This document shows, piece by piece, positions 1 to 64,000 of a stretch of 64,000 nucleotides of DNA. Below the pieces are notes generated by a model that saw only the letters and a list, made by a program, of their open reading frames with translations, searched no databases and was not told the DNA's origin. The DNA is from Xiphydria camelus (lineage: Eukaryota > Arthropoda > Insecta > Hymenoptera > Xiphydriidae). Position numbers and translations under genes: made by a program. How positions within the stretch are numbered: the stretch's first letter is position 1; each line of letters starts with the position of its first letter. The stretch is from assembly GCA_963678675.1 (NCBI GenBank), contig OY783194.1, positions 28,622,278 to 28,686,277 on the forward strand, read 5' to 3'.

Positions 1-117
1 TTGCGGAATCTGTCCTTACACCAATCGGTACGTAGCTCGCACCATCGAGTGATTATATATCAAATGAAACCGCTCTTTGTCGAAGGAATAAAATAATCAT
101 TGCCCTCGTACTTTTAG

Positions 118-1543
118 AACGCCTTAGACGCAAAGACGAACAGATCAAGCTAGCTCTGGCCGAGAAACAGACTTTAGTGGCAGACATCTTAAATATTCCG
201 CAAGAAGACTTCGTGCACGTTGCGGACATAGCGTCGGAGCCTTCGGAAACGGAAAAAGAACCCGCCGAGTTGGTACTCGCCGCTGTCAATCAAGGTATTT
301 ACAAAGGTTCGACGGTTTTGTGGAACATTCATTACAATGAATACAGCGTCGTCTCGCGTTCTTTTAGCCAATCAGCTAATGGCGATGCTAAACTCGGCGC
401 TAACCGTTACCGAATCGGAGACGGTTTTGGCAGGCCTCGGATCGTCCGCATCGATAGGCTGCGAGGCGATAGGTTGCCCCGCACCACGCGTGCACCATCA
501 TCGTAATCAACCGTCGGTATCGGTGGCAACGTTACAACCAGTCTGCAACTCGTTGACGTCTCAACTTTCGCAGCTTCTGGTACGTATTCGTTAATTCTTC
601 ACGTCGAGACGGTTGATCGACGATACCTTAATCGATCTTTTGCTATTTATGCGCGACACAGTAGAAGCGCTTTCGTAAAATGGTATTCAGCATGCCTTGT
701 AATAATAACAGGAGATCGTGAAACAACGAGAGGAAGAACGGGAAAGGTTACGAAAGGAACTGAGACGGAGCAGAGAGCACCTGCACACCTTAGACGCAGA
801 TGCGCAGCGTCGCGAAAGCTCCCACATCCCGACTATAACAACTGAGACGCAAACGGATCCCGGTTAGTGTTCTATTATTTATACGCGTGCAGTCTTTCGA
901 GGCCCGTTGTATTTTCACGTTTTATTGAGGTCTTAATTCGTTGAAATTTTCACGCAAAAAATATCTTGCAGGTGACTCTTTGAACGGAGAAAGCGGCTCG
1001 GACGACATCAACCAATATGTAAGCGAATGATCTTATTTACGCCAACCTTTTCATTTGCACGGAGAATAGTCTCATTTTCCGCGACGCTGTTTTCCAAAAT
1101 ATCGCTTGCAGACGTTTTTATTGTCCCATCGGTCGAACTCAGTCGCGGTGATCGTGTTTACGTAAACAGCATCGATGACATTGCGTGGCGGATGCGCGGT
1201 AGAAAAGAAAAGCGGCGCGTATATTCGCGAAACTATTTTTTAAGCGATACCGATTAAATTACATAACGTGAACTCAGAACTGCATTTTAATATGGCGGTC
1301 GTGTTTTATCTCATTCCCTTGCATTCTCCGTGTCGCTACGTCGCGGCAGGTTGGACCATAGAAAAATGTCACTCGGAATATCCGAGTACTTGCAAAGGGT
1401 ACGCTATACGAATTAAGCGAAAGTCTCGAAAATTATGCTTCTAGGAGTTCGTAGATGCTCGTACCGAGCCCGAAACAAATGCGGAAGCGGAGGATGTCGA
1501 AGTCGACACGGAAGTGGAAGATTTGGATGACAGCGTGGGTTGA
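118..1543 (+). CDS. C-terminal part of a Rho guanine-nucleotide exchange factor (ARHGEF18/ARHGEF2-like, cf. Drosophila cysts); 5' end outside window
   Basis: Five exons read in one frame with matching phases: 118-294, 351-579, 712-862, 972-1018 and 1445-1543, ending in TGA. The first exon follows the acceptor ttttag and encodes RLRRKDEQIKLALAEKQ, then a segment rich in acidic and hydrophobic residues. The third exon encodes a charged coiled coil (EIVKQREEERERLRKELRR). The last exon is an acidic tail ending EVEDLDDSVG. The KDEQ-LALAEK segment followed by a coiled coil resembles the region after the PH domain in GEF-H1/p114RhoGEF proteins, which activate RhoA at junctions or microtubules. The DH and PH domains would lie left of the window. 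That these exons are coding is clear from the splice phases; the family name is recognition from memory and less sure. Confidence 0.62.
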
Positions 1544-2467
1544 TGCGACCAGACGAATGGAGCAAGAGTCATTGCAAGAGGCATTGTCGATCATTTCAAT
1601 CTGGTGCATTTCAAGAGCAACCGCTTTTTGGACGCTCATACTGGAGGAAATCAAAATTACGTAAACAAAAAAAATGAGATGGCTTGTAGCTGTTTATCGA
1701 ATGTAACAATGTTAGATACCTATTTACAGAACCATATGGGTCTAAGTTCAATACCGCCTTTGCCAAAGATTTTATGTAAATAGATCGTTGTTACGTTGAA
1801 ACGATCGGCGAAAACGATCGTAAACGTGCGTCAATCGATTCGACTGTTGTCGCCACGCGTCTCGCACAGATTTTTCTGGATTAAACGAGGTGTCAAAGTG
1901 CGGTTAGCCGCCGTGTTCTATCCGCGTGCTAAGAAAAAGTTATTTTATATATTCTGCTTAGCGTTCTTAAAAATGAACTCGCTGTAAAAAAAACAAAACG
2001 TTTAAGCATAATTCCCAATAACATGCATATAGATATTTTTTTCCGAAATGCAGTACATGATAAATTCGAGAGGGCCTGCCATTGCGTGGTTACGAGAAGA
2101 AATCATACGAAGGATATATATAGTGGGGCGAAAGTTTTACCACACTCATAGAATCTCCTGTTTTATGTGTGTGAGGGAAGTATAGAACTCTACTTTCATA
2201 CAAATATATAAACCTATGCAATTAGATTCCACAATGCTGCCACTTTGTAAGATGTGACGTTGTAATTACTGTTATAACTTTTTTTTTCGTACGGCTGAAG
2301 TAGGTAACTATCGGGCAAGCGCGTTGGATTTCAATTCCTTGTAATTTGAGTTCACATTGGTGTATCTACTTTTTAACAGACAATAGATTCTTTCTTTCGA
2401 GCAGATTAATTTTATTCCCATTCAATTGTGGGTACCTATAAGCATCGCAACTCAACGCCAAATGTGT
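1544..2467. other. 3' UTR and intergenic DNA
   Basis: This stretch follows the RhoGEF stop codon and precedes the convergent minus-strand gene. It is AT-rich with no exon I can support. It probably contains the RhoGEF 3' UTR, but I see no decisive poly(A) site. Confidence 0.5.
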
Positions 2468-4103
2468 TCAGAAAATGTAATATAAGAATGGCACATATAG
2501 GCGTATTTTAATTCTCGCTTCCCCCGCTCTCCAGCCGCACCAGCATGTCTTTTTTTCCATTGTATTTTTAATTCCGAATAGAGGAGGTATGCGATATGGC
2601 ATGCAAAATGATATTGTCGATTCGCTGCGAAATGGGTATGTATTTGCACTTGTCTTTGCCATATATTCGAGACAGTGTTGGGACATCAATTCATTTAACA
2701 TTTGCAATTTTGATAATCCAATTCCGCAAGTAAGAGAAGGACGCAGGATAAGATTTGCTCTTCCACGGTACATAACTGTTCCTCCTCCGAACAACGCATA
2801 AATTCTAAGAAAATTTACTAGGTGTTACGGAAATCATGATTTTAATATAGACAACGCGTAAGATTCAAGAGTTTTATATGTCCCAGATGTATTCGCATAA
2901 AGCGTAACTGGGTTCGTGTGTACATTTTATTTATTCGAAGATACGTTTATTTATTACATTCTTACAAATTTAGCGACAAAAAGACGAACACTGCCTTGAA
3001 TTACGGCAAGACACGTACTTTCATTCGTTACTGGCTCGGTACTTATACGTATAATCGAACCGTCAAGATTTTCCTTAGTAACGCACAATACTTTTTCACA
3101 GTAATCAAGGAACTTTTGTTCTGATAAGAATTGTATTTTATTGCTTACACAGCTATCTCTGTACATTTTGAATGAGCTATACATTTCAAGATTTCTACGC
3201 TGTGTTGCATTATTATTTTTCCCTCGTGTCCAGGGACTGAATAAATGTGCATCATCGGGATTACATGTAAAAAGTAGCTGAGAACGTCAATTGATTAGTT
3301 ACACTACCATTAGCGACACCCGTTAAGTATTAAACACTTTATCCCCAGTTTGACAACCGACGCTGGAAAATCTGTGTATTGTCTGCTATACAGAAAAACT
3401 CGTCTACTTGCATAAAATCTTTGAAACTTACTAAGTACTAATAACTATCTACCTAATTATTGAAATACAAACCATTATTATAAATACAATATTATGTACA
3501 TGTATAAAGTATTTAATAATATTAGTTACTATTATTTTATCATTTTATTATTATCTTATTTGGATATTAAAATACTTATCGAATCGAGATTTTCCGCAAT
3601 TATTTATAGAAACTTTACCATGTAGAGATTAATTTTAATACAAATGGAAACATTAAGCGGTATGTTGTCTTTGTTTATTGAAAGAAAATATTAAAATAAT
3701 CTGAGGGAAATAACATTACGCAGCCGAGGTCCTTAAGGTGAGTTAAAAAATATGTATTTTACATTTCTTTGGTACATTATAAATAATTTTTTAGGAATTT
3801 TCCGAAAATAGTCGAGAATTTTATAAACTGAAGAAATCTCTGAACAAAAATTATCTTCCAGATGAATATAATGTGCATCATAAAGTAAATTTGAGCGAGA
3901 TTTATACATTAGTAATTTTGCTGCAATTCGATGAGCTCTTGCTCCTTGATCAATAGCGTTAATTAGTTTGAAAATTATTTCTTGCTCAAGAACGATTCCA
4001 ATTTTATCTAAATCAAATAATACGAGATATGGGTCCGTCGCGATTATTGTGTGGATCGCACACAGAACGGCTAATACGGCCTGGCCCCATGTACGTAATA
4101 TTA
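2468..4103 (-). CDS. Unidentified minus-strand gene, at least three exons
   Basis: Three open segments look like real exons on the minus strand. Exon A (3763-4103) follows acceptor atatcag and reads WGQAVLAVLCAIHTIIATDP, then an open frame including DQGARAHRIAAKLLMYKS; it ends at a gtaaaa donor in phase 0. Exon B (about 3005-3236) follows acceptor tttattcag in phase 0 and contains KIQFLSEQKFLDYCEKVL. Exon C (upper end about 2804) contains LFGGGTVMYRGRANLILRP and SKLQMLNELMSQHCLEYMAK. The A-B phase matches. The B-C junction is not resolved: the clean gtaatt donor gives the wrong phase, so a weaker donor, a GC donor or another exon is needed. The first and last exons are uncertain, and the frame running to the stop at 2468 may pass a missed donor. 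I do not recognise the family. Confidence 0.5.
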
Positions 4104-4469
4104 CTGATATGATATGTAGGTACGGCTGATACGAAACGTACGCCTATACAGTTGTGTGTGCTTATATTAACTCGGGATTATATGACGTAGTATCGTGCCA
4201 AGTATTTATGACGATGAAAAGATTATATTATACCGGGAAGTTATAATATAGAAAAAAAGTTGTTATAAAAACATTATTAAGACTCAGTTAAACAGTTTAA
4301 GTAATTTATAGGATCAATATAATTGTAATTTTTAATCAAATTACAGCTACCACACTATATGAACGAATCGTAGAGCTCGTAACGAAGCGTCAATTGAATT
4401 CTAATTGGAATTAGATAATTAGCAAGATATATAAGGTAGATGTGTGTGCGACCTCGTGTACCATGAGAA

Positions 4470-4640
4470 ACGTGCGAGTACGAATGCGAACGCTAATGCA
4501 ACACCGGTGATTGCACAAGAGCATCTCCGCACGTCGGAGCGGATAGCATTCCTATATAGGGATGGACAGTATGCAGCAACACGCTTATGCGTTCACCGAC
4601 GTTGCTGTCGGGTTCTCATTGACATTCCTATGGGGTCGTG
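4470..4640. repeat. Imperfect fold-back repeat, family H copy 1
   Basis: The two halves are related as inverted copies: tgcaacaccggtgattgcac near 4497 mirrors the segment gcgttcaccgacgttgctg near 4589. The same motif set (cg(c)ataagagc, ccggtga, gcaac) occurs at 5822-6003 and, more weakly, near 26,240. It looks like a short non-autonomous element. The ends are approximate. Confidence 0.5.
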
Positions 4641-4653
4641 TTCACCCTGTATG

Positions 4654-5060
4654 TATAGAGGGTGATTAAAAAATAATCAACGTTAATTCGAGGCCCAATG
4701 GTGATCATTCCGAATAAAAATACGAGTCCCAACAAATACCCGTCTGATAGTAAGCGCAGGCACAAAACTATTTGAACTTCTAAAAGACTTAGCGTTACAG
4801 AATTCTGAATATCTTAAAATAAACGGCATTCTTAAACGTCGCGTCATCAAATTCATCGTGCAGTGACGCAACGGATATCAAAAGGCCATTATTGTCGACG
4901 AGTAAACAACAATTAAATTCTTTCAAACTTGCGTGCTCGTGCACAATCCTGCGATAGTTCGACGAATCCGACCGATGCTTGTGGTCTAAACTTCTCAAAA
5001 TAACCGCCGCCATTAGCTCCGGAAGTGATCACGTTCATTCATCCCGAATCACCCTGTATA
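4654..5060. mobile_element. Non-autonomous DNA element with mariner-like ends, about 0.4 kb
   Basis: The left end tatagagggtgatt and the right end aatcaccctgtata are inverted copies with one mismatch. TA lies at both borders, as expected for Tc1/mariner-type insertion. The inside holds only short minus-strand frames of low similarity to anything I know, so it is probably a decayed or non-autonomous copy. A different element with CAGGGTG-type ends sits at 14991. Confidence 0.6.
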
Positions 5061-5369
5061 GTTGGCCCTACCCGTAAATACAGTTATACGTGCCAGATAA
5101 GTAAGAGCTGGACGACCAACCACCTGTGCGCTCTCGTCTAAGAATGAATCACGATTGGTTGGGAAAATATTATCTCTCAGATAAAGCGTGAGCAACCGGT
5201 CTCACACTTGAAGCGTAGGAATAGTACGCGCGGGATACTATTACGGGAAAGGCGTGTCGCAGACTCCGGTGGTTCTATCATCCGCTTCGCGCATCACGAG
5301 TATTTTGTTTCGGCCGACTATCGAGTATCTTTTCGCGATATCAGTGAATGCGTGTAATAATAATTAATT

Positions 5370-5656
5370 ATGGGAGTCAATCCGCTTAAATTTATTTTAT
5401 GGTTCGTTATTCTGATTTTGGTATCTTTCTTCGTGGCCGGATTTTGTGCCGGATGGTACATTCTTGTGTACTGCCTAACCGCTTGTTTTGGCGGACTGCA
5501 AGTGAGTGGATCGAAACGAATAGCGGCTATAATTGATGATTGAATAGTGCAAATCGAAGCAATGTGACGCCTCGTTTATAATTACAGGAGTTCGCTGATA
5601 TTCTATTAAAGGGCGTTCAGTTTCCACACTACTGCGCAAAAGAAATGTTATCCTAA
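5370..5656 (+). CDS. 66-aa single-pass membrane microprotein, two exons
   Basis: Exon 1 (5370-5501) starts at ATG and ends at donor gtgagt in phase 0. Exon 2 (5588-5656) follows acceptor attacag and ends in TAA. Residues 8-27 (FILWFVILILVSFFVAGFCA) form a strong membrane segment that continues into GWYILVYCLTACFGGLQ. The tail is EFADILLKGVQFPHYCAKEM. The clean intron, the coherent hydrophobic profile and a Cys-rich C-terminus argue for a real gene. It resembles small uncharacterised insect membrane proteins; function is unknown to me. It lies between two transposon-rich stretches and has its own upstream region of about 250 bases. Confidence 0.72.
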
Positions 5657-5821
5657 ATATAGTTTCATGTTTACGTTACGCCAATTATTATATTCTAACT
5701 GTGCATAAGAGAACTGTCCAAAAAGAAAGGTATTTAATCAATTATTACTTTTACATTAACAGAGTGAAAATGTTATAACAGTGCGATGGAAATACAGAAT
5801 CGGAATTAGAAATTCTATCAT

Positions 5822-6003
5822 AGGAGCGGCGCGTACGAATGCAAATGAGAACGCCGACGCAACCCCCGTAAGCGCGTAAGAGCCTCCTCTGACGCATATA
5901 TAATACGGACATCTCTCTCTCTCCTTGTCTCATTGGAATGCGCAACAGAGACGCTCTTATGCGTTCGCGCTGGTTGCGGCGGCATTTTCACTTGCGCTCG
6001 AGC
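5822..6003. repeat. Fold-back repeat, family H copy 2
   Basis: The left arm (from gcgcgtacgaatgcaaatga) and the right arm (ending ggcattttcacttgcgctcg) are imperfect inverted copies of about 60 bases around a pyrimidine-rich centre. It shares motifs with 4470-4640. The ends are approximate. Confidence 0.6.
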
Positions 6004-6190
6004 CACTCTTCCGAAACATTTTTTTTATTTCGACCCTGTACAATACACAGAAGCGTCATTCGTTTTTAAATTTTGAGGTAGGATATCTTAGATCACGCGT
6101 TCGCCGTCAATAAGAGATCAGGATTAAATAGAAAGTCCGTTGAATTCGTCTCCTCAAGCATACTGCCAATGACGACTTCCATGCAGGGTA

Positions 6191-6307
6191 AAGGCCCGTT
6201 TACAATTACACAAGTAAATCGTTGTATATGTATACACGGATTTACTTCTGTGTATTGGCTTGCACAAGCCAATTGGCGCAAATTGCATGAGTGTCTAAAC
6301 GGGCCTT
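6191..6307. mobile_element. 117-bp MITE with 12-bp terminal inverted repeats
   Basis: It starts aaggcccgttta and ends taaacgggcctt, a perfect 12-base inverted pair. It directly abuts the palindrome at 6309. No coding capacity. Confidence 0.75.
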
Positions 6308-6308
6308 A

Positions 6309-6393
6309 AGGGCGGCCGCACACTTACTACTATCGGATCCGATTGTCATTTCAGACAGATCGGATCCGATAGTAGTAAGTGTGCAGGCGCCCT
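6309..6393. repeat. Near-perfect palindrome (26-bp arms, 15-nt loop)
   Basis: Arms 6318-6343 and 6359-6384 are exact inverted copies (GCACACTTACTACTATCGGA... in the left arm) around the loop 6344-6358. Imperfect pairing extends to agggcg on the left and cgccct on the right. It is probably a very short fold-back MITE inserted next to another. Confidence 0.8.
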
Positions 6394-6930
6394 AAATTAG
6401 AGCGGACAGTCCTCATACTTAAATTTATACAGTAGACACAAGTTTTTCTTAAACTTAATATAATTGTAAATAAAGTTTTTTCTCCAATACGTGGTAATGA
6501 AAATTGATATACTCCGTTATACGTTTGTCATTCTTCCATGGCAAGTGAACACTACTTGTAGGAAACGAATAGAATTTTATTGGTGATTAATATTTTGTAC
6601 ACGATCTGGTGTATTTGAGCAACCTTTGATGCAACTGATTCTTTTCGAGGATGGCATTTTTCAAAAAATATTTTATTTTAATTAATAAAAAGGAATTTCA
6701 TTGTAATTGCCCTTTTTGCGCTCCTTAAATTCCTCCACATCAGCTTTCAGATGGCGCCCTAAACGCCTTGCACGGTCCCTTCGCTTTCATCGTTCTACGG
6801 GTTTTACTCTTCAACGACAAGCGTGTCCAGTCCGTTTATCAGATCGATTTCGAATAAACTGTCAAAATACTTACTGCATTTTTTAACAGAAACATTATCA
6901 CCACAAGAAGTACAATTTAATGGTAAAATT

Positions 6931-9501
6931 ATGCGTAACGTCGAGATAAAAGCATCCGTGAAGGATGTCGATGCCATCAAAAAATTAGCAAAGCAATTGA
7001 GTAAAAGCGAAGGAACCGTTATCGAGCAACATGACACGTTTTTCAAAGTACCAAAGGGTAGACTAAAATTACGGAAACTGAAAGTGAGTAATAAAGTGAA
7101 TCTAACTTTTTCCGAGCATTCGGATAATCGCTTTATCAATTTAGAGTGGCTTAAAAATTGGATTTCTTAGAAAAGTCACCGCATGTTTATAACGCACATT
7201 GTTATCTAGGCAGCATTCAGATAAAGCAGGTGGTATCAGTTGAAAAATGGCTGAACATGACAATGGGCCACTTCAAAACTTAAGCCCGCTCTCATTTCCA
7301 GATAAAGATTATTTCACTTATAAATTATGGATTTTTTGACAAGAGGATTTTGAATTGAAGGGCTCGGGGCAACAAGGGATATAAGCTACATTTTCATCAT
7401 TCTGAGAAAACTCGGTTTGAATATATCATTCAAATCCTGAAATCATAAAATAAGTCGGACTAATTTTGTTTTAAGTGTGTACAAACAGTTGAAGGCAGTG
7501 CTTTTGATAGTGAATATTTAATTTAAAAAAATAATTTACATACTTGAAAAAAACATTTATTTAAAAACCAAGTGACATTACTTTTTTATTAAAAAAAAGA
7601 AATATCTATTTTTGGTATTTATAATATTTAATAATAAATATTATATTTATATTATATATTATATATATATAATATTTATATATAATATTTATATTTGGTA
7701 TTTTATTTTGGTATAAAAAAGGAACATAGTTTTATATTCTACGATTAGAAGGGTAGCACTTAACGAATAGTATCAAAATTTTGGTTGCAATTCTCCTGTA
7801 ACAATATTTTAATTACCCAGTGACTAGTAAATATTTTTAATGCAAAAAGGTCACAAGCCACAAATTAGAGAATCGTCTTTGTTTTTGCAAGAACATGATT
7901 ATAACACAGTGCAAACTCAGATTTATTTTCACTAGTAAACCTCAACTTTAAGAAAAGATTCAATTTTTAGTGAACAATAATTTAAATTTATTAATATTAC
8001 AGCATTTTGTTATTTTTTTCTATAGAAGGGCATAAGCCATTTTTATTTCTGCATAAAGGGCATAAGCCACTATAAAACTTACTTACCGATAAATCGCTGA
8101 AGAATTCATCATCAGAAGTTGAGCTTGTTTCAACATAATCCCGGTCTTTAACTGAATCATCTGAGTCGAAATAACGATTACTATCACTTGAATTGAACTC
8201 GTTTTCAGTCTGTTTTCATTTGCACGTCCTTCCAGTCACAGTGGCCATGATGACTTTTGTGTGGCTTATAACCTTCTTGTATGAAAATAAGTACCAACTT
8301 AATAAATATACAACAACGGCATTCTCGGCTGTTGGCGCCATATGTTGCAATATTTGTTGTGACTTCGGCCTTGCATTACAGCAATCCATCAGAGCAGAAA
8401 TTTCATTTTCGCGTAAAATGTGGCTTATATCCCTTGTTGCCCCGAGCCCTTCAATTGTTATAACTGGTCTTTGTATTTTATAATAGTGTTATGAATACAA
8501 TATTGCAGATATATTCATAGAATATATCTCCATATTTGAAATATTGTAGGAACTTTTCTGTAGGGATATGAAAATATTTTTTGTCAGAAAAATCATGATT
8601 TATGAATAAAATTGTTCTTATGTGGAAATGAGAGATAGCCTAAAGGCTAAAAAAGCATGATAGCTTCTTTAGGAGAAATCAAACGAGACAAATTTTCCTT
8701 TCATTAAGCTTATGGGAGATATATTTTTTATTCTTAAAATATATGTACATGATTTGATAGAATTAAAATGTTAAAAAAACGTATAAATCTCGATATTTTT
8801 TATTTTCACTGATTTTTAATAATACTAATTTATTAACAAATTTACAGGACAGTTCTGGGATACTCATTTATTACGAGCGACCTGACGTCAAAGGACCAAA
8901 GCTTTCTAGCTACACGAAAACGTCGCTAAATGCAGAAGATCTTCGCGGAGTAAAGGAAGTCTTGAGCGCAGCTAATGGTATCCTTGGAACAGTTGAGAAA
9001 ACAAGATATCTATATATAATTGATCAAACCAGAGTACACATTGATAAAGTAAAGGATCTTGATGATTTCATAGAGCTCGAGGTTCGTAAATGTACTTTGG
9101 CATTAAAATAGTTGAACTCTCTTTGTTAAATAGTAAAACTCGCGTAACTTACTCTTGTACTTGGAATGGTAATATCTCACAAATGGTTCAACAGATGGGT
9201 ATTTAACCTCATATTTTTTTTTGTTAGTGTAAACGAGCTGTATAATTTTTGTAGGAAATATTTTTTGATTTTTTGTAGTGATAAATAGCAGAAATAATCG
9301 GGGTATACAATAGTTAATACGTTATCCGCTGTATACGTACTGTTAAAATCTGTGTTTTTGTTTAAGGTGGTATTGAATGATAGCCAATCCATCACAGATG
9401 GACAAAAGATAAGTGAAGATTTAATGAAAAAATTACAAATCCAAAACGAAGACCTGATATCAGGGGCATATTATGGCAACTTACTTATGGCAAAAAATTG
9501 A
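6931..9501 (+). CDS. CYTH-domain protein (class IV adenylate cyclase/thiamine-triphosphatase fold), 173 aa
   Basis: Three exons with matching phases: 6931-7083, 8848-9081 and 9367-9501. The ATG at 6931 gives MRNVEIKASVKDVDAIKKL, the usual start of this subfamily with its EIK signature. Next come the conserved HDTFFKVPKGRLKLR block, IYYERPDVKGPKLSSY at the exon 2 start, KTRYLYIIDQTRVHIDKVK, and DDFIELEVVL across the exon 2-3 junction. CYTH proteins form a tunnel fold that binds organic or inorganic triphosphates; the animal role of this branch is not established. Intron 1 (1.76 kb) hosts a DNA transposon. Exon 3 lies just inside a tandem duplication. Its C-terminus reads GAYYGNLLMAKN and has lost the usual GAYxDLL spacing, while the duplicate exon at 13334 keeps DLL. 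Confidence 0.88.
7353..8456. mobile_element. 1.1-kb non-autonomous DNA transposon inside CYTH intron 1
   Basis: Terminal inverted repeats 7353-7394 and 8415-8456 match at 41 of 42 bases by eye. The repeat begins AATTGAAGGGCTCGGGGC. A 15-base motif like aagggcataagccac recurs in the ends and interior (near 7374, 7845, 8026, 8056, 8262 and 8424, the last two inverted), resembling subterminal transposase-binding repeats. There is no transposase-length frame. I could not settle a target-site duplication because the AATT edge is itself palindromic. Confidence 0.8.
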
Positions 9502-9765
9502 CTTAAACAGTTAAGTTCACTATTATTCAGTTATATATTTTTTTTGATACGTACATTATGTATTAATATGTTTGCATTCTACTGGCACTAGCTGTGGCGA
9601 TAATATTGTATTATCGGTACAATAAGCGTTTCAGATAGTATGTATTTTAACGATATAAGACTTAATCAAAAAACACTGTTATCTTCGTAACTCAAGTACA
9701 ATAATAAATATTATTTTACCTTATGCAATGCAATAAAATCGTCGACTTTCCGTGAAGAACTTCAA

Positions 9766-12381
9766 TTAAGAATCACCAGCAATACTTCGCAAGGAAGTTA
9801 AGTAAGACATGGCGGTCGCCAGAAACTTTAAAAAATTATAAAATAGTTTATTTTTGTCCCTTTTCAATAAGAATATGAAGTACGCGCAACGTTTCTCCGC
9901 GATAAAAAAAACGCAGATAGTGTTTCTATTTAAAAATCATTTCCTGTAGGATCATTCTCCTAGCTTTAGAATAACAATTCGTAATATCCATTTCATATCG
10001 TCACCCTCTTCCCTATACGTATCTTATAATAATTTAATAATGCAGGGAAACAGTAGTATTTTTTTTATCGATGAGAAATGTCACAGAGATACTTTAATGA
10101 CAAATTTAGTATAAAGCATCGCTCGTGGCGATTCTGGTTTTTTCTCAAAGTGTATGGCAATTAAAAACCCCTTTCACTGGCATCAAATTACCTTGCTATA
10201 ATTTTCTAAGCTGAGAGTACTTATTCCTCCTATTCTCAATGTCGGTGCAATCATGCTGCGCCTCAATATGAGCAAAATGCTCTTACGGTGTTTCAACGGT
10301 AGACAATCCCAGTCACTGTTATAAGCTGCTGTAGCTACAGACAGTGCCTTGTAAAAAAAAGAGAATAATTTTTATTTTTTTACTACGTATAAATAAGTAC
10401 ATTCATATTTTATCATATGAGTGCGAATTATCTGCATACCTCATCAATGAGAATATCACTGGGCCAGTGATAGAGCAAAAGTTGTAAGCAAACGAAAACA
10501 GCCGTAAACACGAATAACATCAATGAACTTGTAGGTTTTTTGTGGATCTGAAATTTGGGGAATATAAAAGTTATATTACAAGCATACATTGCACGTATGT
10601 CGCATTATGCATTTGAATGATGGAAACCAACTCACATTTAACATTTGAAATCCCAGACTGCAAAGTATTACGATAGCAGTAAACGTTAAAGCTAGTACTA
10701 TGTATTTATAGCTGTCATTTATGTCGTTTATGGATCTATGATTGAAGGATGAATGTAAAACAAACGGAGACAAATAGTTGCTTCATAAATGAAAATAGTT
10801 CTTTACAATCAAACAAGTATTTCTACTTCTTTTTAGGATTTATGTTTTAAAGAACTCAAAAATAATTTTCTTCCGTGGAGTTTAAATTTTTCATGGAAAT
10901 GAAATAAAAATAAGTGAAGTATGGCTATACTAATTCATAATTAGTAACTGCAGGAGTATATTTAGAAATGCTAATTCTGTATCAATTATATTTTAATTTC
11001 AAGAATGAAAAAGATTTTAAAAATTGATATATTGCAACATTTATAATTTAAGAATAATTAAGACAAATTTATTTCCGATCATTTGAATATTAAAAAAGGA
11101 TTAATAACTTATTTTGGGAAAGTTTGTCAAATCTGTTAACTTTTCTACCGTTTAAAAGTATTTTGAAGCAAAAAAAAAGGTATTTTTCCAATTTTACCTT
11201 ACAATCCCGTACCGATACTTACTTGAAAATCTTGATTTGATATTCAACGCAGCTAGAAATCCTCGTAGAAATGTTTATTCGGTTATCACCTTCGTCTTTC
11301 CGCGTATCGCCGGCCGAGATCGTTTGTAAGAATGATTGCAAATATTTCAACTTTGCACAACAGTGAAGAACTGTTACTCCAAAGAGTATTTCAGCTCCAA
11401 GACCGACGACAAGGAAGTATATTACAACGATTTGATGGCAGTACGCTACCGCGTACAGAAACGCAGAACTTGTATAATCGAACGGGTACCACATGAGAAA
11501 GGGGAGCGAGAATCCGAATTTAAAGAGAGGCGCTAGTACATAATGGGCGACTATCGAGGCTAGGATCAACGCGTACATTCCATAAATGACTGTTCCTATT
11601 TTTATATATGGCTGTAAGTATTCTAGTAATAGGTCTGGCCCATTCTCTAGCGAATCCTGCAACGATTCCACCAATTCTCTCAATTTTTTACTGTGGATCC
11701 TGTACATCGTAACTTTTACAATTGTTGGGAAGTACGTGAGCTGAGGACAAATTATGGCACTTCTTATTTCTTATTTGAAGGTACCGTAGCAAAATTAGTT
11801 GCCTTACAGTTATATCCGGAATTCCATTCAAATACCATACATTTTTTATTCATATCATCACGGATTTGACTCGTAATTTGTTCCTGTACAAAACAAACTT
11901 CATTCTTCGTAATGAAATTCAACAATTGGTCTAGTAGGAATGGAATGCCCAATATAAACCGTGGAGATTTTGTGTTTAAAACGGTCCACCAATTTTTGTA
12001 CGTTAAAATCTACTGCTTCTTCGTGTTAATTTTAACAAACACAAATGGATAGACCGATTTTAATACAAAATTTCCTTCTGTGTAGGTATGTATAAAAATA
12101 TAGTGTATATTTTTACTACGAAATATACACTATACATCCTCGTACGATACACGTACCTGTGAATAAAATATCACTGTTATTGTTTCAACACCAGGATGAG
12201 TAGTTACGACGAATATCAATACTTGAATAACCGACAAAATCGTTCCTACGATTATAGCTCCGTAATGAATTGAATTTATTATTCTCACGCGTCTCGATGA
12301 ATTCGAAGACAGGGCCCAGACGGCCAAAGTTTTAAGCAGGAAAGTTATTGTATTGACAATATATTTGTTCGGATTTGACAT
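9766..12381 (-). CDS. Odorant receptor A (insect 7-transmembrane OR), 388 aa, intact
   Basis: Six exons on the minus strand with consistent phases: 12157-12381, 11223-11740, 10636-10735, 10440-10547, 10192-10347 and 9766-9825. The N-terminus has YIVNTITFLLKTLAVWAL and a first membrane segment (IIVGTILSVIQVLIFVV). Exon 2 carries LLLEYLQPYIKIGTVIYGMY, PFLMWYPFDYTSSAFLYAVA and the CHQIVVIYFLVVGLG segment. The end has HWPSDILIDE, AYNSDWDCLPLKHRKSILLI, TLSLENYSK and a final FLATAMSYLTSLRS, which is the usual OR C-terminal layout. ORs form ligand-gated cation channels with Orco in olfactory neurons. No stop or frameshift was found. It is convergent with CYTH, 264 bases apart. Confidence 0.93.
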
Positions 12382-12877
12382 TTTTAAGCCACTGATATTC
12401 AGAAATCAACGCGGCACGGATTAGTCAAGTACACGAAGAATCCCGAAGCGTTAGTTCGACTCGTCAGGGGTTTGCACTGTGTGTTGACATTAAATATATA
12501 AGATAATTTGAAAAACGGGAAAGTATGACTGTCGGAAATAACACGTTATCCGCGGAAACCTGAGATTACCTTGTACGAGATGTGTTTCATTATACATATT
12601 ATCCCCTGTAATGCGCCCTGTGTCGATGTCACTGATATTACGTGAGTATCACAAAACGAGAGTAGAGCTTTCACAACGTGCAATTGTTATAACGACCGTA
12701 TATAATTTTTATTAAGCAGTTTGAAATGTTCCTCAGCTAAATATTTACCGTGAAAAATTTGAAATAGCAGACAACGACATTGTTTCTGTACTAATTCAAC
12801 AGAAAGTGGTTCTATTTCCTTGTTAGTGATAAACTGGAAATCTGAATGGTTGTACATTACATTCTTGATTCAACATA

Positions 12878-13252
12878 TTACAATTTTTTGCACTTCCTAC
12901 ATGACGCACAAGCAGAATCGTTTAGCACACAAGCTTTTTGCTTCTGCCGGTCTATATTTCTTTGATCATTGCTCGTCTGTCTAGGTTCGTGCAATTCGCT
13001 AGCGGAGTGATAGTGAAAATTTGAACTGCAATGACAGGAAGAGCGACTGCTCCTGGAAGATCTCGACGCGCGAACTCCTCTGTGATGTTTCTGTCTCGGA
13101 CGGTTCTTTTTCTCTGAATAATCGGTATTACTTGTCCGCTCGGAATCCAGCTTCAATATTTCTTCTACCAGTAGACTTTGAATTTTTGTTTGAGTTCATA
13201 GGGCCTGAGCGAGACGTAATTGCCGACGCTCTGGCATGCTACGCTTTTACCT
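12878..13252 (-). pseudogene. Duplicated, broken last exon of the MADF/BESS gene
   Basis: This copies the last MADF exon at 17617-17987, including the tail KKNRPRQKHHRGVRASRSSR. It differs by a 2-base insertion near the start (ccagagcgtcgg versus ccagcttcgac) and a TGA where the intact copy has CTT AGA. The duplication ends right at the acceptor dinucleotide, so this copy has lost its own branch point and pyrimidine tract. It is not joined to upstream MADF exons. Confidence 0.85.
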
Positions 13253-13333
13253 TAGCAGAAATAATCGGGGTATGTAATAATTAATACGTTATCCGCTGTA
13301 TACGTACTGTTAAAATCTGTGTTTTTGTTTAAG

Positions 13334-13477
13334 GTGGTATTGAATGACAGCCAATCCATCGCGGAAGGACGAAAGATAAGCGAAGATTTAATGAAAAAAT
13401 TACAAATCAAAAACGAAGACCTGATATCGGGGGCATGTCTAGACTTACTTATGGCAAAAATTGACTTAAACAGTTAA
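13334..13477 (+). pseudogene. Duplicated last exon of the CYTH gene (orphan or alternative exon)
   Basis: The acceptor gtttaag and the whole frame are preserved for 47 codons and TAA. It encodes VVLNDSQSIAEGRKISEDLM through GACLDLLMAKIDLNS. Unlike exon 3 at 9367 it keeps the family's DLL spacing. It has no exons 1-2 of its own. It could only be used by splicing from 9081 across 4.25 kb, over odorant receptor A. I call it a duplicated orphan exon; alternative splicing is possible. Confidence 0.65.
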
Positions 13478-13729
13478 GTTCACTATTATTCAGTTATATA
13501 TTTTTTTTTGATACGTACATTAGGTATTAATGTGTTTACATTCTACTGGCACTAGCTGTGGCGATAGTATTGTATTATCGGTACAATAAGCGTTTCAGAT
13601 AGTATGTATTCTAACGATATAAGACTTAATTAAAAAACACTGTTATCTACGTAACTCAAGTACAACAATAAATATTTTTTTACCTTATGCAATGCAATAA
13701 AATCGTCGACTTTCCGTGAAGAATTTCAA

Positions 13730-16700
13730 TTAAGAATCACCAGCAATACTTCGCAAGGAAGTTAAGTAAGACATGGCGGTCGCCAGAAACTTTAAAAAAT
13801 TATAAAATAGTTTATTTTTGTCCCTTTTCAATAAGAATATGAAGTACGCGCAACGTTTCTCCGCGATAAAAAAAACGCAGATAGTGTTTCTATTTAAAAA
13901 TCATTTCCTGTAGGATCATTCTCCTAGCTTTAGAATAACAATTCGTAATATCCATTTCATATCGTCACCCTCTTCCCTATACGTATCTTATAATAATTTA
14001 ATAATGCAGGGAAACAGTAGTATTTTTTTTATCGATGAGAAATGTCACAGAGATACTTTAATGACAAATTTAGTATAAAGCATCGCTCGTGGCGATTCTG
14101 GTTTTTTCTCAAAGTGTATGGCAATTAAAAACCCCTTTCACTGGCATCAAATTACCTTGCTATAATTTTCTAAGCTGAGAGTACTTATTCCTCCTATTCT
14201 CAATGTCGGTGCAATCATGCTGCGCCTCAATATGAGCAAAATGCTCTTACGGTGTTTCAACGGTAGACAATCCCAGTCACTGTTATAAGCTGCTGTAGCT
14301 ACAGACAGTGCCTTGTAAAAAAAGAGAATAATTTTTATTTTTTTACTACGTATAAGTACATTCATATTTTATCATATGAGTGCGAATTATCTGCATACCT
14401 CATCAATGAGAATATCACTGGGCCAGTGATAGAGCAAAAGTTGTAAGCAAATGAAAACAGCCGAAAACACGAATAACATCAATGAACTTGTAGGTATTTT
14501 GTGGATCTGAAATTTGGGGAATATAAAAGTTATATTAGAAGCATACGTTGCACGTATGTCGCATTATGCATTTGAATGATGGAAACCAACTCACACTTAA
14601 CATTTTAAATCCCAGACTGCAAAGTACTACGATTGCAGTAAACGTTAAAGCTAGTACTATGTATTTATAGCTGTCATTTATGTCGTTTATGGATCTATGA
14701 TTGAAGGATGAATGTAAAACAAACGGAGACAAATAGTTGCTTCATAAATGAAAATAGTTCTTTAAAATCAAACAAGTATTTCTACTTCTTTTTAGGATTT
14801 ATGTTTTAAAGAACTCAAAAATAATTTTCTTCCGTGGAGTTTAAATTTTTCATGGAAATGAAATAAAAATAAGTGAAGTATGGCTATACTAATTCATAAT
14901 TAGTAACTGCAGGAGTATATTTAGAAATGTTAATTCTGTATCAATTATATTTTAATTTCAAGAATGAACAAGATTTTAAAAATTGATATATAGGGTGTTT
15001 CAAAATTCAGTACAAATATTTAAAGGGCGTATTTTTGAGATCAAGATAAGACTTTTTTTCCGATAAACATGTGTCCTAAAATACACCCCCTCTGAGCTAC
15101 AGCCATCTTAATTTTCATTTAAAAAAATCGATTCATGGCATTTTTAAGTCAAGAAAACGATTAGAGCTCTCGGCTTTTAAATTTTTAGAATATTTGATGC
15201 ATAATTATTGCAACTACAGTTTAAAATAATCGATTTTTTCATGTAAACTTTACTACATAAACGATCCCCCGTTCGTTCATCGGCGATTATCTCGAAAATG
15301 GTAGGTTGTACCAAAAAAATGCAAGAGCTCAAAATTTTAGATTTTTGTCTGTCCAACCAGGTGGTCCTACTTATTTTTAAAATTTCTAAACGGAAACATA
15401 AAATTTCGGTCATTAAATGTGCATACCCCCCCCCCCCCCCCCCAAACAAATTACGTTTATGCCATTTTAGGGGTAAGAAATCAGCAGAACGTTCGAAACA
15501 GCAGTGGCTTGCAAATTTTTCAGAAATTAAATAACTGAAGTCAGAATTGAAAATAATCGATTTTTAAAATGACAATTAAGAGGGCTGTAGCTCGGAAGGG
15601 GTGTATTTTAGGACACATGTTTATAGGAAAAAAGTCTTATTTTGATCTCAAAAATACGCCCTTCAAATATTTATACTAAATTTTAAAACACCCTGTATTG
15701 CAACATTTGTAATCTAGGAATAATTAAGAAAAATTTGTTTCCGATCATTTGAATATTAAAAAAGGATTAATAACTTCTTTTGGGAAAGTTTGTCAAATCT
15801 GTTAACTTTTCTACTGTTCAAAATTATTTTGAAGCAAAAAAAAGGTATTTTTCCAATTTTACCATACAATCCCGTATCGATACTTACTTGAAAATCTTGA
15901 TCTGATATTCTACGCAGTTAGAAATCCTCGTAGAAATGTTTATTCGGTTATCAGCTTCGTCTTTCCGCGTATCGCCGGCCGAGATCGTTTGTAAGAGCGA
16001 TTGCAAATATTTCAACTTTGCGCAACAGTGAAGAACTGTTACTCCAAAGAGTATTTCAGCTCCAAGACCGACGGCAAGGAAGTATATTACAACGATTTGA
16101 TGGCAGTACGCTACCGTGTACAGAAACGCAGAACTTGTATAATCGAACGGGTACCACATGAGAAAGGGGAGCGAGAAGTCGAATTTGAAGAGAGGCGCTA
16201 GTACATAATCGGCGACTAACGAGGCTAGAATCAACGCGTACATTCCATACATGACTGTTCCTATTTTTATATATGGCTGTAAGTATTCTAGTAATAGGTC
16301 TGGTCCATTCTCTAGCGAATCCTGTAACGATTTCACCAATTCTCTCAATTTTTTACGGTGGATCCTGTACATCGTAACTTTTGCAATTGTCGTGAAGTAC
16401 GTGATCTGAGGATAAATTATGGCACTTCTTATTTCTTATTTGAAGGTACCGTAGCAAAATTAGTTGCCTTACAGTTATATCTGGAATTCCATTCCAATAC
16501 GATAAATTTTTTATTCATACCATCATGGATTTGGCTCGTAATATGTCCTGTACAAAACGAACTTCATTCTTCGTGATGAAATTTAACAATTGGTCTAGTA
16601 GGAATGGAATGCCCAATATATACTGTGCAAATTTTGTGTTTAAAAAGGTCCACCAATTTTTGTACGTTAAAATCTACTGCTTCTTCGTGTTAATTTTAAC

Positions 16701-17034
16701 AAACACAAATGGATGGACCGATTTTAATACAAAATTTCCTTCTGTGTTGGTATGTATAAATATAGTGTATATTTACTACGAAATATACATCCTCGTACGA
16801 TACACATACCTGTGAATAAAATATCACTGTTATTGTGTCAACACCAGAATGAGTAGTTACAACGAACATCAATACTTGAATAATCGACAAAATCATTCCT
16901 ACGATTATAGCTCCGTAATGAATTGAATTTATTATTCTCACACGTCTCGATGAATTCGAAGGCAGGGCCCAGACGGCCAAAGTTTTTAGCAGGAAAGTTA
17001 TTGTATTGACAATATATTTGTTCGGATTTGGCAT
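13730..17034 (-). CDS. Odorant receptor B, tandem paralogue of OR A, 388 aa, intact
   Basis: Same six-exon structure as OR A: 16810-17034, 15888-16405, 14595-14694, 14399-14506, 14156-14311 and 13730-13789, with identical exon lengths and phases. By eye there are about 27 amino-acid differences from OR A. They are concentrated in exons 1-2 (for example FGFS/FDFS and VAHY/VADY), with none in the last two exons. Intron 2 carries a 705-bp mariner-type MITE that OR A lacks. No disabling change was found, so both receptors look functional. Confidence 0.93.
14991..15695. mobile_element. 705-bp mariner-type MITE in OR B intron 2
   Basis: The ends TAGGGTGTTTCAAAATT and the inverted ...AATTTTAAAACACCCTG belong to inverted repeats of roughly 115 bases. 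Both repeats contain the mirrored gtgtattttaggacacatgt. TA flanks both sides (14989-14990 and 15696-15697). OR A has the uninterrupted empty site gatatattgcaac, so the insertion postdates the duplication. A run of 17 C residues lies near 15427. Confidence 0.9.
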
Positions 17035-17364
17035 TTTTAAGCCACTGATGTTCAGAAATCAACGCGGCACGGATTAGTCGAATACACAAAGAATCTCGAC
17101 GCGTTAGTTCGACTCGTCAGGGGTTTGCACAGGGTGTTGACATTAAATATATAAGATAATTTGAAAAACGAGAAAGTATGACCGTCGGAAATAACACGTT
17201 GTCCGCTGAAACCTGAGATTACTTCGTACGAGACGTATTTCATTATACATATTATCCCCTGTAATGCGTCCTGTGTCGATGTCACTGATATAACGTATCA
17301 CAAAACGAGAGTAGAGCTTTTACAACGTGCAATCATTATAACGACCGAATATAATTTTTATTAA

Positions 17365-17447
17365 CACTAGGATGCACGACGGTGATCTGTCAGTCCACGC
17401 AACCCATGCTTTTACCAGATTGACAGAACACGTCGTGCATCCGAGTG
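17365..17447. mobile_element. 83-bp piggyBac-type MITE with TTAA target site
   Basis: The element CACTAGGATGCACGACG ... CGTCGTGCATCCGAGTG is flanked by TTAA at 17361-17364 and 17448-17451. Unit A has the empty site ttaagcagt. TTAA duplication is the hallmark of piggyBac transposase. Only the ends are present. Confidence 0.88.
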
Positions 17448-17616
17448 TTAAGCAGTAATGTTAAATGTTCCTCAGCTAAATATTTACCGTGAAAAATTTG
17501 AAATACCAGACAACGACATTGTTTCTGTACTAATTCAACAGAAAGTGTTTCTATTTCTTTGTTAGTGATAAACTGGAAATCTGAATGGTTGTACATTACA
17601 TTCTTGATTCAACATA

Positions 17617-19649
17617 TTACAATTTTTTGCACTTCCTACATGACGCACAAGCAGAATCGTTTAGTACACAAGCTTTTTGCTTCTGCCGGTCTATATTTCT
17701 TTGATCACTGCTCGTTTGTCTAGGTTCGTGCAATTCGCTAGCGGAGTGATAGTGAAAATTTGAACTGCAATGACAGGAAGAGCGACTGCTCCTGGAAGAT
17801 CTCGACGCGCGAACTCCTCTGTGATGTTTCTGTCTCGGACGGTTCTTTTTCTCTGAATAATCGGTATTACTTGTCCGCTCGGAATCCAGCTTCAATCTTT
17901 CTTCTACCAGTAGACTTTGAATTTTTGTTTGAGTTCTAAGGGCCTGAGCGAGACGTAATTGTCGAAGCTGGCATGCTACGCTTTTACCTATTTCGAAAAT
18001 TCTATTAGTTTTGTATAAAAAAAAAATACAGAGTATGACACGGAGAAATAAAGAATTATTCAGTGAGAAAATGTGTACGGATTATGAATGATACTGACAA
18101 TTTAACCCAGATACAGTCGGATCGCGACGGCGGACTAAAATCGAGGGGCTTTCTCCTTACGGAAATTGGAGAAAGCAGGACTTACAGAGATGGCCCTTCG
18201 ATCTTGGTCCGTTGCAAAGCCCGATCCTTCGTTTTACTGCAATTCGATGCAAAAATATATAATACCTTTTGAGGTATTACAAGTTCGATGCATCGAATTA
18301 AAATTGATATTTATATTGATAATTTTAAGTATTCGTTTCTTTTACCGAATGCGTCAAATTCATCTTCGTCCTTCTTACGATATTTATGCTTTTTGGGCGT
18401 TAATACAGTTTCGGGTGAAGTTTGTAGGGTCTTGACGCGTGAATTTCGTACAGATGAACGATCCTCGGATTTAGATGGGGGATTAATGCTTTGTTGCGTT
18501 GAATTTATTGGAATGCGCTCATTCTGCTCCGTTGGGTATGGAGTTGGAATGGATTGCGCTTCTGAATGTAATTCTACGTCACGAGCGAGCGTGTCATTAA
18601 CCAATTTCGTAGGTCGCGTATCGAGATTGGATAGGTTTGGTAAATATTGCACGGATGGGGATCGATTTCGCAGTACCGAATTTGACTGCGCATTGCGGGA
18701 AGGACGGGTGTAACTAATGTATTCTTCAGACTCGCTATTTATTCTTTCGACACTTTGCGGGAGATCCTGCTATAGGTAATGAAATCCCAATATTTAATTT
18801 GAAGAAATATCACTGCGGTATTGTAGTTATTAATTTTTTCCATAACGCCGAATATTCAGGGTATAACGATCGTGTTAGTGAAAGCAGGACAAACTACTTC
18901 TCAGAAATAAGTTTTACAGTTTCGTTTACTCTAAACAATAAGCTGTATAACAAACGCTATACACTAAGAGAAAAAATGGTATATTCAATTAAATTTGCGT
19001 TTATGGGTGAGGGAATGCAGAATTAGTTTCTCTGATTAATACATTTGGTTTGGCTATTTGTAGGAAACAAGCTGGAGTCCATTCGAGTCAATTATTAGTT
19101 CAGGTAACTAAATCTACATTCCCCACCCATAACCACCGATTTAGTAGAATCTACTACATTTTTCTCTCGGTGTAGGACGATCTATAGCCTACTAGTGTAG
19201 GAATCTATTCAATCATATTGTGATAATATCTAATACGGATATTGCTGTTGCTAAAGCGGATTTCTGACAAATTATGGTAAAATCGCAAAAAATATAATTT
19301 AGGTAAATTAGCTTACCGACTCTTCATCCTCTGAAGTATGGAAATTCAAAAATTCATGCACCGTATCGAACCAAAAAACTCTCGGCTTGTAAGAATATCC
19401 TTTCAGTTTAGCGCTAGCAAGTTTAGCTCGTTCTATACGATAAATATATTGGATCTCTTCGATTTTCTCACGAATATCATTCACGGTAAGATTTTTTAGG
19501 TTCATATCTCGTTTTATGCTCAAATACGCGTTGTAAACAATTCCCGCGTTGTTATATTCTTCGCGATCATCGCATTTCCACAGACATTCGTGTTTTATGT
19601 ATTGTAAAACTAATTTATAAATACGTCCTTCGGTCCAACGAATAGGCAT
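17617..19649 (-). CDS. MADF domain protein with BESS-like C-terminal motif, 374 aa
   Basis: Three exons with matching phases: 19317-19649, 18346-18766 and 17617-17987. Exon 1 is a MADF domain starting MPIRWTEGRIYKLVLQYIKH, with CLWKCDDREEYNN and an ending KPRVFWFDTVHEFLNFH. Exon 2 is a low-complexity Ser/Pro/Asn linker. The exon 2-3 junction creates DEFDAFGKSVACQLRQL followed by LRTQTKIQSLLVEE, the usual BESS-like helix of MADF proteins. The tail is basic and Ser/Cys rich. These proteins are DNA-binding transcription regulators. An in-frame ATG at 19706 would add 19 residues; I prefer 19649 because MADF begins there. The last exon was duplicated at 12878. Confidence 0.85.
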
Positions 19650-20370
19650 TTTACGGCGTACCGAAGAGAACGGAAAACACTGGTAAAAATTCACGGTAAA
19701 ACACACTATTTGTAGAAAATTTATAACAAACTGCTAGCCTCGCGTTGTTCGAACGAATACCTGGCATTTAAATCATCTCTCGTGCACTGCGCATGATTCA
19801 AAATAAGTACAATTCGAATCAAGATGTACCTATTTTGATTCGGTAGACATCAAACATCGGTATTGACATCAAAATTATACGAAAAATAAAAATTTTTGTT
19901 ACTTAGGTCGCGTGTACGAAAAAATGAATTGAATTGAATACCGTTGAATTGATGCGTAAAACACGATACTACATACCTAGATGTATAATTTTATCTGCTC
20001 TAGATGACGCAGTAATCTGCACTCCGAGCAATGCTTTTTATAGGTTATCTTGAGTTACATGCTTTTAATGATTATACATTAATGATGAAATCGTGAACAC
20101 TACATGTGGGCTCGTTTCTCCGATGTACACAATAAATGAAATATTCTACTAAATTGTATAAACTTCCACACACAACAGAAGCATTGCAATATAAAACACT
20201 AAGCCGGCGAGGGAACTGTACGTCTATTCAATTTGTATCTTTCGGTCGACTGAAGTCAAGTGTGTGTGGGTGTGTGGTGGTGTGCACAAAAGTTGACAGA
20301 TCTGTCAGACTTTTTACCCTACTCAATAATACACATATTGTATGATAATTTGATTTATATATCATTAGAA
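19650..20370. promoter_or_regulatory. Divergent promoter region between MADF and TRAPPC13
   Basis: About 720 bases separate the two divergent start codons. It is AT-rich with a short GT-rich run (gtgtgtgggtgtgtggtggtg near 20260). No clear TATA box or other defined site was seen. Confidence 0.45.
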
Positions 20371-22630
20371 ATGGAGAGTAAACCAAAGAATGAACAACTT
20401 TTAGCATTAAAAGGTAAGAATATTGTGATACTCATTATTCCTTTTTTTTTTTACTAACCTTTGGCGAAAACGTGAAAGGATTATAGTGGGTAATAAAAAT
20501 ATCTATTTTTTCCATAAGTTCATTAACTCAAATACATCGATGTAAATGCTTGTAATCAACAATCTATTTAAACTTATTACGATTTGACTTTTTTCAGTGA
20601 TGAGATTAACTCGACCCACTCTCGCTAGTCCTGTTATCGTTACTTGCGATTCGACCGATCTTCCGGGTAATAGTCTGAACCACGAACTTAAAAATGACTG
20701 TACAGCCCTTCAAGGCATGGAAACACTTGCTGTTGGACAATTCATGGTATTGCCACAAAGCTTTGGGTATGTTTTAGACCAGATTCCAGCTCGCCGTGAT
20801 TCTCTGAATATCTTTTATAAATTCTCAAATGTACATTCAACATAAAATATAAAGCAGCTTATCTTATTACGAAATAATCTTTTTAACAACAATACGACGT
20901 TGTCCTTACAGAAATATTTATTTGGGAGAAATATTCTCGTGCTATTTGTGCATACATAATGGCAGTAATCAATTAGTTAAAGATGTGACGGTCAAAGTAA
21001 GTTTCTTATTCGTGTAATTTGTAGTAATTTCTAAACTCACTTATATTCGAATTTAGATGTAATATCTTTTATATTCATGATTATAGGCTGATTTACGAAC
21101 AAATACTCAAAGAATCCCTTTATCGGGACGTAGCGAAGAAGTTATCGAATTAGCTGCAGACAATACTGTTGACGAAGTAATTCATCACGAAGTTAAAGAA
21201 ATTGGCACGCACATGTAAAGGAATATTACGGAACTAGTGTCCGATGGCATTTACTACACATAATGAAATATTAAGGTGGAATACTCACATCTACATATTC
21301 CAGATTACAATGCGAAGTGAGTTACTCTCCAACGAACCCAGTCGGCCCGTCGCAATCCTTTCGTAAGTTCTTCAAATTCGAAGTTGTCAAGCCACTCGAC
21401 GTGAAGACAAAGTTCTGCAATACGGAGGTAACGGCCTTATTTGCAGTTATTCTTCTCAGAATAAAATATGAGAATTATATCGTTTCTTTCGGGTCGTTTT
21501 GTGAATAACGATGTTATTTGAAGCTATGATTTTTTTAGTCTGATGAAGTATACGTCGAGGCACAGATCGAAAATCTTACCGCTGGACCGATATGTCTGGA
21601 GAAAGTGGCCCTAGAATCCTCAAATTTATTTAATGGTAAAGTATCCTTAAGATGGACGAGTACGTCATGAAATGAATGAGAAACAGATGTTCAAAACGCA
21701 ACTATTTTCACCGCTTGATATTGCTTATTTATCTTGTGGAAAATTGCTATGTATCGACATGATATTTTACAGTATCTACTCTGAATACGAACGAAAAGGG
21801 AGAATCGATATACGGTAGAGTAAATCTATTGGATTCCCGATGTAGTCGGCAGTATCTATATTGCCTAAAGCCACAAGCGAGTCTAATGAAGGATCCCAAA
21901 ATGATGCATAATGCTACGAATATTGGCAAACTGGATATAGTTTGGAGAAGTAATTTAGGCGAAAGAGGTCGTCTACAAACAAGTCAATTGCAACGAATGG
22001 TATTTATGACTACGTAATAATGTAGGGAGGACTATTTTTAATCAATAGATTTTTTGCGGTTGATATTTCATTAACACGTTTACACGTAATACACGTTTAA
22101 TGAATTATTTCGCAGGCTCCTGATTATGACGAATTAATAGTAACCGCAAAAGAGATTCCCTCCAAGATTTATTTAGAAGAGCCGGTAAACTTTAAGTGCC
22201 ATATTATAAATATGTCGTAAGTATAATATTGAAATTACCGTTATCGATAGTTTGACGAATTGCATTGGAATGATTGGGCTTCATACTTCCAGAAAGAGAA
22301 ATATAGATCTATCGTTGAGCTTAGAATCAAACAATTTATTCGCATGGTGCGGAATATCCGAGACTCCAATAGGGACATTGGAGTCCGGTACATCTATGGA
22401 CGTTCCTCTGTGTCTAATCCCACTGGATACTGGACTCATTGTAAGTAGCTTACGCGACAAATCGGTTCTTTGCGAAAACACATAAGTCATGAAGCTTCAC
22501 TTACAATTCTAGTGACATCTTGTTTATTATTTTTCAGAGTATTTCCGGTATAAAGTTAGTCGATACGTTCGTGAAAAGGACATTTGATCAAAACGATTTG
22601 GCGCAGATTTTTGTTAATCAAATAGATTGA
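20371..22630 (+). CDS. TRAPPC13: Trafficking protein particle complex subunit 13 (TRAPPC13), 404 aa
   Basis: Ten exons, all phase-consistent: 20371-20413, 20598-20766, 20912-20996, 21087-21214, 21304-21427, 21539-21635, 21773-21999, 22116-22216, 22293-22440 and 22538-22630. The start [20 protein letters not shown] matches the family, as do [52 protein letters not shown] and the C-terminal [13 protein letters not shown] block. TRAPPC13 is an accessory subunit of TRAPPIII, the Rab1 exchange factor used in autophagy and ER-Golgi traffic. The length is near the human protein (about 417 aa). It is convergent with GPN2, about 200 bases away. Confidence 0.97.
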
Positions 22631-22837
22631 AAACATATATTTATGTTGAACTCGTACAAAGATTTTGTCATACAATATTTTCGAATTGTTCATTCGAATA
22701 GTATTTATTACTAACCTTGTATATTATCATATTCATTGTGTATTATATAGACACAAATTATATTTATATTGTTAAATATATTACAATTAACGTATTACAT
22801 TCCATTGTAAAATAGCGAAGGAAACTCAGACCCTTAT

Positions 22838-24136
22838 TCATAAATAATTCTCAATCGTAGACATCTTCTCAGTTTCATGAACCGCTCCCACAGCGCAGGC
22901 GAGTAAAGTCGCCACATCCTTAGGTTCGTTACCTCCAAAGACATAACCGTTTGCCTTGTCGACTGCATTCTTTACTTGCAAGAGCAAAGCTTTATTCGAG
23001 ACATCCAGTGGTACAAAACTAACTAAACTGTAGTCCTCGATTAAAGAGACTAATGCAGCATTGAGTTTTTTATATCTGAAATACGTACGCGTTTATTAAG
23101 AAATGCATTGAATTTCCCTCTTAAAGTTTCGTAAGGAAGACGTACTTTGATGTGAATGGATCTTCGTCCAATTTCTCTAACAAATACTGTAGATCCAGCA
23201 CTTCTGTATAATAGTCTATATTGAATGCCAAACGATCGCTAAATTTTTTCATCTGATCCAATTTCGTTAGTACATTTACATGGGGAAGACCCATCTGTAG
23301 CATTGTACTAGTGCAGAGAATCAAAGATGACAAGTACTTTCCTGTAATACGGATAGGTATTAAGCATCTCATTGCATTATCTACTGAACATGCGCTGTGT
23401 TCTTACCGGGATCACTGCAATGATGGGAGTCTACTAAATGCACGCTACACAGTTTGATTAAGTTTTCCCCCAACTTTTCAACTATGTTATTCACTGATTT
23501 ATGGTGAGTGTACAATTCCACCTGCGTATTAAAACGGTAGGAATATTTATGGGTACGTAGTTTCATTAAATTATTCGAAATGGATAGATAAAAAATCGTA
23601 CTTGGCCAGGACAGTCGAATATGAAGTAGTGATCCTTAAGCTTAAGAATCTTTGCCAATAACCAGTCTACATTCTCTTCTAAAAACTCCATACAATATAT
23701 CAATGCTCCGTTTGGTCCAAGCCCGTATACGGACACGACATCCTCGTGTTTAATTAATTCAGAGATATCTATCGCGGGGATGTATTCCATATTCTCGTTC
23801 GCAGGATCTTAATATAAACGAAATACTAATGGTAAAGAAGTGGGATCTTGAATTTAGGGTATACTTATTACGATTAAAAAGAATTGTATATTGAAAAAGA
23901 GTACTCGTTTTTGGTTTTCGTGTATCACTTAAAGCTAATAAAATATTGAGTAGTAAAAAAGCTACTATACAGTAAAAGTAAGGACTAAGAAATCTTTGAT
24001 GTTGCTGTAACTTACCAATATTTACTACAGCCACTTTTCTACCCATTTGTGTTAAAAATTTGGACATAGCATTGCAATATGTGGTCTTTCCACTACCCGG
24101 AGGGCCGATAACCAGCTGACCAAATATCGTAGTCAT
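22838..24136 (-). CDS. GPN2: GPN-loop GTPase 2, 291 aa
   Basis: Five phase-consistent minus-strand exons: 24016-24136, 23602-23807, 23407-23521, 23146-23341 and 22838-23075. The P-loop [10 protein letters not shown] is at residues 11-20. VNIDPANE spans the first junction, the family-defining GPN ([11 protein letters not shown]) is at residues 71-73, DCPGQ at 105-109 and TKLD at 173-176. [18 protein letters not shown] is also characteristic. GPN2 helps assemble and import RNA polymerase II/III. The protein lacks the longer tail of the human form (310 aa). It lies only 25 bases downstream of PSMG3 on the same strand. Confidence 0.97.
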
Positions 24137-24161
24137 GATTTTATTTGACGAATCGACGATT

Positions 24162-25265
24162 TTACCAAGGTTTAAGTCGATTGATAGCAGAAACTATAGT
24201 TCTTAATGATTCAACATTGTAGTTCTTTAAGCATATAGACAACAACATTGGTTGATTTATATTGATCTGTTCAGCTATAAATCTGGCTGCTAAGTGTACA
24301 TCTGTGTCATCTTTACCAAATAAAGTCCTATGGTAATGATAATAGTGATTATCGTTATTAGCATTATTTCCAATTGATATACGATGTTTAAGTACTCACT
24401 TAATTGAATAAATGTCGCTGTTGAAATCGTTAAGAGCAGCCTCTTTCGAGACTGTAACCATAGATCCAAATTTTTTGTATTGACTGATAATTAAAAATAT
24501 GCGGTTACTGTAAGTGAAGTAAACTCAGTTATTGTTTATAAAATTACTTTTCAACAAAAGAACTATTCCCTCATTTTGACATTCCAAATTTTCCATGCAG
24601 GAGATGAAAGATACCTACCCATTTTTATATAGGCTGGTATTTTGATCTCTAATAACTTTTATTTACAATTTTTGTATAAATATATAAGTCGAAACTATAG
24701 ACTAACATATATCATAAAAACATACATTACAAGAAATATAATTGTAAGTAGAATTTCAATGTTAATTCTAGTTAAAAAATTTGGAAACTGATTTAAAATT
24801 TTGTTATATCTTAGATTTTCCCGAATTTTTCCAGCAAGGAAAGCTGGAGTCAGTATTTCAAGCATTCCTGGTTTATGAAGTGGTGTGATAAACCCTTCTT
24901 ATAAAATTATGAATTGAGTTATTAAACTAATAAACGTAAAAGTTTAATGCGGTATTTGATATGCCATTTTGTCCCTAAATTTTTGCTATTAGCAGTGCTA
25001 TTCCATTTTATCTCTCATCTCCTTCAGTACGTTTATTTGACAGCAAGAAGATTATAAATAATACAAGGTTAATTAATTAATATGAATTTTAATTTCGTTT
25101 TTGCGAGGTTAAGATCGTTTCCCGAATTACTGGATGCGACTTTACATTCGATATCACATAAGAAATTCGGTCTAGGAAGGAAGAGAAATATTCCTACCTG
25201 TAAACTTTTAAAAAAATATCCGTGTGTACTCCATTAATTATAATACCGCAACCATGATCTTGCAT
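24162..25265 (-). CDS. PSMG3: Proteasome assembly chaperone 3, 113 aa
   Basis: Three exons: 25198-25265, 24400-24507 and 24162-24327, with phases 2 and 2 that join exactly. The product runs from [20 protein letters not shown] through [20 protein letters not shown] to [19 protein letters not shown] and ends SAINRLKPW. It matches the PSMG3 pattern (HILVLVTQFGKMG, LLGQDEPLIHVFAKNL, VIRVCQVW in human) at the expected length. With PSMG4 it guides alpha-ring assembly of the 20S proteasome. The first exon is too short for an ORF scan and was found by phase matching. Intron 1 holds an unexplained open frame at 24695-24897. Confidence 0.88.
24695..24897 (-). other. Possible exon of unknown gene inside PSMG3 intron 1
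   Basis: A 66-codon open frame starts at a possible acceptor (ttttataag). It reads [20 protein letters not shown] and [18 protein letters not shown], then a C-terminal hydrophobic stretch ([19 protein letters not shown]) and TAG. It looks protein-like, with a tail-anchor shape, but I cannot link it in phase to any exon. It may be a chance frame in AT-rich DNA or a relic. Confidence 0.25.
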
Positions 25266-25576
25266 GTTTATCAAACGCACGAAAGCATTATTTGCACTGG
25301 CACTTTTTCTGCCCGGTTTGTATCATGCACATGTGCGCAAATGAAAATGAAGTCTGCACTCTCTTTTGACGGGATTTGGTTTTTAATAACCAGAGGGCAG
25401 CCACGTTTTAGAAACGTATACAAGCGCCCTCTTCTTAGCACTAAAATTACTCATTACTAGAAATCCAAATGTAGATTTCATCTTAGCGCTCTATTCAAGT
25501 ATTCGAAGGTTTTATGTATTTAGGAGTGTGCTCGTTGGTGTTGAGTAGTCTGCTATAAAAAAAATAGCGAAGAAAA
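25266..25576. promoter_or_regulatory. Compact bidirectional promoter of PSMG3 and MRPS11
   Basis: Only 311 bases separate the divergent start codons of two housekeeping genes, so the promoter must be shared or back to back. No TATA box was seen. Confidence 0.6.
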
Positions 25577-27092
25577 ATGTTAAAATCTGCTCTAAATGTA
25601 ATAAAATCGCCATTCTTGGTAGAGAAGGTAAATCTCACTTTACGCCAAACCGAGAGAAATAAATTATTCCATCGCGAAATAGTGTCGAGAAGATTACACA
25701 CGTCTATCATTAATCGGAAAGCCCAGGACATGCGAATGATGGTAGCTGCTTTACCACCTAAAGACGAAGGCACGGAGGGAGAGAAGCTCATGAGCATAGA
25801 TTCTGTAATCGGAACGTAAGTATCCTACAATCTCTTTCGGCTATTTCCGAAGTAGTACATAGTACTCGCATTCTATCATGTATTGTATTATTTGCAGGAC
25901 CTCACGTTTTCCCGACGAGAACACACCTAATGTGCTCTTCAATGGTGTTCCTTTCAAGGATTTACCTATTTGTAACATTCGAGTTACTCCGAATAACACC
26001 ATTCTGACGGTTACGGATAGCAGCGGTGAGTAGAATTTATACTTTTGTTCAAGAGAAGCTTGTTGTCGAAATTTTACTTACTGTTGGAATCGAGTATTGA
26101 GCCAGCCAGTAATGCTATCAGATCTAGGCTGGTCCTTGATTATTGGCAATTTTTTGCGCATAGAAATTTTAAAAGTTCTTACAGTAGTCATTTAAAATAG
26201 AATATTTCTTTTATACATCCATAGTTTTTTCGAGGATGTGACACATATGCATATGAGATGTGTGAGTGCTAGTCAAAATACCGGTTTATCTGGGCGAACA
26301 CATAAGAGTTTCGCTGTTGCACATTCAAACTGGACAAGCTCGAGAAGAACAGAGAATGTGTGGCAGAGAGACTCTTATGGATCACCTGGATTAATCAGCC
26401 TTCTCACTTGTATTCGCATATTCCTTACTCAGGCCATCCTCGAAAACACGTGTTATAATATCTTGCAACTGAGACCTTGTAATTGTTGCCCAATTTGGAA
26501 ATTACGAATACTGACGCTTTCCTACTGGAAAATTATAATTGCGTAGGAGTAATCAAACTAATGCATTCGGCTGGCAGGGAGGGTTTCAAAAATGCTAAAA
26601 AAGGGACAAATCTAGCAGCACAAGCATCTGCTATTACAATAAGCACAGTAAGTTAAAAAATGGATTTGTAACGGCTCAGTCAGAGGACTAAGAAAAATAA
26701 TTTTTCTATAAATATGTTCATAGAACGTATTTCTTTTTCAAATGTCTCCCCTCATTGAACGTTTTACTACGTTACAAAACTTGACGAGGAATAAATATGA
26801 GATAAATCTTACTATTTCATCGTATAATTTTTAGAGAGCTGTCCAAAGAGGCATAAAAACGGTCAGAGTTAGAGTTCAAGGCATTGGACCTGGTAGAATG
26901 GTGAATATTTGGAAATAGTCTTGGGATGTGTTATTTTCATCAGGCAGTTTCTTCATATCAAATGTGATTTATTACAATTTTCAGTCAGCGATAAAGGGCC
27001 TGGAAATGGGCGGGTTTAATATAGTATCCGTCACGGATAGTACTCGCGTTTCTTGGAATCCGCCCAGACCAAGGAAAGCAAGAAAAATATAA
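25577..27092 (+). CDS. mRpS11: Mitochondrial small ribosomal subunit protein uS11m, 213 aa
   Basis: Five exons with consistent phases: 25577-25815, 25899-26026, 26547-26647, 26835-26900 and 26985-27092. The basic N-terminus ([20 protein letters not shown]) fits a mitochondrial import sequence. The S11 core is clear: [57 protein letters not shown], and [19 protein letters not shown] at the end. It binds rRNA in the mitoribosome platform. The length is slightly above the human protein (194 aa) because of the N-terminus. Intron 2 contains a fold-back repeat. Confidence 0.96.
26235..26450. repeat. Degenerate fold-back repeat in MRPS11 intron 2 (family H-like)
   Basis: The motif gcgaacacataagagtttcgc near 26296 resembles the cgcataagagc motif of the copies at 4470 and 5822. 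Actcttatgg near 26372 is in inverted relation to it. Relationship and ends are approximate. Confidence 0.4.
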
Positions 27093-28857
27093 GGGTACTA
27101 CTTTAAAATAAGAACTTCGAAATTACGTTTACTATATTAGTTGCCATGGTGTGCAAGAGGGTTTGAGAAATACACGAGTATATCGAGTAGCTGGATATAT
27201 TGAATTGCAACCTTTTCTTCTCTGTCTCCTTTGCCCCTTAGAAGAGAATTTGAGGGAAAACGTGAAAACGAGTTATTTGTCCTCTCCCAAAGTTTTTACT
27301 TTTCCTATAATTTAATCGCTGACGCGGAATCGGAAATTTAAAGAAATTGGTATTTTTTTCCGTTATAATTTTGGGACTCCTATTACGTAATTTATTTCTA
27401 CAAGGAAAAAGAAACGAAAATGTCCTAATGCTACGGGCAGGAACAATAGTGGGAATGTGACGCGTGGGGATATGATTATTACATTTCACCTTACTGAAAT
27501 AGAACGTATTCACACACGTGTTGTTTGATTTTATGGTCTTTTCAGCTCGGCAAACAATTTATTATGTACTAAAACTATATAAAGTAGTAACTACAATTGT
27601 TGTATATACAATATATTTATTTATCTAAAATAAATAGAGCGTAGAGTTTATGACAAGTTTTCTTACACCATTAAATCGACATTTGGATCTTAAAATTGCA
27701 TAGGAATAAATCAGCAAATGTATACCACGCAAGACTGATACACATTGTTGTTAAACATTATTATTATACATGATTCTCCTTCTATATAAAGTATAATAGT
27801 CGGGTCTCTTTATTACTTGAATATTTTTAAGATTCTCATCTCCGTCTTTCAAAGCACTTATAAAATCTTAAGTACAACGTTTCCCATCATTAGTTTACTT
27901 TAAGTATATTTTGACTAGACTGCAAATATTACTCTTATACTGGGTTTTGTAGCATTTTTAGACAAAAAAAGGAACTATATCGGTGTTAAATTCTCTAATT
28001 TATACGTTAACGAATTTATCTCTATAATGTGTTCTTAAGACTAATTGCTTAGATAATCTAACACTAAACTCAAATGTTTAAATCTTAAATTATCACAGTT
28101 TGCAGTGTAACTTATCGCAACTATAACCATTGGCGAGGGATGTAACTATATACATACATATTATAATATTTATATACGCATACGTATATGTATAATACCG
28201 GCAGCATACGGAATACGAGGGAGGGTAAATTCAACTTTCGCAAAACCCGATGAGTTTCCACGACGCCTTTTGTCCGGTTCCCGAGTGACTGTAGATTTAA
28301 TTAGTATCACTCGATTACGTCGAGTTATGAAATTCTACATAGCCGGCATCATTAAGCCAGAGCGCGAAAAGTTTTCGAGTGAGAGTACGATCATTACCGG
28401 TAGGCACCCCTGGCCCAGTCAACTAACTTTCGTCCACTCGACAACTTCCCGGTACTTGACCCCCCTCCCCCCCTCTCTCTCTCTCCCTCCACCCACTCAT
28501 ACCGTAGTCCCACGCAAAGCAGCGTTTTCGGCGAGAAACATCGATTTCACGCTTATTTACGCGCCTCGCGTAACTCGGGTGGCACCGCCGCAAGAACGAG
28601 GGCGCTAACAATTTTAGATAGGAGGGAGGAAAGTGAACGATGCGACGCGAAGTCCTTCGGGAAGGCGGGACGTCTTCGATAACATTGTCCGCGGAGGAGG
28701 AGGCGAAAATGTAATTTTTATCGCCCCTTCACCAAGGTCCTTCGCGTCCTCCCCGAGGGAATAGTCCTGCCGTTTGGTCGCGCGTGAGGTTCGCCGGTCG
28801 AGAGGTGTGGCTCGATCAAGGATTCGTCGAGTCGAGGATCGTCCCTTCGACGAAGGC
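27093..28857. other. Convergent intergenic region between MRPS11 and the serine protease
   Basis: No supportable exon. The part 27,540-28,200 is very AT-rich and holds AATAAA-like signals on both strands near 27,620, as expected where two 3' UTRs meet. A pyrimidine run lies near 28,465. Confidence 0.5.
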
Positions 28858-31800
28858 TCAGCCTGTGGACTGCACGTGTTGCTTGATCCATGGGATATAT
28901 TCGGAGACCCGTGTGTATAAACCCGGAAGTCGGGGTCTGGCGCAACCCACCCCCGACGAGACCACCCCGACCACCATCGTACCACCTCCGGGATGATTTC
29001 CGACCATCAAGGGGCCACCGCTGTCGGCCTGGAATAAAATTCAGGATGTGCAGTCGTCGTTTCGTTGGCCGTTTCGCGGGATCGCGCGGTAAAGTAAGCA
29101 GGGCGATTTTGTTATTTTTAAGGGGAAGTGGGTATGCCGGTTGCTCTGTCGTCGAAAGATCGATGGCCGACGTTATTGTTCCGGCTGGTGAGCTGGGAGA
29201 GTTTCTCGGGGAACGTTTTTACAGTGGCGTGGACGAATTTGGGGGAAATTTCTCTTCGCGTTTCTCTAGAATAAGCGCAGCGCGGTCTCCGAGACGCGTA
29301 CTACCGGAGCGTCACTAGTCGGGGGTGTATTATTTGGCTGGCTTTACGTGGAACGGACCGGTCACCAACGATGAGTTAGAGATCGATAAAATGTCGAAAG
29401 AAGTATAAGCAGTAATACTCTCTTAATCTAAATCAGTGAAAATCACTGAGAATCAATGAAAAGTCACTGAAATCCAGTGAATAGAAGGTTACCGAAACTA
29501 CAGTAATCTTATATTTACTGCCTATACACGGATTCTCGGTTATTTTTATTGATTCAGATTGAGAGAGTTTAATTTATGCTTTTTTTGTTACGTGGGTAGA
29601 GACTTTCGAGCTTTGATGAGACCTATTTTCGCCGTACTTTTTTAACGTCGAGACGAAGACGCACGCAAAAATTTAGATAGCTAAAGCTAGCTAAACCGCG
29701 AGTTTTCTAAAGTAAAGAACTAAAATAATCGTACGCCTCGTTGAACTGTATCGCGGGGGCGAAGAGGTGGGAGGGGGATGAAAGGAGTGGCGCCTGCTTG
29801 TTTGTTCGTTCCCAGCGGCGTCTTTGACCACCCCGCGGCGAGTGTCCCCGCGGTTGGCAACAATAAAGGCGACAAAAAATCGTTTCTCCCGGCAATCCCC
29901 CGCCGCTAGTTCCCGAGCCCGAACGTCGCGGCAGATTGGACTGTACGATATTCCTATTATAGTACCGCAGAAGCAGGGCGGATAGAGGCCGGCCGATTCT
30001 TTCCTTGAAAAGAAAAGCTTGCGTCGTCCGATTCGTCGAAACTGCCCGCGCGGCTTAATTGACTAGGAAAATTTAGTGCTCGCATAGCGGAGAGACAACT
30101 TTCCCTCCGCTGCGAAAACGTTTCGCCGCCGACCGCCTGCCCGCGTGATATAGAGCAGAAGGGAAGCCCGGAAAGGGACGGAGAAGGAAGGAAGGCCGCG
30201 AGGGAAGGATGGAGGTCTTCGCCGTGAGCGAACGGCCTTGTATATTATCGAGCTCGCCGAAATCGCTTTAATTCCTCAGGACCAACGTCGTCCGGCTGGT
30301 CGTTGCTTGCCGGTGCGACGCTTTTATCGCGTTTATTTGTCTCACGTACGAACTTAGCGAAAGCGCGCGGGGGAATTCGTAGGTGCGCTATTGCGATTCT
30401 CGAGAGGGGCCGGCAAACGGAGGACCTTTTGTCACGGATTGCTCCGGTGAGAAACTTTGTCAAAGAATCCCACGGAAGAAAGTAATCCGCGGGGTTTCGG
30501 ATTTTCGCTCCACTCATCTGACGGATCCTCGAAATCTTTCGTCGGTCGAAGTCGTTCGGATATGTCGAACGCGAACGATACGCCTTTATGCGGGGATACG
30601 GCAGCGTGAATGATTCTTTATTTTTATTCTATACGATTTTTGTGATTACTGCAAATTTTTCCTCGCTATCTCATTTCCACCTACTCATGCGTACACGGAG
30701 AAGAAAAAATAGCGATAGTCGCTGTTTGGGCAGCAATGATCTCTATCTCGAAATATCTTATACAAAATCAAACATCGAATAGCGACGATCGCTATTGGGA
30801 CACGAACAACCACTGCTATTCGTTATTGCTTTCATTCATAAATTCAACCAGCGCTGTCCGGACAGCGACCATCGCTTTTTTTTTCTCCATGTATATATTT
30901 ACTCCGCGGCGCGAGGGGTTCGCGACACCCGAAAGTAATATAACAGCTTACAATAGACAGTTACGTATGCGAGTAATTTTTGGACCGAACGACATCGCAC
31001 CTGTGTACTCGATCGAGGGACTCCACCCTCCGCGAGACCCCGCTTTTTATCCAGTAAGCATGTACTTAGCATCACTTACGTAACAGGCGCCATCCAATTT
31101 TTTATAGAATTACGTAGCAGATACACAACGGATTCTGTAACGTAACTGTTACGTAATGGAAACAGGGATTTCAAAGTACCTTGCTACGTAAGCGATATTT
31201 TAAAAATTTATCAGATAATATCTTCTCGATAAATCTACGTGAATTTCGTCCATTTCAACTATATCTTCATTCAAGTCGGTTCTAAATGCGCGTTCCGAAA
31301 TTTTTTCAAAGTCCAAAAACTGCAATTAATGAACATTTCAGAAACGTTCCTATTTTAGATACTCGCTATACATCAGACATGTATGGATAGCTACAATAAT
31401 ATACGATTCGCGGTACGAGCTAATCGTCTGCCGCTTTCACGAAAAACTTTCACCGCGGTTCCTGTCGAAAGAAGCTAATCCGGAGCCTCACAATTTTCTC
31501 GGCCGCTAGAACTCGGCCGCTCCGGATGTGCGAGAGATATCATCCACCCGCGATTCAACCGCACGGAAGCGTTCTTTTTGCCCGACGTGGCCCTCGTTAC
31601 CGGCGCGCTCTCTCCCTATACGCCCGGCCCCGGAATAACGCGAATAACTTCGATCGTTCTCCACCCGCGTGTGCGGATACTCACCCTGCACGTATCGCGA
31701 CCGCCCTCCTCGTGACCGGCGCACATTTGCCCCTGTTCCACGCGCGTCTTCTTTCCTTCGCCCGCGTACCACTCCCTGCACAGACTGTTCTCCACGACTC

Positions 31801-34800
31801 GCACTCCGACTTTTTGCAGCACGTCGGCTCGTTTGTCTGGAAGACATCAACAAAAGGCGGGTCGATTAATGGTCGGGCTGCTAGTGTGGCTTTTTTCGCG
31901 GGTTTCGCGAAAGTTTGCTTCTCGCTCGCTATTTCCCCAAAATGTTTGTCGCTAATTTTTTCTAATTTCGTATATACGAATATATATATGTTTACCTATT
32001 GACAAAAAACTTATTGGATTCAAATAGATTAAAAGTGGGATACACGCCTAAGTTTCCATTTAGCTTTGAACGTAATTATCTCGAAACGCAGTGGAGATAC
32101 ATAAAAAGTTAAGGGTAACTTTATTACAGTAAAAAGATGGACGAATATTTCTTATTTAACCCTTTTTTCGATATCTCCCATAGCTTTTAAAATAATCGAC
32201 TTTGAACTCCCACTGCGATCGGGACGTTTATTCCACTTTTACTCTGAATATTTTATCAGATAGTCCCACAAACATATTTATTCGAAAACATAAATATCCG
32301 CTATGAGACCATTCGATAACACATTTCCTGCACCGAACAAGTTTTTCTCTCAGTATATGTTCAACTTCGAATCGAAGCAGCCCGCAGTTTGATGCTAATT
32401 CCAACAATTTGCAAGTTAGACCACTTTTTTAGAATTTCGAACAACGAGTTCGCAGCACGTCGCGGCGAAAGGCCCGTATGTACCGCGCACACGCATCGAT
32501 AGCCAACAATTTTGACCCGCGGGGGCGCTTGCCGCCCCCGTTTCCAACCCGTCGAATTTGGCGGAGGGGCGAATACATTATACCCGTTCGATTAAAGAGG
32601 AATATAAGGGGAAATCCGATCGCTTTGTCGCTCTTATACGTACAAAGGCCCTACGGCGGATACTCACGTCTGGAAGAATCCTCTCCGAGCCAACCCCATC
32701 CCGCGGCGATCGCGTGCTCACCCCCGAAAACGCTGTACCCCGGCTTGCCCGAGGCGGCGGGTAGACAGGCGGGTTTGACGCTCTCCGACCAGGATATCGG
32801 CTTGGCCAATTCCAGCAGGGCGATATCGTGCAAGTAGCGCTCGCACTTGAACCCCGGGTGCATCACCACCCGACGGATCCCCTCCTCTCGCGAGGCCGGC
32901 ACTTCCGGGCCGCGTAGATTGTGCTCGCCCAGGGTGACGCGCAGCTGTCGCGCGGGGATGTTGGAAGTTCCGCTGGAATATTGGAAAATCGCGCGGTGAT
33001 TAGACGGCGAGAGTTTCGAAACTGTATGTAAGATCAGTTTTCGATCAGGACCCAGTTTCCGTAACGTAAGTTCCTATTAAAACCCTTTGAGTTGCAAAAT
33101 ATCTATTTCAATGATTCCTCTGTTTCATCTTTGTATACAAATTATAATTGTTGACCGGAAACTACTCTCATGGTTGATTTGGCGATGGAAAATTGTTCCC
33201 TCGTCATGTTTTCGTGAATACGTAATTAATAATTGAATTTGCGAGACTTTCGTGTAAATTTGGTAATTAATTTATGAACTGTAAAATTGAAAATTTTGAT
33301 TTATTGATTCATTCGAGTGAAAAGAATACCGTATAAACCTTAGCTGATCGAAAACTGTGTCCGTGACGCTACCTATGTCCGGTTGAATCAAAACGACGAT
33401 CGAAGAACGAAAATCTTAAGAATTTAATGAAATTTTTATCGTTTTCTCGGTCACGATAATTCGTATATGAGGTGGATATACAGATAACTACGACATACGA
33501 AACACCGAGTTTCGCCAATTGTCACAGCATATGCATATATTAACTCCCGCGAAGAAGTTCGCGCGTAACTACTCCAAGCGCGTATAGGTATATAGATAAT
33601 ACACGTAGAAAATCCTTTATTTTATCCCAAGGAGCCCCGTCCTTTTCGCGAAAGTATCCTCTTCCGAGCGGGGCAATTATTTAACCGGGATTTTTGTTCC
33701 GCAGCGACACCGGAGTCTTTGAACAGTCGACTACCCACGGCGGAGTGGCTTCGGTTAATTAATTGGTCTACAGCGTCTCTGAATAATTAACAAAATTACG
33801 ACACTTGCCCGCTCCCCCCCCCCCCACCCGCTCTCACTCCCTTCGCCCCCCGCTTTCGTGAGCGCGCCGTCCCCACATTTTCCTAAGTTTCAGCGCCGTT
33901 TCGTTGTGTTCCTTACAAAGCCGCCTTAATGGACCCTTCCATCCCCGTAGAGTCGTTTCTATTGTTCCTCAACCTACAGATACGCTGCGACCTACCCGAG
34001 CGGCGTCGCTTCTTCTATCGCTCCCGCTTCGCTACCAGTCCAAAATTGCCAAACGCCTCGACTGCGCGGGTTAGGGCTTCAAGCGGCCCTCGACGCTTTG
34101 ATGGCCCTTTCGATCCCGTGGTTGAATAATGTCATCGTCTGTTCCGCGAGTAATCTTATTAGAGCTGTTCGCGTTAAAGGCGCAGCTCGATTCGTCGTAT
34201 CATTCGAAAAAACCGCAACTCGTTGCATTGTTAAAAATATTTATTTTAAGCTTCACGGAAAAGTACTTAAGTTCTTGTCAAACATAAATCAATGTGCCTT
34301 GAATATCATAGAATCTTTTAATCCTTGGCGCGAGACTCTACAGAGTTTCTTAATGAAAAGACGATCGAAATATTACGAAATTATTATTTGAATTTAAGAT
34401 AAATACGCATCGTTTAAAATTAGCAGTACTTATAATTTCATAAATGTATTCACCCATTATCGCATTCGAACTGTTAGGGGAATTTTGAACAGGGTGCTAT
34501 ATGCAAACGAGACATCTCTGAGTCCCCCCCCCCCCCCCCCCCCCCTCGGTATCGAAAATTACCGATCCGTCGATAGACGTAGTCGGAAGTGATCCACGGC
34601 AGTTGCGATACGAACGAAGATCGGCGATAATTGCGAGACGGAGCGCTTCGATTATTATCATTCGCGACGCTCCCCGATGAGTCCGAGGGCACGAAGAAAG
34701 GGTGGCCGGCTTGCCGTGCTCCCGTATGCATAGGTGGCGGGAGATATCTTATATGTGAATCGCGTTGGCATCGGGACGCGCGCGCGCGCATTTTGCCGCG

Positions 34801-37800
34801 GAACATTTTGCGTGGCTCCTAGCAATTACCGGGCGGCCTGTAATCTCCGCGCAATCGTGGTTTACGGCGTTGTGTGTGAAGCTGGTTAAATTCTCTCTCG
34901 CAACCTCCCCGCGCTGCCCCGCGGAAGTGGGGGAGCGAGAGGGCGGGGGCGGGGTACGCTTTGTCGGACACCCATCCGCGTTACGTCCATTTAATTATAC
35001 GCGGGGGGCGTGCACACATGTAGGTATTCGTAGGTATATACGGCCGCGCCGCGAACCAAAGCGAGAAATTGGCGCAGAACGCTTCGATTAAAATCGTTCC
35101 TCGTCGCGCGCATCGCGCGGCGCCGGCAGCGAGAGATAATGCACTTCGTATCGCGTTGCGGTTGTGCGCGGGGTGCCCTGCAAATTTTTTTTATGCATAA
35201 TTCTTCCCCTCCAACGAGATTTATACGCCGCACCTCGAGGAAATTGATCCAGGCGCGCGTAAATCGTAGAGTTCGCGTTTACGCTCGTTCCTCGAAGTTT
35301 TTTTTAAAGGTTGGTCATATTACTGAGTGCGGTACCTATAAAACGATCAGCGGCTGGAATACGAACGCGGGAAGTGTAAAAATACAGTGAAAAAAATTCA
35401 CATTTGCATCCATCTTCCATTACCACTAAAATCGATGCCAATATATCCTCATTTTTTACGAGAATCACACCCAGAGAAAAAGTCTAGTTGAATATGAATC
35501 TGATAGAAAAGTTTATTTGAGATGAATAGGAATTTATTCACACACAACGAAAGTCTATTTGTATGAAATAAATGTTTTGCGTATCTTTTTAATCGAGTTC
35601 GAACCTCGTAGAACATTTATTTCATTCAAATAGACTTTTGTTCAATGTGAATAAATTCCTATTTATTTCAAATAAATTTGTCTATTAAGTTTGTTTTCAA
35701 CTAGACCTTTTCCATAATAAGGAGAGTATTCGAGGTGTACCTCGCCGATTTTCTTCATTCTGCGATATGTTGTAGTATATCAAAAAACACATTAGACACA
35801 TATTTTTTGTACGTTCTAATTCGGTCATTTAAGGGGTGAAAATCACCCCTAAACTTGACCCCCTAAAACCAATTTTTTACGATTTGTGTAACCCCCGAGT
35901 GTAAAAGTACTTCACATATCATCTCGTCTTTCGATAAGGAATAATATTCAATATGTTTCATTAAGAAATATTCAACGTAGTTTTTGAGAAATCGTAGAAA
36001 ATTGGTTTTAGGGGGTCAAGTTTAGGGGTGATTTTCACCCCTTAAATGGCCGAATTAGCACAAACAAAAAAATATATGTCTAATATTTTTTGATATACTA
36101 CAACATATCGCAGAATGAAGAAAATCGGTGAGGTACACCACGAATACTCTCCTTGTAAGTGCCACAGTTTCTATTAAATACTACCACACGTTTCATCGAG
36201 CTAGAATTATTTGTCACCCATTCACACCGTTCTAAGTTCTTGTAGAATACGTGATTTATTATGGGTAGTTCAGTTCCTTCCATAGGCGCGGTATCGGAGT
36301 CGTATCTCCGTGAATTACGCAGCGTACTTACACCGCCCTGTACATATTCCTTTCTCTTTCATACAACGAAATAAAAGATAGCGCACAAATTTAGACTGAG
36401 CATACGCATAGACACATTAATACTTACGTGCAGAGACAATGAGCAGCGGTAAGTATGAACCTTGAATTGAGTATTGTCCCGCCGCAAAAGTGTCCCCCCT
36501 TTCGTGTGATGCTCACGAGCCAAGGGAATTCCTGCGGTGTGGCATCTTGACCGCCCACAACTCGAGCCGCACGCGCGTTCCCTGCGCCAACGCCGCATGG
36601 GATGTCCGCCACTGTTACACACAATGCAACAAAGTCCTTGTTAATCGTCGGGAATAATGAACGATAAGCGAAAAACTTGAAGCTCTCTAGGAGATGAAAC
36701 TATCTTTCGGTCTGCCCCGCTCTTTCTTCGTCTTGATAGTGAATCGGAATATCGAGATGAAGCCGCGATAAAGCGGAAAGGGCATGGTTGACGAAGTGGA
36801 TTAACCATTACAGACGGGATAGTTTTTGCGTCAAACCGCAGAGAGAAAAAGGATTAGCAAAAAATCATGGGAAAACTCATAAATTTTTACAGTTATCCCA
36901 GTAACAGGATTCCTCGAGGTGAAACACATTGAAGTTTTTAATAGACCACAGCGTGTTTTTTTGCAGTTCGTAATAGTACACTGAAACAAAAGTAGTTATG
37001 ACAGCTATTTTGGACTCAACTGCTCCAGTTTTGTAACCAGCACCAGTTTTATATAGTCATCGCAACAATTCTTTTGTTCCGGTAACTAAAAATAGTTATA
37101 GCAACTATAGAAACTGGTGCTAATTACCAAACTGCAGCAGTTAAGTTCAAAATAGTTGTCACAACCACGTTTATTTCTTTCAGTGTATAAATATCAGTTT
37201 ATACAGTAAAATTTATCAATTTCCCGTTAATATGTATGTGTCGGCTGTTTATGGGTTTTAACTAAAACGAACTGAAAAATATACGCTGTATCTATTAAAA
37301 AATTCAATGTTTCGCCTCGAGGAGTTTTGTTACATGGGAGATTCACTGTAAAAATTACTAATCCTTTTTCTCTGTGCGCGCGTCGATGAATTCATGAAGG
37401 ACGAATATCGAGAATTTTTTAAAACAACCCGACAGTATATACTATATATATGTATGTATACGCGAGGATCCCTGCATTTAAGCGTATATTTAACGCGGGA
37501 GGATACCGGCCATTTTTCGCCGTCTCTAACTCGTTAGCATATTCATAAGTTTGGCGGAGTATTTAATCATGCTTTTCTTCCCTTTGGAATTTCACCATTC
37601 CATCGCCATCGCGGGGAGAGCGATGATCGCCCGGTTCACGCGTTCTTTAGGCATCCCTTCCGGCTTTTACTCGGACGTCCGGGAAAATGATGGGGCTCGT
37701 CAAATTCGCGGGCTTTCGACATTTTTTTTAAGGCGAGATTTAGGAATTTTGTTGGACGTCGTGGCGCGTGAACGAGTGGAAAAGCATAAAAATTCGATAA

Positions 37801-40800
37801 ATCGATATAGATATGCGGTGGGTTGGGAGAATAGGATCGAAGGGCCAACTCTTTGTAGGACTTTGCGCAAGAAGACTTGTCGATTTTAGCCCGATTTGAA
37901 ATTCGCAAATTTACATCCAAATTGTCGACAACGATCAATGTCAATATTATGTGATATATTGTGAAAAGAATTTGTACTTCTAATATAATTTTATATAAAG
38001 CTTTCATCCAATACATGTAATTATGAAAATTAAATTATTCTCTTATGAAATTTGTATTAAATGTTTCATTGTGCTTTATATACAATTATATTAAATTTAA
38101 TATAAATTGTTTTTATAGTTTACGGATTTTAACTTAAAGAAGAAACGACGTTTCGACGTTTTTAAAAGTCCGTGTCAATATCAGTCGTCTCGACGACGCT
38201 GGTGGTCCGGTTTGGAGTGACGATAAGCTATTGCTCGTAATAATAAAACTTTAAATTGGACAAGTTGTGTAAACTCCGAGAGGCATTAACGATCCGAAGT
38301 ACAGATAGGGTATACAGTACCCCTACTCGTACCGCCGCGTAGAATTCCAGCCGTGTACCGCGGCGCAGCCGTGGCTTTCTCGCGAAGCCCTTTCGACTGT
38401 ATAATACGAAAGTTATTTCAACAGAGGCTTTCTCGACAAATTCCTGATAACCGTTCAGATATCTCGCGCGCTCTCGCCGACCGATTCATCTCATCCGCGA
38501 TTACATTTCAATTAATTGCGGTACCCTAATTCGGGATAGCTATGCCGCGTGCATACGTATACATATAGCTACTTACTGCCAGTTACCGCAATCTCTCGGT
38601 TCCTGTTAATTAAATTAGCGCGAATCGCTCCTCGCGATGTAGCGTTACATCCTCTGATATGAATACCTGTCGTATAACTGGAGGCCACGTTGGCATAGTC
38701 TCCAATGTGAAGCCTCGAAACAACGTTGTATTCTGTATTTTTCTCTGTTACATGCGTTTTCCGTCTATCTGTCCACGTCCTTTTCGATATCGATAGAAAT
38801 TGCAAGGATATGTTTGTAATTGTATTTAGAACGGATTCATTAGACGCAACGCTCGTGTTATCGTTGTTGATTACGAGAAAAATGACGCCGAAGCTAGTAA
38901 ACGCGGAGCTAGCGGCAGCCAGTAGTTATGGTCCGTCATGCGTCCGCCGCCTAACCGGGAGCAGCGCGGTGGCGGACATACGACAGAGCGTAACTACTGC
39001 CTGCTATAACTCTGGCTGCTACGCTGATAAATAAATTGAGTCGATTCGCTCGACCACCTTATCTTATGTATTTTTTGCACTGATTGCGAACGGCATGGTT
39101 ATTTGGTTGATATCTGAAAGTATTAGAAACATAAGACATCGGTAATTTGTGTGTGTACCAGAGATAATTATTTTTCCACTAAAATTCATCGATATCTCGG
39201 CATTCCTTTGATACTTTCTCAATAAATCTATGATTTTCGAAATTGGCATGAACAAATATATTTGATAGGATAATCGAGAGCTCAATTCCAGAGATCTCGA
39301 TAAAAATGTTAAGTGAAAACAATTAACGTTTCCTTCTATTCAATTATGACTCGTTGCTAAATATTACTCCACTTTACGCAGGAAACTGCATTGATCGTTC
39401 GATCGAATTAAACTATCCCTTCTCCAATTCAATAATTCAATCATCTGGGTCATCTAACAAGGTTTAATCGATCGAAGTACACACTTTCTTATCGGTACAG
39501 CTTTAGCATCGTTACACTTAGGCACTTTAGGTTCCTCGAATCCGTATGAAATCACGGTAAGTGTGCATCAATATGATCAACCTAGCTCAGTCCTTTCATT
39601 CCTATACTTCCCCTTACACTTTCCTCTTGTTTCTATATACTATAAATGTACATATACGTACGTATATATAGCTATATCCTTCACTACTTTAACAGTACCG
39701 GAATATCCTTCGTCGCGCATATACGTATAGTACAGGACGAGTTATTCAAAGGTGCTCAAGCGATACGTACGTACCTATACATAGGTATATACAGGATATC
39801 GGTTTAATCGAAATTCGGGAGCGTCGAGTCCCGCGCGCGCGCGGGTAACCGATTTGCGGGCGTCTACATCGGCCGACCCTGCAGTCGCTGGGTGAATTTA
39901 ATGCCCTCGGCAGACGCGATAGATACGACCGGATCTGTCACCGCAATCCCTATACCCCCTGCCGCCCCTCATTTCACGCCCCGACTGATTAATAGGACCT
40001 CTAGGCTTCTCCCCAGGACGCGAACGCGTGCGCCGCCATAGAATTCGAAGTCGCCTCTATTCGGAAACGCGTAATAGATATGTCAAAGCCAGAGCCGAAC
40101 GTGGTTATGATAATGCGCGGATGTCTCGGCGGAGCTATCGCGCGTAGCGTATAGGTATACCGGCCTCTTCTGCCGACGCGAATGAGAAATCGCTTTTCCC
40201 CATCCTCCCCCGGGCGCGAGTCGTTGAAAAAATGGAGGGAAAGGAACGACCCTTCCATCCGCGCGGGTGCGGTAGGGTCCTTTCGTCTTCGTTAGAACGA
40301 TTATTACGGTTGTATTACGGACGGCGGTGTCGCGTTTCCTTCTTCCGGGAGTCGCGTCTCAATTTTGCAATACCGACGCGCGTGTGTATGTGCCTACCTA
40401 CGCGTCCGGAAAAATTGCGGGCGCGGGGGAAAAAGTGGGCCGAAATTGAACGCTTCCGACGGTCGTTATAGCGACCCTTATCTCGGCGCGGCTGTTGAGG
40501 CTTCATCGGAGCGTTTCGTTGTACTATTGCACTTTCCCTTATATGCACAGGCGGGTAATTAGATTCTAGTTAGCGGGGAGTAAACTCTCGGAGGGTTGTC
40601 GTGATCGTCAGCTCGAAGAACTACCGGGAGAGGATTCTTATTCGAATTATTTGACTCTAGAGAATCTAGATTCTAGTCCAGTTTTGCGAGATTTGGTAAA
40701 AATTTTATATCGATTGTTGAGAGCTGCAGTTTCTCGAATTTGTCAGACGTTCAACTTTGTATTTTGCCGTCGTAAAGTATAGGAAAGATGACGCTATGCT

Positions 40801-43800
40801 GTAGAAAAATTTTTTGGTAAAAATATAATTGTACATCAAGATTTTTTACAATGATTATAAAAATTAATATACTTCCTTATAAAATGTATATCAACTAATT
40901 GTTGAGCTTTATGTATAATTATATTAAATTGAATATAAATTCCACTGGCGAGTATATTAATTTTCGTAATCACGTTTTGAATGAAAGCTTTATAATGTAA
41001 CCATATTAAGTTTAATACAATTTTCTTTCACAATACAGCGAAGAAATTATGGATCGGTGTTTCGATTCTTTAATTCACGGTAAAAAGGCGACCTTATAGT
41101 GCTTTCGCGTGGCACAGTATCTTGTGATACGTCTAAATATAAAAATCCCGAGACCTTCCTATCCGGCGTTTAAAAATAGTCGCAGTTGCATTGGCGAAAC
41201 CGATCTACCTTCGCGCGAGCGATCCTATCGATGGACAAGCGGCACGCATCGTCTATATAGTTATAGACGCGTATATAATTTCGGTATTGCTCCCAGTCGT
41301 TGGCAGCATAATCGCGCCGAGTCAACGCACCGACGAGGTCGTTCGTTCGCAAACTATGCGCGGCCTTCGCGAAGGTCGGTCGCCGCTATTTCTCCTATTC
41401 CACGTACGAAACCTTCCGCCTACGCCGGTATATCGCTCTCAGGTCGTTCGCGTCTCTCGCTTCACGGCTGTCGCGAGAGAGTGGAAGGAAGGAAGGAAGG
41501 AAAGGTCGCGCGGGAGCTACCCACCGCACACTGTTATTCGTTTCGTCGATTCCGAACCCGGGGCTCGCCTAAGAAAACTTTGCGATGCAATAATCCGCGG
41601 CACGACGTCGAGGGTCTCGTCGCTAATGGAAAAACACCATCGGGACGATGAAAATACCGTTGAAAATTATCGAAGAGTAACGCTATCAAAAGAGTTAGCG
41701 GTATTATTCGGTAATATTTTCGTTCCCTCGGTATTATTTTGTCATTAAAGTCGATCATACGTATTGAGAAAAATGACGGTTAATTAACTAAAATCTTGAA
41801 GACCATCAACAAACCGTTTGGTGAAATATGGATCCTCTCCATCTGTGTGTTTGGTTTGACTGACCAATTTCCGGTTAAAATCATGAAACATGTAGTTAGA
41901 ATTACTAAAAGTGTAGCTAGAATAACATGATATTTTGTTCAAATTACTAGTATTTTGGTCAGAATAATTAAACTCTTTTAACCAGATGCGGCTTGTCATT
42001 TTAACTAAATATTTTTCTCAGTGCGGAATTCTATGCACGGAGAAAAAGAATGAATTGGATCTACTGAAAAGTACTTGCGGCGACGTAAGTAATTATTTAT
42101 TTATGTCAATGACATTTTTTAGTGCACATCGATTAGATATCTCTTTCTTACAATCATGTAGAATAAGTACGTGATTGCAAGGAAGACATATTTAATTGAT
42201 GCATTAAAAGATTTAATTGATATAAATATGTAAATAATTACTTACGACCCCGCAAGTAATTTTTAGTAGATACAACTAATTCTTTTTCTCAGTCCAGGTA
42301 TTCAATTTATCGCATTCTACAATTTCAGGGTAGACAAAATCTATGCTTCGAAACAGAGTTTCTTTTTTTTATTATCCGGGATCGATTTCCAAAAGAAATG
42401 CATTATTTAGTACTGAATACTATTGCGAAGGAAATTCGAAGTTCACCAAGGGTTTCCAATGTGAGGAAACTTTCGGGGAAACGGTAGCTTTCTCGTTGGG
42501 GCTGCCGCGAAATCCTGTTTTGACACACGAGCCGACTGCGGACGACTTAAGGTGACCTATCGAGGCACCGCTGTTCGTTGGGAAGCCTCGCAGGAACTAT
42601 ACCGAAAGCCTACCAGATGGAGTGGTGGTCGAGTGGGTGGTTCGGGGGAAGGAAGGGGGAGAGCGAGTGGATGAAGTTCGGTTCGCGGTTCGCCTTCTTT
42701 GTCCCTGAAGCCCAAAAGTCCGGAACGGGGCGAAGTGCGTGTAATCAAATTCCACTCATTGCTCCCGATCATTGGAAACTAGTTTAATTAGAATTGCCTC
42801 CAGCGCGGCCGTTCGATCGATTACCTACGCGGAGGCGGAGCCAACTCCATCAATTAGTAGCGAGCTATTTGCCAAACTGGCTTATTATTGTAATTTAACG
42901 AAGCCCTGCTCGTCCAACTACGCTGCACCCTTCGCGCGTTCGATCGAACGAGGTTGCCACGTGCGAATGCTTCACGATTGCTCCGCTGACGCATTTGAGT
43001 ATGCGTGTATTAAATGCTCGTGTATACGAGAACTGGCGTAGACCGACAGGCGTCGTGGGGGATCTAATATCAACGTACGTTTATATCGATATGTGCGAGA
43101 GAGGTATTTCGTAGTTTAATATTTATCTCTTTTTCGTGATTTGACGATGGAAACTTGCACTAAACTGGTTCTTCATTACCGTGCCAAATATCGATAACGC
43201 AAGAATCTTACTCAACCTCCCCTGCGATAAAAGTGGAGTAAACGTCCCGATTAAAACGCGAGTTCGAAATCGATTATATCGAAAACGATTAGAGATATCG
43301 AGAACAAGTTTCAATAAAAAATGTTCATCTATGTTTTAACTATAAAAAGTGTCTTATGATTTTTCACACATTTCCACTGTGTTTCGAGATAAGCGCGTTC
43401 AAAGTTAAACAGAAGCTGTATCCTGTACACAGAGAAAAAGAATTAGTTGGATCTACTAAAAATTACTTGCGAGGTCGCAAGTTATTATTTATTTACATTA
43501 TTTAAATTTTTCTTCGTATTTTTCTATCATAGATATTTAATTGATGTATTAGAAAATTTCACTGATATGAATAAATAATTACTTGCGACCACGCAAGTAA
43601 TTTTCATTAGATCCAACTAATTCTTTTTCTCTGGGAACATTTTCAGAAGTGGTGAGGACTTAGGACTCACCGTCCGACACGCGTGACAATATCAATTTAT
43701 TGATCGAGATATTCTTAATCGTATTCCTCCGGTTCGATCGTTAACCCCTTCCACGTTCTTCCTTGAAATTCCCGACACCGTTCAGGCGCCCTCTCCGGGA

Positions 43801-44426
43801 GGGACGGGGTGGAATTAACAGTGAATTTCCCAGTGGATCGACCCGTGCTACCCCATACATATACGCGGCTCTCCTCGAGATCGAAAGTCTCCGACTTATC
43901 CTGTCGGCTGAATTTTTCTTCCTTTCATTACGGCATCCACGGGCGAAGACTGGCCGGAATTGCGGGGAATTCGTATAGAGCGCTTCGCGATCGATTCTAT
44001 ATCGAATGGATTTTGACGGCAGTTCGTGTTGAAATTATTTGATTATTTCAATTCCATTTCTTTGGCGAGATATTTTAACCTCAGCAAGTAACTATAGCTT
44101 TCTCAAAAAAAGAAAAAGAAATAAAGCATAATAATAAATTTCATTTTTCCAATTACACTGTTATTATTGCAGCAATTATCTTGTCTTCACTCCCACCACC
44201 CCGTCATACGCCCGAGAATGATTCTTACGTGACAATTATCCGTAAGAATTTGAGAATCCCACCCCGTCAACGACTGTCCGACCTCCCTTCCGCGAGAGCA
44301 ATCCCCGAGAACGCGATCGAAAGAGACGGGCGAATACTCACGATTGTTGCACCCCGCGACGATCCTCGGCGTCCCGACGATCCCGAACGCGAGCACGAGA
44401 CAACCGCGCACCACTCGTGAAGCCAT
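28858..44426 (-). CDS. Secreted trypsin-like serine protease (S1A), 298 aa, five exons over 15.6 kb
   Basis: Exons 44342-44426, 36428-36611, 32668-32972, 31685-31836 and 28858-29028 join in phase without stops. Residues 1-25 form a signal peptide ([18 protein letters not shown]). A short propeptide with Cys34 precedes the activation site AAR|VVGG (Arg45). The triad is His86 (LTAAHC), Asp139 (HDIALL) and Ser245. Asp239 (GRDTC) at the S1 base predicts cleavage after Arg/Lys. Two active-site positions are odd: ADSGGP has Ala where oxyanion-hole Gly193 is standard, and SSG replaces the usual SWG (Trp215). There is no clip domain, so it is a short secreted protease; its substrate is unknown. The 7.7-kb first intron is packed with fold-back elements. 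Assignment of the signal-peptide exon rests on phase and context; a different first exon cannot be excluded. Confidence 0.85.
29029..31684. other. Protease intron 4, no other gene seen
   Basis: A 2.7-kb intron, GC-rich in part (29.7-30.6 kb). It contains one fold-back repeat at 29417. Several open frames in GC-rich stretches lack any coding character. Confidence 0.5.
29417..29568. repeat. Fold-back repeat, about 150 bp
   Basis: The left edge actctcttaatctaaatcag mirrors the right edge ctgaatcaatctctct-type sequence (ttgattcagattgagagagt on the plus strand). A short internal series of cagtga motifs follows the left edge. Confidence 0.55.
32031..32241. repeat. Fold-back MITE, family C copy 1
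   Basis: About 210 bases with mirrored ends (aaaagtgggatacacgcc and cgtttattccactttt). Internal mirrored motifs are tatctcgaaacgcagtggag and cgatatctcc. It matches copies at 43227 and 44921. Confidence 0.65.
34525..34547. repeat. Poly(C) tract (about 22 C)
   Basis: A long C homopolymer within protease intron 2. Shorter C runs are at about 15427 and 33814. The length may be unreliable in assembly. Confidence 0.8.
35473..35713. repeat. Fold-back MITE, 240 bp
   Basis: The left arm gagaaaaagtctagttgaat mirrors the right arm ttcaactagaccttttcc. Further inside, gaataggaatttattcacac mirrors gtgaataaattcctattta. It abuts the long palindrome at 35719. Confidence 0.75.
35719..36154. mobile_element. 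436-bp element with very long inverted repeats (about 165 bp arms)
   Basis: It begins AAGGAGAGTATTCG and ends with the exact inverse. The arms stay near-identical through cattctgcgatatgttgtag, the aattcggtcatttaaggggt segment and agggggtcaagtttagggg. The central unpaired part is about 100 bases. There is no coding frame. Transcription through this intron would give a long hairpin. Confidence 0.85.
36978..37186. repeat. Fold-back MITE, family B copy 1
   Basis: About 209 bases, starting acactgaaac and ending cagtgt. The arms mirror each other (tagttatgacagctattttg against aaaatagttgtcacaac). The second copy is at 49111. Confidence 0.75.
37979..38116. repeat. AT-rich repeat, family D copy
   Basis: Shares attatgaaaattaa(t)...ctc(c)ttatgaaatttgtattaa and a mirrored tatattaaatttaatata with related segments near 6449, 40838, 45174 and 47237. 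Confidence 0.55.
38893..39030. repeat. Fold-back repeat, family G copy 1
   Basis: The left arm ccagtagttatggtccgtca and the right arm (read inverted) gcagtagttacgctctgtcg are imperfect copies around a GC-rich centre. A related copy lies at about 62125. Confidence 0.55.
40838..41010. repeat. AT-rich repeat, family D copy
   Basis: Contains the family D core (aaaattaatatacttccttat, then atataattatattaaattgaa) and a mirrored agtatattaattttcgtaat. Ends are approximate. Confidence 0.5.
42036..42293. repeat. Fold-back MITE, family A copy 1
   Basis: About 258 bases bounded by cacggagaaaaagaat and attctttttctcagt. Inner arms are ggatctactgaaaagtactt and aagtaatttttagtagatac. Three more copies lie at 43428, 50989 and 56253. 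Confidence 0.8.
43227..43416. repeat. Fold-back MITE, family C copy 2
   Basis: Starts gataaaagtggagtaaacgt and carries the mirrored ttccactgtgtttcgagata motif near its right end. Diverged relative to 32031 and 44921. Confidence 0.55.
43428..43633. repeat. Fold-back MITE, family A copy 2
   Basis: Bounded by cacagagaaaaagaattagt and actaattctttttctctg. The arms continue through ggatctact and the ttacttgcgaggtcgcaag segment. Confidence 0.8.
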
Positions 44427-44495
44427 GCTGGTTTTGGCTTGGCGAACCGTCGCAGGGCAATCAAAAAATGTCATATCCTCGTGGCGCCTCCGGTT

Positions 44496-44504
44496 CTTTA
44501 TAAG
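44496..44504 (-). promoter_or_regulatory. TATA box of the serine protease gene
   Basis: On the minus strand this reads cttataaag, 70-80 bases upstream of the signal-peptide ATG at 44426. That spacing leaves a normal short 5' UTR and supports 44342-44426 as the first exon. Confidence 0.6.
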
Positions 44505-44920
44505 CGGAGAGGATCGACTGCATCGCGTCTCCCCCCACCACTTTTCGAAACTTGGCCGCGGCACGCCGCGTGGTATACGCGCGCGAACTTTGCGCACACG
44601 TGTGACCGCGCGCGGATGGTCGTCGACGCATGTAAGTTTCAATACAGAGACGCGAACGAAATTCAATGATAATCGCACAGCCGCGGCGAGGCACGGGCGC
44701 GGCTCCAGTGGTAACCGTCAAGGCGAGTAAGCCAATGTACTATTTAACGCGATGCCGAGGGACGCTCCGCGAGGAGTCAACGTATTCCCCGAAATGATGA
44801 CCTTTGCCGCTATACCGCTGTCAAAGGCGATCTTATCGACGATGTCGACGGCTTCGGTGTCGATTTGCTCGGATGAGTAGGCTGTAAAAACGAAATTTGT
44901 ACCTATTTAATTGAATATAG

Positions 44921-45136
44921 AGATAAAGTGAGATAAACGTCCCGATTTTCGTTTAATTTTGAACGCGATTATCTCGAAACAGAGTGGAGATATGTAAAAA
45001 GTCAAAAGTAGCTTTTTCCTAGTAAAAATGTAGATAAATATTTTTCGTTTAAACTTTTTTTCGACATCTCTCATCATTTTCGAGATAATCAATTTTCAAT
45101 TCGTACTTCAACCGGGGAGTTTATCTTACTTTTATC
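44921..45136. repeat. Fold-back MITE, family C copy 3
   Basis: Begins agataaagtgagataaacgt and ends gggagtttatcttactttta, in inverted relation. Internal tatctcgaaacagagtggag is shared with the copy at 32031. Confidence 0.7.
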
Positions 45137-45173
45137 CTAATTGTAGGTATGTGAAGTTTTTATCGGATACGTG

Positions 45174-45330
45174 ATACCGATTATGAAAATTAATATGCTC
45201 CCTTGCGAAATTTGTATTAAATATTCGACGAGCTTTATACACGATTATATTGAATCCAATACACATTCCATGTCAGAATGTATTAGTTTTCATTGCGAAC
45301 GAAAGCTTTAAATATCATTACATTAAAAAA
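45174..45330. repeat. AT-rich repeat, family D copy
   Basis: Contains attatgaaaattaatatgct, a central tatattgaatccaatacaca palindrome and a mirrored gtattagttttcattgcg. Ends are approximate. Confidence 0.5.
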
Positions 45331-45928
45331 AAAATTTAATATATAAATTTTTCTCATAACATACGACGCCTTCGCTAACCGTCAATACGATCGTCAATCG
45401 AATTAGGTACAAGCGAAACCAACGAATCCTGCAAAATGTCAGAATGATCAGAAAATCTTCAACCCCCTTCATTTTCCACACCATTGACATCTAAAAATTG
45501 CGATCATTTCTACCCCTAACGACGTCTCCCCGTTAATTCGACTGTTGCACCGAAGAAAAAAGAAAAATCGTCGACGAAACGATCAATCCTCGTATCGAAA
45601 TGCACTCGAGATATGTAAATGTGGAACGCGATGTACTTGACCGAACGCGACAGTCGGCGGGTGATAACATCTCGCGTCGCGCGCCGGTAACGAGGAAGGA
45701 TTTACTCGTCCACACGAGCGAAATATTCACACGCGCGCGCGCACACTCGCCGCGGCTCGATGTACGGTATATTCGACGCGCACACACGCGAGATCGCTGC
45801 GTGGGTACGTGCGGAGGGAATATGAAAGCGAGAGTCACTTGAGCGTTACCCCATCCACGTTCCGCTGAACTTGACCCACTCTTTGTCTCGTGATATAGAA
45901 TGGAACTAACTCGCGCGTACAGCCTAGA

Positions 45929-46007
45929 GAGAGAGAGAGGGGGGGGGGAGAGGAAAGAGAGAGAGAGAGAGAGAGAGGGGGAGAGGAAAGAGAGAGAGAG
46001 AGAGACC
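45929..46007. repeat. GA-rich microsatellite
   Basis: Imperfect (GA)n with interspersed G runs over about 79 bases (gagagagagagggggg and related units). A GAGA-factor-type site is possible but not supported by any nearby gene. Confidence 0.85.
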
Positions 46008-46605
46008 TAGCACATGGGGTGACTTTGACTGACGATACGGAGGCGGACGGGTGCAGCTGCTCGCTTCGCGTACTTTTCCGGTTCCCTTATCTACGTTTCT
46101 CATTGAAGATCGGATTAATGCTTTAATTAATTGAGGGACCTTGGCATGATTAAACGAAGCACATCAATCTCTCGTCGTTTTATCGATTTGGTAGAAATAC
46201 TTCGATAACAAGTTTGATGCAATACTACGGATTTTGTAGGTATTGAATTTTTGTTATGTTCAAATTTATACTTAATTGGGCAAATGTTCAATTTATTTTC
46301 CCGCAGAAAATTAAGAGAACTGCCCCAATAGCCGGACGGCTGGGCCCAGTATCCGGACAGCTATAAGAATTCATACGGAAGATTTTAATCAGGGTCCTTA
46401 CTATTGACACTTCCTGTATACATCCTTAATGTATTGAAGATTTTTTTCACCAGTTGTTCCTTTTTATCCCATTCACCAATTTAAGTTATACGCAAATATG
46501 TCCGGTTAGTTGGACGTGTCCCGCTACTGGGACAGTTGTGTACCCTAATTGTCACGTAAAAATTGAATTTCTCACTGATAGGAAAAACAGCCGGCGATTA
46601 CTTAC

Positions 46606-46789
46606 GATTTGGAGCTACTATTTTCGTAACGATTAATGTCACATAGTGCTGCTTATCGAGAAGTGGACGGGAGCTAATCACGTTGCCGGGCGGAAGAGCC
46701 AGCTTGATGAAGAGAGCGGGGAAGGGCGCAACTCTCTGACTCAATAGCGCGGTCATCGGGGCTCCGATGGGATTACCGCGACCGGGCCG
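46606..46789 (-). other. Candidate exon upstream of the protease
   Basis: A 184-base minus-strand frame lies between a possible acceptor (ctcgcggtgcag) and a good donor (gtaagt). It reads RPGRGNPIGAPMTALLSQRV, then LALPPGN and DKQHYVTLIVTKIVAPN. It ends in phase 1 with AAT C, exactly like the protease signal-peptide exon, so it could in principle splice to 36611. The peptide is not one I recognise. It may instead belong to another gene or be chance. Confidence 0.3.
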
Positions 46790-47236
46790 CTGCACCGCGA
46801 GAAGTCACTCGAGCTAAATTGGCGCATCTCACGGGATGTAAGCCTAGGGGGGATGAGAGAGAAACCTCTCGCCGCATCATTTGTCCGTGTCCAGAGCCCA
46901 GTAGGGAAAAGATACAGGGTTTCCCGTGACCGTCGCTAATCGACGAGTTCGGGGCATTGCGAGGCTATCTCAATCGGAGGAATGCTTATACCTAATATTG
47001 ATTTCGCTCGAAGCGTCGCACAGAGGCAACGGAAAGGTGAGATCGGGGAATGCCGAGAAACGCAACGAGAGCACCCGAGGCCTTAGCGCACAGGACTGCG
47101 GTAGCATCCTCTGCGGTGCAGCTTTTAATATTATTATGTAATGGGAAGGGAAAAAATTATCCCTTTTTTTCTTAATTTAAGGCTCTCGTAGTTCATTTTG
47201 TTAATTCCGATGACCGTACAAAAATTTGAATTCTTA

Positions 47237-47390
47237 CTATAATTTTATACAAAGCCTTTAACCAATGCATGATTATGAAAATTAATGTACTCCGTTATGA
47301 AATTTATATTCAGTTGAATATAATTGCTATATAAAGTTCGACATATATTTAACACAAATTTCACGAGCGAGTATATTAAAAGTATTAGAT
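47237..47390. repeat. AT-rich repeat, family D copy
   Basis: Contains tgattatgaaaattaatgta, tccgttatgaaatttatatt and a mirrored acaaatttcacgagcgagta motif. Ends are approximate. Confidence 0.5.
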
Positions 47391-49110
47391 ATTACAATAT
47401 TAAAAATATACATTTTTCTCACAGCGTATTAGTTATCACTGCAGCTCTTGGCTACAGGCTAAGAGTCGTATCTTCGACTGTGCTATCCTTATCTTAATTC
47501 CCTCGTCGGATTTATTCTCCTCGAATTCCCGACGATCGGGCCGCGCCAAATTAATAAATGATTTACGCTCTCCCTGTCTTTTCTCGTTAAACTTTCATCC
47601 GTCGACCGCGACGTTAAGAAGACGCTCGCGCCACTGTAATCAACTTAAAATTTGCGTCGAGAATTCGCCAGTGGAGCGGCTTATTTTTTTAACTCGTCGC
47701 CCTTGAGACAGCTGCTTCGGGGTGGCATACACACCAGACGTAATGCTTTCCGAATATAGCCGTAAATTTCTCCATCGAAGGGTTAAACCGGGTCGATCAA
47801 ATGTCGCTCCCCCTTTCTCGATTCCTCCGCGCGAGAGGCGTCGTCGTATTCCGCGCAATTCCAAAGAGCGATCCGTATGCGAGTGTCGTTTATCGATCTA
47901 CGGGTATATACACGGGTATCACCTATACATACACACAGAGACCCACAGTGGTAATAAAACGTCGTCATCGTAAAGCTTTACTGCCGAACACCTAGCCGCA
48001 TACTTACTCGAGGCAGACACTTGCCTTCGCAGCGCAAGCGCGTTTATGCTCCGCGCGCGCGCTTCTCTCTCTGCACGGTTGTACTCGCAACTCTGACCTT
48101 TCGGCCCTCCGCGGATCGGGAGGAGCAGAGTGCAACGGAAGAGCTTTGAGAGACGCCGTCACTGTCTTGCGAAAAACGCAAGTCGATCTGGTGCTCTTAA
48201 ATTCATGTAAAAAAATTAACCGCGCGATATTTCGTCCTCCGGTGATGGTTCCTCGAGAATTCATGGTAAGCGTATACAGGCGCAGACGGTGCAGGCGTCT
48301 CTCGAAGTAAAGAGCGGCCGCTAGGAGACTCGAGAGTAGTGATTCACCAGAAGTGGGCGTGTATACTTATATGCGAAAGCGCGAGTGTGGCGTGTAAAAC
48401 CACGGAGGCAACGACACGGCGAGGACGCTTAGCCGAACCTAGCCGTAATGCACTTGAACCACTCCGGCGCGCTGACCCACTAACTTTGAAATTGATCGCC
48501 GCCTTGGCGACGTACGCTATATCTCCTCTGCCGCCAGCCGTTGCGAATTGCGATTGCGCGTCGTCTTTCACGCTGTCATGGATATTGCGACCGCGGGTGC
48601 TGCGTGTGCTTCAGCTGAGAAATGCGACGATTTCGAAATGGAGTCTTCGTATCAAAACGTGAAAATTGAGGAAATTTTATTCCGCGATAATATCGCGCGT
48701 AGGTTCACCCGTGAAAACTTGGAGATGATCTGAACTGCGAGACTGTCAAAGTAAATTGAATGAGAATGGGCCTTCTTTGATCGTTTGATTCGATATCTCA
48801 TTTGAACTTCGGTCCAAATCATACGACTTACCCAAATGAAACGCAAATATTTCGGAACTAATTATTACTGATGTTTGCTCGATTATGTACATATCGCTAC
48901 TGATATAGAAGTACATGCTATTCCATATCACTAATGTACATATTTCGTCATTGAGCTTCTAGATTAATGGAGACCTAAATTACTCGGAGGTGATATGGAA
49001 GAGGAATTTATTTAATCAGTTGATTACTCGTCGACTCTATTTCTATCGCGCTCGAGATTAGATGTCTGAGCTATTAATTGATCTCGTACTCTATTTCTTC
49101 AGTTAATAGT

Positions 49111-49316
49111 TCACTGAAAAAGTAGTTATGCCAACTATTTTCGACTCAATTGCTCCAGTTTTGTAATCAGCGCCAATTTTATATAGTTATCGCAAGAATT
49201 CTTTTGTTCTGGTACCTAAGAATAGTTACGTTAACTATAAAAACTAGTGATAATTACTAAACTTGAGCAGTTGAGTCCAAAATAGTTGTCACAACGACAT
49301 TTCTTTCTTTCAGTGT
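49111..49316. repeat. Fold-back MITE, family B copy 2
   Basis: About 206 bases, tcactgaaaaagtagttatg to tttctttcagtgt. It is collinear with the copy at 36978 across its full length. Confidence 0.75.
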
Positions 49317-50988
49317 TACATGCCTTAAAATATTCGAATTCATCACCAGTCAAATCAGCATTTTATTTCGTTCATGATCAAATTTTTAATTATTTTTATT
49401 TTATTTAACGGAGGAAATAATTTAATTATTAATTCATTTATTTCTCTGTCACTATAAATTACATAGTACGATCATCGAGTTATTCTTCGCGGAGGGTCGT
49501 AATGGAATAGGTCGACGAAATGTCAAGAAATACTTCTTTTCTTCCTCGAGAGCGATTCAAGGCTCCGATCCGAGGTAAATCTAAGAATGATAGACTCAAC
49601 AGCACTTAACCCTGACGCGACCTACTGATTCACTTATCCTATCTGCATAAAACGGTATAGATATCTGTGTCTGTAACCGAACGGCTCGGTCTACTCCATT
49701 AGCATAAATACACAGAAGTTAGTCCGCGCACGCCTTCGTTCTAAGGTCAATAGCATAGGGGCTCACGGTGACGAAAGATAATAATTAATCGTTTCCGCGT
49801 TGTACTTTGTCTAGGTTTCTGATAGCTATTTTTCTCTACATCGTTCTTTCACGGCGAAAACGTCGGAAAACTCGATATACAAGGTGATAATTAATAATGA
49901 AAATTTAGTAGCATTCACTGTATAATTAACTCGTAATTAAATTATCTTATATCCATAATTCAATAAAAACGTTCACTCGAGAATATAGGACACTTCTGCA
50001 ACGTTAATTACGCTTCTCTTACTAAATTATGTGAATTTCAACGAATTCGACAGATTCCAATGATTCCTGTTTCCAAATTCCTATCTCAAAATACGATATA
50101 CGCCATTTCCTCTATTAATATTCGGTGCGTCCTGTACCTACTCTTTATTCGTAGAATTTATAGCTAGAAAAATTTTCCCATTCCCCCGGAATAATGCGCA
50201 AGAGAGTGTCCAGACTTTCCCGTCAACATTAAATTGTAAAAGTTCGAACGAAGGCATCGGCGTTAGTGGGCATTGTGGTAGGAATTGGCTTTGAAAAGCG
50301 AACGGAATCCCGAGCTAAAAGTTGCCGCTGGTGGCCAATCACGTGCCGATTCACGGAGACGCGGATTGAATTTCAAAGAATCGACTCGTAGATGAGTGCG
50401 GGGTGTCGCAATTTTGAGTACCTACTTCATCGTATCAGTGGTGCTCCAGCTATTTCGTTCATAATACGAGACGTCGAATGATAACGGGGCGCCGCTCTTA
50501 TACCACCTGTCCCAAAATGCGCACCGGAATAAGACGGGTTATCCGCTCGCAGGAGCGGCTGTAATCCTGACAGTTAGAATCTTTCGGAGCCATTTCACCT
50601 TGACGTGCATATTTATCGGGTTCAAGGGCCGCCAGTTTGATTCTAGCTTTGCACATTAATTATGTCAGAGGTTGAGCGTACAGCGGCATACACACATTAG
50701 CCATATATTTATTAGCCGAAAGTTCGCGTCGCCGCAAACAATTCACCCAACTATTTCTGGTCGATCGGGCATTCCTTGGATTCTCAGCTATAAATATTCG
50801 ATATTAGCGGATCGAGTGATATATTCGCGGCTTCCGCGAGCCCGGCGATGGTTGGACCGCAAGGTCGTATACGGGGAGACGCTTAGCGTTCCCACGAGCA
50901 GACAAATGGGATAGGATACCACGAGGATCAAGGATCACGTAGGAAATTCTATTTCGCTCTACTTTTTCTTTCTCATCTCGACTTATGC

Positions 50989-51244
50989 GCAGAGAAAAAG
51001 AATTAGTTGGGTCTACTAAAAATTAATTGCAGGGTCACAATTAATTATTTATTTACATCAATTAGATCTTTTTTCGTATTAATCAGATATTTATGCTTTG
51101 CAACCACATATGTACTATTCCACATGATTGTAGGGAAGAGATATCTAATTGATGTGCATTACAAAATGTCATTGACATAAATAAATAATTACTTGCGACT
51201 CCAAATGTGATTTTCAGTGGATCTAACTAATTCTTTTTCTCTGT
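50989..51244. repeat. Fold-back MITE, family A copy 3
   Basis: Bounded by gcagagaaaaagaattagtt and aactaattctttttctctgt. The internal arm reads tgggtctactaaaaattaat. Confidence 0.75.
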
Positions 51245-52523
51245 GTAAAGACCGCGGGAAATGATAATATTGCACGTCTCGAAAAATACTTTATTTCTCG
51301 ACAATAAGTGCAGAAATTAATTGACTACCCGGTGAGTTTGAAAAAAATAATAAAAGAGTTCCATCGAAAGTGTTTGAAATAGGATAGCGTTAGGTGCAGA
51401 ACGAGGTATCCGTGTTGGCCCCTGCTTTCCACTACTAGCCGCGGAAACCAGGGGACATCTCGAGTGCCCGCGTTACGTAAGACTGCACGGGGCGCCGCCG
51501 AGCACCAAAGAATTAGGAACCCCTCTCCGCAGGGCGCGCGTTTTGTCTCCTTATTAAACTTCCGAGGTTCAGCTTTCACCCTAATCGGTATACACGCGCG
51601 TTCGCTCGTTATTTTCTCCGCTCACCCTTCCCGGAGAGAGACACGCGTTCTCCCTTTCTCCCTCTCTCCTCTCTCGTCCGAGACTCCGAAAAGCTCATTC
51701 CGCGAGCGCGGCGGGCGATTCCCTCGCGCGCTAAAAAGGTGGCGCGTGAACTTCCGAAAGTGTAAAGCGCGCGGGCGAGTCGATAAAACATAACTTTTTG
51801 CATTCTCCACGGCGGCGCGTCCTTCACATATTTTTCCCGGGGCGAATGGAAATTTCCCCCTTTTTTTTCGAGGGCGGTCCGCCGCGATGCGCCCCATATT
51901 TTCGCCGCGAGTAACGCGGAGCGACGTTTAAAAGTGGCCGGTAAGATCGTGCGTGTTCGCATTATCGCGCGAATTACCGGCGGTGTTCGTTCGCGTAGTC
52001 GCTCGCGTTCCCGACAACGCGATAATGAAACGACCAGAGCTGGATGATGCGCGCGTCGCTTCGTGACGATCGGACGATCGATTAACGGCGGAGCCCCGCC
52101 GCGCGAGGTTTAGGAGATAACGACTTCAATGTCAGACAGATAAACCGTAAACCCACTTTGACGGCGACCTAGTCCCCCTGGCCTGAAAAGCCGATCGTAT
52201 AATCGTCGCTGTAGCGGCGCGATTGTGCCGCTCGCGCGGAGGTGATCGCGTAATGCATCCGCAGAGGATGCCGCGTAGGCGTAGGGAGAAAGCGCGTGCA
52301 TGCAATTGAACGTCCGAGCGCAGTGAGCGCTTCGTCGGCGATGGACGCTTCAATTTAAATTGATGGAAATCGCATTAAGGGGAGTGTTGATGGAAGATGT
52401 GATCCATTGGAATAATCAGTGCTGATTGAACTGAATTGTATTTCGATCTGATCGATATTCATTCGAATCGACTAAATAACCCCAGTGGAAATTCTTTCTA
52501 GGCGTAGAATTGGGCCAAGTTAA

Positions 52524-52744
52524 CCCCTTCAGACCTGGTGTACACGAGAATGTACATTGGATTTTAGCTATTTTATTAAAAAATGTTACGCAAAAATACA
52601 ACTTTGTACTGCTTGCACGTAAATATAAGAAAATTTAAAAAATAAAGATTTCAAAAATATGTTAAAATATAATAACACCCCAAAGGCTAAAATATCATTA
52701 ACAATTTTGTTTACTCTGCGAAAAAAAAATCAGGTCTGAAGGGG
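52524..52744. mobile_element. 221-bp piggyBac-type MITE with TTAA target site
   Basis: Ends CCCCTTCAGACCTG and CAGGTCTGAAGGGG are perfect 14-base inverted repeats. They are flanked by TTAA at 52520-52523 and 52745-52748. The interior is AT-rich and non-coding. Confidence 0.88.
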
Positions 52745-52837
52745 TTAATTTGCCACGATATTATCTTGGCCCTGGATAAAAATGTTCCACTTTTTTTAAC
52801 CAGGACTATTACAGGCCCTCGTAACTTGGACCAATAC

Positions 52838-53034
52838 CATGTGAGGCTAAATTTACTCGCCAGGAAAGAAATTTCAATCACTATCATCTCATTACTTATG
52901 CATTTTTGGCCTATATCGATATAAGACTTTATTGTATGTAGATAAAAACGTAATCTTCAAAAAAGTATTATACAAATATGGGCCAAAAGCTCATAGATTG
53001 TGAGATAATAATGATTGAAGTTTAGCCTCATATG
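52838..53034. mobile_element. 197-bp fold-back MITE
   Basis: The left edge catgtgaggctaaa and right edge tttagcctcatatg mirror each other with one mismatch. Inside, ttcaatcactatcatctcat mirrors gagataataatgattgaa, and tttttggcc mirrors ggccaaaa. Confidence 0.75.
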
Positions 53035-53482
53035 ATTTAGGTTGACCTGATTTGAAATTAACGGGAAAGGGCAAAATAAAATTATCACGGATGCCCAGTT
53101 AAATCCAAAATGAATCCTAGATTGGGATGAAAGAGGAAAGTCGTGATAAAAATAACTTGGATGCTCAACTAAATCCTAACTTGGTCCTTATTTGGAATTA
53201 ACGGGGAAATACTTACTGTGGTAGCCCACATAACGCCTGTCATGGGCCTACATAATAATCTAGCATCCAAGCTAATTTTCCACTCGGGAAGCTCTTGGGA
53301 CTATTCATCTGATTGACATTTGTTCAAATAAAAAAATAATATAATCTACTATTTCAATTGTCGCGACCCGTCACGCTACGGCGGCCTGCCGCCAGATGGC
53401 GCCGACCCTTTCGGCCCTCGACTTGCGGCTCCCGGCCCACGGCTCTCGGCTCTCGTTAGTGGTCCGACGACGGGCAAGTTAC

Positions 53483-53490
53483 TATATAAG
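53483..53490 (+). promoter_or_regulatory. TATA box of the hammerhead-bearing element
   Basis: The sequence tatataag is placed about 41 bases upstream of the first ribozyme stem, so initiation would fall just before the ribozyme. Confidence 0.5.
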
Positions 53491-53523
53491 ACCGCAACTG
53501 CCCGTCTCTCACGGAGGACCACA

Positions 53524-53593
53524 GAGCGTCTAAGGCAGGAGTCGGCCTAGCCTTACTGACGAGTCCACAGGCCGACTCCGGGACGAAACGCTC
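53524..53593 (+). ncRNA. Type III hammerhead self-cleaving ribozyme with complementary loops
   Basis: All core elements are in place. Stem III is GAGCGT (53524-53529) with ACGCTC (53588-53593). C17 is 53530, giving a GUC cleavage triplet and a cut between 53530 and 53531. Stem I is TAAGGC (53531-53536) with GCCTTA (53550-53555). The core is CTGACGA (53556-53562). Stem II is GTCC (53563-53566) with GGAC (53581-53584), including the required G10.1-C11.1 pair, and is followed by GAA (53585-53587) and A15.1. The open helix is III, hence type III. Loop I (53538-53548, GGAGTCGGCCT) and loop II (53569-53579) are perfectly complementary over 11 nt, far beyond the usual loop contact. Confidence 0.88.
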
Positions 53594-56252
53594 CGCCGAA
53601 AATTTAGCAATTTTCTTTCAGTTTGAAGTACCAGTATCTCGACATTCTTGTAATCTGCAATTCGTATCTAATACTTTAATTCTCTCTTTTGAGTATCTCA
53701 TAACCGGATGAATATAAAAATCCCATTAGGACGCGAAGGGTTGATAAAAGAATGAAACTCGACATTAAATCGTGTAACCACGGGAGACGACCGCGCCATT
53801 ACGCGTATTTCTTCTCATTTTCGAGTTTAATAATGGCTTCAGTTCTTGGCTCGAAAATCGCAGGTGATCTTTCTGACGGAAATTCCTTCGCGTCGAATGA
53901 AAGCGACTATTAATAGCTTTAAAAGGAAAGGTGGAGCATTTTTAATCATAAAATTGACTACTTTCGATTCTCACTAAACATCTAAAATAATTCTTAGGGT
54001 TACTTCTTCTGAACTATTAATCGCAGGCATAATTTCACATTTGCGATAAATAAAATTTAAAGTGGCAAATTCTGCATCGTTCAACAAGAGTCGCGCGCCC
54101 GAATCCGCACCACACCTTCCCCCATCCCGGAATATTGCTATACGCGCGCGGTGATAGAATGTCAAGAAACGCGGTCCTTCGCGATCTCATCGCGCGCGAC
54201 GCTCGCATCCTTGAAGAAGCTGCACCGCGTTCCGCGCTCGTCGAGGGAACGACACAGTTGCATAAATTAAGAAGTGCAGCGCGCTTTGTGCCGCGGCATT
54301 CTTATCTTTCTCACCTTGAGCGAGGCTGCATATGGCATTCGTTGTGTAACGAATGTACGTACCTTTCCATTATGCAATTTGCAAATAAAGGCAGCGGGAT
54401 GCGCGCGGGCACGCCGTCGGATCGGGGCGTTGGCTGACGGACGGCGAAGTAATTTACGACTTTCACGCGAGTCGTGCTCCTTTTTTCTTCTTCGTGGTAC
54501 TCGTAAAAGTCTCGCTCGGCATGCGATGAGGGTGCAGTCTCGCTCGCACGCCCCCTCGTTACGCGCGATCCTCGCGATTCACGATGCGACGCGGTAAGCT
54601 TTCCCGCGCGAAGCTTAAGGGGCGTCTTTCAATTCTGGGGACTTTGAAAATAGCTCGTAGGATTTTTTTCAGGTGATGATTGGTGAGGATACACGGATAC
54701 AATGGACGAAAATCGCTTAATCGGTATTCGATTCTTATCGGTTAATCTTTAATGTCATCCAGTAAACATCGAATTCTCACTGAGCAATCATATCTGCTGG
54801 AGCAGTATGCCTTGAATGAAATTAAATATTTTCTAAGAGTCAAAAAATCAAGAACATGAGATATCTTGGATTCAGTGGAATAATCCAAAGGCCGTTAACG
54901 CGACCGAATTTACTACAAGTACACAGATCATTCTAATACTGCTCGAAATATTGTCGCCCGTCAAATTTTGTCAGCCACCATGGATGGCAATGGGCATCGT
55001 CTGCAATTTTCTTAATCTAATAATGTATTCTTAAACGATTACAAATAAAAAAATCGCGCGCTAGCGGCTTGGTAATAATTAGATACGATCGATTAAAATT
55101 GATTTTGGCGTATAAAAATAAGCTGGGAAAGAGATATCTCGGGACCACTGATTTGTGTCAATTTTTCCAACATACGATAATGCCAAAAAACGCCCCTTAA
55201 CGTCTGCTCAGAATTTTAAGTCAAATCTCGTTCGCGCGATCGAAACGCGCCGCCGCAATTGTTCGGACCGGCGACTTTGTCGCGATTTCTCGTCGAGAAA
55301 CGAATTCATAATTTACGGTCCAATTATCTCGAAAGAATCACGCGGCAAAAAAGTGAACACCAACTTCGTCGCGAGCATCTTAACTGGACTATCTGTTCCC
55401 CGCGCGATATCGTCTCGAAACTCTCATCCGAGATGCAAAGAATCCCCGGGTAACTCGACTGCACATATATAGGAGCGTACATAAGAAGCGTATATACAGA
55501 AGCGCAGACGTCCCGGCGCGGGAGGAGTCTCGAGAGAAGTTCCCGATCGGAGGGATAACTTTAACGAGACAAATAAATAAATCAGCGAACCCTTTTGAGG
55601 GGTATACATCAAAGTCCGCCGGGGAACTTATATCCACTTATCCGCTCGTCTCTCTAATGCGAAATACACTCTCCCCATAAATCTCGGAGTTTATTTATCG
55701 CGTCGACTGTTGTTGCGCCAACGTTTGCCCGGAGTTCCGGCCACAGAAATCGCACGATACACTCTGATACGGCGAATTGCCGAGATTCTTTGGCTCGAGT
55801 CGTCCATATTATAACGCGATTGACGTTTCACGGCTGAAGTGCGTTAATGCGATCGGTTCCCTTAAGTCGAGTCTCGTCGAAGAGGCGAAAAAGAAATTGA
55901 ATCCGACTCTCTCCCCCTTCTGGCGAGTCCTCGTTCGTTCCGATGAGCTCGCTCTCGAACCAGAGAGAGGGAGAATCAAAGAGAATTAGCATTTAAAGGA
56001 AAAATTTTCCGTCGACCAGTCAACTGCCTGCTTACGGCCATTAAATTGTACTTCTAAAAAGCCGGCTCAAGCCGGGATCTCAGTCAGTTGATAGTGAATG
56101 GGCCGAGAGGCGCAGACCCGTAAGCACAGTGAATTGCGGTGGAGGGTAGGCGGCGAATCGATTTTGCTCCCTGATGATATCGCGCGTCTTAGAAGTTCTT
56201 TGCCTTTTTTTCGTCAAAGGATATCGCTCTGCCGATTCTGGGTTTGAGATAC

Positions 56253-56464
56253 GCAGAGAAAAAAGAATTAGTTGGATCTATTTAAAATTAAATCTTTTTT
56301 CATACTAATCTGATATTTCTTCCTTGCAATCACAGACTATTTCACATGATTTTAAGGAAGAGATATTTTATTGATGTAATAACAAATTTCATTGATGTAA
56401 ATAAATAATTACTTGTAATCCCGCAAGTCATTTTCAGTAGATCCAACTAATTCCTTTTCCCTGT
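56253..56464. repeat. Fold-back MITE, family A copy 4 (shortened)
   Basis: Bounded by gcagagaaaaaagaattagt and actaattccttttccctgtg. It lacks the ttacttgcg segment of the left arm that other copies have. Confidence 0.75.
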
Positions 56465-56619
56465 GTACTTTTTCATCTCTGTGGATGCCCAATGTCGTGA
56501 AAAATTTCATTGATGTAAATAAATAATTACTTGTGATCCCGCAAGTCATTTTCAGTAGATCCAACTAATTCCTTTTCCCTGTGTACTTTTTCATCTCTGT
56601 GGATGCCCAATGTCGTGAA
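56384..56619. repeat. 118-bp direct tandem duplication spanning a MITE edge
   Basis: The block from aaatttcattgatgtaaata to cccaatgtcgtgaa occurs twice (starts 56384 and 56502) with one base difference seen (gtaatccc/gtgatccc). It covers the right half of the family A element plus 40 bases of flank. Confidence 0.85.
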
Positions 56620-58768
56620 TTTCTTCCATGGGAAATCTAGAGAAGTTACTGTTTGTGGAGGAAAGTGAAGTCGATCGTTAAGTAGAGATTTTCGAGAAAC
56701 CGAGTTCATGCAAGCGAGATATAATCATGTCGAATGTTTAAATATAGAAATTGACGAGAGGAAAAGTTAAATCGTTGTGATATTTCAATTCCGATCGGTG
56801 CTATCACTCTTAAATATCGACTACAGCCGAAGCGAATAAAAAATCGAGCTCAGTATCGACTATGAGTCTACACTATGCGAGATCGTTATTACTTCGGGTA
56901 TCCAAGTTGCCAGTTCGCGTTATACGTACCGCTATCGACAACTTTTAACGAGGTGGTATTGTAAGTAATCCTGGTAACCATGACATGGCACTAATTTGAA
57001 AGCGTATACGGTATGATGCGGAACCGGTATGTTTTCTGTGAGAAACTGGATATGTTTGTTACTCTCCTACATCGCCTTAGTAGTACAGAGCAATATTATT
57101 AGATCGACTACTTCTAGCTGCCACTGTATTATCCTATGAAATTAAATGGTTTTAGTCACTCCAATATTATAACACCATTATAAACATATACAGAGATGCT
57201 ATGTAAATGAAAAAAAACACTGCTTATAATTACAGATCGATCCATTATATAATTTTGATTATTTTCCCCGCATAAAAAAATACTATCAAAGTCCACTCCT
57301 GTCACCAAAAAGAGTCTCAACCCAAAAATTTCAGGATTTAATACCATTTCTCGACGCGAATCATACTATACCACCCAGGCGTCGCGACAGTCGCCTTTTC
57401 TAGCGACCGGATGTGAGAAATAAATAAATGACGAGAGATTTCAACGGGAGAGGGGTGGCGGTAGGTCGAGGCCAGGAACAGTTTCTGTGCAGATAGCGCG
57501 AGAGTTATGGTCTCGTTGGGAGGAGCGGGGGGTGGCCTAAGCCCCTTACTAACCTTACAACTCTGTAATTTTTACCCTTCGAGAAGTTAACGGTAATTTA
57601 CTGGTTCTCCGTAGACATTATATTCGGCCCCGTGACGTCGAGGAGTCGTATCCAGAAGGGAAGGAAATTCTCTGATCGACCGAATGCGTATTCGCTTCGT
57701 CGCACCGTAAAACCGTGTATCTCCCGAAATCGCGAGCTGTACGTTGATGATCGATGGTATCGATCTCCTTCGGCGAGAAACGTTGTCTGACCGGAGCAGA
57801 AATTGGAAAAATTTTTAACGAATTTGAGAGGGAAGTATTCTCTCGGCGCATTAACACGGGAAATCGTAGACAGAATAAAATAAAAAAAAGTAGTGGACAA
57901 ATTTGGCCTCTGGCTGTATTACAATTATGAATCGTAGCAAACGAGACACAATTATTTTCCGTGGTTTCGACCCGCTTTTCTCTGCTCGGCCCGAGGCTCT
58001 ACAGGGCGTTCGAATATTCGCTTCGCGAATAGCTAATGACGAGTCTGGTTGATCCGTCCGAGCTCTTCCTCTTCCTCGATATCGATCGCAATGAAAAAAA
58101 AGGAGTTCGAGGAAAGGAACTTAGAGGCACAGGTATCGAATTGCATCCAAAGACGAGTTCATTTGGACGTATACAGTTTACTCCATAGTATAACACTATC
58201 TCGTAACATAAGTAACATTGGTTCGCTCTCGCAGGTATGATACATAGTGATTCGGCATCATTATAGTGATGTAGAATAAGTATGAAGAAGGATCCGTAGC
58301 GTCTCTGTAACACTTATTCCCGCAGTTTTGACGTTCGAATCAATTGCGTGTTGGATGCACCTGATGTATCGTGGGAGGTTGCTCGACGAGAAGGTGGGTT
58401 TTAACGATTAATTATTAAATAATTACATTTTGCGCGCGTGTGTACCTCCCCCGTGAACTGTTCTCCACCAGCCTTCCCGTCGAGCGACATTTGAAGGTGT
58501 ACACTGACTCGTTCGTTGGGCACGTTTGTATGCGCGTAAATTAATTAATTTAGACCGTCAGCAGATCATATATTAACATGTCACCGGATCAATTTGAATC
58601 TGTCGTGTTTAACATGTTTGCACCACATTTGCCGAATACTCCTGCGGGGATATACAGTCCGATCTCTCTCTCGAGGTCGTAGGCTCGGGAGTAGCAAGCG
58701 TCTTACAAGGAAACTGACTTCTTTGAAATTATGATATGTTATTGTCCGTTAAAAAAAATAAGAGGTGC

Positions 58769-58996
58769 ATTTTCTCTTATGTGCACATAAGAGATTTTAA
58801 GGAGTATTCACCCCAGAAATTCGGCATATCGAAGAGCTGAATATATTAAATAATAAAAATATAAGTGTTAAGTTTCATCAAGTTATATAAAATCTGCATA
58901 ATCTCAATTTTTTGCATGATCACCTTTCGATATGCCGAATTTTGCTATTGAATTTCTCCCCATAAAATCGCTCATGGGCACGTAAGAAAAAATATG
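58769..58996. repeat. Fold-back repeat, about 230 bp
   Basis: The left arm (aaattcggcatatcgaag) and right arm (ctttcgatatgccgaatttt) are inverted copies. Outer parts also mirror (tctcttatgtgcacataaga against gggcacgtaagaaaaaat). Confidence 0.65.
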
Positions 58997-60797
58997 TTTT
59001 CATTTTTCGTATAATATATGACTTGCACAAGTAAATCGGAGGTGGGAATCATTAAACCTATCAAAGAATTAGGGGAAATCAGAAATCGTTACGTTCTGCT
59101 TGCTTGACCTCTATCGATGTCTGAAAAGTACATATAACAGACCAACCCCATCGTGCATTACTTTTTGTTACACAAATATGTTAGGATATTGTAACAAAAA
59201 TAAATCAAAATTTTTCAACAACGATAATAATCTAATTTTACAATGCAGCTGTGTTTATACAGGAAGCTCAATCCGGTTAAATTCAGGCCAATGAAATGTT
59301 CGTGATATTAACGACGTAACGTGATGTTTAATTGTATTACATGCATGTACGTACTAATCGATAGTTCTATCCGGTTATGCGGTCGAAATGATGGACTAGT
59401 TCACACCGCAACCGGATGCTTTGAGTACCGTATGTCGATATGACCTGGGGATTGTTAATGGATTGTGTAGAATAGATAATTCACGGTTTATCGATCACAG
59501 TCTAACGACACATTCGCGTATAATCATTGAAGTTACACATTTCATCAATCGGTCGTATCATTCAACATCCTAAGTATCCCAGAATATATAATATAACGGG
59601 ATTATTCGTATTAATTGTAATGAAGTTCTATTAAATCGACGTTTCATCCGAGTATACTACTACCACAAAAAGCTATACCGAAATAAATTAAATTAATTCA
59701 TTGAAGTTTTCGTGTTGATACGAATGCATAAAAGTGAGTAAATCAAGATCTATTCATCTATTGTATTAGGTATCGGTGACTATTAATTCTAGACGCCCTG
59801 CATGTGGACACCGATCGATTCAATATGACTTCACGGTATGGGATAGTTCTCACATCGAACATTCTCAGAATTGCAAGCATAACGTAAACATCTCCGGGGC
59901 GAATTGTAGGGTGGGGTGCCTACTGACTGGTGACGCCCTTCGTTCAATGCGTAGAGACGCCCTCAATCCATTCGCTTTGGCCAATTTGGCCCTTGGAAAA
60001 TACAGCAAATATTCGTATCCAGAGGATTCATTATATAATATTAATATGCATTAAATGCAGAAGCAAATGAGTTAACTTGTCTCAAAAACCTAGGCCCACT
60101 GGTACGGTAATTTCCCGAGTCCTTCACTCGTCGAAAATCGGACTGTATATGCCATTTCGCATGTAGTGAAGGAAATTCGTTTTTCTTCCTTCGCGTCCGT
60201 CACAAAATAAGGCAATAAAATTTGAATTCGTATAGATTTCTCATTTCGAATTGCGTTTTTCCTTTGCATAGCATCAAAATACACTTCTTTTTTTTTCGGA
60301 TTATTGAAGGAGACGACGATTTGTAGAAAAAATCATAATTTACTCTCTTGTGTCGCACTGAGATGTGGTGATAATTTAAGTTGAAAAAAATGAAATAAAT
60401 AGGATATAGTATAATATTTCTAGTAGGGGAAAGCGGGGTAAAATGAGGCACTTTCATTGGCTTCTACTTTCTATTAGTACTTATGGTAGTCGAAGGCCAA
60501 CTCGTGTACCTCGTCTTCTACTACTCTCCTCTACTAATTAAACCATGAATTTAGTTAACAATATTTGATTTTTCCCATGCAACAATCTCGTCGATATACA
60601 AAAATTCTGGAGAAAGAAACGTAATTCCTCTTTCTTTATAGGCAAGATGTAGATCATTCTCACGAGTCGCTTCAGATTCTTTTTCACGTTTATGAAATTG
60701 AAGATTTGTTTAATTATATCGCTAATTTCCATTGAGAGTCGTTCGGTCGAAAATTACCCAGCAAGTCGATCCCTCTGAGTCGTGCTGCGTTGCGTGA

Positions 60798-60798
<1 letters not shown>

Positions 60799-60828
<30 letters not shown>

Positions 60829-60840
60829 TATACACACCCA
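60799..60840. repeat. CA/CG microsatellite
   Basis: Alternating purine-pyrimidine run (cacacacatacacacacgcg and onward), with Z-DNA-forming composition. Confidence 0.85.
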
Positions 60841-62124
60841 TACTGTCAAAATTTACAACGCTATCGTATCAACTATCGTCGTTATCAATACTACTATATA
60901 TACTATTATTTATAATAAATTTTACGAATATCAGCATCGTATTCGTCAGTTTATTATCCGTACTATCCTTATGTACAAATTGACTTTCCCTTTTTCTTAA
61001 AGTACCTCAAGGATCCTCGAGGAACCTCGACCTTTAGTAACGCGAATTTTTGTGGGTATGACTCCCCCCGAAGAAACCTTAATATTTCACTGTTAAATCA
61101 CGCTGTTACACACGGGAACTATTTATGGGAAGCAAACTAAAATAATTGCAATTTGTTTCTGGTAACGAGCAATTTTTTGGTACACGCGACGCTGACGGAG
61201 ACGCATTTTCAATGCGCTACATCCAACACGCTTGTCTTATTTATAAAAGTAATCTCGTTTATCCGTGCCGCATCGATCGAAGCTCGCCGCGTTCTTCTTC
61301 ACTTTTGGCAATTAGATTTCAGTATTTGATAGCTACGTAGTATATGACTTACTTTACATGAGAGCTGAAGCGGAAGTGAAATTGAGATTCGTGGTAAATT
61401 TTACTATATCCATTAGTAAATTTACTGATGAAACAGTAAACGTTACCGTTATTCGGTGCGCTTTCCGGTTACTGAACGCATTTCGCCGCTCGGAACAGTA
61501 AATATTTCCGAACCACTGCCTGGGTTCTTCTTTTATTTTACTGTAGGAGATAATAAAATTTACTATGCAGGTTTTTCCGGGAAAATTTTCATTACCAAAG
61601 GAAATGAATTCGCGGATTGTAAATAGCGAAAAATAAATATCACTTTTAGTTAGCATTCCAACCTCGTATCCCGTTCACATCCGCCTCATCTCCGATGTAA
61701 CGATCTATGATCAATATTTGCACTTTATTTAGAAGCAATCGAATAACGAGGGCGATTCATCGGGCGAATTGCTCCGATCGTCATTTGATTTACAAGCGTA
61801 ACTTTCCGAAGTGAAATCAAAGAGCCGATGAAAATATAATATTGCGCTGAGTTCACTGTTATTATTTTTAACTCGATTTAAGCGGGCGAACTATCGGTCG
61901 ATAAAGCGACATTAGGAAAAAATCGCTCGTCCTTGCGCCGTTCGTCGACGAGCCAAACGAATGAACAGCCGGATTAAGGCCAAGACTCCACGCAAGCGTT
62001 TTGGCGGGGTAAACGCATGCGCTCAATGAATCGGGGAAGATAATATCGAAGGAATGCAGATTTTGCATAACATTAATATTAAAAGTACTCTTTCGACTTT
62101 CAGTTTTGCCGCGCGATCAAGAGA

Positions 62125-62235
62125 CTCGGCAGCCTCGATAGCAGTAGATATACTCCGTCATAGCTTAGCCATCGTACCGTTCCCACCAAGGCGGCGAATG
62201 TATCGCGGGCCGTAACTACTGGCTGCTAGCTGCAG
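62125..62235. repeat. Fold-back repeat, family G copy 2
   Basis: The inverted strand reads gcagccagtagttacggccc, close to gcagccagtagttatggtcc at 38909. The other arm (tagatatactccgtcatagc) is degenerate. Confidence 0.45.
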
Positions 62236-63660
62236 TATCACTAATCTCGTGCCAAGGGCAATGGGAAAACTGACATGACTGATTTTCGTAACAGTGTTCA
62301 GTCGAAAAACACTTTTACCACCGAAAGCGAGTTTTGAACGAGGTCCTACGACAATTATAACGCATGCGTTTGCCGCGTCGAAACGCGTGCACGAAGCGGA
62401 GCGTTAAACGGGACGAAGCGTCGTCGACTCGATCGAATTATTATCAGACTTTACCGTTACTTCATAGGCTGCAGTGTGAATATGACTCTAACGCTAAAAA
62501 AAGATACTGTATCACGCGAATACAGGGAGGTACCGCAACGTTTCAATCCACTTGGAACACATAATCGTCTTATTTACCGGCAATTGGCACTTGGCACGCC
62601 CTAGGCGAGGCAGCAATTGCCAGTGTTTAATACACCACAAGAGCGATACTTCAATAACGATGAAAATATTACTTACCTCTGGTCATTCGAGGTGTAGAGA
62701 TTCCACTAGGAATAATTTTGGTCGTAATATGGAAAAATATCCATTTGCACGTACGCTATTAATTATGAGAAAGGCCGAGCGCGTACATATTATGTACATA
62801 CGCGTAAAGGACGAAAATGATCACCCGCGACTCGGTGGTTAACCCTTGAACTATCAAATTGATATTTTTTCGATGTTGTTTGCCCGTAATTTAGCTGTAT
62901 CAATAAATGTCGTCAATTATTTTTACGCTAAGTGACATTTTTGGAATGCAAAATATCTGGGTAATGCGAATCAAAATTTTTTTTTCAATTATACTTGGTA
63001 TTTATAGGTATTTATTTAAGTCTAATGACGAGATCGATGAATTATGTTGAGTTTTTACTCAACACATCACGCGAGAAGCTTCAAAAAAATGCCCAAATTG
63101 AAGTCTTCGAAATTCTAGGATATCTTGGAAATGAATTTTTTCCCCTCCGAATTATATACATATTTATTACGAAATATGTGATTGAATTATATATACAAAA
63201 CTGATGATTTCAGTTGTAATTTATTGAGCTTGCGGTTAAACAAAGAAGTGGCTATGCTTGGCAGTTCAAGGGTTCGAGGTGAAGAAAGAAACGGCTGAAA
63301 ATCATTTTGATGACGGTTAAGAATGGACAGCCACGTGTGAATTCGCAGTGATATAAGCATATACATATATTGCACTTATGTGGAAGTCAAAGAAATACAG
63401 CGATGAGGTAGGCTCATCTCATTGAGATTATTGTCGCGCTGCAATCGTTACTAATATCGTACGCGGGTGGTTCTTCGGTCGATTCATCGAAAAAGGTACC
63501 CGCAAATTGTTTTCGGTTCTTCCACGGTATTACATAATATACGTAATGGTTGCCACTCAGGAACTGAAGCGTAATTTACGAGACTTTTATTCTTAACCGC
63601 CAATAAAGGTGCGACAGAGCGTGTAAGTACCTATGTAGTATGCAGGCGATGGGACTAAGA

Positions 63661-63722
63661 GAGGTAGAGCGAGAGAGAAGGAGAAAAAGATAGAGAGAAA
63701 GATAGAAAGAGAGAGGGAGAGA
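63661..63722. repeat. Purine-rich (GAGA/GATA) microsatellite
   Basis: Imperfect repeat of gaga, gata and gaaa units (gagagaaggagaaaaagata...) over about 60 bases. Confidence 0.8.
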
Positions 63723-64000
63723 TGAATGAGAACTTATAACTAAATAAAACTTTACAAAAATATATCCAACAAATAATAAATAGGTATATCTATAACAATA
63801 TTACTATATCATTTATCATACGCTACGCGATAGCCTATATGCATGTACAGTCGCTATGTACATATTACAAATCTACTTACCTAAAATAATATATAACAAT
63901 TTATTTATCATTTAATTCGAATACTTGTCAGGTGACGCTAAGAAACCCTTTTCCCCCCATGTGAATCCTGACTTAGGCTGGCGTTTCAAGCGACTCGTCG

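Follow-up and report, generated by a model that had tools for sequence, protein, structure and literature searches.

A type III hammerhead ribozyme in the long terminal repeats of a candidate LTR retrozyme from the hymenopteran Xiphydria camelus

The ribozyme and its surroundings

The window analysed here, a 64,000-nt stretch of the Xiphydria camelus genome, carries an insect-type odorant receptor exon (7tm_6), trypsin exons, and a MADF domain, and its CpG observed/expected ratio of 1.50 is an excess that suggests Hymenoptera; the 7tm_6 exon agrees with the initial annotation, made from the letters alone, which had placed the motif in an insect genome. Very similar odorant-receptor-like gene pieces lie in tandem on the minus strand (11219-12405 and 15884-17058, the second of which matches 7tm_6). 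A second dispersed repeat, unrelated to the ribozyme element, occurs as partly inverted copies ∼5.2 kb apart (51000-51271 and 56258-56619), and a 118-bp unit is repeated in tandem at 56384-56619 with a 99% match. The features of the ribozyme-bearing element in the window are as follows.

53359..53598, + strand: putative 3′-truncated solo LTR of the retrozyme family, with 5′ terminus TGTCGCGA (usual family terminus TGTGGCGA)
53483..53490, + strand: TATA box TATATAAG of the putative LTR promoter, 41 nt before the ribozyme, start to start
53524..53593, + strand: type III hammerhead ribozyme (core bases and three stems), with the predicted cut after 53530
53524-53529/53588-53593: stem III, GAGCGT/ACGCTC
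53530: C17
Following C17: stem I, TAAGGC/GCCTTA
53538..53548, + strand: loop 1 segment GGAGTCGGCCT, complementary to loop 2
53556..53562, + strand: catalytic core CUGACGA (DNA CTGACGA)
Following CUGACGA: stem II, GTCC/GGAC
53569..53579, + strand: loop 2 segment AGGCCGACTCC, complementary to loop 1 over 11 bp
53585..53587, + strand: catalytic core GAA

The motif at 53524-53593 is a hammerhead, and its coordinates and anatomy are, base for base, those of the canonical type III form with 6-, 4-, and 6-bp stems that the initial annotation had described. All type III hallmarks are present (CUGANGA, GAA, the core pairs, the cleavage triplet, and three stems, with stem III open), the core elements and the predicted cut position stand as first given, and loops 1 and 2 are 13 and 14 nt long. 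A strict type III descriptor, defined by the core bases and three paired stems, matched once in the 64 kb (both strands) and in none of 100 first-order Markov windows. The Rfam covariance-model search that had been proposed as a check gave no family at its gathering score anywhere in the window; at E ≤ 10, RF00008 reached 21.7 bits against a cut-off of 48.5 and was aligned in the wrong register, a shortfall that we tentatively attribute to the short loops of the model and the long loops here. In our judgement, the missed threshold is outweighed by the genomic evidence presented below.

Overlooked in the first reading of the locus were the retroelement itself and a perfect 11-nt complementarity between loops 1 and 2. 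Among the matches listed, which yielded 61 distinct type III hammerheads, the 60 others have at most 4 complementary loop nucleotides, as against 11 in the window, in a comparison set that is drawn from viral and prokaryote contigs and shares the GTCC/GGAC stem II by construction. The computed minimum-energy fold of the window ribozyme is a nested 11-bp hairpin with stem III (-29.8 kcal/mol, z -2.58), compared with -15.8 kcal/mol for the hammerhead without the pseudoknot. On topological reasoning, the pseudoknot should be compatible with stems I-II if stem II closes last. Phage records gave at least 29 matches (best listed E-value 0.8), none of them related, plasmid records gave none, and a search of viral contigs with the loop-1 pattern found no match.

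A high-copy family with complete LTR elements

The X. camelus genome (357 Mb in 38 contigs) contains 617 exact matches to the core pattern CTGANGAGTCCN{8,25}GGACGAAACG and none to the reversed pattern, and what had been described as a single-copy element belongs instead to a high-copy LTR family. A genome search with window positions 53360-53600 gave at least 41 matches (40 of 1652 first-look candidates were scored), and identity to the window is 91-96% in those that scored best. Boundaries were analysed in 39 copies fetched with their flanks: homology to the window begins abruptly at 53358-53360 in 24 of the 39 best copy matches and stops at 53592-53599 in all 39. Many genomic copies extend to an end like TTCGCCACA, which the window copy lacks, and units of ∼270 bp with inverted ends TGTGGCGA/TCGCCACA are read as solo LTRs. 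At least 13 of 39 solo-copy rows, made up of the window copy and 38 fetched ones, have an exact 4-bp target site duplication (TSD), a lower bound in that several of the 3′ ends assumed by the script were wrong. The window LTR is missing its last ∼30 bp and the 3′ target duplication, and the window copy is read as a solo LTR that has lost its 3′ end and kept an intact ribozyme; because that end is missing, a window-only search around the motif for a TSD and TG..CA ends found no convincing pair. Inspection by eye had suggested a tRNA-like primer site downstream of the window copy, which was rejected.

The TATA box noted ahead of the ribozyme in the initial annotation is indeed present, and a TATA-like box lies 37-47 nt ahead of the ribozyme, start to start, in the 10 elements or arrays examined; transcription would start ∼30 nt past the box. 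Across the fetched loci L249-L297, the exact window 70-mer recurs in 16 of 60 ribozyme matches. The descriptor found no core in 9 of 40 copies, a set in which L263 was misparsed.

Among 100 matches listed of the 617, 15 same-strand ribozyme pairs lie 629-865 bp apart, and nine of the ten pairs that were fetched are complete elements of 874-1079 bp; L296 was rejected as an element, being in fact two neighbouring solo LTRs. Each complete element has two LTRs of 214-250 bp, both with a type III hammerhead, and a short interior of 380-651 bp bounded by a primer site, TGGTGACCCCGACGTGAT (with the one-base variant TAGTGACC in L294), and a polypurine tract that ends GGGAGTAC. This putative primer site is one that we take to be of tRNA-Trp type. 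The elements form subfamily a, with LTRs of 214 bp (L288, L289, L291, L293, and L297), and subfamily b, with LTRs of 246-250 bp (L290, L292, L294, and L295); the LTR ends are of the TG..CA type, subfamily a ending in AA rather than CA (CGCCAAA). Exact 4-bp TSDs flank eight of the nine, and the two LTRs of an element are identical at 209/214 to 250/250 positions, reaching 100% in two. The elements have a GC content of 58-61%, a distance from cut site to cut site of 629-865 nt as read from the DNA, and a longest closed ATG frame of 80-158 aa as judged by frame length alone. All 10 elements or arrays lack AATAAA and ATTAAA, one of which is present in the gypsy LTR end at L301 and L302. Allowing one mismatch at most, the genome has 122 matches to the primer leader (control, 0), and these and the 617 core matches therefore point to ∼100 elements with a 5′ junction and several hundred ribozyme-bearing LTRs. 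As far as it can be read from the assembly, the plan of these elements is that of a plant LTR retrozyme.

Arrays of the same units were also recovered. At L298, four LTRs and three interiors (units of 610, 631, and 610) lie in a row inside a single CTAT duplication. Such an array is what would be expected from reverse transcription of a multimeric or circular RNA, a possible origin here, and unequal crossing-over can produce the same arrangement; because the unit lengths differ, it is no perfect multimer of one circle. A truncated array with both LTR subfamilies, L299 (contig C10:18102200-18104600), ends in a fold-back in which the 5′ part of the ribozyme is inverted.

Four loci (L302, L314, L315, and L316) are chimeric: a ribozyme LTR and gypsy-type sequence meet at the primer site. 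L302 runs from a gypsy LTR end through a retrozyme interior and a retrozyme LTR with an intact ribozyme into a gypsy interior; relative to L301, its gypsy LTR end is identical at 110/110 positions and its gypsy interior shows 594 identities, 5 mismatches, and 2 gaps over 600 bp. In L314, L315, and L316, the ribozyme LTR stands directly ahead of a gypsy-type primer site and the following 10-20 nt differ, those of L315 matching L303; one core position is changed in L316, and stem I is damaged in L314. The upstream side was inspected for 6 of 16 junction matches (L302, L303, and L314-L317), and the LTR stretches before the gypsy primer sites at L301 and L303 contain no hammerhead core. L317 (contig C17:10761900-10762155), with same-type termini, a TATA box, a gypsy-type primer site, and no hammerhead core, is possibly a ribozyme-less relative or precursor. 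The chimeras may have come from genomic recombination. The gypsy gag piece has a match to Pfam DUF7041; the piece after it resembles an aspartyl protease, at a score below the curated cut-off. CsRn1-like gypsy elements of trematodes and insects are described with a tRNA-Trp primer site and 4-bp TSDs (PMC2582038). From the primer site, the 4-bp TSD, and the chimeric loci, we infer a co-resident Ty3/gypsy element of the CsRn1 type as the candidate helper.

Ribozyme conservation and junctions at the predicted cut site

Comparison of the 3′ LTRs of L290 (subfamily b) and L291 (subfamily a) revealed 70/70 identity in the ribozyme, whereas the LTR upstream of it showed 81 identities, 23 mismatches, and 46 gap positions. 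In four such comparisons between the subfamilies, the ribozyme agreed at 70/70 positions in three and at 69/70 in one, and one of the 18 ribozymes in the nine elements, that of the L293 5′ LTR, has a broken core pair. Over 36 distinct copies, pairing is retained in 97.2, 93.1, and 94.4% of cells in the hammerhead stems, as compared with 96.0% in the 11-bp helix, and pair losses in solo copies are alike across all four helices. The alignment was made from 42 distinct ribozymes, with L297 replaced by the identical window sequence and with the length variants L269, L276, L277, and L286, the insertion-bearing L255, and L260:3007-3076 left out, the last needlessly. In this 36-sequence alignment, covariation was limited to one pair with two-sided change, and 209 of 500 shuffles scored as high; in view of this, the loop-loop pairing rests on complementarity and not on covariation.

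A search for copies whose base before TAAGGCAGG is not C, which is blind to cut-site copies preceded by C, returned 35 copies, and 30 were fetched; one of the five others lies in L253 and has C17 substituted. Among the 30, C17 is substituted in 10, extra bases are present at the site in four, and unrelated sequence abuts the predicted cut exactly in 16 (L307, L309, L311, L312, L318, L320, L322-L325, L327, L328, and L331-L334; 5′ side seen). These 16 junctions have 13 distinct flanks, sorted by eye, and no LTR 12-mers occur in the 61-71 nt upstream of them. The base before the junction is T in 12 of the 16, giving TTAA with TAAG, and A in the other four; L299 also starts at the predicted cut, with C preceding its junction. 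At the next base after the cut, 11 copies depart, substitutions and breaks taken together. The flank of L323 is also the flank before another LTR point (TAAGACC) in L300 and L329, and for this copy a deletion between two TAAG motifs is the likelier origin. The simplest reading of the copies that start at the cut site is that they are cDNA of RNA with a ribozyme-made 5′ end, and the junctions suggest cleavage in vivo. In L305, L306, L308, and L313 (contigs C6, C6, C14, and C29) and in L255, the cut site itself is interrupted by a few extra bases (TAACAA or similar), with GTC or GTA on one side and TAAGG on the other.

These observations were weighed against several other explanations. The ribozyme might be a non-cleaving passenger in an ordinary TRIM or gypsy LTR, conserved through recent common ancestry, as the 91-96% identity of the best-scoring copies to the window and the nested hairpin at the computed energy minimum would allow; however, the full identity of the ribozyme between subfamilies that differ by 23 mismatches and 46 gap positions just upstream, and the 16 of 30 fetched copies that break off precisely at the cut, make this quite unlikely. 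It is less likely again that the 11-bp hairpin is the functional structure, for example in dimerisation or packaging, and the hammerhead match secondary: the hairpin is the minimum-energy fold (z -2.58), but none of 100 simulated windows produced the core with three stems by chance, pairing in the hammerhead stems is retained to about the same degree as in the 11-bp helix, and the junctions lie at the cut site. Descent from an integrated HDV-like or viroid-like circular RNA, of which the element would be a relic, is highly improbable, given that the LTRs, primer site, polypurine tract, and target duplications are those of a retroelement and that helix I is longer and interrupted in the HDV-like ribozymes described in print.

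The copies that start at the cut site could also have come from DNA-level events, by insertion at TTAA or by deletion between TAAG motifs, and not from cleaved RNA. The T that precedes TAAG in 12 of 16 junctions fits such an origin, as does L323, which a deletion of this kind explains best; yet 13 of the flanks are distinct, the 61-71 nt upstream show, apart from L323, neither a shared end nor an LTR remnant, and the junction is preceded by A in 4 of 16 and by C in L299, so that an origin at the DNA level is considered rather unlikely for these copies as a class.

The preferred reading, to which we assign a probability of about 0.88, is that the ribozyme belongs to a non-autonomous insect LTR retroelement, that is, an LTR retrozyme, with a presumed cycle of cleavage, circle formation, and mobilisation by a helper. 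Under this reading, Pol II, directed by the TATA box of the LTR, would begin ∼10-20 nt ahead of the ribozyme, the 5′ LTR ribozyme would remove the capped leader, and the 3′ LTR ribozyme would free the 3′ end. The product would be a unit-length RNA of 629-865 nt, a size taken from the DNA, with the cleavage itself deduced from the genomic junctions. This RNA would circularise and be primed by tRNA-Trp, with co-resident CsRn1-type Ty3/gypsy elements supplying the reverse transcriptase that copies it and the integrase that inserts it. Loop pairing of up to 11 bp would lock the active fold during transcription; the 11-bp helix by itself would form a nested hairpin incompatible with stems I and II, and might serve as an off-state protecting the circle. 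When three unit circles were folded, the nested 11-bp hairpin appeared at the start of each. The account as a whole is likely, with good but lesser confidence than its core: one insect would carry an animal LTR retrozyme in hundreds of copies, the loops of its type III hammerhead would pair over 11 bp and the ribozyme may switch between active pseudoknot and inactive hairpin, CsRn1-type gypsy elements would mobilise it and would have exchanged LTRs with it repeatedly, and a second type of copy, starting at the cut, would derive from self-cleaved RNA integrated by another route.

Relation to known hammerhead-bearing elements

The initial annotation had called a type III form unusual for an animal, and published descriptions bear this out: plant LTR retrozymes combine LTRs with type III hammerheads, and those of animals are said to lack LTRs and to carry type I (PMC12029980, PMC11722881). 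If true, an LTR retrozyme in an insect would break this division and would mean that LTR-bearing retrozymes are not a plant invention, which bears on the origins of LTR retrozymes and viroid-like RNAs; it would also make available an animal that has young copies, a candidate helper, and perhaps a record of ribozyme cleavage in its genome. A horizontal route into plants, with organisms such as bacteria or insects as donors, has been suggested by De la Pena and colleagues (PMC7761336). The same paper mentions insect elements with type III hammerheads, for which it refers to previous work and to a manuscript then in preparation, and others may therefore know of such elements. No animal LTR retrozyme was found in the open-licence literature to 2025, covered mostly through titles and abstract openings.

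With the plant LTR retrozymes (Cervera et al. 2016, PMC4918200; NbRZ1, PMC12029980), the insect element shares its presumed non-autonomous nature, a type III hammerhead in each LTR, and a 4-bp TSD, as well as a primer site, a polypurine tract, solo LTRs, and a proposed Ty3/gypsy helper (PMC4918200, PMC7761336, PMC7229834, PMC12029980). It is also comparable in its hammerhead-to-hammerhead unit, 600-1000 nt in plants, and in its GC content, above 55% in plants. The two differ in the primer site (tRNA-Trp-type in the insect, tRNA-Met in plants), in LTR length (214-250 bp as against about 300-400), and in loop contacts (11-nt complementarity as against short non-canonical contacts), and the insect element is further set apart by its animal host and its chimeras with gypsy sequence. 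The metazoan non-LTR retrozymes (Cervera and de la Pena 2020, PMC7229834) are likewise hammerhead-bearing, non-autonomous animal retroelements; however, they are described as type I, low in GC, arranged in tandem repeats of ∼150-450 bp, and devoid of LTR, primer site, and polypurine tract (PMC7229834), whereas the element described here is type III and has LTRs.

CsRn1-like Ty3/gypsy elements resemble the insect retrozyme in the tRNA-Trp-type primer site, the 4-bp TSD, and their presence in insects, but are autonomous (PMC2582038). PbTRIM of the red harvester ant, described as devoid of coding capacity, is like the insect retrozyme a small hymenopteran LTR element with a 4-bp TSD and abundant solo LTRs (PMC3532108). 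It measures 480-781 bp, with LTRs of 152-184 bp and a tRNA-Leu primer site, and the word "ribozyme" is absent from the main text of that report (PMC3532108); identity with PbTRIM was set aside by the published size and primer site alone.

Pseudoknotted type III hammerheads are known from HDV-like agents of termite and toad and from dipterans (PMC7936874; PMC3088659), and the insect ribozyme shares with these forms both the type III topology and, by prediction, Watson-Crick pairing between loops 1 and 2. It differs from the ribozymes of PMC7936874 in that those have a long, interrupted helix I and a conserved loop pairing of ∼4 nt, an architecture that the search by those authors reported in no hymenopterans. 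Hammerheads commonly have loop pseudoknots, which in type III accompany a 2-bp difference between stems (PMC3088659), a difference also present in the window ribozyme.
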